Shown here: piece after piece, positions 1-36,565 of the stretch
Numbering within the stretch: position 1 is the stretch's first letter
Layout of the letters: each line of letters starts with the position of its first letter
Source of the DNA: an uncultured Clostridia bacterium
GTDB taxonomy: Bacteria; Bacillota; Clostridia; Oscillospirales; Ruminococcaceae
Assembly: GCA_946617595.1 (NCBI GenBank)
Contig: CAMOKN010000035.1
Coordinates: 1 to 36,565 of the forward strand
Length of the DNA stretch: 36,565 bases
Reading direction: 5' to 3'
Position numbers and translations under genes: made by a program
Notes under the pieces: generated by a model
Told to the model about the DNA's origin: nothing
The model's database searches: none
Seen by the model: only the letters and a program-made list of their open reading frames with translations

Positions 1-8
1 ATAGCCAT
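1..8 (-). CDS. Start of next phage head gene (probably major capsid), cut by window edge
   Basis: An ATG at 6-8 on the - strand is preceded by a strong ribosome binding site (CGGAGGT, 13-20) about 5 nt upstream. It begins just after the scaffold stop codon at 22. Only the first two codons (Met-Ala) are inside the window. In siphovirus head modules the gene after a DUF4355-type scaffold protein is normally the major capsid protein, so that is the likely product by synteny alone. Confidence 0.5.
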
Positions 9-21
9 AATTACCTCCGTT

Positions 22-645
22 TTACTTTACGCCGAGACCCGCGAGAAACGCGTCCTCGGAATTGTTTCCTCCGCCTGTTTTCGGCGTTGTACCTTTCAGC
101 TTATCATTGACCGCCTTCTCGACGGCTTCTCCGAAAGCCTTTTTGACGGATTCCATAGACTTCTTGCAGTTGTCTGCGCTGGTGCAGTCCACGATATCAG
201 CGAGGCTTGCGGGAAGTCCGTCCGCGGTGAGCTGTGTGATCGCTTCGGCGTGCAGTTCGCGGCGGGTGATCTCCGCCTCGCGCTTTGCGAGAGCGTCCTC
301 ACGCTGTTTCCTCTGATATTCTTCCTTCTCGTCGGCTTTCATCTTCACCAGCTTTGCCGCCTCGTCCGCCTGTGCCTTTGCATCGGCGTCCCACTTCTCC
401 TTCGCGGTTTCGAGCGTCTTGTTGACGCGCTTGTCGAACTCGCTCTGATATGCCTTGTTTTTCAGCATATCGTCGAAGCTCGGTTCTGTCTGCTTCGGGT
501 CGGTTCCTGCGGGAGTGTTCGCGTTTCCGGAAGGTTCTCCGGCTCCTGCGGGATCCTGTCCCCCTGCTCCTCCGCCGTCCGGAGCGGCGAAAGGACGCGA
601 CATTGCCGCGATAACTGCCAGTGCATTGATAGCTGTGATTAACAT
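22..645 (-). CDS. Phage scaffold protein (DUF4355-like)
   Basis: 207 aa. Residues 20-50 are a Gly/Ala/Pro-rich stretch. About residues 70-140 are a highly charged region rich in Lys, Glu and Ala that should form coiled coil, and the tail ends in a Gly-rich segment and AFLAGLGVK. This layout and the position between the minor head gene and the probable capsid gene are typical of phage scaffolding proteins, which guide capsid assembly and then leave the procapsid. The start ATG has an AAGGAGG site 8 nt upstream. The N-terminus is hydrophobic but reads more like a scaffold leader than a secretion signal. The family name is from pattern recognition, not a search. Confidence 0.75.
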   Translation of the reverse strand: MLITAINALAVIAAMSRPFAAPDGGGAGGQDPAGAGEPSGNANTPAGTDPKQTEPSFDDMLKNKAYQSEFDKRVNKTLETAKEKWDADAKAQADEAAKLVKMKADEKEEYQRKQREDALAKREAEITRRELHAEAITQLTADGLPASLADIVDCTSADNCKKSMESVKKAFGEAVEKAVNDKLKGTTPKTGGGNNSEDAFLAGLGVK

Positions 646-740
646 AGTTTTCCTCCTTGCCCGTTCCGTAACGTGTCCGGAACGTTCATAATTGTTTTGC
701 CCGGCCGAATTCCTCCGACCGTTCGGTTTTAGGTATAAAA

Positions 741-769
741 ATAACGCATACTCGGAAGTACGCGTTATA
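741..769 (-). terminator. Intrinsic terminator after the 56-aa gene
   Basis: Read on the - strand this is a near-perfect hairpin (ATAACGC plus TACT stem, TCCG loop) followed at once by a run of T. It lies 31 bp past the stop of the 56-aa gene. Its sequence is related to the hairpin at 996-1019, so the small gene lies between two similar terminators. Confidence 0.75.
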
Positions 770-799
770 GTTATTGAATTTTTGCAGGCGAATGCAAAA

Positions 800-970
800 T
801 CAGCCTATCTTATATTCAAGCTGAAAATCATTCAGTCGTCTGATAGATTCTTGCAAAGCTTCATATTTCTGTCTTACATCATCGACAAGATTTTCATATT
901 CTTCTGCATTAGTGATCTTTACACCGACAGACAATTTCATCGGTTCTGTATTACGAAATATATCCGCCAT
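800..970 (-). CDS. Small hypothetical phage protein, 56 aa
   Basis: ATG at 970 with an AAAGGAG site 6-8 nt upstream; stop TGA at 800-802. The protein begins MADIFRNTEPMKLSVGVKI and its second half (VDDVRQKYEALQESIRRLN) reads as an amphipathic helix or short coiled coil. I do not recognise the family. It is placed between the minor head protein/66-aa pair and the scaffold gene, where core morphogenesis genes usually abut, and each side has a terminator hairpin. That suggests an accessory (moron-like) gene. The good ribosome binding site and clean composition support translation. Confidence 0.6.
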   Translation of the reverse strand: MADIFRNTEPMKLSVGVKITNAEEYENLVDDVRQKYEALQESIRRLNDFQLEYKIG

Positions 971-995
971 TATTTCTCCTTTCGGGCATAAAAAC

Positions 996-1019
996 AGCGC
1001 ATACCCGAAGGCGTGCGCT
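996..1019 (-). terminator. Intrinsic terminator between the 66-aa and 56-aa genes
   Basis: On the - strand the stem AGCGCA/TGCGCT with a TTCG-type loop is followed by GTTTTTATG. It ends about 8 nt before the ribosome binding site of the 56-aa gene, leaving no room for a separate promoter. The downstream genes therefore need read-through from the late transcript. Confidence 0.65.
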
Positions 1020-1028
1020 TAAAAATGT

Positions 1029-1229
1029 TTACATAAGACCGTATTCTGTTAATGCTTCAATTGCCATATAAGCCCGATACCGTTTCATATCTCTTGCTCC
1101 GTCAAACGGTAACGCTACAACTTCTTCTTTTGTGTACGGATTATCACAGTCAGCAATGTAACCACGGTATTCTTCTATCTTTTCATCTGTAAGCCATTCC
1201 GGTCTCTTGATGGTAGTATTTGACTCCAT
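1029..1229 (-). CDS. Small acidic protein, candidate partner or immunity protein of the MuF tail
   Basis: 66 aa from ATG 1229, chosen because AGGCGGTG lies 7 nt upstream; a GTG at 1238 is an alternative. It overlaps the last 47 nt of the minor head gene, so the two are probably translationally coupled. The protein is acidic and helical-looking (RPEWLTDEKIEEYRGYIADC), with no motif I recognise. Its place directly behind a variable toxin-like C-terminal domain is the usual place of an immunity gene in MuF polymorphic toxin systems. That role is an inference from position. The gene is AT-rich like the domain it follows. Confidence 0.6.
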   Translation of the reverse strand: MESNTTIKRPEWLTDEKIEEYRGYIADCDNPYTKEEVVALPFDGARDMKRYRAYMAIEALTEYGLM

Positions 1230-3183
1230 AGTTTTCACCGCCTGTTAAAATCTCGTCCATTTTGTTGTACACTGCAGCTCTGAGTTCTTGCTGTTGCATA
1301 TCGCTTAGCGCATCATAAGCTACTGTATAGTTGTCTTTGTCATTAAACATAAAGCCGAGAGAAAACATTGTATCTCCGACTTGATATATTTCATCTTTTG
1401 ACCGTTCGTTCAAATAATCTCTATATCCTATTTTGTCATAATCAATCGTTTTAACAACAACGTACTTGCTCCCGCGCTCTCCCTGCGCGGTTAAGCTCAA
1501 CATATTATCTCTATCTGCCGTATTTAACAGGTCTGATAAACTGAACATGCAATCATCGGGATGAGTATGGAAAGCGTGATACGGAACAGTCAAGTCTACT
1601 ATTTCAGTTTTATCCTTATCCCCGACGATGTATTTCATTCCGTTGAATTCATTCATATCCTTATCGTAGATGATTGAAATTTCTACTCCGTTTTCAATAG
1701 CACCTAATTCCTGTTGTCTTTTTACTTCTTCAAGAATATCCCGACTTGCCTGTTCATGAGCAAGATTAAGTTCATTGTCTCCGAAAATATCCATACTCGG
1801 AACCCGATTAATGTCGTCATCAGTAACAGCCGGATATTTATCGTCGTTTGTCTCGTTATTATTTATTATATCATTTTCAGCGAATTTGTCAACACCCTCG
1901 GCAGAATTTTCCGTTGTTCCGATCTGTTCCCGTTCCGCTATCATCATATCAAGCCTTTGCTCAATCTCCTCGATAGAGGTTCCTTCAAGCATACGGTCAA
2001 TGTCAGCCTGAATATCTTCAAGCGTCTCCTGCGGTGTGGTGACCTTACACCGGCAGAACGGGTGCATCGGAGGACAGTTCACACCGACAGCCGCTTCGGA
2101 TATCTTGAACCGCTCGCCGTTGAGATCGTCACAGGTGTCACAGACGTCCTCTGCGTTCTCTCCGAGGGAGATGAACTCATACTCGTCGAAGCCTGCGTCC
2201 TTCATTCCTTTCAGCTCTGCCTGATTGATGCAGTAGTTGCTCTCGGTACGAATGACGCGCCGCGCCTTGTACATTCCGACATGAAAACGCTCCTCGATCT
2301 TCGCAGCCATTTTCGCTTCCGAAGCTCCGGTCAGCTCGCCTTCAAGAAGTACCTGCTTGACTTCCCGCGCAAGTTCATCGGTATTGCTCCATATTTTCTC
2401 GGAGAAATTCCCGTCTTTCCACTCGTGTTCTATGATCTCCTTGACAGCTTTATCATTTACCAGTGTGAAGCTGTCCATGATACCGCGGTCTGTGGTGGGA
2501 GTAAAATCCCGGACAGGCTCCTCGGCTCTCGGCATATAGCCGGTATTCTGCGGAGACTGACCGGACAAGTCTATTATAACAGCGTCGGAAGGCGGAAGGA
2601 GTTGAGATTCGTCAAGGCTGATGTTGTACGCCTTTTCGATCTCCGTCTGCATAAATGCACGGTCAGTCCTTATCTCGTTCCGTGCTATGCTTTCAAGCGT
2701 TTCCTGCGCATTCTTTGCGATCTGCTCGGCTCGCTGCATTCTGTACCGGTAAGCGGGAGCGGAAAGCTCAGCCATTATGCGGGTCTTTTCCTCGCTGTCG
2801 GTTACAGCTGCCGCCATTGTGCGGAGATTATCTGCGACAGAGTGGTCATATACGACGTGGTCGAGCAAGTCTTCTGCTTCCTTTTGCGTCAGATTGAATG
2901 CGCTCTGATATCCGGGGAAAACACGTCTTACCTGATCGGAGAGTTCTTCGGCTGCATGAGCATAAGGCACCGCAAGCGCCCTTGCAACACGCTCCGCTTC
3001 AACTACCGCGTCGTCGTCAAGGAGCGCGAGACGCGCTGTCCAATAGGCTTTGTTGGCTTTGAACAGAGCTTTCGCTATTTTCTCCCTTGTAATCGGCTTT
3101 TTTCTTTTCAGTTTGCGGAGAGTTTCCGCTATAATGCGGTCATACTCTTCGGCAAGCTGTGTATGTAATTCTTCATAAGTCAT
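1183..3183 (-). CDS. MuF/SPP1 gp7-type minor head protein with C-terminal JAMM-like domain
   Basis: 666 aa, about twice the size of a plain gp7-like protein. Residues 1-300 are helical. The MuF head-morphogenesis domain follows at about 300-385, recognised by RTESNYC, the CDTC pair (348-351) and CPPMHPFCRC (370-379), a likely metal-binding Cys/His set. After a linker (400-470) a second domain carries H539-T-H541-P followed by S548-x-x-D551, the metal-site pattern of JAB/JAMM (MPN) peptidases; E501 could be the catalytic Glu. In phages this protein enters the head or is injected. The DNA encoding residues from about 415 onward is clearly more AT-rich than the rest, consistent with module exchange. 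It overlaps the portal gene by 4 nt. The MuF assignment is firm, the JAMM assignment moderate. Confidence 0.85.
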   Translation of the reverse strand: MTYEELHTQLAEEYDRIIAETLRKLKRKKPITREKIAKALFKANKAYWTARLALLDDDAVVEAERVARALAVPYAHAAEELSDQVRRVFPGYQSAFNLTQKEAEDLLDHVVYDHSVADNLRTMAAAVTDSEEKTRIMAELSAPAYRYRMQRAEQIAKNAQETLESIARNEIRTDRAFMQTEIEKAYNISLDESQLLPPSDAVIIDLSGQSPQNTGYMPRAEEPVRDFTPTTDRGIMDSFTLVNDKAVKEIIEHEWKDGNFSEKIWSNTDELAREVKQVLLEGELTGASEAKMAAKIEERFHVGMYKARRVIRTESNYCINQAELKGMKDAGFDEYEFISLGENAEDVCDTCDDLNGERFKISEAAVGVNCPPMHPFCRCKVTTPQETLEDIQADIDRMLEGTSIEEIEQRLDMMIAEREQIGTTENSAEGVDKFAENDIINNNETNDDKYPAVTDDDINRVPSMDIFGDNELNLAHEQASRDILEEVKRQQELGAIENGVEISIIYDKDMNEFNGMKYIVGDKDKTEIVDLTVPYHAFHTHPDDCMFSLSDLLNTADRDNMLSLTAQGERGSKYVVVKTIDYDKIGYRDYLNERSKDEIYQVGDTMFSLGFMFNDKDNYTVAYDALSDMQQQELRAAVYNKMDEILTGGENYGVKYYHQETGMAYR

Positions 3184-4547
3184 TCATTCAAATGTGAGTG
3201 CATATCGCTGCGCATCATGGAATCTACCATTCTTTCAGCGTTTGCCTGTTTTTCATCGTTGACAGCCTTTACCTCAGCCGCCGGATCCTTGACGAACGGA
3301 AGCAGTGACAGAAGCGTCTCCTGCGATACCGTTCCGGAAAGAGAGCCGATAAGCTGTGCAAGCTCTGTTTCGTTTGCCGGCAGTGAGTGAGTAAACTGTA
3401 TTTTGATATCTTTCACATCTATTGCAGCCCCGCCCTTTGCGCGAAGCACATTTGCGATACATTCAAGGCGGTACTGCAGACCCTCGGTGAAATAGCGTTC
3501 CTTGAACTTCGTCATCTGTTCGAGTGCGAGAAGCTTGTACTTCATAGCCACTCCCGAAACATTTCCCGCAAAGTTCTCGTCGCTCATGTCCGGAACGCCG
3601 CTGAACTTGTGAATATCGTGAGATATGGACTTCGACAGTATCTCAACCGAGCTCTCGTCCAGCTGACGTGTCAGAAATGAAGCTGTACTGCCCTGATCGA
3701 GCGTCATTACACCGTGTTTCCTGATCGCTTCGTATGTCTCCGAGCTTTCCTCGTCGGTATCTCCGAGCACCTGTCCTGTAATGACGAGCAGAGCCTTGAC
3801 GAACTGTTCCTTGTCGTTCACACGGTCAGACTGGAGAGTATTGTATGCGTCAATGAGCGAGATCACATTCTCGAAATCACCCATTCTCTCGGCATTGTTG
3901 TATATCTCGTCAAGCGGAACTTTTCCGAAATAGTGCGGAATCGGTTCTCCCACAAACTGTAAGCTCCGGGTAGCCGTAAGCGTGATATCCCATATGTAGC
4001 TGTCTGTGCTTATGCTGCCCTTGTAGCCTGTCTTCTGCCCGTTTTCGTCAAATGTCGGATAATAATGCACTCCGAACAGCGGTCTCTGCTCCACAGTATC
4101 ATCATAAACTACAAAGCCGCACAGCGGAGATATTTTCGCAAGCTTTATCTCTGCGTTCTCGTTGAGATATATCATCTCATACGCTCTGCCGAAAATAGCA
4201 CCGTCGTGTGCAAGGTCAATGTCCTGCGTCGGAGCATCGGCGGCTTTCAGTGCGTCTGTCAGAAATTTTATATCACTGTCCGCGGTGTATGTGACCGGTT
4301 CGCCTATCAGATATGCACTGGTGAAATCGGCTATATACTTTGCATGGTTGCAGACGAGCCTGTTATTGCTCAGATCTGCGTCCTTGACGCGGTTCAGGAT
4401 ATCCTGCTTTCCGCGGTAATAAGCGTCGAGCTTCGTGAGATAATCAATCTCGTTCCCGTGCCGCTGTATGAATTTAGCAGCCACTGCCGGAAGCTTCTCG
4501 GGATCCGGCAGTGCGGCAATAGTAAATATTGGCAAATGTTCGTTCAT
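3180..4547 (-). CDS. Phage portal protein, SPP1 gp6-like
   Basis: 455 aa. The N-terminal half (LTKLDAYYRGKQDIL, LVCNHAKYIADFTSAYLIGEP, HDGAIFGRAYEMIYLN) is characteristic of the SPP1 Gp6 portal family, which forms the twelve-fold ring for DNA entry and exit at one capsid vertex. Length matches the family. The gene overlaps the large terminase by 1 nt and the minor head gene by 4 nt, the standard order terminase-portal-MuF of SPP1-like head modules. The start ATG at 4547 falls on the terminase stop. Confidence 0.9.
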   Translation of the reverse strand: MNEHLPIFTIAALPDPEKLPAVAAKFIQRHGNEIDYLTKLDAYYRGKQDILNRVKDADLSNNRLVCNHAKYIADFTSAYLIGEPVTYTADSDIKFLTDALKAADAPTQDIDLAHDGAIFGRAYEMIYLNENAEIKLAKISPLCGFVVYDDTVEQRPLFGVHYYPTFDENGQKTGYKGSISTDSYIWDITLTATRSLQFVGEPIPHYFGKVPLDEIYNNAERMGDFENVISLIDAYNTLQSDRVNDKEQFVKALLVITGQVLGDTDEESSETYEAIRKHGVMTLDQGSTASFLTRQLDESSVEILSKSISHDIHKFSGVPDMSDENFAGNVSGVAMKYKLLALEQMTKFKERYFTEGLQYRLECIANVLRAKGGAAIDVKDIKIQFTHSLPANETELAQLIGSLSGTVSQETLLSLLPFVKDPAAEVKAVNDEKQANAERMVDSMMRSDMHSHLNE

Positions 4548-5827
4548 CAGTACACTCCAAGTTTCGATTTATCCATGACACCGACCTTGCGCCTGCCGAT
4601 ATCGTCTTCCAGCGCATAGCGCACAGCGTCGATAGTGTGATTGTTCTTATCAGGAAAGCCGTCGCGGAAACCACCTTTCCCGTCCGGTACAAGTTCATAG
4701 CCCGTGAATTCCCGCGCCGCGTTAGGGCAGCGGTCGGGGTCTATCACAATGCTGTCAAGATCTTGCAGCCATTTTATACCATGCTCGACGGAGCCGGCAC
4801 CTTTGCGGACCGCCTGAAGGATATGTCCGCGCTGCCTGAGTTCATCATTTGAACGCGGCTCGGCGCTTTCAGCGTGAATGATACCACGCAGCTTGTTCTC
4901 CTGCTTTATCGCTTCCGAGATGCTGTCAAACTTCGCACCGTGCTTGTAATATTCGTAATATATAAAAACCGTCCGTGTGTTACGCTGGAAGTGCAGAGCC
5001 ACATACGCGAACGGATCCGCGCCATATCCCCAGTCAAGTCCGCGTCTGACCTTGTCGTATGTTTCAAGTTCATCATCGGATATCGTCCGTAGTTTTACAT
5101 TCGGAAAGATCTCCGCATTGGTGCCCGTGATCTCACCGAGGTATTCGTGATCGTAGGCAGTCTGATTTGTTCTTTTCAGCCGCTCGGCTTCCGCTATGAA
5201 CGGCTCTCCGAGCCATTCACGCGGCACGCTGAGATATGTGCTCCGATGTGTAAGAGTATCTACCGAAGATACGGCAAATTCGCGGTTAACCCATGATTTT
5301 GCGGACTTCGGCGGATTGTATGTGTAAAATACCGCAAATTTATCACCGCCACGGAGAACTGACTGATTTATTGTGCGCAGCTCGTCGGGACCCGTGAACT
5401 CGTCAACTTCCTCATACCACACATACTTGATATATCCCCGAGGGAGTTTTACGGACTTGACCTTCTTCGGATCATCGGCTCCACGAAATACGACACGCTG
5501 TCCAGTCGGTATAAAAATCAGCATTATTTTTGACTGATTGACACGCCAAAGATGATCTACTCCGAGCGCATGTATTGCCCACTGCATCTGTGCGAATACG
5601 CTTTCAGCAAGAGTTGTACCAACCTTACGGAGAACCAACGCATTAGCATCCGGATCCTGCATCATACCCTTGATTATCTCAATCGAAACAAAGGTGGATT
5701 TGCACGAACCGCGCCCTCCTCCGAGTGCATAATGCGTGTGCAGTCCATACTTGATATCACTGTGTACGCCGTAGAATGACGGTGCTATAAGATCACTCAG
5801 CCTTATCGTTGTTTCCGATGTCGTCAA
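4547..5827 (-). CDS. Terminase large subunit, PBSX/SPP1 type
   Basis: 426 aa packaging motor. The ATPase domain has a Walker A loop GGGRGSCKST (36-45) with Cys where Gly is more common, and a Walker B strand YVWYEEVDEF around 135-144. The nuclease domain has the expected acidic residues: D265 in GLDWGYGADP, E320 in HAESAEP and D400 in NHTIDAVRYAL. It cuts concatemeric DNA and pumps it through the portal. It overlaps the small terminase gene by 35 nt and the portal by 1 nt. The SPP1-like set suggests headful (pac) packaging, but no pac site is demonstrated here. Confidence 0.92.
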   Translation of the reverse strand: MTTSETTIRLSDLIAPSFYGVHSDIKYGLHTHYALGGGRGSCKSTFVSIEIIKGMMQDPDANALVLRKVGTTLAESVFAQMQWAIHALGVDHLWRVNQSKIMLIFIPTGQRVVFRGADDPKKVKSVKLPRGYIKYVWYEEVDEFTGPDELRTINQSVLRGGDKFAVFYTYNPPKSAKSWVNREFAVSSVDTLTHRSTYLSVPREWLGEPFIAEAERLKRTNQTAYDHEYLGEITGTNAEIFPNVKLRTISDDELETYDKVRRGLDWGYGADPFAYVALHFQRNTRTVFIYYEYYKHGAKFDSISEAIKQENKLRGIIHAESAEPRSNDELRQRGHILQAVRKGAGSVEHGIKWLQDLDSIVIDPDRCPNAAREFTGYELVPDGKGGFRDGFPDKNNHTIDAVRYALEDDIGRRKVGVMDKSKLGVY

Positions 5828-6293
5828 TGATCTTCACCGCCCCATTCACATCAACATTGATATTATCCTCGAATAATCCGAGATGCTTTCCGAGAAGCTC
5901 CAGCGCCTTGACTTTGTCGCAGAGACGAATTTCCCGCTCCGTACTGTCGAAGTCAGCCCCATTCACCTGCTTTACCTTGACAGCGGCAATGCAGGCGCGG
6001 TCATCGTCTGTCGCATCTTCCCGGACATTTCCCGTCTCCGTGTCGATAACGTCTGTGCCTTTCATGAAAGCGATCTTTGCAAGCTCACGGACAACTCTGT
6101 CAGCATTCACGCCTGTCCGGGCAGAACGATCTGCAAGCATCTGATCTACGTGGGCACGGATTTCAGGTTTTTCAAGGTTTTCACTTCCGACAGAACCCGC
6201 ACTTCTCGGCTTGTAACCTGCTCGAATTGCGGCTTGTGTTGCGTTCAGGTCAACGAGGTATTCCTCGCAGAACCTTTTCTGTTTATCAGTCAT
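5793..6293 (-). CDS. Terminase small subunit (terminase_2 family)
   Basis: 166 aa from the ATG at 6293 (MTDKQKRFCEEYLVDLN). Longer upstream starts lack a ribosome binding site and would add an unusual leader. The N-terminal segment with NATQAAIRAGYKPRSAGSVGSENL is the helix-turn-helix signature of the family, which recognises the packaging site and hands DNA to the large subunit. It is the first gene of the late operon, downstream of the promoter at 6466-6474 and the leader hairpin at 6320-6348. Confidence 0.9.
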   Translation of the reverse strand: MTDKQKRFCEEYLVDLNATQAAIRAGYKPRSAGSVGSENLEKPEIRAHVDQMLADRSARTGVNADRVVRELAKIAFMKGTDVIDTETGNVREDATDDDRACIAAVKVKQVNGADFDSTEREIRLCDKVKALELLGKHLGLFEDNINVDVNGAVKIIDDIGNNDKAE

Positions 6294-6319
6294 ATACCTC
6301 ACGACCTTTCTTGCAAAAC

Positions 6320-6348
6320 AAAAAGCCCCGAACACGCCGAGACTTTTT
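6320..6348 (-). terminator. Terminator-like hairpin in the leader of the late operon
   Basis: On the - strand an 11-bp stem (AAAAAGTCTCG paired with CGGGGCTTTTT, two G-U pairs) is followed by GTTTTGC. It lies between the late promoter and the small terminase start. It could cut basal read-through or act as an attenuator. Because the stem is flanked by A and T runs it could also work on the + strand. Confidence 0.55.
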
Positions 6349-6465
6349 ACATTTAAGGAGAGAATCTAAATGAAATAAAATGAATTCTCATAGCCGTAGA
6401 ACCGAGAACGCCCGCTGCTGCAAGCGTCCTCTGATGTGTACTGCCGTACATTTTTCTACAATATC

Positions 6466-6499
6466 ATTATAGCACAGAAAATGTGTTAAAAAGTGTTAA
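6466..6499 (-). promoter_or_regulatory. Late-operon promoter with two TTAACAC direct repeats
   Basis: On the - strand an extended -10 element TGCTATAAT (6466-6474) has no good -35. Instead two TTAACAC repeats (6483-6489 and 6493-6499) lie exactly 10 bp apart where a class II activator would bind. The repeats overlap the 3' end of the ArpU-like gene. The output is the leader and then terminase, portal and head genes. Confidence 0.6.
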
Positions 6500-6914
6500 C
6501 ATCATTTTTATTGATAAATTCATCAACCGCTCTAAGCGCTTTCCGGTGCAGATAACCGGTCAGATGATCTCTTGTGTAATTCATTTTTGCAGCTATTTTC
6601 TGCCAGCTCCACCCGTTTATGTACCGGTATTCAAGCATAGTGCGGATCTCGATATCCGGAACAGAGGATATAGTTCGCATGATCTCACTTCGTATCTCTA
6701 CAAGTTCATCCACTTCCCTGTCGATCTCACTTTCAAGATCAACGATCTTCGCGGCAGTGCGTCCGACTTTATCCGAAACATTGCCGCTCTTGTCAAAACG
6801 CGCAGTAGGTGACAGCCGTGTAGCAAGAGCCCTAAGCTTTGCGACCTCTTCAAGCTTGCAGTCTATGTACGCGTTCAGGGTGCGGTAGCGTTTCAGGTAT
6901 TCTTTAGCTGTCAT
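6486..6914 (-). CDS. ArpU/RinA-like late transcription regulator (DUF1492-like)
   Basis: 142 aa from ATG 6914, which has GAGGAGG 6-7 nt upstream; an upstream TTG would bury that site. The N-terminal half is a coiled-coil-like helix pair. The C-terminal part (IRTMLEYRYINGWSWQKIA followed by MNYTRDHLTGYLHRKAL) is a sigma-70 region 4-type helix-turn-helix. Proteins of this kind switch on late genes in Firmicutes phages. The gene sits immediately upstream of the late promoter and its repeats, as expected for a dedicated activator. Confidence 0.8.
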   Translation of the reverse strand: MTAKEYLKRYRTLNAYIDCKLEEVAKLRALATRLSPTARFDKSGNVSDKVGRTAAKIVDLESEIDREVDELVEIRSEIMRTISSVPDIEIRTMLEYRYINGWSWQKIAAKMNYTRDHLTGYLHRKALRAVDEFINKNDVNTF

Positions 6915-6969
6915 TGTCGTCCTCCTCAAATGTAAATCCTGCGTCGGCTTTTATGTTCTGGTCAAACAT
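6904..6969 (-). CDS. Tiny 21-aa ORF coupled to the ArpU-like gene
   Basis: ATG 6969 has a strong GGGAGGA site about 5 nt upstream. The peptide (MFDQNIKADAGFTFEEDDND plus Ser) overlaps the ArpU-like start by 11 nt, and that gene's own ribosome binding site lies inside this ORF. It is either a short real product or a leader that couples translation of the regulator to the upstream genes. I do not recognise the peptide. Confidence 0.4.
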   Translation of the reverse strand: MFDQNIKADAGFTFEEDDNDS

Positions 6970-6971
6970 TG

Positions 6972-7196
6972 TTAATCCTCCCTATATCCGCATACATAAG
7001 TCCACATATCTTCTTTATTGCACTTGCACTCGTGCCGAGTGTTCCAGTCTGTAACGGCTTCGCTTTCTGTATCCCTATAGCGCGTGCGAACTTTACATTT
7101 TAAGCATAAGCCATAATAATGTTTTCCCTCAAAGGTAGGAACGCATTGAATATCAGCTTCTCCCCCACAAAAGGGACAGCATTTAAGCTCACTCAT
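6972..7196 (-). CDS. Lar-like restriction alleviation / zinc-ribbon protein
   Basis: 74 aa from ATG 7196 (MSELKCCPFCGGEADIQCVP); the longer upstream frame overlaps the neighbour heavily. CPFCGG near the N-terminus, a second Cys pair (CLKCKV) and the closing DWNTRH match the small Lar-type zinc-ribbon proteins common in phages. The family is named for alleviation of host type I restriction, but most members are untested. A further C-x-C and a final Cys in the tail (HECKCN, YVCGY) extend beyond the usual domain. It overlaps the upstream 68-aa gene by 8 nt. Confidence 0.7.
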   Translation of the reverse strand: MSELKCCPFCGGEADIQCVPTFEGKHYYGLCLKCKVRTRYRDTESEAVTDWNTRHECKCNKEDMWTYVCGYRED

Positions 7197-7395
7197 TGTT
7201 GTTGTCCTCGCTTTCGTCTGATTCATAATTACTGCACAAGAAGATATCTTCTGCAATATCAAGCCCTTTTTGTAATCCCGAATAATATCTTGCTACTTTT
7301 TGCTTTTCTGCCTCACATTCTTGATAATATCTGTGCCTCAGCTCTTCTAAGTACTTCAAGGCTTTTTCGGTGTCAACGTGCTTTGCTTTATACAT
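7189..7395 (-). CDS. Hypothetical phage protein, 68 aa
   Basis: Start ATG 7395 has GAGGAGG about 7 nt upstream. The protein is charged and helical-looking (TEKALKYLEELRHRYYQEC) and ends in an acidic Asn/Asp/Glu tail. I do not recognise a family. It overlaps both neighbours by 8 nt, so it belongs to one cotranscribed unit of small middle genes between the nuclease and the late regulator. Confidence 0.65.
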   Translation of the reverse strand: MYKAKHVDTEKALKYLEELRHRYYQECEAEKQKVARYYSGLQKGLDIAEDIFLCSNYESDESEDNNNE

Positions 7396-7687
7396 TTTCT
7401 GCCTCCTCGTCCATTTTCGCGCCGCAGTTAATAGGTTTTGCAGGGCTGTACAAATGACAAAACCCGTCTCTCAATAATGCATAGTGCTCTTGTATAGGAC
7501 ACATTGTTCTACCGTCTTCATACATACCCCCGTTATCTGCATTTCTTCCGCATGTTGAGCAGTGATGTATTGGCATAACATCGGATGGAAGAATACGTTC
7601 AATCTCAGATTTATATGCAAACCACGCTCCATCTTTTTGGTAATTTCTGTGATACTGTATTTTTTCGCGTTCTATATATTCGCTCAC
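7388..7687 (-). CDS. Hypothetical Cys-rich phage protein, 99 aa
   Basis: GTG 7687 is preferred because AGGAGGT lies 7 nt upstream; an in-frame GTG at 7696 would sit inside that site. The central HHCSTCGRNADNGG, a later CPIQEH and a C-terminal NCGAK suggest a small metal-binding fold. The family is unknown to me. Its initiation region (AGGAGGTGGGAACCGTG) is almost the same as those of the next two upstream genes, see the boundary repeats. Confidence 0.65.
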   Translation of the reverse strand: MSEYIEREKIQYHRNYQKDGAWFAYKSEIERILPSDVMPIHHCSTCGRNADNGGMYEDGRTMCPIQEHYALLRDGFCHLYSPAKPINCGAKMDEEAENV

Positions 7688-7699
7688 GGTTCCCACCTC

Positions 7700-8038
7700 C
7701 TACATATCAATCGTCTCCCCGAGCATCGCACGGCTACAAATCGGACAACGGTTAAAATTAGGCGTAAGACCACTTGCTTTATAGCCACATCTTCCGCATA
7801 TATAACTTCTCCCTTGAATCTTTTCCTTGCTGTTGTCCTTGTCTTCCTTGCATTTAAAGTCTTTGCTGAACAAATCGCACACAGTTTCAATGGCCTCTTT
7901 GCGTGCAAGGTACTCAACGTGTTCTACATTTGGAAACGGTAGGCCGTCTATAATAAGCTCTTTATACTCTTTCCCTCTGTTAAACCATTCGCTTTGTTTC
8001 AACGCGCTAATGCCGTCTATAAACTCATCCTTCGTCAC
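7700..8038 (-). CDS. Hypothetical phage protein with C-terminal zinc ribbon, 112 aa
   Basis: GTG 8038 with AGGAGGT 7 nt upstream; it overlaps the preceding stop as GTGA. The N-terminal part is helical (KDEFIDGISALKQSEWFNRG). The C-terminus has two CxxC pairs (ICGRCGYKA and NRCPICSR) spaced as in zinc ribbons, so it probably binds zinc and perhaps nucleic acid. No family is recognised. It belongs to the overlapping small-gene unit. Confidence 0.65.
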   Translation of the reverse strand: MTKDEFIDGISALKQSEWFNRGKEYKELIIDGLPFPNVEHVEYLARKEAIETVCDLFSKDFKCKEDKDNSKEKIQGRSYICGRCGYKASGLTPNFNRCPICSRAMLGETIDM

Positions 8039-8331
8039 GGCTCCCACCTCCTGCCTAAATACTCAATCTTCACAATATCGGCGTTCGTTTCGTTTTCATC
8101 GTCCGGAACATCCCACCTATACGGTAGCGAACCAAGACAACACTCGCTAACTCCACGAACAACTTTATGAAAGACACATTGATTGCAGCTTTTGTGCTCC
8201 TTATACTGTTTAATGCACATATTCTTGATTTCTCTTACCGATGAAACCATTTCAACATCTGTCATCATCTCTTCCATTCTTCTCTCCTTTCTTTCATCAT
8301 CTTTGCGTATCTGTTCTTCATTCAATGTCAC
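8035..8331 (-). CDS. Hypothetical Cys-containing phage protein, 98 aa
   Basis: GTG 8331 with a GGAAGGAAGT site upstream; it overlaps the upstream gene as GTGA. A basic, Glu-rich N-terminal helix is followed by NMCIKQYKEHKSCNQCVFHK and SECCLGSLPYRWDVP, a Cys pattern seen in many small phage proteins of unknown function. The last residues (IVKIEYLGRRWEP) are nearly identical to the end of the upstream 273-aa protein because of the shared boundary repeat, not common ancestry of the whole proteins. Confidence 0.65.
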   Translation of the reverse strand: MTLNEEQIRKDDERKERRMEEMMTDVEMVSSVREIKNMCIKQYKEHKSCNQCVFHKVVRGVSECCLGSLPYRWDVPDDENETNADIVKIEYLGRRWEP

Positions 8332-9149
8332 GGTTCCCACTTCCTTCCAAGATACTCAATCTTCACAATATCTCCGCCGTAACCGTGGAGACCGCCGAAG
8401 CACTCGATATTGCAGAAGTTTCCGGCTTGCAGAGCCTTGCTGTCGATATGCTCCGCGTCGTAGATGAACTCCAGAACACAGGTCACGTCATAACCGTCGG
8501 CGTGTGTTGTCGGGTGTCCGAAGAAATTCGGATCCGTTCCGTCGTCCTTGAACTCCGCAAGCATAACATACAGAACCGTTCCGCATCTGAGCGTCACCCT
8601 GAACGTGTCACCAATCGTCCGTCCGTAAGCGCTGCCCATAGCGGCGAGGAAGTATATGTGATCTCCGTCAAAATAACTACGGATACCGTACTTTCCGGTG
8701 TATGCCGCAAGCTGTAAAGCCCATTGCTCGGACTTCTTGTCTGTGATCGAGGTGTACGGCATACCGGAGATCACATTCGTGTGACCTTCCGGCAGACGTT
8801 CTTTAGAAGAAATTGCATTCGCCTGCAAAATTTCGTCATTATCACCGGACTCCAACTCATTGAGTTGGTTTTCTTCCTGCTGCGATTTCGCAGCGCCCGT
8901 CTCCCGGAGTGCTTTTACTTCATCGGCAAGGCGGTCTTTGTCGACGTTCAGCTTCTCGATCTCCCGAACGAGCTCCCGCTTATCGGAAATCAGAACCTTG
9001 TTATCTTCCTCAAGGCGGTCTATACATTCTCCCTGATCTGCAAAGCAGCGGGAAAGGTCTCTATACCAACAAGTGGTAATGAATGCCATTATGTTTGCCG
9101 CAAGAAGCAGCACCACGAGTATTATTTCTGCTATAACCATTCTCTTCAT
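8328..9149 (-). CDS. Membrane-anchored coiled-coil protein with conserved beta-rich C-terminal domain
   Basis: 273 aa. Residues 5-25 form one transmembrane helix (IAEIILVVLLLAANIMAFI). Residues 40-90 form a coiled coil (LEEDNKVLISDKRELVREIE), followed by a polar linker. Residues 150-265 form a compact domain with YGRTIGDTFRVTLRCGTVLY and later DVTCVLEFIYDAEHID, resembling domains in other Clostridia phage proteins that I cannot name. The topology suggests an inner-membrane anchor with the domain outside the cytoplasm. It is a GC-rich gene inside a run of small AT-richer ones. A role at the cell surface (exclusion, signalling) is only a guess. Confidence 0.75.
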   Translation of the reverse strand: MKRMVIAEIILVVLLLAANIMAFITTCWYRDLSRCFADQGECIDRLEEDNKVLISDKRELVREIEKLNVDKDRLADEVKALRETGAAKSQQEENQLNELESGDNDEILQANAISSKERLPEGHTNVISGMPYTSITDKKSEQWALQLAAYTGKYGIRSYFDGDHIYFLAAMGSAYGRTIGDTFRVTLRCGTVLYVMLAEFKDDGTDPNFFGHPTTHADGYDVTCVLEFIYDAEHIDSKALQAGNFCNIECFGGLHGYGGDIVKIEYLGRKWEP

Positions 9150-9481
9150 TCAGTCTCCCTTCCTCGGTATCCTGTAAAAATATCGTACATCTTCACGCAA
9201 AGAGGACATTTGTGATCCTTCTGAGCTTCTTGTGCTATGATTTCAAGCTCAAGCGTCCTTTTGGTCGTTTGCTTATATATCCGCTCTTGTAAATCAAGTT
9301 CACGATGTTTCTCCATAGCGCGGGCTTTCTCGACCTTGGCGTTTGCTTCCGAGATAACCCCCTTAAGGTAATCACTGTACAGCGCCGTGAGAACATGATA
9401 CAACATCATATCACATAGTCCCGCTTCGTCCGGGAGCGGCATCTTTTTCCTTGCGAGCTTATCTATCTGATCCCCGGTCAT
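9146..9481 (-). CDS. Hypothetical phage protein, 111 aa
   Basis: ATG 9481; 4-nt overlaps with both neighbours indicate a coupled operon. Predicted mostly helical with a long coiled-coil-like stretch (SEANAKVEKARAMEKHREL) and one CxxC (KCPLCVKMYD) near the C-terminus. I do not recognise the family. It lies between the VRR-NUC nuclease and the membrane-anchored protein. Confidence 0.65.
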   Translation of the reverse strand: MTGDQIDKLARKKMPLPDEAGLCDMMLYHVLTALYSDYLKGVISEANAKVEKARAMEKHRELDLQERIYKQTTKRTLELEIIAQEAQKDHKCPLCVKMYDIFTGYRGRETE

Positions 9482-9846
9482 TTGATCACCCCTACAAGCT
9501 CCAGAGCGTCATCGACGCTTCGGACAACACCGGCGGCGCATCCGTAGCGGTCACGCATGACCGCAAGAAACTTTTTCTGATCCGGTTTGACCGTGCCGGT
9601 CGGCGTTTTCACTTCAAGATAATATATCCGACCGTCTTTTATCGCCGATAAGTCCGAGCGCCCCTTTACCGCTCCCGTTTTGAAATAGCTGATCTTGTGA
9701 AGCGGCAAGTCTGGGCATTTTCTTTTGATTACTTCGAATAATTCCTTAGGAACAAGGAACCCTTCGCCGACATTGATTCTCTCAGTGAAAAAACCATGCT
9801 TCGAGAGTTCAATGCGGATCGAGTTTTGTATATCCTGCTCTGTCAA
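9478..9846 (-). CDS. VRR-NUC domain nuclease
   Basis: 122 aa from TTG 9846. That start overlaps the helicase stop as TTGA and has GAGAGG upstream; an ATG at 9885 would overlap the helicase by 43 nt. The PD-(D/E)XK core is visible as GRSDLSAIKDGRIYYLEVKTPTG, with Asp, Glu and Lys in the right order, followed by QKKFLAVM. VRR-NUC proteins are structure-specific nucleases often paired with SF2 helicases in phage replication modules, as here. It probably processes replication or recombination intermediates. Confidence 0.85.
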   Translation of the reverse strand: MTEQDIQNSIRIELSKHGFFTERINVGEGFLVPKELFEVIKRKCPDLPLHKISYFKTGAVKGRSDLSAIKDGRIYYLEVKTPTGTVKPDQKKFLAVMRDRYGCAAGVVRSVDDALELVGVIK

Positions 9847-11168
9847 TGTAAGTATCCTCTCTTTCGTGCCTGATAGTAAGCCCATCCCGGCTTATAATGC
9901 TTTGCTTTGGCGAATGCGTACAATTCCTGAATCGTTCCGCATTGGTCGGGAGACACATACTTCTTTACCTTCTCGAATATCATATCTTTCCCGTTCAGAA
10001 GTGTCAGACCTATTTCCTGCATCTCCTTGATCTCCTTTTTCTCAACCTCGTAGATGTGTCCGCAGTTCGGACAAACGGGAGCCGGTTCATGAGTATAGAA
10101 GCAGTCCGGACATTGTCTGATAGATACCTCGTTTTTCTTTGCCCGCTGCGGCTTCGGTTCAAGCGTCCATTCTCTGTTCTGATCCGGGAGCCCGTGCCGG
10201 TGAACATTCCCGACATGGTCTATGATGATCGCCATTTTTCCTTCCTGATACCTCATACAGCGCATAGACTGCTGAATGTAGAGCGTCAGAGACTTTGTCG
10301 GTCTGAGTAGTATCGAGGTATTGCAGTCAGGAACGTCGAATCCCTCGGATATGAGATCGACATTGCAGAGTATCTGTATCGCTCCCGAACGGAACGCGCT
10401 TATCATCTCCGCCCGTTCTCCCTTCGGTGTGGTACCGTCGATGTGAGCGGCATTTATCCCGACATCTCGGAACGCTTCCGCCATTTCCTTTGAGTGCTTT
10501 ATCGTCGCACAATAGCAGATAGCTTTCTTTCCCTCGGAAAGCATCTTGTAGTACCCGATAACATCGCCGTATATGTGAGGCTTTGCAAGCGCGACCTCGA
10601 TGTCTTCCGGAGCATAGTCGCCATTGCGGGATTTGATACCCGACAGATCAGCGACCGGCGGAGCGTAGTACTCATACGGAGAAAGACATTTCCGAGCGAT
10701 AAGCTCCTTCGCGGAGATGCCTACCAGCAAGCAGTCGTTGATCTCTCCGAGACCGCCCCCGTTAAGTCTTACCGGTGTTGCCGTAACTCCTACGCAATGA
10801 CTGTCGAAGTATTCATATATCCGCTTGTAGCTTGCTGCCAGACAGTGATGATTTTCGTCTGTGATGATAAGCGCGGGCTTCTCGGTCTTCTTCAGCCGCC
10901 GCGTTATAGTCTGCACCATACCGACATGACAGAGAGACATATCAACACCGTATGCCCGGAACGTGTTTTCTATCTGTTCACACAGCTCCCGCCGATGGAC
11001 GAGGAACAGGACACGCTTCCCGTTATCCGTCGTTCGTTTTGCCATGTCTGCGGTGATGATAGATTTACCGCCGCCGCAGGGAAGCACGATGCACGGGCGC
11101 TTGTATCCTTGCCGCCATGCATCATGAACGCGGGAAACAAGGTCGAGCTGGTAATCTCTTAGCTGCAT
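9843..11168 (-). CDS. Phage SF2 DNA helicase with C-terminal zinc finger
   Basis: 441 aa. A Q-motif-like start (LRDYQLDLV) is followed by Walker A PCGGGKS (30-36), a DEAH variant D104-E-N-H107, motif III TATP (129-132) and motif VI QQSMRCMR around 299-306. A four-Cys finger sits at C353, C356, C366 and C369. It probably unwinds DNA at the phage fork or remodels branched DNA with the VRR-NUC nuclease that overlaps it by 4 nt. The gene lies directly downstream of the repeat-rich non-coding block, the candidate origin. Confidence 0.88.
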   Translation of the reverse strand: MQLRDYQLDLVSRVHDAWRQGYKRPCIVLPCGGGKSIITADMAKRTTDNGKRVLFLVHRRELCEQIENTFRAYGVDMSLCHVGMVQTITRRLKKTEKPALIITDENHHCLAASYKRIYEYFDSHCVGVTATPVRLNGGGLGEINDCLLVGISAKELIARKCLSPYEYYAPPVADLSGIKSRNGDYAPEDIEVALAKPHIYGDVIGYYKMLSEGKKAICYCATIKHSKEMAEAFRDVGINAAHIDGTTPKGERAEMISAFRSGAIQILCNVDLISEGFDVPDCNTSILLRPTKSLTLYIQQSMRCMRYQEGKMAIIIDHVGNVHRHGLPDQNREWTLEPKPQRAKKNEVSIRQCPDCFYTHEPAPVCPNCGHIYEVEKKEIKEMQEIGLTLLNGKDMIFEKVKKYVSPDQCGTIQELYAFAKAKHYKPGWAYYQARKRGYLH

Positions 11169-11184
11169 TATTCTCCTTTCTGCG

Positions 11185-11446
11185 TTACACAGTTACACCG
11201 CGTTACACTTCGGTGTAACTGCGCAAGCGCTTTATTTGTGCGTGTTCGCGGGTTTTGTTACACTGTTACACCATTTTTCAAGTTATCTATAAGGAGAGAT
11301 TTATTTTTTTCTTTATGAAAATAAATATTTTTTCGCGTATATATGTGTGTCTGTTTTTGGTGTAACGGTGTAACAGTGTAACAGGTACGTTCAAACCCGC
11401 ATTGTTAAGCCTTTTCTTGGTTACACCATTTGTTACACGGGTGTAA
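11185..11446. repeat. Twelve TTACAC/GTGTAA repeats around an AT-rich core: candidate phage replication origin
   Basis: This non-coding block between the DUF927 ATPase and SF2 helicase has TTACAC at 11185, 11193, 11203, 11258, 11266, 11421 and 11433, and the reverse GTGTAA at 11213, 11360, 11368, 11376 and 11441. Neighbouring copies are often exactly 8 bp apart. The centre (about 11275-11350) is strongly AT-rich. Iterated initiator sites on both sides of an AT-rich melting region is the layout of many replicon origins. It could instead be a repressor-binding array. Confidence 0.65.
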
Positions 11447-11450
11447 CCGC

Positions 11451-13301
11451 TCAAAATTCAATATCATCAAAATCATCGTGTTCCCGGTCATCTTCACCGA
11501 TAATATACATTGCGATGCATTGAGTTACAGGCATACCCGGAAACATTCTCCTGTTCACGCAGTATCCTTTTCCGTCTCCGCGTATCTTTATGAGGTTTTT
11601 GTGCCGGAGATATGCAAGCAGAGCCTTCGGATTTATACCCGCTTCTCCGCAGGCACGGTCAAATACAGAACGTATAATATAGACAGTTGCCCTGTTTCCG
11701 GTTTCCTCAATCTCTCCGTAGCATTCGCCGTTCTCAACAGCGCCGAAGCGGTTATGATTTGCCGCTACCCAGCCGCACATATACTCATAGCCGCGTATCT
11801 CCGAAGAAACCGCCTCGGCGCTTTTAAGGAACTCTGACATATCGTTCGCGGTCAGAGCTTTTCCGCCGAAGAACCAGTCTGTAATAAGCTCATCGGCGGT
11901 CAGGATCACAGCCGCTGCCATAGCCTGCTTTTCTGTTGCCTTATAATCAATGCAAGCCGCACGATGCTTTTCGTATATTGCAGACGCTTTTTCAAGGTTT
12001 TCGTCCTGATTAAGACGATAAATGAACATTTTCCCGCCAAAACCATAGTTTTTTGTGAAAAAATTCGCGGTATAAGGTCCGTTTTCGATAATTTTCTTGT
12101 CAGCTGCACAAGCTACCTCGATCACTCGGTTCATAGCTCCGGCGCCTTCCTGTTCTCCTACTATCGGTGTCTCTCCGGAAGTAATAAAACAGTTATTCCA
12201 TACCGGAACATCAGCAAGTCCGAGATTTACTGTTCCTCTGGTCTTTCCGACACCTTCCGCAAGCTCATATATCTTGAATTTCGGAGTGCCGTTCTTGCCT
12301 TTATCAAGGAGCTGAGTTTCATCGAGCAGCATCGGAATACTGCGAAGAAAATTAGCCTTGAATTCAAAACCCGAGTCCGAACCTTTGACCGTTGCAAATA
12401 TGCCGTTACCTTTGACCGGATCGCCCCACACGGAAGCCGCCGCCATTTGTGCGACGGTCTTACCGGTGCCGCTGCCGCCCCATAAATGGACAATAAACGG
12501 CAGTGCATGAAGCGGCTCAATCAGACTGCTTGCAAATGAAGCAGCAATAACTATTCTCGCTGTAAGGTTATATTCGCGGCACTTGCATATTTCTTCCACC
12601 CACGCATCGAAGCTTCCTTTAAGCCGTATGCTCTGAAATATCTTCGCATACCGCGCATCCCCATCGAACTCCACGCCCTCTATGTATGGCACAAATCCTT
12701 CCGAACACCAGCCGAGGTGACTGATTGAAGGAACGAGAGGTATTTCATCATAATTCTCGTTGATGATCTCATTGAAATAGCTGACAAGGCTCCGTGCTGT
12801 CTCAGACGTAACCGAAACCCCGTCACCCGCAAGCGATACGATTTTGTTCGCATTGCACAGGATCTCAGAATCAACTATCTTTGTCTTTTTCTTTCTCGAC
12901 TGTCCGCGCCGGTACTCGATCTTGTATTTTTCCTTTGAGGTCTCTATATCCTCAAAGCGCTGTATCGGATATATAGGATGAAAGCAGGCCAGCTCCCGCG
13001 TTCCGTCTCTGCCGACGCGCCAGATACCTGTTTCATCAGCGTTCCACTTCTTTAGCTTAAGCTCGAATTCCTGTCCTTGAAAGTCAGACACCTTATAGTC
13101 CATTGTGTCTTCAAAAGGCTGTTTAAGAGACTTCCGATACCCGGCAAGAGTTTTCTTAAATGCCTTGAATCCAAGGTTTTTGGCATATATTTCGAGCTGG
13201 TTTTCCGCTATCTGCTTCTTGAACGGATCCTCGATCTTTTCGAGGTCTTCGTATGGGGCAATATCGTTGAAATCTTCAAGCTTGTAATTGAATTCCATCA
13301 T
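11451..13301 (-). CDS. DUF927-type phage replication ATPase/helicase
   Basis: 616 aa. The central ATPase has Walker A WGGSGTGKT (274-282) and Walker B SIPMLLDETQ (321-330), preceded by the FIVHLWG strand seen in DUF927 proteins. The N-terminal 150 residues are charged and may bind DNA or the CHC2 protein; the C-terminus is very acidic. DUF927 proteins occur in phage and mobile-element replication modules next to primase zinc fingers, as here, and probably act as replicative helicases. The start is ATGATG at 13301, overlapping the CHC2 stop. The gene ends 5 bp from the repeat block it may act on. Confidence 0.85.
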   Translation of the reverse strand: MMEFNYKLEDFNDIAPYEDLEKIEDPFKKQIAENQLEIYAKNLGFKAFKKTLAGYRKSLKQPFEDTMDYKVSDFQGQEFELKLKKWNADETGIWRVGRDGTRELACFHPIYPIQRFEDIETSKEKYKIEYRRGQSRKKKTKIVDSEILCNANKIVSLAGDGVSVTSETARSLVSYFNEIINENYDEIPLVPSISHLGWCSEGFVPYIEGVEFDGDARYAKIFQSIRLKGSFDAWVEEICKCREYNLTARIVIAASFASSLIEPLHALPFIVHLWGGSGTGKTVAQMAAASVWGDPVKGNGIFATVKGSDSGFEFKANFLRSIPMLLDETQLLDKGKNGTPKFKIYELAEGVGKTRGTVNLGLADVPVWNNCFITSGETPIVGEQEGAGAMNRVIEVACAADKKIIENGPYTANFFTKNYGFGGKMFIYRLNQDENLEKASAIYEKHRAACIDYKATEKQAMAAAVILTADELITDWFFGGKALTANDMSEFLKSAEAVSSEIRGYEYMCGWVAANHNRFGAVENGECYGEIEETGNRATVYIIRSVFDRACGEAGINPKALLAYLRHKNLIKIRGDGKGYCVNRRMFPGMPVTQCIAMYIIGEDDREHDDFDDIEF

Positions 13302-13795
13302 CTGTACGGGTTTTCATAGAGCCAGTCATCAAGGATGTTCAGCTTTATCCGTTCATTCTCGGTAAGCGGCTGTGTTTTCTGCTTTGTCCACAGCTCCCGG
13401 AACATAACAGCATAGCTGTTGTACTTTTCCCTATATTTCTGTAGCTCCCTCTCCCGCTGCCTCCTCTCTGCGTTTATTTGCCTGAGCCGTTCGGGATCCG
13501 TGCCGTTCTGCGACCTTCCTACACCGATATTAAGGTTAAAATCGGTATTCAGCCGCATGAGCGCGGCTTTAAAGTTAAGACCGTAGAGCAATTTCACGAA
13601 GTTTATCAAATCTCCACCGGCTCCGCATCCGAAGCAGTAAAACGATGATTCATAGATCTTGCATGAGGCGGTTTTCTCGGCGTGGAACGGGCAGAAAATA
13701 AACCCTGCCCTGTCCGGCTCAAAACCGTAATGCCTCACCGCCACGCTCATAGGAACGAGCTGCTTTACTTCCTCGGATAATTCTCTCGGTGTCAT
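13298..13795 (-). CDS. CHC2 zinc-finger primase N-terminal domain protein
   Basis: 165 aa. A CHC2 finger is clear at CPFHAEKTASCKIYESS followed by FYCFGCGAGGDLINFV (about 36-67), the DNA-binding domain of DnaG-type primases. No TOPRIM catalytic domain follows; the rest is a charged helical tail. It therefore probably directs another protein, most likely the adjacent DUF927 ATPase or host primase, to single-stranded DNA. It overlaps the DUF927 gene by 4 nt and shares 1 nt with the upstream gene. Confidence 0.88.
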   Translation of the reverse strand: MTPRELSEEVKQLVPMSVAVRHYGFEPDRAGFIFCPFHAEKTASCKIYESSFYCFGCGAGGDLINFVKLLYGLNFKAALMRLNTDFNLNIGVGRSQNGTDPERLRQINAERRQRERELQKYREKYNSYAVMFRELWTKQKTQPLTENERIKLNILDDWLYENPYR

Positions 13796-14562
13796 CAGAG
13801 GAAGACGACTACATTGCCGCTGTCAATAAGCTCTTTGAGCTCCTTTTCGAGATATTCAACAACCGAACGCCGCGCCGCGATCTTCCACATACCGCCGTCG
13901 GCTTCGATTATGCCGACCTGCATACCCTCACGGACACGGATAAGGAACGCGCTCTCCGGCTGTTCTACCTCAAGGAATGTGCGGTATGGTCTGAGGTTCA
14001 CTATAGGTCTGACCTGCTCACGAGCTGCAAGGGCAATGCCTTTCTTGACCTGCACCGTCTGTGTCATGCCGTTGTCGTCCGAAGATACGCTGTTTTCGTC
14101 GCTTACGCGGGAAAGGAAGTCAAGCAGGTATTCTGTACCCTCGTTCTGGATAAACTGAGAGCGGAGAACGATCATAGCTTCCTCATGCTCGAACCAGTTC
14201 GCACCTATCCATTTACGCGAAAATTCATAGCTTGCGTGATAGAGAAATGCGCGGCGGTTAAAACCGTCAACACAGGTCGATACATCAACGCTCGTCGGTG
14301 ATGTGACATTGACATACAGAACGTCGGGAACACCGCACGCTTCTGCTATGTCTTTATGCTCCTTGCGGATCATCTTTACAAGACCGTCAAGGCTTGAAAA
14401 TCTGTAGAGGTCCGGAAGCGGAAGAACATCCGGCCGTATTTCCTCGTAGGTGTCGTCGCTAATAAGATATGCGCGACCGTTTACTTCTCTTACATCCACA
14501 GAGCTTTTCACAAGCTCCTCGATCTTCTGCATTGCGTCCTTGATTATTGATACTTCATTCAT
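13795..14562 (-). CDS. Conserved phage protein of the replication/recombination module, 255 aa
   Basis: Recognisable as a widespread Firmicutes prophage protein, although I cannot give it a reliable family name. Typical segments are NVTSPTSVDVSTCVDGFNRR, LLDFLSRVSDENSV, VRPIVNLRPYRTFLEVEQP and a closing EADGGMWKIAAR. It is probably a soluble alpha/beta protein. It always seems to travel with SSB, RecT and primase-type genes, so a DNA-metabolism role is likely but untested. The start ATG at 14562 has a GGAGGT site upstream. Confidence 0.7.
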   Translation of the reverse strand: MNEVSIIKDAMQKIEELVKSSVDVREVNGRAYLISDDTYEEIRPDVLPLPDLYRFSSLDGLVKMIRKEHKDIAEACGVPDVLYVNVTSPTSVDVSTCVDGFNRRAFLYHASYEFSRKWIGANWFEHEEAMIVLRSQFIQNEGTEYLLDFLSRVSDENSVSSDDNGMTQTVQVKKGIALAAREQVRPIVNLRPYRTFLEVEQPESAFLIRVREGMQVGIIEADGGMWKIAARRSVVEYLEKELKELIDSGNVVVFL

Positions 14563-14576
14563 GATATGTACCTCCG

Positions 14577-14939
14577 TTAAGCTAATTTAATAAGTTTGAG
14601 CTGTGCAGGCTGTTCCTGCTCTCCACCGTCTGCGAACCTCTGACCGGGTATCTGCGGTGTCATTTCGACTGCGCCGATAGTGCCGTCGAGGTCTGTGCCC
14701 ATATACAGCGCCGTCACGATAGGTGTTGTGGGCTGTAACTTCGAGCTCGCTGTAGCCGATACCTGTATCGTTTCGCGCTTGTCATCGGGTGTCAGCTTTA
14801 TCTTTACGGTCAGCTCACGGGGAGCGGACGCTTTCGTGGATTCGTCGCGGATATTCTCGACGATCTTTGCCATTTCGTAGTCTATGCGCTCCTCAATAGC
14901 GCCTTTTGCCATCTGGATTATTGATTTTTCGTTTTTCAT
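14577..14939 (-). CDS. Conserved phage protein, sometimes labelled replication terminator protein
   Basis: 120 aa. The N-terminus (GAIEERIDYEMAKIVENIRD) and the segment LTVKIKLTPDDKRETIQV resemble a Clostridia phage family that databases often call replication terminator protein; that name has little experimental basis for this family. It sits between SSB and the 255-aa conserved protein. Its start ATG 14939 follows an AGGAAA site. It is probably a small beta-rich protein. Confidence 0.65.
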   Translation of the reverse strand: MKNEKSIIQMAKGAIEERIDYEMAKIVENIRDESTKASAPRELTVKIKLTPDDKRETIQVSATASSKLQPTTPIVTALYMGTDLDGTIGAVEMTPQIPGQRFADGGEQEQPAQLKLIKLA

Positions 14940-14953
14940 ATCGTTTTCCTTTC

Positions 14954-15418
14954 TCAGAACGGATAGTCATCATTGTCCTGTTTCTGTACGGTCACATTTG
15001 TGTTTTTGGTATCGGCGGGAACAAAATCACTGCTGGTTGATGAACCCGGATCCGGCGGAAGCGGGGGAGCTGAATTACCGCTCCCACTTCCTTCCGGTTT
15101 CTTGTCTCCCGTGAATGTCGCACGGTCAACAATGATCTCGGTAACATACCTTTTTACGCCGTTCTTATCGTCATAGCTCCTGTTCTGAAGCTCTCCCTCA
15201 ATAAGTATCGGTCTGCCTTTCGACCAGTATTTTGAAATAAACTCCGCTTCATTACGCCATGCGACGCAGTTAAAAAAATCGGACTTCTTTTCTTCACCCT
15301 TGGTTTGGTACCGCCGGTCACAAGCGATACTGAACTGAAGAACGGAAACACCGTTCGGTGTTGTTTTCAGTTCAAGGTCCTGAGTGATCCTGCCGAGCAT
15401 GATGACTTTGTTATACAT
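14954..15418 (-). CDS. ssb: Single-stranded DNA-binding protein
   Basis: 154 aa from ATG 15418 (GGAGG 9 nt upstream). The OB fold is clear: MYNKVIMLGRITQDLELKTT, then FFNCVAWRNEAEFISKYWSKG and ILIEGELQNRSY. A Gly/Pro/Ser-rich linker leads to the acidic tip DNDDYPF, the standard SSB tail that recruits partner proteins. As a phage-encoded copy it would coat single strands made during replication and RecT-mediated annealing. It overlaps the exonuclease gene by 8 nt. Confidence 0.93.
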   Translation of the reverse strand: MYNKVIMLGRITQDLELKTTPNGVSVLQFSIACDRRYQTKGEEKKSDFFNCVAWRNEAEFISKYWSKGRPILIEGELQNRSYDDKNGVKRYVTEIIVDRATFTGDKKPEGSGSGNSAPPLPPDPGSSTSSDFVPADTKNTNVTVQKQDNDDYPF

Positions 15419-16205
15419 CTTCAAAAGCCTCCGCCGTTGTCATGTCCGCGTAATTGAACGGTTCTTTGAGTACCTTGGTAAACTTGCAGTAGTCACAGCC
15501 GCCGCAGCGCTCCGGTTTGATCTCCCCGTGCTTTATCATATTGAACCTCGGAGAGAATTCCTCGACCTGCTTAAGGGCATCAACAAGATATTCATCAGGG
15601 ATATATATGATCTCGATATTCGGTTCAGGCTCTTTGGTTATGGCTGCTATATAGAACGGGAGAACCTTTCCCGTGTTCTGCCTTACGATCTCCTGATAGA
15701 TAGCCGCCTGACGGAGATAGCCCCAATGCTCAATAAAATTCTTGCGAGTCTTGTTCTTGCCGTCCCATACACTATCAAAGTCCTTGACGCATTTGAGATC
15801 CACGATGCACTTGTCGGGGTGGTAGCTGTCAACCTTTATCTTGTAAGGAATGCCCGCGATCTTTCCGGTAAAGATGACCTGCTTTTCGCCGCTCATATAC
15901 TTTTTGAACATCTCATCACGCTCGGCCCGCTGAATGATTTCATCAGCGTGTTTGTACTGCGCCTTGAGCTCGCCCTTCTGGGTGAGGATTTCGGGGTGTT
16001 CAGCCTTGAATTTATCAAGAGTGCCCTCGTAGTATGCGTCCACATACGAACCGACGAGAAGTGCATCGGTCACTTTTCTCGGATATGTACCGTCCAGATC
16101 CGCAAGGGCAGCAGCTTCGCATTTCAGAAATGCTCCGAACTGAGAAGCCCCCATATACTGCATCTGGTTTTCTGTGCTGAAATAGTTTTCGTTGTTAAGT
16201 TCCAT
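15411..16205 (-). CDS. PD-(D/E)XK exonuclease of the phage recombination pair
   Basis: 264 aa. The nuclease core shows as DALLVGSYVDAYYEG (family helix), then IPYKIKVDSYHPDKCIVDLK with Asp and D-x-K, and later YLRQAAIYQEIV (the Q-x3-Y motif of the RecB/YqaJ/Exo VIII group). The C-terminal CGGCDYC with upstream Cys residues may hold a metal cluster. It is the 5'-3' exonuclease partner of the RecT protein encoded immediately upstream (1-nt overlap). It resembles DUF3799 (putative exodeoxyribonuclease VIII-like) proteins. Confidence 0.85.
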   Translation of the reverse strand: MELNNENYFSTENQMQYMGASQFGAFLKCEAAALADLDGTYPRKVTDALLVGSYVDAYYEGTLDKFKAEHPEILTQKGELKAQYKHADEIIQRAERDEMFKKYMSGEKQVIFTGKIAGIPYKIKVDSYHPDKCIVDLKCVKDFDSVWDGKNKTRKNFIEHWGYLRQAAIYQEIVRQNTGKVLPFYIAAITKEPEPNIEIIYIPDEYLVDALKQVEEFSPRFNMIKHGEIKPERCGGCDYCKFTKVLKEPFNYADMTTAEAFEDV

Positions 16206-16840
16206 TACTCATCACCTCCAAGTGCGTCGGGTGCTTTTGTCCTGCGTACCCGCGAAAATACATCTTCGTTTTCTTCCGCTGTCTGAACACCCATGAGAGC
16301 GTCAGGGCAGTATATTCTTGCAAAGAACGCTGCTGCCCTGTAAGCGAGCATCAGCTCCGGTATGTTGCGCCACTTCGGATTGGACATCCAACCTTCAGCC
16401 TTTGCCATTGAGATTGTCACTTCGGGACCCTCGACAGTCTCACCGTCCGAAATGCGAATTGCTGTTATATGACAGCCCCTCGCTTCCGTTCCCTTATCGC
16501 CGGAATAAACAGTCTTTATGTTCTCAAACCGTCCGCAAGCCTGTATGAGGGACATACAAGCCTGACCGCTCCAGCTCGGTTTACCCTTGACCACATAAAG
16601 GTTCTGCATCACGAACATCGGAGAAACGCCCATTCTGTTCGCCATGTCGATAGCGATAACACAGTTCTCCAGCTTGTTCTGATAGCTCTGCGGAACAAGT
16701 TCCGTTTTAGAGAGCATTTTCGCCGTGTCAAAAACAAATTTCATAGTTTCGCGGTTCTGATACATATCGAATGTGTTGGACTGCTCTACCGCAGCGAGAG
16801 CAGTTTCGCCGGTAGCCGGCGCATTTGTTATCTCATTCAT
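16205..16840 (-). CDS. RecT-family single-strand annealing protein
   Basis: 211 aa. Segments AIDMANRMGVSPMFVMQNLY, GKPSWSGQACMSLIQACGRF and MAKAEGWMSNPKW are strongly characteristic of the Clostridia RecT group. It anneals complementary single strands and works with the adjacent nuclease, SSB and phage replication proteins. The first ~25 residues are Thr/Ala-rich and probably disordered. It overlaps the exonuclease by 1 nt. Start ATG 16840 has GGAGGAAAC upstream. Confidence 0.9.
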   Translation of the reverse strand: MNEITNAPATGETALAAVEQSNTFDMYQNRETMKFVFDTAKMLSKTELVPQSYQNKLENCVIAIDMANRMGVSPMFVMQNLYVVKGKPSWSGQACMSLIQACGRFENIKTVYSGDKGTEARGCHITAIRISDGETVEGPEVTISMAKAEGWMSNPKWRNIPELMLAYRAAAFFARIYCPDALMGVQTAEENEDVFSRVRRTKAPDALGGDE

Positions 16841-17138
16841 TTTCTGTTTCCTCCTTCTTTACATAATTAATCTTATAAAACCTCGTTCCGTTAAGGCAGA
16901 AAGATATAGTTCTTCGTATCTGCGAATCATCGTATCTGTACACCTCATCTGTTGTCTGAAGATCATCTTCACAGCCGAGAGCCTTAGCAAGAAAACCTAT
17001 ACCTTTTTCTACCTCTATTCCCTCCTCAGTGCAGCCTGCCTTTATCTCTATGCCGTTGATCTCAAGCGGTTCCATGAGAGCCTGAGCAGCCTTTGCCCGT
17101 ATTTCCGCTTGTTCATTTATAAATTCATTTATTGTCAT
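16833..17138 (-). CDS. Hypothetical phage protein, 101 aa
   Basis: Start ATG 17138 (MTINEFINEQAEIRAKAAQ), supported by AAGGAG 8 nt upstream; longer frames have no ribosome binding site. An N-terminal helix is followed by a beta-like region (EINGIEIKAGCTEEGIEVE). Family unknown. It overlaps the RecT start by 8 nt, so it is likely cotranscribed with the recombination genes. Confidence 0.6.
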   Translation of the reverse strand: MTINEFINEQAEIRAKAAQALMEPLEINGIEIKAGCTEEGIEVEKGIGFLAKALGCEDDLQTTDEVYRYDDSQIRRTISFCLNGTRFYKINYVKKEETENE

Positions 17139-17142
17139 TGTA

Positions 17143-17262
17143 TTACTCCTTATACTCTTCAAAATCCCCTGTGTCACAGCACAACGGGCAGCGGGGAGAG
17201 CCGCCCCATGTGATTAGTTCCCATTTGTAGAAGTAGTTACCGCAGTTTATACATCTTACCAT
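17143..17262 (-). CDS. Tiny zinc-ribbon protein, 39 aa
   Basis: ATG 17262 with AAGGA about 10 nt upstream is preferred; the longer frame would run into the radical SAM gene. The protein is little more than a zinc ribbon: VRCINCGNYFYKWELI, then RCPLCC near the end, giving two CxxC pairs about 20 residues apart, and an acidic tail. It probably binds zinc. It lies between the radical SAM gene and the 101-aa gene in the same transcript. Confidence 0.6.
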   Translation of the reverse strand: MVRCINCGNYFYKWELITWGGSPRCPLCCDTGDFEEYKE

Positions 17263-17275
17263 TGTGATCGTCCTT

Positions 17276-18184
17276 TCATATAAAATTTTTTCTTTGACAG
17301 TATTCCTGCCATGATTCTCGCTTATAAAGCCTTCCATACACATACCGCTGTGCAAATTCAAGTTGCATCTTATTTGGTATAATGCCTCTCGGCTCATTCC
17401 GTTCTGCTTGTGCATACAATGTCCATGACTTACACATTCCGTTTAGTTCTGCAACGCGCTCAGCGGCATCGTCAATATCCTCTCGGACGAGTATATATAT
17501 GAAAATTCTGCTCTTTGCGACACCGTATTTATCAAAAAAACGTATAGCTTCGTGGAAATATGGAAGCTGTGAGCGAGTGTAACATGAGAAGCGGATAAAC
17601 CGATGCCATTTCATTTTTGCAAGTATCTGAACTATCTCATCATTCAAAAGCCGGATATCCATACCTTGATTGATGTCAATAATATAATCAGTTTCCGAAA
17701 GTTCTGCAAGCTGTGAGATACCATAATCACAAGCGAGAATATTGTTATCCATAAGAGCAAGCTTTTTTGTATCGCTTCTCACAAGCTCCTGCCATCGTCT
17801 GTACGGCTTAATCTTGCCTTCCTTACGCGGTACATAGCACCATGGGCAATTCCGAATACAGCCTCTTGTCAGATATCCAATAGCATAATCGCAGTCCGGA
17901 TAAATGCTGTAATCAGGGAAAACATTGTCGATCTCAATTGGAAGAGTATTAAACAGTCTGTAGCCTGTTCCGCCTTTGATCGTATCCGGCGGAAGATACG
18001 GATTTTCCGGAGTGAAGTCAAACACTTTGCTGCTATACACTCTGTCGTATTGATCAAAGCTGTTCCACCATTCGACAGTATCACCGAGCAATTTGTGATA
18101 AGCTGATATCTTCATCAAAGCATAATTTGGAAAAGTCTTATGTGGCATGTGTTCACGTTCAGCATCATGCAGAGCTACGCGCAT
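17276..18184 (-). CDS. Phage radical SAM protein
   Basis: 302 aa. The CxxxCxxC cluster is C109-IRN-C113-PW-C116 in TRGCIRNCPWCYVPRK, which would bind a 4Fe-4S cluster and S-adenosylmethionine. The N-terminus (MRVALHDAE, then FPNYALMKISAYHKLLGDTV) resembles the start of B12-binding-type radical SAM proteins but is short and lacks a DxHxxG motif. The substrate is unknown. It overlaps the DNA cytosine methyltransferase gene by 20 nt, so the two products may act on the same DNA or nucleotide; that is an inference from gene order. Confidence 0.8.
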   Translation of the reverse strand: MRVALHDAEREHMPHKTFPNYALMKISAYHKLLGDTVEWWNSFDQYDRVYSSKVFDFTPENPYLPPDTIKGGTGYRLFNTLPIEIDNVFPDYSIYPDCDYAIGYLTRGCIRNCPWCYVPRKEGKIKPYRRWQELVRSDTKKLALMDNNILACDYGISQLAELSETDYIIDINQGMDIRLLNDEIVQILAKMKWHRFIRFSCYTRSQLPYFHEAIRFFDKYGVAKSRIFIYILVREDIDDAAERVAELNGMCKSWTLYAQAERNEPRGIIPNKMQLEFAQRYVYGRLYKRESWQEYCQRKNFI

Positions 18185-19778
18185 TCAAGCTCTCACCTCC
18201 GCACATCTCCGGCAAATTTGCCCTTACCAGCGCACACGGTACCGGCGGAGTGACCGCGTTCCCGCAGCGTGCGACCTGTTTTGACTTCGGGTATGGTCTG
18301 CCTTCGCTGTCGTGATCTATTATGTAGCTTTCGGGGAATCCCTGCGCCCGGAACAGCTCCCTCGGCGTGAGCATTCTCATTCGGATATCGGTGATGATGT
18401 AATCTTCGCCGTGAATGGTCACAAGTCCGAAGCGCTCTTTTGTTGTGATCGTGTCGAGCGGTTCCGTCACCGGCTTCGCGGTACCCGTCGAGAAGTATTT
18501 GACGAGGAAGGCCTGTACCTCTGCGTGGTGAGCACCTGAACACGATATTGTTCCGAGCGGTTCATCTATCCTCTGACCGTCCATGTGGTTCCGCATCGTG
18601 AGGATATGCGCCGTTACAAGCTCGTTATGATCTACCGCCGTTATCGTACCGAGCGGCTTATCAGCGGCACTTCCTGCACCCTTGTAACCGCCACCGTAGT
18701 TCTTCATTATGTGCGCTACCGACAGCGCGTAACGTGGGGAAGTATCAACTGTCATAAGCGGTTCTGTGAGCTCCTGACCGCGGACTTCATCAGCGGCAGT
18801 TTCGCTGTGGTACTGGATAATCGAAGCTGCATTATCTCCGACGATAAACGGCTCCGGATTGTCGATAACAAACTTCTTTATGCCCCGTGCTATGCGTTTC
18901 AGCGTGTTTTCTGCAAGTGGCTTATCCCTCTCGAAAATGCTCTTTGCAGGTACGTTCCAGTCGATGATCTCTGCCGCCGTCCTGTAAGGCTTACGCCCTT
19001 TGCCATGCGTAGGCTCAGGAAAGACTATCGGTTCATCGTCACACCGTGCTATCATGTAGAACCGTGTTCGCGTTGTCGGCGCTCCATAATCGCACGATCT
19101 GAGGATCCTGTATTGTACATCATAGCCGAGCCCGTCCGAGATCGTTCTTGCCTGCTCCGAGTCCGGCGAAATGTTCAGCGCTTCGCACATTTCAAGGAAT
19201 GCAGGACTGTTTCTCGGATATCCCGACTTTCCGAGCATACAGCAGAAAGCGTCGAACGTCTCACCAGCTCGCTCCTTTATCGGTCTGCCGTCGGCTCCGA
19301 GAGGTCCCCATGTCTGTATCTCAGGGACGTTTTCAAGCATTATCACCCTCGGACGGACTTCATAAGCCCAGCGGAGCGTAACCCATGCAAGACCCCGGAT
19401 GTTCTTGTCAACAGGCTTCCCGCCTTTTGCTCTCGAAAAGTGTGTGCAGTCCGGAGAGAACCACGCAAGCCCGACCGGGCGGCCGTTGCACGCTTCCTTC
19501 GGGTCAACGTCCCAGACGTTTTCGCAGTAATGCTTTGTCCCCGGGTGGTTTGCCTTGTGCATTGCTATCGCGTCCGGATCGTGGTTTATCGCTATGTCAA
19601 CGCTTCGCCCGATAGCCTGTTCAATACCGGTGGAAGCACCGCCACCACCCGCGAAGTTGTCAACCACAAGCTCCCTCTTGACAAATCCGCAGTTTTCTGT
19701 TATTATGTTCTTGTGAATATTTATGTTTTTGTCCTGCGGATTTATCTGTGGGGCTTCTTTTTTATTCTCCGGAGACAT
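18165..19778 (-). CDS. DNA (cytosine-5) methyltransferase
   Basis: 537 aa. Motif I FAGGGGASTG (42-51), catalytic loop SPDCTHFSRA with C111 (Asp replaces the usual first Pro of PPC), motif VI ENV (149-151), motif VIII TRTRF (236-240) and motif X RCGNAV near 504-509 are all present. The region 335-457 holds four copies of an EPLxTI-type unit, an unusual repetitive stretch in or near the target-recognition domain. No restriction enzyme lies nearby, so it is probably an orphan phage methylase that hides phage DNA from host restriction. The recognition sequence cannot be read from the protein. Confidence 0.92.
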   Translation of the reverse strand: MSPENKKEAPQINPQDKNINIHKNIITENCGFVKRELVVDNFAGGGGASTGIEQAIGRSVDIAINHDPDAIAMHKANHPGTKHYCENVWDVDPKEACNGRPVGLAWFSPDCTHFSRAKGGKPVDKNIRGLAWVTLRWAYEVRPRVIMLENVPEIQTWGPLGADGRPIKERAGETFDAFCCMLGKSGYPRNSPAFLEMCEALNISPDSEQARTISDGLGYDVQYRILRSCDYGAPTTRTRFYMIARCDDEPIVFPEPTHGKGRKPYRTAAEIIDWNVPAKSIFERDKPLAENTLKRIARGIKKFVIDNPEPFIVGDNAASIIQYHSETAADEVRGQELTEPLMTVDTSPRYALSVAHIMKNYGGGYKGAGSAADKPLGTITAVDHNELVTAHILTMRNHMDGQRIDEPLGTISCSGAHHAEVQAFLVKYFSTGTAKPVTEPLDTITTKERFGLVTIHGEDYIITDIRMRMLTPRELFRAQGFPESYIIDHDSEGRPYPKSKQVARCGNAVTPPVPCALVRANLPEMCGGESLNARSSA

Positions 19779-19947
19779 CTGTAAGTCCTCCCTTGAAAAC
19801 AGTTATTGCCATAGTCACAATGCAGGCTATGCATACTATCACTGCCGGGAACAGGTTGTCCATAACAGTGAGAGCCGGCACGCCATAGATCAGTACAGCG
19901 AGTGCCGCTGTAAGGATCGCAAGGGATATGTATTTACTCTTACTCAT
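19762..19947 (-). CDS. Small membrane protein, 61 aa
   Basis: Two hydrophobic helices (about 7-27, SLAILTAALAVLIYGVPALT, and 33-50, FPAVIVCIACIVTMAI) predict an integral membrane protein. Start ATG 19947 overlaps the XRE gene stop as ATGA. No family is recognised. It lies between the early regulators and the methylase. A role in superinfection exclusion is possible but not supported by any motif. Confidence 0.65.
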   Translation of the reverse strand: MSKSKYISLAILTAALAVLIYGVPALTVMDNLFPAVIVCIACIVTMAITVFKGGLTDVSGE

Positions 19948-20219
19948 ATTGCCTGTCTTACCTCCATTTTTACACAGTTTTCGCTGTACCTGATAGGAAC
20001 CATGAGCTCTTCGGGATTAACTTTCAGTATATTTGCCGCTTTGTAAATACTCTCTGTCGGTACAGCCGTGTAGCCAGTGATCCACCGGGAAAGCTGGCCT
20101 GTTGAAATCATCATTCTTTTCGCGAACTCTTTGCGTGGCATATTCCTTACAGCAAGAAGAATACGAATATTGTCTCCTATGCAGCGCCACGGTTTTGCGT
20201 TAAGGTTTACCTTTGACAT
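19944..20219 (-). CDS. XRE-family helix-turn-helix regulator, 91 aa
   Basis: The HTH is clear: IRILLAVRNMPRKEFAKRMM followed by STGQLSRWITGYTAVPTESI. The gene lies third in the leftward early operon. Its first codons overlap the end of the 58-aa ORF by 20 nt. It is probably a DNA-binding regulator of early or replication genes. It has no dimerisation or peptidase domain beyond a short tail. Confidence 0.8.
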   Translation of the reverse strand: MSKVNLNAKPWRCIGDNIRILLAVRNMPRKEFAKRMMISTGQLSRWITGYTAVPTESIYKAANILKVNPEELMVPIRYSENCVKMEVRQAI

Positions 20220-20376
20220 AATATTGCCCCTTTCTCATAACATCGAGCAAGACCGCGCGGAACGGCTCTGTATTCGATTTTTGCGCCTTAACGGCACTTT
20301 TCCTTACCCGCTGTCCGTTTTGTGCTGTGCGTGCGTTTTGGGGGCTGCCACGGGGTGTTATTGAAATGATTTCCAT
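20200..20376 (-). CDS. Small basic ORF, 58 aa
   Basis: ATG 20376 to TAA 20200-20202, filling the gap between the antirepressor and the XRE gene. The start lies 9 nt after the antirepressor stop, and the end overlaps the XRE gene by 20 nt, as expected for coupled phage genes. The product is basic (NGQRVRKSAVKAQKS) and ends KGQYYVKGKP. No good Shine-Dalgarno sequence precedes it (only GAGACGG), so it needs translational coupling. Family unknown. Confidence 0.45.
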   Translation of the reverse strand: MEIISITPRGSPQNARTAQNGQRVRKSAVKAQKSNTEPFRAVLLDVMRKGQYYVKGKP

Positions 20377-20385
20377 TTAGCCGTC

Positions 20386-21099
20386 TCACTTTCCTATAAG
20401 TAAAAGTCTGAAAGTCTCCTTGCCTTTGGGCGTTATAAGCGTCTGCGTGCTTGAAAAGCCTGTCTTTTCGTTTGTGAACTCTTTCAGTTCAAACAGATTT
20501 GCTTCTACCTGCTTTGCATACGGCATCAGCTTTCCTTTATTGTCCCGATAGAGATATTTCTTATCAAGCAGAAAGTTCACAAAAGCCTTTGGTTTTACCT
20601 GCAACTCCTTTGCAGTCTCCCGAATACCTGTGAGCAGATTCCTGTCAACAAGCTCATCGAAGTAGTCCGCTTTTGGCTGCATGATCTGTTTATCTACCGT
20701 GAGAGATGAAACTTTGATTTCGAGCCGCTTGACATTTTCATTTGCTATCTCCAAAGCTCTTTTCATTATCATCTCAGGGCTGTTCCACATCTCTTCGACC
20801 TTGATAAAGTACTGTCTGAACTGCTTGCCCTTCTCGTTACGCTGGAGCATACACAGCTCTTTAGCCATAGGGATTGTGAGCTGGTGGTCTATGACCTCTC
20901 GTGCAACATCTCTGTCGCCCTCCTTTTGAACCCGGACATTTTTGTCCGAGTTGAAGTCCTCGCCCTCGGCAAAGCCATACTCGCACATTCTTGGAAACCA
21001 CTTGTGATAAGGTGTCTCAATCCCGAGCGCCTCGTGGAGTTCCCTGCCACTCACGGTGGGTCTTTCGTTTTCGTAGTTGATCGTGATCAGTTCGTTCAT
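20386..21099 (-). CDS. Phage antirepressor (AntA + KilAC domains)
   Basis: 237 aa. The N-terminal AntA/BRO-type domain shows as VSGRELHEALGIETPYHKWF and GEDFNSDK, followed by the DHQLTIPMAKELCMLQRNEK segment typical of antirepressors. The C-terminal half is an ANT/KilAC domain (FDELVDRNLLTGIRETAKEL and FVNFLLDKKYLYRDNKGKL). It should antagonise the lysogenic repressor during induction. The start ATG 21099 has AAGGAGG, and an operator-like palindrome (21117-21132) lies directly upstream, between it and the Cro-like gene. Confidence 0.92.
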   Translation of the reverse strand: MNELITINYENERPTVSGRELHEALGIETPYHKWFPRMCEYGFAEGEDFNSDKNVRVQKEGDRDVAREVIDHQLTIPMAKELCMLQRNEKGKQFRQYFIKVEEMWNSPEMIMKRALEIANENVKRLEIKVSSLTVDKQIMQPKADYFDELVDRNLLTGIRETAKELQVKPKAFVNFLLDKKYLYRDNKGKLMPYAKQVEANLFELKEFTNEKTGFSSTQTLITPKGKETFRLLLIGK

Positions 21100-21116
21100 G
21101 TGTTGTCCTCCTTAAT

Positions 21117-21132
21117 GTTTCCTTTACGAAAC
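21117..21132. promoter_or_regulatory. Operator-like palindrome O1
   Basis: GTTTCCTTTACGAAAC is an inverted repeat (GTTTC and GAAAC around six bases). It sits between the Cro-like stop codon and the antirepressor ribosome binding site. Related 16-mers occur at 21358, 21405 and 21445, so it is probably a fourth repressor site controlling read-through into the early operon. Confidence 0.6.
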
Positions 21133-21336
21133 CTATTCTGCAAAAAAAATATCAATAGTTTGTTCATCAGTAAGTGAAAGCAATGATTTTAGTGTTTTAA
21201 TTTCTGCTTGCTTAAACTGACTTTCTCCGCGCATTTTCGCATACATAGCCTTTTTACCGATACCTATAGCATCTGCTATAGTTGGAATTGTATAGTTTTT
21301 TCTTGCAATCTCTGCGCGCAATGCACTTTCGTTCAT
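21133..21336 (-). CDS. Cro-like HTH regulator, 67 aa
   Basis: First gene of the leftward lytic operon. The sequence ALRAEIARKNYTIPTIADAI followed by GIGKKAMYAKMRGESQFKQA is a small helix-turn-helix protein of the DUF739/Cro type. Start ATG 21336 has AGGTGGTG upstream. It is transcribed divergently from the repressor, and its promoter (TTGACA-17-TATGAT at 21378-21406) is flanked by operator-like sites, as in lambda-type switches. Confidence 0.8.
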   Translation of the reverse strand: MNESALRAEIARKNYTIPTIADAIGIGKKAMYAKMRGESQFKQAEIKTLKSLLSLTDEQTIDIFFAE

Positions 21337-21357
21337 TATATCACCACCTTTTTATTT

Positions 21358-21420
21358 GTTTCCTTTAGGACACTTTTATCATATCACATATTTTTACAAA
21401 TGTCAACCCCTTTTGGAAAC
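21358..21420 (-). promoter_or_regulatory. Lytic (cro) promoter with operators O2 and O3
   Basis: On the - strand TTGACA (21401-21406), a 17-bp spacer and TATGAT (21378-21383) make a near-consensus promoter. Operator O2 (GTTTCCTTTAGGACAC, 21358-21373) lies over the start point. Operator O3 (AACCCCTTTTGGAAAC, 21405-21420, the weakest match) overlaps the -35 region. Occupancy by the repressor at 21500 would shut the lytic operon. Confidence 0.75.
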
Positions 21421-21444
21421 TTTTTTATTTTTTGAGAAAAAACA

Positions 21445-21474
21445 GTTGCGTTTTAGAAACTTTTGTGTTATAAT
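21445..21474 (+). promoter_or_regulatory. Repressor promoter with operator O4 over its -35
   Basis: TTGCGT (21446-21451), a 17-bp spacer and TATAAT (21469-21474) with an extended TGT just before. The operator-like GTTGCGTTTTAGAAAC (21445-21460) overlaps the -35 box, so the repressor or the Cro-like protein could control the repressor gene directly. Confidence 0.7.
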
Positions 21475-21499
21475 AATCTCAAAGACAGGGGGTGATATA

Positions 21500-21940
21500 A
21501 TGACTACCATTGGCAAAATAATAGAGATGCGTCGAAAAGAACTTGGTCTTACTCTCGAAGAGGTAGGAAATGCCGTTGGAGTAAGTAAAAGTACTGTAAA
21601 GAAATGGGAAACAGGCTATATTGCCAATATGCGAAGAGACAGAATATTAGCTCTATCAAAAGTATTAGAATTAAACCCCAATGTATTAATAGACGAAAGC
21701 GATGAACAATGGGATGAAGAATTTGAAAAATTTGTAAATGATATTACTAACAGCAGAGAAGTTTTATTAAAATGTTTAGAAAAAGGTTTCACAAATAATA
21801 AAGAAATTATGCTTGCTTACGATATTGTTATCGAATTATATTCATTTAATTTAAAAGGTTTAACAATGGTAAAATCATTTTTAGATATGCTTATTGAGAA
21901 AGATGAGTACATCGTCATGGAAGATGATGAAAACGCATAA
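21500..21940 (+). CDS. CI-like lysogenic repressor lacking a peptidase domain
   Basis: 146 aa from ATG 21500 (AGGGGGTG 6 nt upstream). The HTH is textbook: IIEMRRKELGLTLEEVGNAV followed by GVSKSTVKKWETGYIANMRR. The C-terminal 70 residues are acidic and helical (EEFEKFVNDITNSREVLLKC) with no S24/LexA-type Ser-Lys dyad. Induction therefore cannot be RecA-stimulated self-cleavage; removal by the encoded antirepressor is the likely route. The gene is AT-rich compared with the rest of the phage and is divergent from the Cro-like gene. Confidence 0.82.
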   Translation: MTTIGKIIEMRRKELGLTLEEVGNAVGVSKSTVKKWETGYIANMRRDRILALSKVLELNPNVLIDESDEQWDEEFEKFVNDITNSREVLLKCLEKGFTNNKEIMLAYDIVIELYSFNLKGLTMVKSFLDMLIEKDEYIVMEDDENA

Positions 21941-21979
21941 ATAACACAGCCCTGAACAGAAAATATTTTTCAAAAAGCC

Positions 21980-22008
21980 TTGACAAACACGTATATACGT
22001 GTTATAAT
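21980..22008 (+). promoter_or_regulatory. hicAB promoter with palindromic operator in the spacer
   Basis: TTGACA (21980-21985), 17-bp spacer and TATAAT (22003-22008). The spacer contains the perfect 16-bp palindrome ACACGTATATACGTGT (21987-22002), placed so that bound HicB would exclude RNA polymerase. This matches the usual autoregulation of hicAB operons by the antitoxin. Confidence 0.85.
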
Positions 22009-22028
22009 GATATTGTAAGGAGGGAACA

Positions 22029-22211
22029 ATGAGAGACAAAGACTTATTAAAGGCTCTCCTGAAAGACGGGTGGACGGAAGTCAGAGTTCACGGCAGTCAC
22101 CACATCATTCAAAAGGGAAACCAAATTGAGACCGTTCCCGTTCACGGTAAAGATGTTCCGACAGGGCTGCTGAACAAAATTCTGAAAAACACGGGGCTGA
22201 AAACAAAGTAA
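22029..22211 (+). CDS. hicA: HicA-family mRNA interferase toxin
   Basis: 60 aa, the usual HicA size. The double-stranded RNA-binding-like fold is evident from LLKDGWTEVRVHGSHHI, with the conserved catalytic His in GSHH (H24), and VPVHGKDVPTGLLNKILKNT. HicA cleaves mRNA when free of HicB. The start has AAGGAGG 5-8 nt upstream. It is first in the operon, with the antitoxin gene 33 bp downstream. The pair probably stabilises the prophage or acts in phage defence. Confidence 0.93.
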   Translation: MRDKDLLKALLKDGWTEVRVHGSHHIIQKGNQIETVPVHGKDVPTGLLNKILKNTGLKTK

Positions 22212-22244
22212 GCCCCATGTTTTCAGCTTAATGGAGGTATTAAT

Positions 22245-22646
22245 ATGAAACTTATTTATCCGGCAATATTTCACACAGAAGAAGGCAGCGTATGGGTTGA
22301 GTTTCCCGATCTTGACGGCTGCAATTCCTACGGAGACGACATATCCGATGCACTCGACAACGCAAAGGAAGCTCTTGAAGGATACTGCATGGTACTTCTC
22401 GAACAGAAGAAGCCTCTTCCGAAAGCAAGCTCCATTTCAAAAATGAAAGTCAGTGCAGACGCATTCCCCACACTTGTAGAGACCGACCTTTCAACAGCTC
22501 TTGCAAAGAACAAGTCTGTAAAGAAAACCCTTACTATTCCTGCTTGGCTCAATGATATGGCAACCGATCGCGGTATAAACTTCTCACAGGTGCTTCAAAA
22601 CGCACTGTTTGAGCAAATGGAGATAAGCAAGTACGATAATGCGTAA
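22245..22646 (+). CDS. hicB: HicB-family antitoxin and autorepressor
   Basis: 133 aa. The N-terminal partially degraded RNase H-like fold is clear (YPAIFHTEEGSVWVEFPDLD followed by GCNSYGDDISDALDNAKEAL). The C-terminal KKTLTIPAWLNDMA and NFSQVLQNALFEQM is a ribbon-helix-helix DNA-binding domain, the likely reader of the palindrome in the hicA promoter. GGAGGT lies 6 nt upstream of the ATG. Its 3' end faces the predicted small RNA encoded on the opposite strand. Confidence 0.93.
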   Translation: MKLIYPAIFHTEEGSVWVEFPDLDGCNSYGDDISDALDNAKEALEGYCMVLLEQKKPLPKASSISKMKVSADAFPTLVETDLSTALAKNKSVKKTLTIPAWLNDMATDRGINFSQVLQNALFEQMEISKYDNA

Positions 22647-22649
22647 AAA

Positions 22650-22718
22650 GTAAAAATCCCCTCACCGACTGCAATCAGTGAAGGGATGAGCCCGGAGTAT
22701 TGCTACCCGAACCTCGAC
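22650..22718 (-). ncRNA. Predicted ~70-nt small RNA between hicB and the integrase
   Basis: No ORF fits here. A consensus promoter on the - strand (22725-22753) would start transcription near 22718. The transcript would form a first hairpin with a GCAA (GNRA) tetraloop (stem GTTCGG-GTA with TAC-CCGGGC plus GAG/CTC, two single-base bulges). A second hairpin follows (ATCCCTTCACTG with the GGTGAGGGGAT arm) and ends in TTTTTACTTTTT. Start point and length are inferred from the signals. I know no named RNA family that matches. Confidence 0.6.
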
Positions 22719-22724
22719 AGATAA

Positions 22725-22753
22725 AGTATAGCATATCTCCGTGAAAATGTCAA
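22725..22753 (-). promoter_or_regulatory. Consensus promoter of the predicted small RNA
   Basis: On the - strand TTGACA (22748-22753), exactly 17 bp, then TATACT (22725-22730) preceded by TGC (extended -10). It points away from the integrase toward hicB and has no protein gene to serve, which is the main argument for a non-coding transcript. Confidence 0.75.
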
Positions 22754-22767
22754 CTTTCAGGCCGAAA

Positions 22768-22786
22768 TTTGCAGATTTTCTGCAAA
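22768..22786. repeat. Perfect inverted repeat upstream of the integrase
   Basis: TTTGCAGA and TCTGCAAA, 8 bp each with a TTT loop, end 24 bp before the integrase ATG. It could be a regulator or excisionase site, or an RNA hairpin close to the AAGGAGG of the integrase. Confidence 0.5.
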
Positions 22787-22810
22787 AATCGCATTTAAGG
22801 AGGTATTCTA

Positions 22811-23833
22811 ATGGCAACTGCGAAAAAACTACCATCAGGGAGTTACCGCGTCCGGGTCTATGACAAACGGACTGGTAAAACGAGGTCATTCACAGCTGAC
22901 ACGAAAAAAGAAGCTGAATTTCAGGCGAATGAATGGCTGCTCACGCGTAAAGAAAAGCCGGCGGACTTAACCCTTGACAAAGCGATAGATAAATATATAG
23001 AGAGCAAGTCAAATACCCTCTCCCCTTCTACGATTCGTGGATATAAGATTGCCCAGAGAAACGCATACGAGAGCATAAAGGATCTCAAACTTGAACAGCT
23101 GAGCGAGTTAAGACTTCAAAAATGGGCAAATGAGAATGCAGCGAGATATTCACCCAAATCAATCAATAATCAGTTCGGACTTCTGTCTGCTGTCCTCAAA
23201 CAGAACAAGATCCGGCTCGATATGGACGAGATCATGCTGAAACCGAAGGAAAAGAGGGAGTACAATGTTCCGTCCCCCGATGACTTGTCTGTCATCATAA
23301 AAGCAATTAACGGAAAAAGCTGCGAAATACCTGTGCTTATCGCAATCATGTGCGGATGTCGGCAGTCCGAAATAGCAGCTCTCCTTTGGAAAGACTACGA
23401 TGGATCCACAATACACATACACGCAGCTGTAGTTCCCGATGAAAACGGAAAGCTTGTACGAAAAGAGCGCCCGAAATCCTATGCAAGCAACAGGATAATT
23501 GAAGTTCCGGAATATCTGAAACAGATCCTTGATGCAGATGAATGTAAAAATGAACACATAAGTCCATTCAGAACGACATCGGGTGTTCTGAGAGCTTTTC
23601 AGAAGATATGCACTGATCTCGGTCTCCCGAAATACAAGATGCATGAGCTCCGCCACGCTTACGCTTCCATGATGCTTAAAGAAGGAGTACCGGACAAATA
23701 TGCAATGGAAAGACTCGGGCAGAGCACTCCATACATGATAAAACAAGTGTATCAGCACACTTTCCGCTCTGAGCAGGAGGCTGCCGCCATCAAGATCAAC
23801 AACGCTATGGATAAGCTCGCAAAAATTTTGTAA
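22811..23833 (+). CDS. int: Phage integrase, tyrosine recombinase
   Basis: 340 aa. The N-terminal arm-binding domain (GSYRVRVYDKRTGKTRSFT) is followed by the core-binding SAM-like domain (about 52-135) and the catalytic domain. Catalytic residues are R184 (CGCRQSE), K222 (RPKS), H278-x-x-R281 (HELRHAY) and nucleophile Y314 (KQVYQHT). The usual His/Trp in LGHS is Gln here (Q304, RLGQS). AAGGAGG lies 6 nt before the ATG. It ends about 75 bp from the tRNA 3' fragment that marks the attachment site, the usual arrangement for tRNA-targeting integrases. No separate excisionase gene was recognised. Confidence 0.95.
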   Translation: MATAKKLPSGSYRVRVYDKRTGKTRSFTADTKKEAEFQANEWLLTRKEKPADLTLDKAIDKYIESKSNTLSPSTIRGYKIAQRNAYESIKDLKLEQLSELRLQKWANENAARYSPKSINNQFGLLSAVLKQNKIRLDMDEIMLKPKEKREYNVPSPDDLSVIIKAINGKSCEIPVLIAIMCGCRQSEIAALLWKDYDGSTIHIHAAVVPDENGKLVRKERPKSYASNRIIEVPEYLKQILDADECKNEHISPFRTTSGVLRAFQKICTDLGLPKYKMHELRHAYASMMLKEGVPDKYAMERLGQSTPYMIKQVYQHTFRSEQEAAAIKINNAMDKLAKIL

Positions 23834-23906
23834 ATAAAGATACTTGCCACAAAATTTGCCACGATTTTTCACAGTACCGCATCAAATAAGCATTTAACAG
23901 CCATTT

Positions 23907-23937
23907 CGAAAGGGTTCAAATCCCTCTTTCTGCGCCA
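23907..23937 (+). other. Prophage attachment site: 3' end of a tRNA gene
   Basis: AGGGTTCAAATCCCT is a T-stem and loop, TTTCTGC a 3' acceptor strand, then discriminator G and encoded CCA (23935-23937). No 5' half of a tRNA precedes it, so this is the fragment displaced by integration and the intact gene should be at the far left end of the prophage. The outer T-stem pair (23910 A with 23926 C) does not match, which suggests that sequence left of about 23911 is phage DNA. The amino acid identity cannot be fixed from this piece; a Ser-type tRNA is possible. Confidence 0.8.
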
Positions 23938-23940
23938 ATA

Positions 23941-23969
23941 AAAACCCGGACGATAAGTCTGGGTTTTTT
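23941..23969 (+). terminator. Host tRNA terminator
   Basis: AAAACCCGGAC, a GATAA loop and GTCTGGGTTTT form an 11-bp stem (one G-U) that runs straight into T residues. It begins 4 bp after the tRNA CCA and is the original terminator of the target tRNA, the first host sequence right of the prophage. Confidence 0.9.
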
Positions 23970-24000
23970 ATTATTTTTCAGGCAATACCGCACGACTTTT

Positions 24001-24157
24001 GGGTACCTCTAAAAACCGCTTTGAAAAGAGAAAATGTGGCAGCCGTGTCGAAGACGAGGAAAGGCTCCGAAGGCTTGCTGGCGCAAGGTGAGGAGACTTG
24101 ACGAAATATTCGACGCGGATGACTCGTTTTCTCTCAAATGGGTTTTTAGAGATTCCC
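24001..24157. repeat. 157-bp palindromic element with inverted-repeat ends
   Basis: GGGTACCTCTAAAAACC (24001-24017) and the reverse of it at 24141-24157 match at 15 of 17 positions. Inside, GAAAAGAGAAAA pairs with TTTTCTCTC, CCGTGTCGAA (24043-24052) pairs with TTCGACGCGG (24109-24118) and CTTGC with GCAAG around a TGGC loop. The whole element can fold as one long hairpin. Its right end touches the rsmG stop codon. It has no ORF of its own. It looks like a MITE-type or REP-like repeat. Confidence 0.7.
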
Positions 24158-24843
24158 TAAAGTGGTTTTTTTGCTATTTTAGCGGATACCCGCGGATACT
24201 GCGGCGGAGTCTCTCTGATCTTCTCAATAATTACCAGATTTCTTTTATCTCCGCCCGGAAGTGTGTATTTTTTTACATCGGCTATCTTTCCGCCAAGAGT
24301 TTTTATTGCATTCTCTGCATCTGCTGTCTCGTCTTTTTCTCCCTTTAACGCAATGAATATTCCTCCCGTTTTTACAAACGGTATGCAATATTCACACAGC
24401 AAGTTCAGGGCTGCTACAGCTCTTGCACACACCATTCCGAACTTTTCACGGTAATTCTTGTCCTGTCCGAGTTCTTCACCGCGGGCATGAACTGTTTTAC
24501 AGTCAAGTCCGAGCAGCTTACAAGCCGAATCGAGATAAGTTATTCTTTTATTTCCGCTGTCGATCAGTGTAAAGTCAAGGTCGGGACGGTATATTTTCAT
24601 CGGAAGCGACGGAAATCCGGCACCTGCTCCGACGTCAGCACAAATTGTTCCATGTGGAACATTTACCATTGTCAGCGGAAGAATACTGTCGATATAGTGT
24701 TTTTCGATTATGTCACTAAGTTCGGTAATGCGGGTCAGGTTTACTTTTTTGTTGTACTCGGTCATGTATTCCGCAAGAGTAACCAGCAGGTGTTCCTGCT
24801 CATCGTTTATTTCTATCCCGCAAGCTCTGAACTCATTTTTCAT
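24157..24843 (-). CDS. rsmG: 16S rRNA (guanine-527-N7)-methyltransferase RsmG
   Basis: 228 aa from ATG 24843; an earlier TTG would add ten residues. The SAM-binding region [19 protein letters not shown] and the flanking [14 protein letters not shown] and HYIDSILPL are diagnostic of RsmG (GidB). The C-terminus extends past the usual end with a Lys/Pro-rich tail, and its stop codon coincides with the end of the palindromic element. It overlaps mnmG by 11 nt in the conserved mnmG-rsmG order. Codons VPHGTI are written over a parS-like palindrome (24646-24661). Confidence 0.95.
24646..24661. promoter_or_regulatory. parS-like site 1 (inside rsmG)
   Basis: TGTTCCATGTGGAACA is a perfect palindrome close to the bacterial parS consensus TGTTTCACGTGAAACA. 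The same 16-mer recurs at 26975-26990. It should be a ParB (Spo0J) loading site near the origin. Confidence 0.7.
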
Positions 24844-26698
24844 CTTCGCTTTCCTTTCCTGAATTTGCCGCAAGCCATATCAGAAGCACTGATATGTCAG
24901 CCGGATTCACTCCTGATATTCTTCCGGCTTGTCCTATATTAAGCGGACGATGAAGATTCAGCTTTTCCTGTGCTTCAAGACGCAGACCGGATATTTTTGT
25001 GTAATCTATATCGGGCGGAAGCTTTTTTGTTTCAAGCCGTTTCATTTCTTTGATCTTGGCAAGCTGTGTTTTGATATATCCCTCATATTTTATGTTTGTC
25101 TGTATTTTTTCCGCAATGTCAGTTCTTATGTGCGGATCGTTCTCATCGAACTTTATCAGATCAAAATAAGATATCTGCGGTCTTCGGAGTATCTCGATGA
25201 ATTTTACTCCCTGATCTATGGGCGATGTTCCCTTTTCTTCAAGCATCTTGTTCAGCTCTTCGGAAGGTCTTATAGTTGCCTTTTTGATTCTGGCAGTCTC
25301 TTCATCTACGATCTTTTTCATACTAAGGTAGTTCTCATATCTTTCGTCTGAAATAAGACCTATCTCATGTCCGAGTTCAGTAAGACGCTCAGGTGCATTA
25401 TCCTGACGGAGGATCAGTCTGTACTCGCTGCGTGATGTCATCATTCTGTACGGTTCAACACAACCTTTAGTAACAAGATCGTCGATGAGAGTTCCGATAT
25501 ACGAGTTTGAACGGTCGAGTATTATCTGTTCAAGTCCTTTGATTTTACGTGAAGCGTTTATCCCTGCAACAAGACCTTGTGCTGCTGCTTCTTCATATCC
25601 CGAAGTAGAATTGAACTGCCCTGCCCCGTACAGACCCGATATTTTTTTTGTTTCGAGGGTTGCAAACAGATCGAGCGGATCGAGACAATCATATTCTATA
25701 GCATACGCCGGACGCATTATCTCAACATTTTCAAGCCCTTTTATCGTTCTCAGAAATGCGAGCTGAACATCTTCGGGAAGCGATGTTGACATTCCCTGTA
25801 AATAGTATTCGTCCGTATCGAGTCCCATTGGTTCAACAAAGAGCTGATGACGTTCTTTATCCTTGAACCGCATTAGTTTTGTTTCTATGCTTGGACAGTA
25901 TCTCGGTCCCACACCGACTATCTTTCCGGAATACAGAGCCGACCTGTCAAGATTTTCAAGTATAATTCTGTGAGTTTCTTCATTTGTATATGTTACATAG
26001 CAATCTGCTTTATTTTCAAGTGGAAATTTATTATCGAATGAGAAGGGCGTGATATCATCATCGCCGCTCTGTTTTTCCATTTTTGAAAAGTCTATGGATC
26101 TTTTATGCACTCTTGCGGGAGTGCCGGTCTTGAATCTTCTGATATTGAGTCCGAGTTTTCTCAGACTTTCAGTAAGTTCTCCTGACGGATTCACATTATC
26201 CGGTCCGCTTTTATAAGAAGTCGTTCCGATAAATATTTCACCGCCGAGATATGTTCCGGTAGTTATTATCACTGCTTTTGCGGAACAGAATCCTCCGAGT
26301 TTTGTAATTACGCCGGTCACTTTATTATTTTCGGTACAAATTTCAGTGACCTCTGCCTGTTTTATATCAAGCAAAGGTTCACTTTCAAGAGTATGCTTCA
26401 TAAACGTGTGATATTTCACACGGTCTGACTGTACGCGCAGAGAATGTACTGCCGGACCCTTTCCCCTGTTCAGCATTCGTGACTGGATAAACGTAGCGTC
26501 CGCAGCAATTCCCATTTCTCCTCCGAGCGCATCTATCTCACTTACGAGCTGACCTTTAGCAGATCCGCCGATGCTCGGGTTGCACGGCATATTTGCAATT
26601 GTATCGAGTGACAGCACAAACACAGCTGTTTTCATTCCGAGTCTTGCCGCCGCAAGTGCTGCCTCACATCCCGCATGTCCGGCTCCGACTACTGCCAC
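24833..26698 (-). CDS. mnmG: tRNA uridine-34 5-carboxymethylaminomethyl modification enzyme MnmG (GidA)
   Basis: 621 aa as drawn from GTG 26698. The FAD-binding loop [39 protein letters not shown] and [11 protein letters not shown] are unmistakable. It partners MnmE to modify the wobble uridine of several tRNAs. The drawn start cuts the first beta strand short. The upstream in-frame codons read YNIGEYDV before VAVVG, matching the normal N-terminus, but contain no ATG, GTG or TTG. The only well-placed start is ATA at 26720-26722, 8 nt from AAGGAG. The true protein is probably 8 residues longer. Confidence 0.95.
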
Positions 26699-26756
26699 AT
26701 CATATTCACCGATATTATATATAGTATCAGCTCCTTAGTTTTTTTACAAGATTTGG

Positions 26757-26772
26757 TGTTCTACGTGGAACT
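26757..26772. promoter_or_regulatory. parS-like site 2
   Basis: TGTTCTACGTGGAACT, an imperfect copy of the parS palindrome, lies in the gap upstream of mnmG. It keeps the central ACGTGGAAC arm. Confidence 0.6.
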
Positions 26773-26793
26773 TTTATTACTGCGCTTAGGAAT

Positions 26794-26892
26794 GTTGAGA
26801 TAATCGCTGCGCTTGAGATCGTTGAGACTGTCGCTGCGCTTGAGATCGGGGCTCTGCCCCGAACCCCGCTTCTTTTCAAAGTGAAAAGAAGC
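26794..26892. repeat. Tandem 27-bp repeats plus two hairpins in the mnmG upstream gap
   Basis: Two 27-bp units (26794-26820 and 26821-26847) share TCGCTGCGCTTGAGATC and differ at three positions. They are followed by GGGGCTCTGCCCC (26848-26860) and a perfect 11-bp stem GCTTCTTTTCA/TGAAAAGAAGC (26868-26892). A 76-codon reading frame on the - strand across it (26761-26991) is repetitive and probably not a gene. It looks like a dispersed intergenic repeat element. Confidence 0.6.
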
Positions 26893-26974
26893 AAAAGCTA
26901 CTCGCTTCGCAATTAAATCACAAAGATTTTGCTGCTCTCTTTGATTATCTTTAAGAATTATATAAGAATAAAAT

Positions 26975-26990
26975 TGTTCCATGTGGAACA
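26975..26990. promoter_or_regulatory. parS-like site 3
   Basis: TGTTCCATGTGGAACA, identical to the site inside rsmG, sits in the intergenic gap between the aldolase and mnmG. Confidence 0.7.
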
Positions 26991-27034
26991 CAAAATATGG
27001 AAAAATTTCAGAAAATTTTGTCTAAATATAGAAA

Positions 27035-27718
27035 TTAAAGGCTGTATTTTTTGTAGCCCGGGTGTCTTATCGGAAATGCTTTTGCAATATCACAGCATTC
27101 GTCGATCTTCTCTCTCGGCAGTTCTTTTGCTCCGCCAAGAAGCCTTGCAACAAGTGTGGTCTTTGCAAAATGTTCGAGTGTTTCCATTCTGTAATAAGCC
27201 TGAGTTATATCTACTCCAAGAGTAAGAGCACCATGATTCATAAGAAGTATAGTATCATGATCCGGAAGAAAAGGTTCGATGCTGTCGGGAACTTCTGTTG
27301 TTCCGGGTGTGCCGTAAGGTGCAATCGGTACTGAACCAAGGAATATTATTGCTTCGGGCATCGTGTAGTTATCAAGCGGGATATGTGCGATCGCAAACCC
27401 TGTCGCAACAGGTGGATGAGCATGAACTACAGCTCCGATATCCGGTCTGTCTTTATAGCATTTCAGATGCATCTTGAATTCAGATGACGGTCTGTACCCC
27501 TCCGGACAATAAATAACTTCATTGTCTGCGCTCATCTTGATAAGCATTTCAGGTGTAAGGATCCTCTTGCTCGTGCCGGTTGGAGTTGCAAGAAATGTTC
27601 CGTCATCAAGCTTTACCGAAATGTTTCCGTCATTTGCAGCAACCATTCCGAGCTGCCAGAGGTTGTGACCTACCTCACATATCTGTTCTTTGATCTTATA
27701 TTCTTCTGCTTCTGTCAT
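27035..27718 (-). CDS. Class II aldolase/adducin family protein (fuculose- or ribulose-phosphate aldolase-like)
   Basis: 227 aa. The zinc ligands appear in VVHAHPPVA (two His) and LMNHGALTLG (third His), with the catalytic Glu in YTMPEAI and the substrate loop GNISVKL and TPTGTSK. Members cleave sugar phosphates to dihydroxyacetone phosphate plus an aldehyde, or act as epimerases. The exact substrate cannot be read off, and no sugar-pathway neighbours are present. It stands as a single gene with its own promoter (27779-27807). Confidence 0.85.
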   Translation of the reverse strand: MTEAEEYKIKEQICEVGHNLWQLGMVAANDGNISVKLDDGTFLATPTGTSKRILTPEMLIKMSADNEVIYCPEGYRPSSEFKMHLKCYKDRPDIGAVVHAHPPVATGFAIAHIPLDNYTMPEAIIFLGSVPIAPYGTPGTTEVPDSIEPFLPDHDTILLMNHGALTLGVDITQAYYRMETLEHFAKTTLVARLLGGAKELPREKIDECCDIAKAFPIRHPGYKKYSL

Positions 27719-27750
27719 TTTGTATCTGTTCCTTTCTGAAAAAATTCAAT

Positions 27751-27807
27751 AATGGGTTTTTAGAGGTTCCCTGATATTATTATAGCATATGAATGTTTTT
27801 ATTGCAA
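27751..27807 (-). promoter_or_regulatory. Aldolase promoter with a 22-bp motif shared with the palindromic element
   Basis: On the - strand TTGCAA (27802-27807), 17 bp, TATAAT (27779-27784) with extended TGC. Just downstream of the start point, 27751-27772 matches the right end of the 157-bp element (24137-24158) at 21 of 22 positions. The motif is therefore in the 5' leader of the aldolase mRNA. Confidence 0.7.
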
Positions 27808-27815
27808 TAAAAAAA

Positions 27816-28673
27816 TCAAAAATCCGGAGTCATATCAAGATTGTCGCAGCCTTTCTCCTGCATGAATCCTTCAAGTCCCAGTTCAGCGCATCTGTCAGTT
27901 ACTTTTTCATATTCAAAAGTTGTGAGCTTACGATTTATCTCCTTGAATCTGACTGCGTCATAACAGGGTGTGTACTGACGCATGATGCTCACAAGTGGTC
28001 GGATATCAAGCGAAGCAAGCTTTTCCATAAGTAAAATACTGTCGTGATATCCTTTTGGAAGAACAAGATGTCTAACTATAACACCTTTCTTCATGATGTT
28101 CCCGTGGAACTTTGCTTCCGGCTGCTGACGCAGCATTTCTTTTAATGCAGGAAAAGCAAAATCAAAATAATCTGCCGCACAGGAATATTTTCCGGACATC
28201 TCACTGCTGTAGAATTTAAGATCAGGCAGGTAGATATCTACAAGTCCTTCGAGCATTTTCAGAGTCTCAACATTCTCATATCCGCCGCAATTATATACTA
28301 CAGGGATACCGAGTTCTTTTTTGCATACTGAAAGAACTTCCGCTATCTTATCAGCAAAGTGTGTTGCTGTTACAAGATTGATATTATGCGCACCTTTTTC
28401 TTTAAGCTCGAAAAAAATATCTCTCAGACGAGAGAGGCTTATTTCTTCACCTTTAAGGTCATGGCTGATAGGATAGTTCTGACAGAAAGCACATTTCAGA
28501 TTGCAGCCGGAAAAAAATACTGCACCGCTCCCGTTTTTACCGCTTATACATGGTTCTTCACCGAAGTGCAACATATATTTAGATATTCTAATTTTATCTT
28601 TACAGCCACAGTATCCTGCTTTTACACTTCTGTCAATACCGCATCTTCTCGGGCAGAGGAAACACTCACTCAT
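27816..28673 (-). CDS. Radical SAM protein, PFL-activating enzyme-like (COG1313 type)
   Basis: 285 aa. The cluster motif is FSGCNLKCAFCQNYPIS (CxxxCxxC), with an N-terminal CLCPRRCGIDR and GYCG set of extra Cys residues found in this subgroup. Later segments (HINLVTATHFADKI-like, VYNCGGYE, LPDLKFYS) agree with the PflA-like radical SAM barrel. It probably activates a glycyl radical enzyme or a related partner that is not encoded here. It overlaps the start of the upstream 411-aa gene's end by 8 nt. Confidence 0.85.
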   Translation of the reverse strand: MSECFLCPRRCGIDRSVKAGYCGCKDKIRISKYMLHFGEEPCISGKNGSGAVFFSGCNLKCAFCQNYPISHDLKGEEISLSRLRDIFFELKEKGAHNINLVTATHFADKIAEVLSVCKKELGIPVVYNCGGYENVETLKMLEGLVDIYLPDLKFYSSEMSGKYSCAADYFDFAFPALKEMLRQQPEAKFHGNIMKKGVIVRHLVLPKGYHDSILLMEKLASLDIRPLVSIMRQYTPCYDAVRFKEINRKLTTFEYEKVTDRCAELGLEGFMQEKGCDNLDMTPDF

Positions 28674-29901
28674 TTTTTTTCAGCTCCCTTGAAAATTTTT
28701 CCGCCCGCTCAAATGAATACAGTATCTCTCCCTGATACTCCGGGTCTTCTCTGTAATCATTTATATCAAAATTTGAAAGCTTATAGCAGAATGAAACAAC
28801 AACCGTATATTGTTTCATAAGCATGATCTTGTCCATAAAATTCCAGTAATTATCTATAGTATGTTTTTTTATGTACTGTCTTAGCTGACCATTCATTCCA
28901 TCAAATCTGAAAATACTCTCACATACTGATGCAAGAGATGCCGCGGCATAATATATCGAATAGTTGTCCATTATACTGCCGAGGTCATTCATATTTACAA
29001 CAGGAAGATCTATATGTGCAAATGATTTTATTATCTTTATGAACATATTTGCTATCTCAACACCGTTGCAGTTGCAAATTATGGTAAGAAGATCGCTTGT
29101 GAGATCAGACAGCTTTTTTTCTCTTTCGTCTTCTGAGTTTTCAAAAACTGTATTTTTTGAATACAGATCCTCCAGCTTATAACCGCCGTATGCTATGGCA
29201 AACAGAACTGAGAAATTGATCCTTGTCTTTGTATTTGAAAGATCTGCAACAAACTTATTTCTGTTTGCATACATAACAGCGTTTATTTCTTCAACTTCAG
29301 CAGGTCTGCTGTTAAGTCTGAGATTCGTACTGAAACGGCGGTAATTATATTTATCAATAAGTTCTTTATACTGGATCGAATTCTGCATTCCGAACTTTAC
29401 CGCAGCGAGTCTGACGGATTCGATGACAGTTTTTGCATATTTATTCAGCTCATAGCCTTTTTCTTCTTTTTTCTTTCTTTTTTCAATGAGCTTTTTCTTT
29501 GAAGAAGAATTTTCCGGCATATCATTAAGCAGCTCAAGGTATGTGTATTCCGGCTCTCCGACAAAAACGTGTTCTCCCCTGCACATCACTTTTGATATTC
29601 TTACAAATTCGCCTATATACAATTTTTTCAGAAGAAAAGCTGTTTTTATGATATCCTTGTCTTTATCCCTGACTTTTGTAAGATACATCTCACAGCATTC
29701 CGAAAAAGCTTTTTCATTTATAAAAACAAGATCGAATAAATCTATACCGAGTTTATCAGCCGCATATCTGCAATTGCTTTCAAAAATATATTCCTTTATT
29801 CTGATAAGATAACCGACCGTATTTTTTTCACTCAGGATAGTGCGGGGAGAAAAGGCGAAAGTCCTTATGCACTTAGGAACATCTGTCAGAGAGATCAGCA
29901 T
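28666..29901 (-). CDS. Hypothetical protein, 411 aa
   Basis: No family recognised. The protein is cytoplasmic-looking, Lys/Glu/Asn-rich and mostly helical. It has a basic stretch KKKLIEKRKKKEEKGYELNK around residue 135-155, and VIESVRLAAVKFGMQNSI after it. There is no signal peptide, membrane segment or catalytic motif that I can see. Start ATG 29901 has GGAAGGTG about 12 nt upstream. It overlaps the radical SAM gene by 8 nt, so they are probably cotranscribed, with rsmI 61 bp upstream. Confidence 0.75.
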   Translation of the reverse strand: MLISLTDVPKCIRTFAFSPRTILSEKNTVGYLIRIKEYIFESNCRYAADKLGIDLFDLVFINEKAFSECCEMYLTKVRDKDKDIIKTAFLLKKLYIGEFVRISKVMCRGEHVFVGEPEYTYLELLNDMPENSSSKKKLIEKRKKKEEKGYELNKYAKTVIESVRLAAVKFGMQNSIQYKELIDKYNYRRFSTNLRLNSRPAEVEEINAVMYANRNKFVADLSNTKTRINFSVLFAIAYGGYKLEDLYSKNTVFENSEDEREKKLSDLTSDLLTIICNCNGVEIANMFIKIIKSFAHIDLPVVNMNDLGSIMDNYSIYYAAASLASVCESIFRFDGMNGQLRQYIKKHTIDNYWNFMDKIMLMKQYTVVVSFCYKLSNFDINDYREDPEYQGEILYSFERAEKFSRELKKNE

Positions 29902-29962
29902 ATAAGAACAATCACCTTCCTCTAAAATATTTTATCAAATACCAGACTATATGGAAATAAAA

Positions 29963-30790
29963 TCAGTTCTTAGTGATAAGATTATATATCTCACTTTTTG
30001 AGAAACCATATCTTTTTGCAGCTTCTTTACAAGCTTCCGAAGCCTTCTTCCCTGCCCCGATCTCTGATTCTGCAAATTTCACCGCTTCTTCTATACTATA
30101 TATAATAGTATCCGATTTTTCGGGAGCACCCTCAACAACAAGAACATATTCACCTTTCGGAGTCTTATCCGAATAATAGCTTATCATTTCGGAAACAGTT
30201 CCTCTCAGAACTTCTTCATGAATTTTTGTAAGCTCGCGGCAAAGTGATATTTTTCTGTCTCCAAGTGCTTCAAGAAGATCATCGAGTGTATTTTTCAGTT
30301 TATGAGGAGCTTCATAGAAAATAAGAGTTCGTTTATAATTTTTTATTTCATCGAGATGTTCTTTCCGTTGTTTTTTTGTAACACTCAGAAATCCCTCAAA
30401 AGAAAATCTCGATGTCGGAAGACCGGATATTGCAAGTGCAGACATAGCTGCCGTCGGTGAAGGGACCACATTTATTTCTATCCCACGTTCGGCGCAGATA
30501 CGAACAAGATCTTCACCGGGATCTGATATACACGGCATACCGGCATCGGTCACAATAGCGCACGTCTCTCCTGCCGATATTCTGTCCGCAATATACTCTC
30601 CCTTTTCACGGAGATTATGTTCATAGTAGCTGACAAGAGATTTTTTTATACCGAAATGAGTCAGTAATTTCAAAGTGACTCTGGTATCTTCAGCTGCAAT
30701 AAAATCCACAGAACTGAGAACTTCAAGAGCTCTCGGTGACATATCCGAAAGGTTTCCTATAGGAGTTCCTACCACATAAAGCTTTGACAT
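29963..30790 (-). CDS. rsmI: 16S rRNA (cytidine-1402-2'-O)-methyltransferase RsmI
   Basis: 275 aa. VVGTPIGNLSDMSPRALEVL, AAEDTRVTLKLLTHF and VTDAGMPCISDPGEDLV are the classic tetrapyrrole-methylase-fold signatures of RsmI. It methylates the ribose of C1402 in 16S rRNA near the decoding site. Length matches the family. It is the first gene left of the long AT-rich gap, whose downstream edge should hold its promoter. Confidence 0.95.
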   Translation of the reverse strand: MSKLYVVGTPIGNLSDMSPRALEVLSSVDFIAAEDTRVTLKLLTHFGIKKSLVSYYEHNLREKGEYIADRISAGETCAIVTDAGMPCISDPGEDLVRICAERGIEINVVPSPTAAMSALAISGLPTSRFSFEGFLSVTKKQRKEHLDEIKNYKRTLIFYEAPHKLKNTLDDLLEALGDRKISLCRELTKIHEEVLRGTVSEMISYYSDKTPKGEYVLVVEGAPEKSDTIIYSIEEAVKFAESEIGAGKKASEACKEAAKRYGFSKSEIYNLITKN

Positions 30791-31429
30791 TTTGTTTCAC
30801 CATACTAATATCATAAATTGTTCATAACAGGTTCATATACATTACTTTTACCCGGATATACCCTCTTTAAAACACGATAAAAAAGCCATTTTTTAACTTA
30901 TTCAACCGAGTTTTCAACTGTTCATAGCTTCAAAACGGTTTAAAACCAAATACTTTTCAACAGTTTCAACTGTTTTTCAGGGGAAAAAAATCTTTTTACA
31001 AAAAGTTTATTTGCAAAAAAATCCGGCTTTTACAAAAAGTTTATAATGTTTATAAATTAAATTTTAAAAAAATCTGCAAACCCTATTGTTTATCAACTTT
31101 TTGAATATTCTAAATAATTCACAAAAAAACGGTTATAAATTATGCATAATTAACAATAAAAATGATAATGTTTACATCATTTTCGGGTTGAAAAAAAGAA
31201 TTCGACATAATATTCACAAAATACGACAGTTATCGCATTTCTAACATTTTCAACCAACTTTTCAACAGAAATATCTGTTGAAAACTATTTTTCAACAGAT
31301 TTTAACATCTTTCTGAAAATCGGGTACAAATTCAGATTTTGGTTACAGTTCAGTGACAATAATACAAAAAGTAGAAATATTGTCCTTGACAATTTCTAAA
31401 AATCTGTTCAATGCATGGAGGATAGTAAT
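30791..31429. other. AT-rich non-coding gap with clustered TTCAAC motifs
   Basis: About 640 bp without a convincing ORF. It contains TTTTCAACA or its reverse at 30954, 31259, 31276 and 31289, and related TTCAAC or ATCAAC motifs at 30898, 30911, 30963, 31090 and 31247. It has long A/T runs and the palindromic TTATGCATAA region near 31140. Similar motifs occur between dnaA and dnaN. It may be an accessory DnaA-binding or origin region; the motif differs from the usual TTATCCACA box, so this is open. Confidence 0.45.
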
Positions 31430-31691
31430 GAAAGGTGTAAACAAACTTGTGGTAGAGATCAGACCTGAAGGAGACTATTTTGAAAAAGCTCTTCTGTTCA
31501 TAAAAGCAGATAAGCAGGAATTACCTCAGAAAGATATATCCGAACAAGCTGATAAATTACTATCTGATATATCTGTTACAAAAAATAACAAAAAGTCAAA
31601 TAAATTTGATTCCCTGCTTCTTATTTCTGCCGGAATATTAACTGGTTCGGCTGTTACAGCTGCCGTTTTGTTCATATCAGGTCTTCTGTGA
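31430..31691 (+). CDS. Small C-terminally anchored membrane protein, 86-87 aa
   Basis: ATG 31430 follows GGAGG at the right distance; an upstream in-frame ATG at 31353 has no such site. The N-terminal half (VNKLVVEIRPEGDYFEKALL) is soluble and the last 25 residues (LLLISAGILTGSAVTAAVLF) form one transmembrane helix, so the protein is probably tail-anchored with the N-terminus in the cytoplasm. Family unknown to me. It is the only + strand gene in the host block, and its end overlaps the end of remB by 20 bp tail to tail. Confidence 0.65.
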
Positions 31692-31926
31692 TATTCTTAA
31701 AACGCTTCCGGAGAGTCATGCAGCTGACATTACTGATATATACAACATCAGAACATACTATAATACTCTTAGGCATATCAAGCGACACATAGTATATTTT
31801 ACCATTTTTTTGACAATATGATAAATATTCGTTCATATATTTATCTACGGTAACTTTTTCTATATCAAAAATTCCTATTATTTCGCTTGTCTGAACCGAG
31901 ATATCACTTCCAAGATGCAAATACAT
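31672..31926 (-). CDS. remB: DUF370 / RemB (YaaB)-family protein
   Basis: 84 aa. MYLHLGSDISVQTSEIIGIF and the later PKSIIVCSDVVYISNVS are the conserved signature of the YaaB/RemA-like family, which lies between recF and gyrB in Bacillus. RemA and RemB are DNA-binding regulators of matrix and osmoprotection genes in Bacillus; the role here is unknown. It directly follows recF with no gap. In this window gyrB does not follow; the next gene is the + strand membrane protein. Confidence 0.85.
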   Translation of the reverse strand: MYLHLGSDISVQTSEIIGIFDIEKVTVDKYMNEYLSYCQKNGKIYYVSLDMPKSIIVCSDVVYISNVSCMTLRKRFKNITEDLI

Positions 31927-33060
31927 TTAACTTTCCCTTATCTCAAATCTGCCGTTTTCAACGTTCCAGATCTTCCCATGTCCGAATTTATCTGTATCTG
32001 AAAAATTACAAGAAGTAATAAATATCTGAAAATTATCAATATGATTAATAATAAAGCTTCTTCTGAACTCATCAAGCTCGCTCAGAACATCATCAAGAAT
32101 TATTATAGGAACATCGTTGCTCTTATCGAGTATCATCTTTGCTTCCGCAAGTTTCAGAGCTACGGCAATGCTGCGTATCTGTCCCTGTGAAGCAAAATCC
32201 TTTGCCGGCATATTATTTATCCTGAATGAAACATCGTCTCTGTGCGCTCCGACAACAGTATATTTCATTCTTAGCTCACGATCCGCGGTTTCTCTGAGCC
32301 TGCGAAGATATGTTTCATACATGATCTCAAAATCATCAGCAGTGAATCCCTTGTCTCCCATAACAGTGCTGTCGTAATTCATAGATAATATTTCATTGCT
32401 GCGGTTTATCATTCCGTAATATTCATTTGCAAATGAAGCGAGCATATCAAAGTATTTGATACGTCCGCACATAACATTTACACCAAGACGAGCTATAGTA
32501 TCATTCCAGCTTTCAAGCATCATCTTATTGGTGCTGTTATATTCGTTCATATTCATCAGGATATTGTTCTTCTGACGCAGGGCTTTATTATATTCATAAA
32601 GCTTAGAATTATGAACACGATTTATCATATTTGACACAAAATCAATATAATTGCGTCTTTTTTCGGGATCTCCCTTAACAATATATAGATCTTCAGGTAT
32701 AAAAATTACATATCTTAACGCACCGTATAATTTTTCTGCCTCTTTAAATTCTATCCCATTGAATTTCAGACGGAAGCTGTTCTTTTTCTGTACATAAGAA
32801 ATTGTGTTATCTTTATCCGGAAATTCATCAAATGTAAAACAGATCTCTATATATGTCTCATCATTTTCATTCCCGAAAGGAAGAAGTTCACTTATCTTCG
32901 GATTCCTGAAACTTTTTCCGAGACATACTGAAATAGCCTCACACAGATTAGTTTTGCCCTGGGCATTGTTACCGGTGAATATGTTCACCTTCGGGTCAAA
33001 AATAAAATCAGCAGAGGCTATATTTCTGAAATTTCTGACAGTTAAAGATCTGATTATCAT
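31927..33060 (-). CDS. recF: DNA replication and repair ATPase RecF
   Basis: 377 aa from ATG 33060 (MIIRSLTVRNFRNIASADF), which matches the normal RecF N-terminus. An in-frame ATG at 33102 would add 14 atypical residues. The P-loop is FTGNNAQGKTNLCEAI, the signature region is DFASQGQIRSIAVALKLAEA and Walker B is VPIIILDDVLSEL. RecF loads RecA at gapped DNA with RecO and RecR. No good ribosome binding site is visible before either start, and a hairpin repeat sits 46-100 bp upstream. Confidence 0.95.
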   Translation of the reverse strand: MIIRSLTVRNFRNIASADFIFDPKVNIFTGNNAQGKTNLCEAISVCLGKSFRNPKISELLPFGNENDETYIEICFTFDEFPDKDNTISYVQKKNSFRLKFNGIEFKEAEKLYGALRYVIFIPEDLYIVKGDPEKRRNYIDFVSNMINRVHNSKLYEYNKALRQKNNILMNMNEYNSTNKMMLESWNDTIARLGVNVMCGRIKYFDMLASFANEYYGMINRSNEILSMNYDSTVMGDKGFTADDFEIMYETYLRRLRETADRELRMKYTVVGAHRDDVSFRINNMPAKDFASQGQIRSIAVALKLAEAKMILDKSNDVPIIILDDVLSELDEFRRSFIINHIDNFQIFITSCNFSDTDKFGHGKIWNVENGRFEIRES

Positions 33061-33106
33061 TACTGAAATTTCGCTTTCGCTCGGGATTTGATTGCTTCGC
33101 ATGAGA

Positions 33107-33152
33107 CTGGGGAAAACCTTTTGTGAACAAAAGGTTCTTCCCCAGACCCCTT
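33107..33152. repeat. Hairpin repeat between recF and the S4 gene
   Basis: CTGGGGAAAACCTTTTGT and ACAAAAGGTTCTTCCCCAG pair along almost their full length with one unpaired base and a 2-nt loop. ACCCC follows the right arm. It splits the replication-gene cluster just before recF and looks like an inserted intergenic repeat unit. It lacks a T-run on the - strand, so termination is uncertain. Confidence 0.65.
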
Positions 33153-33222
33153 TCCAAAAAACTTTACATAATCAATAATAAAGATACTTTTATACTAATT
33201 GTAAAATACAAGACCATATTTT

Positions 33223-33453
33223 TCAGATGTTTTCTATTATACACCTGTATTCTTCTGTTCCTTCTTCAAAGTTCAAAGATACAATATCGTTGTTGTAGAT
33301 CTTTTTACCGCGCATTGTGCATACTTCACCGTTTACTTCAACTATACCGTCCTGTATCATGAGTTTTGCCATTCCACCTGTCTCAGCTATATTCCCGAAT
33401 TTGAGAAATTGCTCCAGCTTTATGAACGGAGGATCTACTTTTATTTCTGTCAT
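33223..33453 (-). CDS. S4-domain RNA-binding protein (YaaA/RlbA type)
   Basis: 76 aa. FIKLEQFLKFGNIAETGGMA followed by KLMIQDGIVEVNGEVCTMRG is an S4 RNA-binding domain and fills the whole protein. The position between dnaN and recF is conserved in Firmicutes, where the homologue is YaaA, implicated in ribosome assembly. Start ATG 33453 has AAGGT 8 nt upstream; it follows dnaN by 21 bp and is probably cotranscribed with it. Confidence 0.9.
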   Translation of the reverse strand: MTEIKVDPPFIKLEQFLKFGNIAETGGMAKLMIQDGIVEVNGEVCTMRGKKIYNNDIVSLNFEEGTEEYRCIIENI

Positions 33454-33474
33454 ATAATTACCTTATGTATAATT

Positions 33475-34575
33475 TTATTTATTTCTTACAGGAAGTACAA
33501 TTCCAACAAAACTGTCATCGTTCATAGGTCTGATCCTTATCGGGAATAAAGCTCCTGTAAAATCTATGCGAACTTCGTCACATTCACTGTTCTTCAGCGC
33601 GTCTATCATGTACTTTGCGTTGAAAGCTATCTCCAGCTTCTCACCGCTGTACTTTATCGGAATAACATCGCTCATCTTTCCGACAGATGTTTTTATGTCG
33701 ATATGAAGCTCGTCATTTTCAAATACACAGATGACCGGGCATTTATATTTGTCTGTATTCAGAAGCAGCGTTCTGTCAAGAGATGTAGAAAAATCAACAG
33801 CATTAACGATCGCCGTCATTTTTTCCTCAAAATTCATTATCTTGTCATAATCAATGAAGTTTCCTTCCAGAAGACGAGAGATAATGATATAGTCTTCTTT
33901 TGAAAAACATATCTGATTTCTGTCGATGCATACCGATATCTTCTTCTCGTTCGGCTCGTCAGAAAGCATTTTCATAAATTCATCAAGTGTTTTCTTCGGA
34001 ACAACAAAATCTATGTCATTATATTCCACAGGCTCGACACGTTTTGCCATTCTTACACCGTCAACCGAAACAACACTGAGAATATTGTTCTCAATGTGAA
34101 ATTTGCTTCCCATGTGAACAGGCTTTATATCCGTAAGAGCAACCGCATGTATAGTCTGACGTATCATGCTCTTCATAACGGATTCATCAACATAGAATGT
34201 AATATCCTTTTTAAGTTCAGGTATATTAGGATAATTGTCACCCGATACTCCAACTACGTTATATACTACAGAACCTGATTTTATAGTGACATTATCCCCT
34301 TCAGAAGATATCTCAACTTCTCCTGAAGGCATTTTTCTTATCATTTCACCGAAAATTTTTGCATTTACTACTATTTCTCCGTCCTCTATCGCTTCAGTCG
34401 GAGAAACTATGCACTTGATACCAAGCTCAAGATCATATCCCGTAATAGTGATGACATTATCTTTCAGATTAATAAGTACACCTTCAAGAGCAGGAATGGT
34501 AGAACGTACCGCACTTGCTTTTGAAGCATTTACAAGTGCATCGGATAAAACACTTCTGTCGATAGAAAATTTCAT
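33475..34575 (-). CDS. dnaN: DNA polymerase III beta subunit (sliding clamp)
   Basis: 366 aa, normal length. MKFSIDRSVLSDALVNASKA, TIPALEGVLINLKD and the C-terminal LFPIRIRPMNDDSFVGIVLPV are characteristic, the last forming the partner-binding pocket. Three clamp-fold repeats span the protein. It lies 343 bp downstream of dnaA. The start ATG 34575 follows GAAAGGAAAACGAAA. Confidence 0.97.
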   Translation of the reverse strand: MKFSIDRSVLSDALVNASKASAVRSTIPALEGVLINLKDNVITITGYDLELGIKCIVSPTEAIEDGEIVVNAKIFGEMIRKMPSGEVEISSEGDNVTIKSGSVVYNVVGVSGDNYPNIPELKKDITFYVDESVMKSMIRQTIHAVALTDIKPVHMGSKFHIENNILSVVSVDGVRMAKRVEPVEYNDIDFVVPKKTLDEFMKMLSDEPNEKKISVCIDRNQICFSKEDYIIISRLLEGNFIDYDKIMNFEEKMTAIVNAVDFSTSLDRTLLLNTDKYKCPVICVFENDELHIDIKTSVGKMSDVIPIKYSGEKLEIAFNAKYMIDALKNSECDEVRIDFTGALFPIRIRPMNDDSFVGIVLPVRNK

Positions 34576-34918
34576 TTTCGTTTTCCTTTCGTATTTGTAA
34601 ATGATAAGAAAAATCAGATCAGAACAAAAATAAATATATTATTTTATAGTATTTGTTATAGGGGCGGGAAAAGTGTGGAAAACCATATTTTTCCTTTTTA
34701 TTATCCTTAATTTCGCAGTTGATTATATGGTTGATTATTTGTTGGAAATGTTGAATCGGTTTTCAACATTTTCACATTTGAACTTTTACCTTTTAACGGG
34801 CAGAGGAAAGTTGAATAAATGTTTAAAATTAATTAATATAACTAATATTATATGATATTAAAATATATGTCATTGAATACATTATTCAACTGCGTGTAAC
34901 GCTGTTACATAGTAAATA
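34576..34918. other. dnaA-dnaN intergenic region, AT-rich with DnaA-box-like motifs
   Basis: 343 bp without a gene. TGTGGAAAA (34674-34682, reverse of TTTTCCACA) is one base from the standard DnaA box TTATCCACA. TTTTCAACA at 34760 and TTATTCAAC at 34882 (and reversed at 34810) recall the motifs at 30.9-31.3 kb. The A/T-only stretch at about 34825-34880 could be an unwinding element. Part of oriC may lie here, as in other Firmicutes where the origin flanks dnaA. Confidence 0.5.
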
Positions 34919-36310
34919 TCACATATTTCCTATGTTTTTGATAAGGTCTTCAACAGTAGCACGGTATGCGGGATCTGTCTGCATAACTTTTTTAACCTTA
35001 TTTGTTGCATATACTACGGTCGAATGATCTCTTCCTCCGAATTCTTTACCTATAGATGTATATGAAAGATCTGTTACCTTGCTTATTACGTACATAGCGA
35101 CCTGACGTGCGGTAGAGACCTGAGAATTGCGGTTCTTGGACTTCATTTCGTCCGGAGAAACATTGAATATGTGTGAAACATCGGTTATTACGTGTTCTAC
35201 AGTTACCGGAACAGGCTGCTGTTCAGTCATGACATCTTTTATGATATTCTGTGCCATTATAATAGTAGGGGTCGTACCTGTAAGGAACACAATATGGTAC
35301 ATCTTTACTATAGCGCCTTCGATCTGACGGATATTGTTCTTTAGTTTATCCGCCATATATTCCATAACATTATTTGGTATCTTGATATTCATGAGTTCTG
35401 CCTTGCGCTTTATTATTGCAAGACGAGTCTCAAACTCAGGAGCTGCTATATCGGTGAGAAGTCCCCATTCAAATCGGGTAATAAGTCTTGTTTCGATATC
35501 GTTTATCTCTTTCGGAGGACGATCTGAGGTGAGAATGATTTTCTTATTTCTTCTGTGAAGCTCTTCAAATGTATGGAAAAGTTCATTCTGTGATTCTTTT
35601 TTTCCTGAGAAGAACTGAACATCATCGACAAGCAGCATTTCTGCGCTTCTGTATTTTTTCTTGAATTCTTCGGTAGTATTTGTTTTTACGCTGTTTACAA
35701 ATTCGCTTACAAAAGTTTCGGCAGAAACATATACTATATTATAATCGGGGTGATGAGATTCGACCTCATTTTTTATTGCATAAAGAAGGTGAGTTTTTCC
35801 GAGTCCCGGCTCACTGTAAATATAAAGCGGATTGAAATCAGCTTTATCCTGAGCTATAGACCGGCATGCAGAACAAGCGAGCTTGTTGCTCTCGCCTACT
35901 ATAAAAGTATCGAATGTATATTTATAATTGCTGTTTTCTTCAGTCTCATGCATTCTTGATTTTGCATAAGGATCGTCGTCGAGCTCAGGGATAGGATCTG
36001 AAAGGCGCACGATCTCCTCCGGAGAAACGGACTTATCTTCATTTGTAACATATTCTATATCAACTTCAAAACCGAGGATCTCTTTGAGCTGTTTTTTGAA
36101 GATCTCGTCATAATTTTCTTTAATAACTTTTTTGATCCAGTCGTTGGTAATATAAAGAACAGCGGTCTTGTTGTTCAGTTTAAGAGGCTTTATAGGATCT
36201 ATGAAAAGCTTTTTTGCAGTCTCGGTGATATTAAGACTTTCTTTCATAAGCTCGAAAATATCACTGAAAGAATTCATTTCTTTCTTTTTAGATTCAGCGG
36301 AAAATTCCAT
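34919..36310 (-). CDS. dnaA: Chromosomal replication initiator DnaA
   Basis: 463 aa. Domain III has the Walker A loop SEPGLGKTHLLYAI and the Walker B region EMLLVDDVQFFSGK, with DRPPKEINDIETRLITRFEW for sensor and arginine-finger parts. Domain IV carries the DNA-binding signature TARQVAMYVISKVTDLSYTS and GGRDHSTVVYA (Ser where many species have Thr). It binds DnaA boxes and opens the origin. Start ATG 36310 follows AAAGGAAAGGAAATTTA. The promoter is at 36351-36379. Confidence 0.98.
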   Translation of the reverse strand: MEFSAESKKKEMNSFSDIFELMKESLNITETAKKLFIDPIKPLKLNNKTAVLYITNDWIKKVIKENYDEIFKKQLKEILGFEVDIEYVTNEDKSVSPEEIVRLSDPIPELDDDPYAKSRMHETEENSNYKYTFDTFIVGESNKLACSACRSIAQDKADFNPLYIYSEPGLGKTHLLYAIKNEVESHHPDYNIVYVSAETFVSEFVNSVKTNTTEEFKKKYRSAEMLLVDDVQFFSGKKESQNELFHTFEELHRRNKKIILTSDRPPKEINDIETRLITRFEWGLLTDIAAPEFETRLAIIKRKAELMNIKIPNNVMEYMADKLKNNIRQIEGAIVKMYHIVFLTGTTPTIIMAQNIIKDVMTEQQPVPVTVEHVITDVSHIFNVSPDEMKSKNRNSQVSTARQVAMYVISKVTDLSYTSIGKEFGGRDHSTVVYATNKVKKVMQTDPAYRATVEDLIKNIGNM

Positions 36311-36350
36311 TTAAATTTCCTTTCCTTTACACACAATGATAAGTATATCT

Positions 36351-36379
36351 ATTTTATCACAAATTCTGTAATTTTTCAA
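36351..36379 (-). promoter_or_regulatory. dnaA promoter
   Basis: On the - strand TTGAAA (36374-36379), 17-bp spacer, TAAAAT (36351-36356), about 40 bp before the ATG. A TTACACACA sequence (36327-36335), one base from a DnaA box, lies in the leader and could mediate autoregulation. Confidence 0.65.
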
Positions 36380-36513
36380 TAGCAAAACCTATAAATTTGT
36401 TTGTGCAGATTTAATAGTTTAATTGTGTTTATAGGCTATACCGCACAAAGAGCGTGCAGTGATTGCGAAGTCAGATTTTTCGTCAGATTGTACAGAAATG
36501 ACGCATGGCTTTT

Positions 36514-36559
36514 GAAGGTTTCTCTTTTGCGCGCATCGTGCGCGCCTTTGGAAACCTTC
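36514..36559. repeat. Long hairpin repeat at the window edge
   Basis: GAAGGTTTC (36514-36522) pairs with GAAACCTTC (36551-36559) and GCGCGC (36529-36534) with GCGCGC (36540-36545). It lies about 200 bp upstream of dnaA, beside the expected origin region. It could be a terminator for a gene beyond the edge or a dispersed palindromic repeat. The rest of 36311-36513 shows only the dnaA promoter. Confidence 0.6.
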
Positions 36560-36565
36560 TGAACG

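Follow-up and report, generated by a model that had tools for sequence, protein, structure and literature searches.

A candidate antisense-RNA switch on the ribosome-binding site of a prophage integrase gene in Clostridia

In the window (the whole 36,565-nucleotide stretch of DNA from an uncultured Clostridia bacterium that was analysed here), the gap between hicB and a tyrosine integrase gene (int) carries a small RNA (sRNA) unit with promoter, RNA, and terminator that is antisense to the gap and, as read from its sequence, is real. Comparative sequence analysis and folding computations together make it likely that this unit supplies the regulator of a translational switch in which an antisense RNA leads to sequestration of the Shine-Dalgarno sequence (SD) of the integrase. 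The cassette would then be a compact natural translational OFF switch, and it would suggest, at the level of sequence, a way in which some prophages and islands of Clostridia could silence an integrase, whatever its recombinase type. Tyrosine integrases, serine integrases, and DUF4417 genes have this one regulator in common, and the cassette therefore appears to move as a module.

The sRNA unit and its genomic setting

The unit and the genes around it comprise the following features:

21980..22008, plus strand: hicAB promoter, TTGACA-17-TATAAT, matching the consensus at 12/12 positions
22029..22211, plus strand: hicA toxin gene, a neighbor that is not in the switch (PF07927, E 1.2e-17)
22245..22646, plus strand: hicB antitoxin gene, a neighbor that is replaced in relatives (PF15919, E 3.3e-14)
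22656..22687, minus strand: intrinsic terminator of the sRNA, a 14-pair stem followed by TTTTTACTTTTT
22656..22718, minus strand: predicted antisense sRNA of about 63 nt plus a U tail, its start placed from the -10 box
22725..22753, minus strand: sRNA promoter, with -35 TTGACA at 22753-22748, a 17-bp spacer, -10 TATACT at 22730-22725, and TG before the -10
22811..23833, plus strand: tyrosine integrase gene, the proposed target of the switch (PF00589, E 1.5e-11; PF14659, E 9.2e-6)

The preliminary description had reported the minus-strand promoter (TTGACA, 17 bp, and TATACT with TG), and this reading stands, with the consensus matched at 11 of 12 positions. The structure described there, a bulged stem with a GCAA loop followed by a second stem and a T-rich tail, is likewise recovered: the predicted fold of the sRNA consists of two hairpins, the bulged GCAA stem and the 14-pair terminator stem, and the folding energy of 22640-22720 is -32.6 kcal/mol compared to -19.6 ± 3.0 in 200 dinucleotide shuffles, none of which folded as well. 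The RNA is the complement of the int leader upstream of 22718, perfect over 63 nt. Between 21500 and 24500 there are 7 promoter-like sites that match at least 9 of 12 positions (5.8 ± 2.5 expected, hardly any excess) and 6 terminator-like sites (2.9 ± 2.0 expected). Because weak sites are hardly enriched near the unit, the case for it depends on how close the promoter is to consensus, on the strength of the stem, and most of all on conservation.

The earlier statement that no open reading frame fits is correct as far as the transcript is concerned. One minus-strand frame of 75 aa (22662-22889) crosses the sRNA but starts within int, and a conserved minus-strand peptide, from a VEVRVAIL-like reading of the core, was rejected both for this reason and because two relatives (L065 and L070) have GAGGTTTGA, an in-frame stop. 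The unit was also said to match no known RNA family, which Rfam bears out: Rfam 15 gave no matches in the window at the gathering score, the best sub-threshold match in 22500-22900 reached 14.4 bits compared to a cut-off of 95, and five matches on 17 other loci (tRNA, tmRNA, and skipping-rope RNA) include none at the unit. The DNA of the unit occurs a single time in its own genome assembly. Locus L026 carries an Rfam skipping-rope RNA (RF02924, 51.6 bits) at 860-931, with an integrase about 570 nt downstream.

In the 900 nt before int, no plus-strand promoter matching at least 10 of 12 positions was found besides that of hicAB, nor was any closer one found at a lower threshold, and no plus-strand terminator lies within 260 nt upstream of int. 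On these grounds, int is probably transcribed by read-through from hicAB. The relative L063 has a predicted plus-strand terminator between its upstream gene and the unit, and no plus-strand promoter of 9/12 nearby. On the sRNA strand of L063, some 97-129 nt past the core, T runs flank a stem on both sides; its sRNA terminator and the plus-strand terminator of the upstream GNAT gene are probably one bidirectional stem.

Just after int, at 23912-23937, the window carries a 26-base tRNA 3'-end sequence with an exact second copy on contig C119 of the same genome, where it forms the 3' end of a tRNA-Ser(GCT) gene. The prophage is probably integrated at the tRNA-Ser(GCT) gene, and the assembly would be interrupted at the second junction. 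Beyond the right end of the prophage (24157-36310), genes that read by eye as rsmG, mnmG, rsmI, recF, dnaN, and dnaA suggest a place near the replication origin. We rejected an attachment site or integron attC-like site as an account of the unit, because the tRNA 3'-end repeat lies at the opposite side of int and the unit is common to tyrosine and serine recombinases; a single-strand origin or a conjugative element was set aside by reasoning alone.

Relatives of the unit in phages and islands

Relatives were gathered with sequence patterns and covariance models. The 20-base core pattern GAGGTTCNNGTAGCAATACT (pattern 1) matched 3 viral and 11 genome loci, of which four are relatives: L051 (viral), L057 (recorded as Ruminiclostridium), L058 (Oscillospiraceae, two copies), and L063 (Lachnospiraceae). 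The remaining 10 of these 14 loci are chance matches, and five of the ten we take to be rpsO coding sequence, from an EVQVAIL reading. A looser pattern 2 gave 7 viral loci, adding L065 and L070, with 4 of the 7 due to chance; on viral contigs, pattern 3 gave 12 loci, 3 already known and 9 due to chance. Covariance models R1 and R2, built from 8 and 14 elements, were run on overlapping sets of 396, 394, 20, and 291 genomes, in which 32, 22, 5, and 7 genomes, respectively, passed the model E-values; 19 loci from the 396- and 394-genome searches and 9 from the 396-, 20-, and 291-genome searches were judged by reading. The models added L074 (G368), L102 (G624), L103 (G678), L108 (G694), L078 (G342), L131 (G764), and L075 (G192). 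On the criteria of promoter, palindrome, terminator, and position, we kept G000, G177, G368, G192 (for which position was not applied), G342, G624, G678, G694, and G764. L078, L108, and L131, which have architecture in common more than core sequence, were accepted by eye while the SD idea set out below was already forming, and segment limits for L078, L131, and two further loci, L030 and L031, were set by hand or from promoter positions. Other searches returned little: in 50,697 phage records, blastn with the unit as query gave no match; of 247 genomes of the family searched at the DNA level, 17 matched, and apart from the window itself and G177 none of these matches was better than E 0.02; and viral-contig searches with the integrase and with HicB as query confirmed no relatives.

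Among 17 copies checked, 14 have a minus-strand promoter matching at least 9 of 12 positions at the corresponding place, together with a terminator (window, L051, L057, L063, L065, L070, L071a, L074a, L102a, L103, L108, L078, L131, and L075), while the b copies L071b, L074b, and L102b have neither. In the 14 promoter-bearing copies the terminator lies mostly 20-29 nt past the core start, with L075 at 45 and L063 at 97, about 70 nt farther out than usual. What is conserved across the family is a long imperfect palindrome spanning the promoter and the RNA, and the core TGTCGAGGTTC..GTAGCAATA; terminators differ. At L075 (1501-1566, G192) the core, promoter, and terminator are present with no recombinase beside them in the 3 kb read, and this unit, which is close to a tRNA gene, was perhaps left behind by an element. 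Low-scoring model matches at L077, L104, L105, and L135 are near-perfect palindromes across the -10 regions of promoter-like sites beside unrelated genes, and are probably ordinary operators.

The unit sits 5' of its downstream gene and divergent to it. This gene encodes a tyrosine recombinase in the window and L063 (PF00589), with a fragment in L070 (PF14657 only); a large serine recombinase in L051 and L065 (PF07508) and, from reading of the N-terminal motif, in L057, L078, and L131; and a DUF4417 protein (PF14386) in L074, L103, and L108. DUF4417 is mentioned in one report as a domain fused to ParB-CTPase folds in phages (PMC12704722). The gene on the hicB side varies, being HicB by Pfam and, by eye, a CI-like repressor, a small exported protein, a GNAT protein, or an ImmA/IrrE-like protein. 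Since the downstream recombinase or DUF4417 gene is kept while the hicB-side gene changes, the unit travels with the start of the downstream gene and not with hicB, which argues against the earlier suggestion that it tunes hicB. Loss of the promoter and stems amid conserved flanks had been named as an outcome that would count against the unit; the relatives display the opposite, with promoter and palindrome kept and flanks changed.

Conservation and covariation of the palindrome

The palindrome, with arms at 22693-22705 and 22729-22741, starts upstream of the sRNA's own start. Among members, the arms around the core are complementary yet different in sequence, and inner parts pair too. Over 14 aligned elements we counted 21 double-changed cells compared to 11.3 ± 2.5 in shuffles and a covariation score of 0.204 compared to 0.153 ± 0.013 (0 of 500 shuffles as high in either case), values that are probably undercounts given an alignment not fitted to bulges, and that are to be read knowing that related sequences can exceed such shuffles without structure. 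Sliding the register by 1-3 columns leaves pairing in 30-42% of cells, compared to 72% in the true register; the pair count and pair-type count are less extreme, with 15 and 52 of 500 shuffles as high.

Support across relatives is stronger for the covarying palindrome than for the 5' bulged stem of the preliminary description, for which 4, 18, and 62 of 500 shuffles were as high for paired cells, covariation score, and double-changed cells. We rejected the bulged stem as the defining feature of the family, since its partial retention is less evident than that of the palindrome, for which the figure was 0 of 500 on all three measures.

Three segments in the integrase leader

Read on the mRNA strand, the two arms of the palindrome and the integrase SD form three segments:

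22693..22705, plus strand: segment 1 (pre-emptor, anti-anti-SD), which complements segment 2 and is covered by the sRNA
22706..22720, plus strand: conserved loop between segments 1 and 2, the complement of TGTCGAGG..., from alignments
22729..22741, plus strand: segment 2 (anti-SD), upstream of the sRNA start and hence not covered by the sRNA
22799..22805, plus strand: segment 3, the integrase SD GGAGGTA, shortly before the ATG at 22811

CGGAG at 22693-22697 in segment 1 faces CTCCG at 22737-22741 in segment 2, and TATCTCC at 22734-22740 in segment 2 can also pair with GGAGGTA of the SD. The duplex of segments 1 and 2 in the window is computed at -16.9 kcal/mol (p about 0.01 compared to shuffles), and that of the whole of segment 2 with the SD at -15.7 kcal/mol (p = 0.0055 compared to shuffles). 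These pairings are mutually exclusive, segment 2 pairing either with segment 1 or with the SD region. Because the sRNA start at about 22718 falls between segments 1 and 2, the sRNA covers segment 1 and the loop and not segment 2. The loop belongs to the most conserved stretch of the family in two alignments, and it is the predicted contact region for the 5' end of the sRNA. Control of the integrase had been among the options raised in the preliminary description, and it is the one that gains here, with the complements of both segment 1 and the SD lying in the int leader itself; in sequence terms, a host target in trans is not needed.

In folding computations, segment 2 of all 15 leaders is predicted to pair with segment 1 in the nascent RNA (0.47-0.91 of positions) and, once segment 1 is blocked, with the SD region, again in 15 of 15 (0.17-0.56 of positions), so that binding of the sRNA should close the SD. 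As free full-length molecules, 6 of 15 leaders clearly prefer the pairing of segments 1 and 2 (L057, L065, L071b, L102b, L108, and L131), and the others are mixed or already closed. In 4 of 12 leaders (L057, L065, L102b, and L108), blocking segment 1 lowered the predicted accessibility of the SD by more than 0.1; the shift was smaller than 0.1 in 7, and L070 showed a rise (0.21 to 0.33). The free leader of the window is itself predicted by ViennaRNA to be closed at equilibrium (SD unpaired 0.04 when free and 0.00 with segment 1 blocked), and its ON state would therefore depend on the order of folding during transcription, which is the weakest link of the switch model. For 6 of 8 members the sRNA strand of the element gives a more stable fold than the leader strand does, by 0.7 to 7.7 kcal/mol, which counts against the switch model. 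Between the -35 box and the int SD there is another short palindrome, TTTGCAGATTTTCTGCAAA (22768-22786); it is in part retained in L051 and L057 and sits in the loop of the segment 2:SD stem.

Segment 2 follows the SD of its own gene

Complementarity between segment 2 and the SD of the adjacent gene was assessed against 2,000 dinucleotide shuffles of segment 2, and it reached p < 0.05 in 14 of 15 leaders; the exception is L070 (p = 0.149). Fisher combination gives 3e-18 over the 15 leaders, which are not independent, and 4e-10 over eight hand-picked representatives, one per cluster (window, L063, L065, L071b, L103, L131, L030, and L031). When SDs were permuted among these eight, 0 of 20,000 permutations were as good as the true assignment. 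In a 12 × 12 comparison, where close relatives and strong SDs compete and some SD windows overlapped segment 2, the own SD came top for 4 of 12 arms; the windows of the 15-leader test did not overlap. SD complementarity was no search criterion, and 6 of the 7 leaders found before the SD idea (window, L051, L057, L063, L065, L070, and G177) pass the test. The unit in G192 (L075) was left out, as it has the core without an adjacent SD-bearing gene. Individual leaders illustrate the correspondence: L063 has the SD AAGGAAT instead of GGAGG, and its arm has changed to fit and reads GTTCCT, while in L103 the arm CCTTTCGGGG faces CCCCGAAAGG.

Split systems and pairing between elements

Three genomes, G177 (L071, 16144-16480), G368 (L074), and G624 (L102), have paired copies, an sRNA gene and a target leader, upstream of DUF4417-type genes. 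Copy a has the promoter and terminator, copy b has neither, and the two lie 210, 184, and 203 bp apart, respectively; copy b sits in the leader beside an SD matched by its own arm. The predicted pairing of sRNA a with leader b is -53.6 kcal/mol over 28 positions in G177, -54.4 kcal/mol over 15+10 positions with one mismatch in G368, and -48.4 kcal/mol over 28 positions in G624, where G-U pairs make up for the places at which the two copies differ. Each of the three sRNAs pairs best with its cognate among the three targets, and the G177 sRNA on the G624 target is about as strong as the cognate pairing there (-49.0 and -48.4). Complementarity retained in this way is what base-pairing between RNA and leader would predict. 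In G177 an HTH/ImmA-like gene precedes the pair. The gene after the unit looks by eye decayed or like a remnant in G177 and G624, and the RNA pair is nevertheless kept. In DUF4417-type islands, duplication into a dedicated sRNA gene and a separate target leader would make control copy-number sensitive, as in plasmids.

Pairing is also predicted between elements. With the serine-recombinase loci L051 and L057, the sRNA of the window pairs over 61 of 63 nt of the leader (-129 kcal/mol each); its pairing is weaker with the leaders of L063, L065, and L070 (-56 to -71 kcal/mol) and weakest with those of L103, L131, and L108 (-43, -43, and -36, compared to -25 to -37 for shuffled targets). Because phages with unrelated integrases have a nearly identical sRNA and segment 1, silencing across elements is possible. 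We tentatively raise the idea, which we think somewhat doubtful, of a modular RNA incompatibility cassette: a different phage, on entering the cell, could have its integrase silenced by the sRNA of the prophage already resident, and integration immunity groups would be defined by RNA. If true, sRNAs acting across elements would constitute an RNA layer of superinfection control.

Frequency of the arrangement among recombinases

We surveyed 49 recombinases gathered by protein similarity, comprising 22 integrases and 27 serine-recombinase loci. The integrases are 22 of 37 matches, leaving out the window, 7 weaker loci (L039-L045), and 7 without a locus; of 30 serine-recombinase loci obtained, 3 were dropped for lack of the motif. 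As controls we used 193 other reading frames of at least 120 codons in fetched loci, which are not curated genes. A divergent promoter and terminator, with the -10 within 150 nt of the start, was found for 5 of 49 recombinases and 4 of 193 controls when the promoter matched at least 9 of 12 positions (Fisher p 0.019), and for 3 of 49 and 1 of 193 at 10 or more (p 0.027); for 44 of the 49 recombinases no such unit was found, even at the loose threshold. The full arrangement with both complementarities was found in 2 of 49 recombinases (L030 and L031, noticed by eye before the survey) compared to 0 of 193 controls. The units at these two loci have no evident sequence resemblance to that of the window, and the arrangement is a minority solution that may have arisen more than once.

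Proposed mechanism and competing explanations

In the proposed switch, read-through mRNA from the upstream lysogeny or hicAB operon would carry the int leader, in which segment 1 would pair with segment 2 and leave the integrase SD free. The divergent promoter inside the palindrome would make a short RNA, the exact complement of segment 1 and the loop; by occupying segment 1 this RNA would release segment 2, which would pair with the SD, and the integrase would go untranslated. We infer that the sRNA is made, that int is expressed by read-through, and that the pairing represses translation.

Under plain cis-antisense silencing, the duplex of sRNA and read-through int mRNA would be cut by RNase III, or convergent transcription would halt the read-through, and the SD pairing would stay idle. 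The strong convergent promoter with its terminator and the perfect 63-nt complementarity speak for it, as does the prediction that the free leader of the window already hides its SD; however, it leaves unexplained why the uncovered segment 2 follows each gene's own SD and why three genomes have separate sRNA and target copies, and we regard it as rather improbable.

Strong conservation of the core of about 20 nt across hosts could also be expected of a trans-acting sRNA with host targets, a phage accessory gene whose place beside int is incidental, and prophage sRNAs with other roles are known (STnc6030, PMC7067206). The adjacent leader nonetheless contains the complement of the core, whether by construction or through a second copy, and the SD complementarity is specific to the adjacent gene, which leaves this explanation very little room. 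It seems to us similarly far-fetched that the palindrome serves a repressor dimer as its DNA operator, with arms that differ because each phage has a repressor of its own. The palindrome does overlap the -10 region, and some of the low-scoring model matches (L077, L104, and L105) are palindromic promoters of unrelated genes, but the arms are far apart (about 36 bp from centre to centre in the window) and have single-base bulges, and the match of one arm to the SD of the next gene is not required of an operator. Finally, chance promoter-like and terminator-like sequence without function, which the commonness of weak promoter-like sites in the region might suggest, is hardly conceivable given homologues with replaced terminators and covarying arms and the empty count for the full arrangement among the control frames.

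Comparison with known systems

Among mobile elements, lambda OOP, P22 sar, and IS10 RNA-OUT are antisense RNAs that limit a decision gene or a transposase; none of them is known to have a pre-emptor/anti-SD leader common to unrelated targets. In the full-text literature, consulted through titles and abstract openings and with subscription papers mostly outside its scope, we found no report of an SD switch for an integrase.

A similar setting is found in Streptococcus pyogenes, where antisense sRNAs (SP119_SR034, SR071, SR086, and SR106) lie upstream of prophage integrases and are suggested by the authors of that report to perhaps contribute to integrase silencing in lysogeny (PMC6431027). The likeness lies in an antisense RNA, predicted here, in the gap upstream of a prophage integrase. 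We found an antisense TTGGCA-17-TATAAT promoter and a terminator upstream of int in S. pyogenes phages 315.1 and 315.6; in these two phage leaders segment 2 does not match the SD of int, with 975 and 641 of 1000 shuffles fitting as well. In L171 (315.6) and L172 (315.1) the antisense promoter lies opposite an SD-like AAGGAGG or AAGGGGG; after 2 nt comes an ATG with which a short reading frame upstream of int may begin, and a variant that places a leader peptide under antisense control is possible there. These streptococcal integrase antisense RNAs, known from RNA-seq, are worth testing as switches.

The three-segment logic itself has a counterpart in RNAI/repC of pT181, where a pre-emptor is described that pairs with the 5' arm of the inhibitory stem when the antisense RNA is absent (PMC5703833). 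In that account the inhibitory stem mainly terminates transcription, whereas the segment 2:3 stem of the window has no T run after it: TTCTAATG follows GGAGGTA, and the U run of pT181-type attenuation is thus lacking.

RNAI of pSK41, a staphylococcal plasmid, binds a leader upstream of the start site, and the proposal is that this brings about a stem-loop in which the ribosome-binding site is sequestered while transcription continues (PMC5703833). As described there, both are short counter-transcribed RNAs with their own promoter and terminator opposite a leader (here by sequence), and in both the leader can form an SD-sequestering stem that becomes available on RNA binding (here by computation, and with the logic rather than the sequences compared). 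The pSK41 RNA, of about 83 nt, serves a RepA_N plasmid replication gene, whereas the genes targeted here encode recombinases and DUF4417 proteins in phages and islands, and the unit in the window differs from pSK41, as far as the latter is described there, in having its promoter inside the palindrome of segments 1 and 2. The unit would thus work like pSK41 RNAI and is not a member of its group, the downstream gene being a tyrosine integrase and not a RepA_N initiator: its mechanism is by analogy that of pSK41, and its class of target and its sequence family are apparently undescribed.
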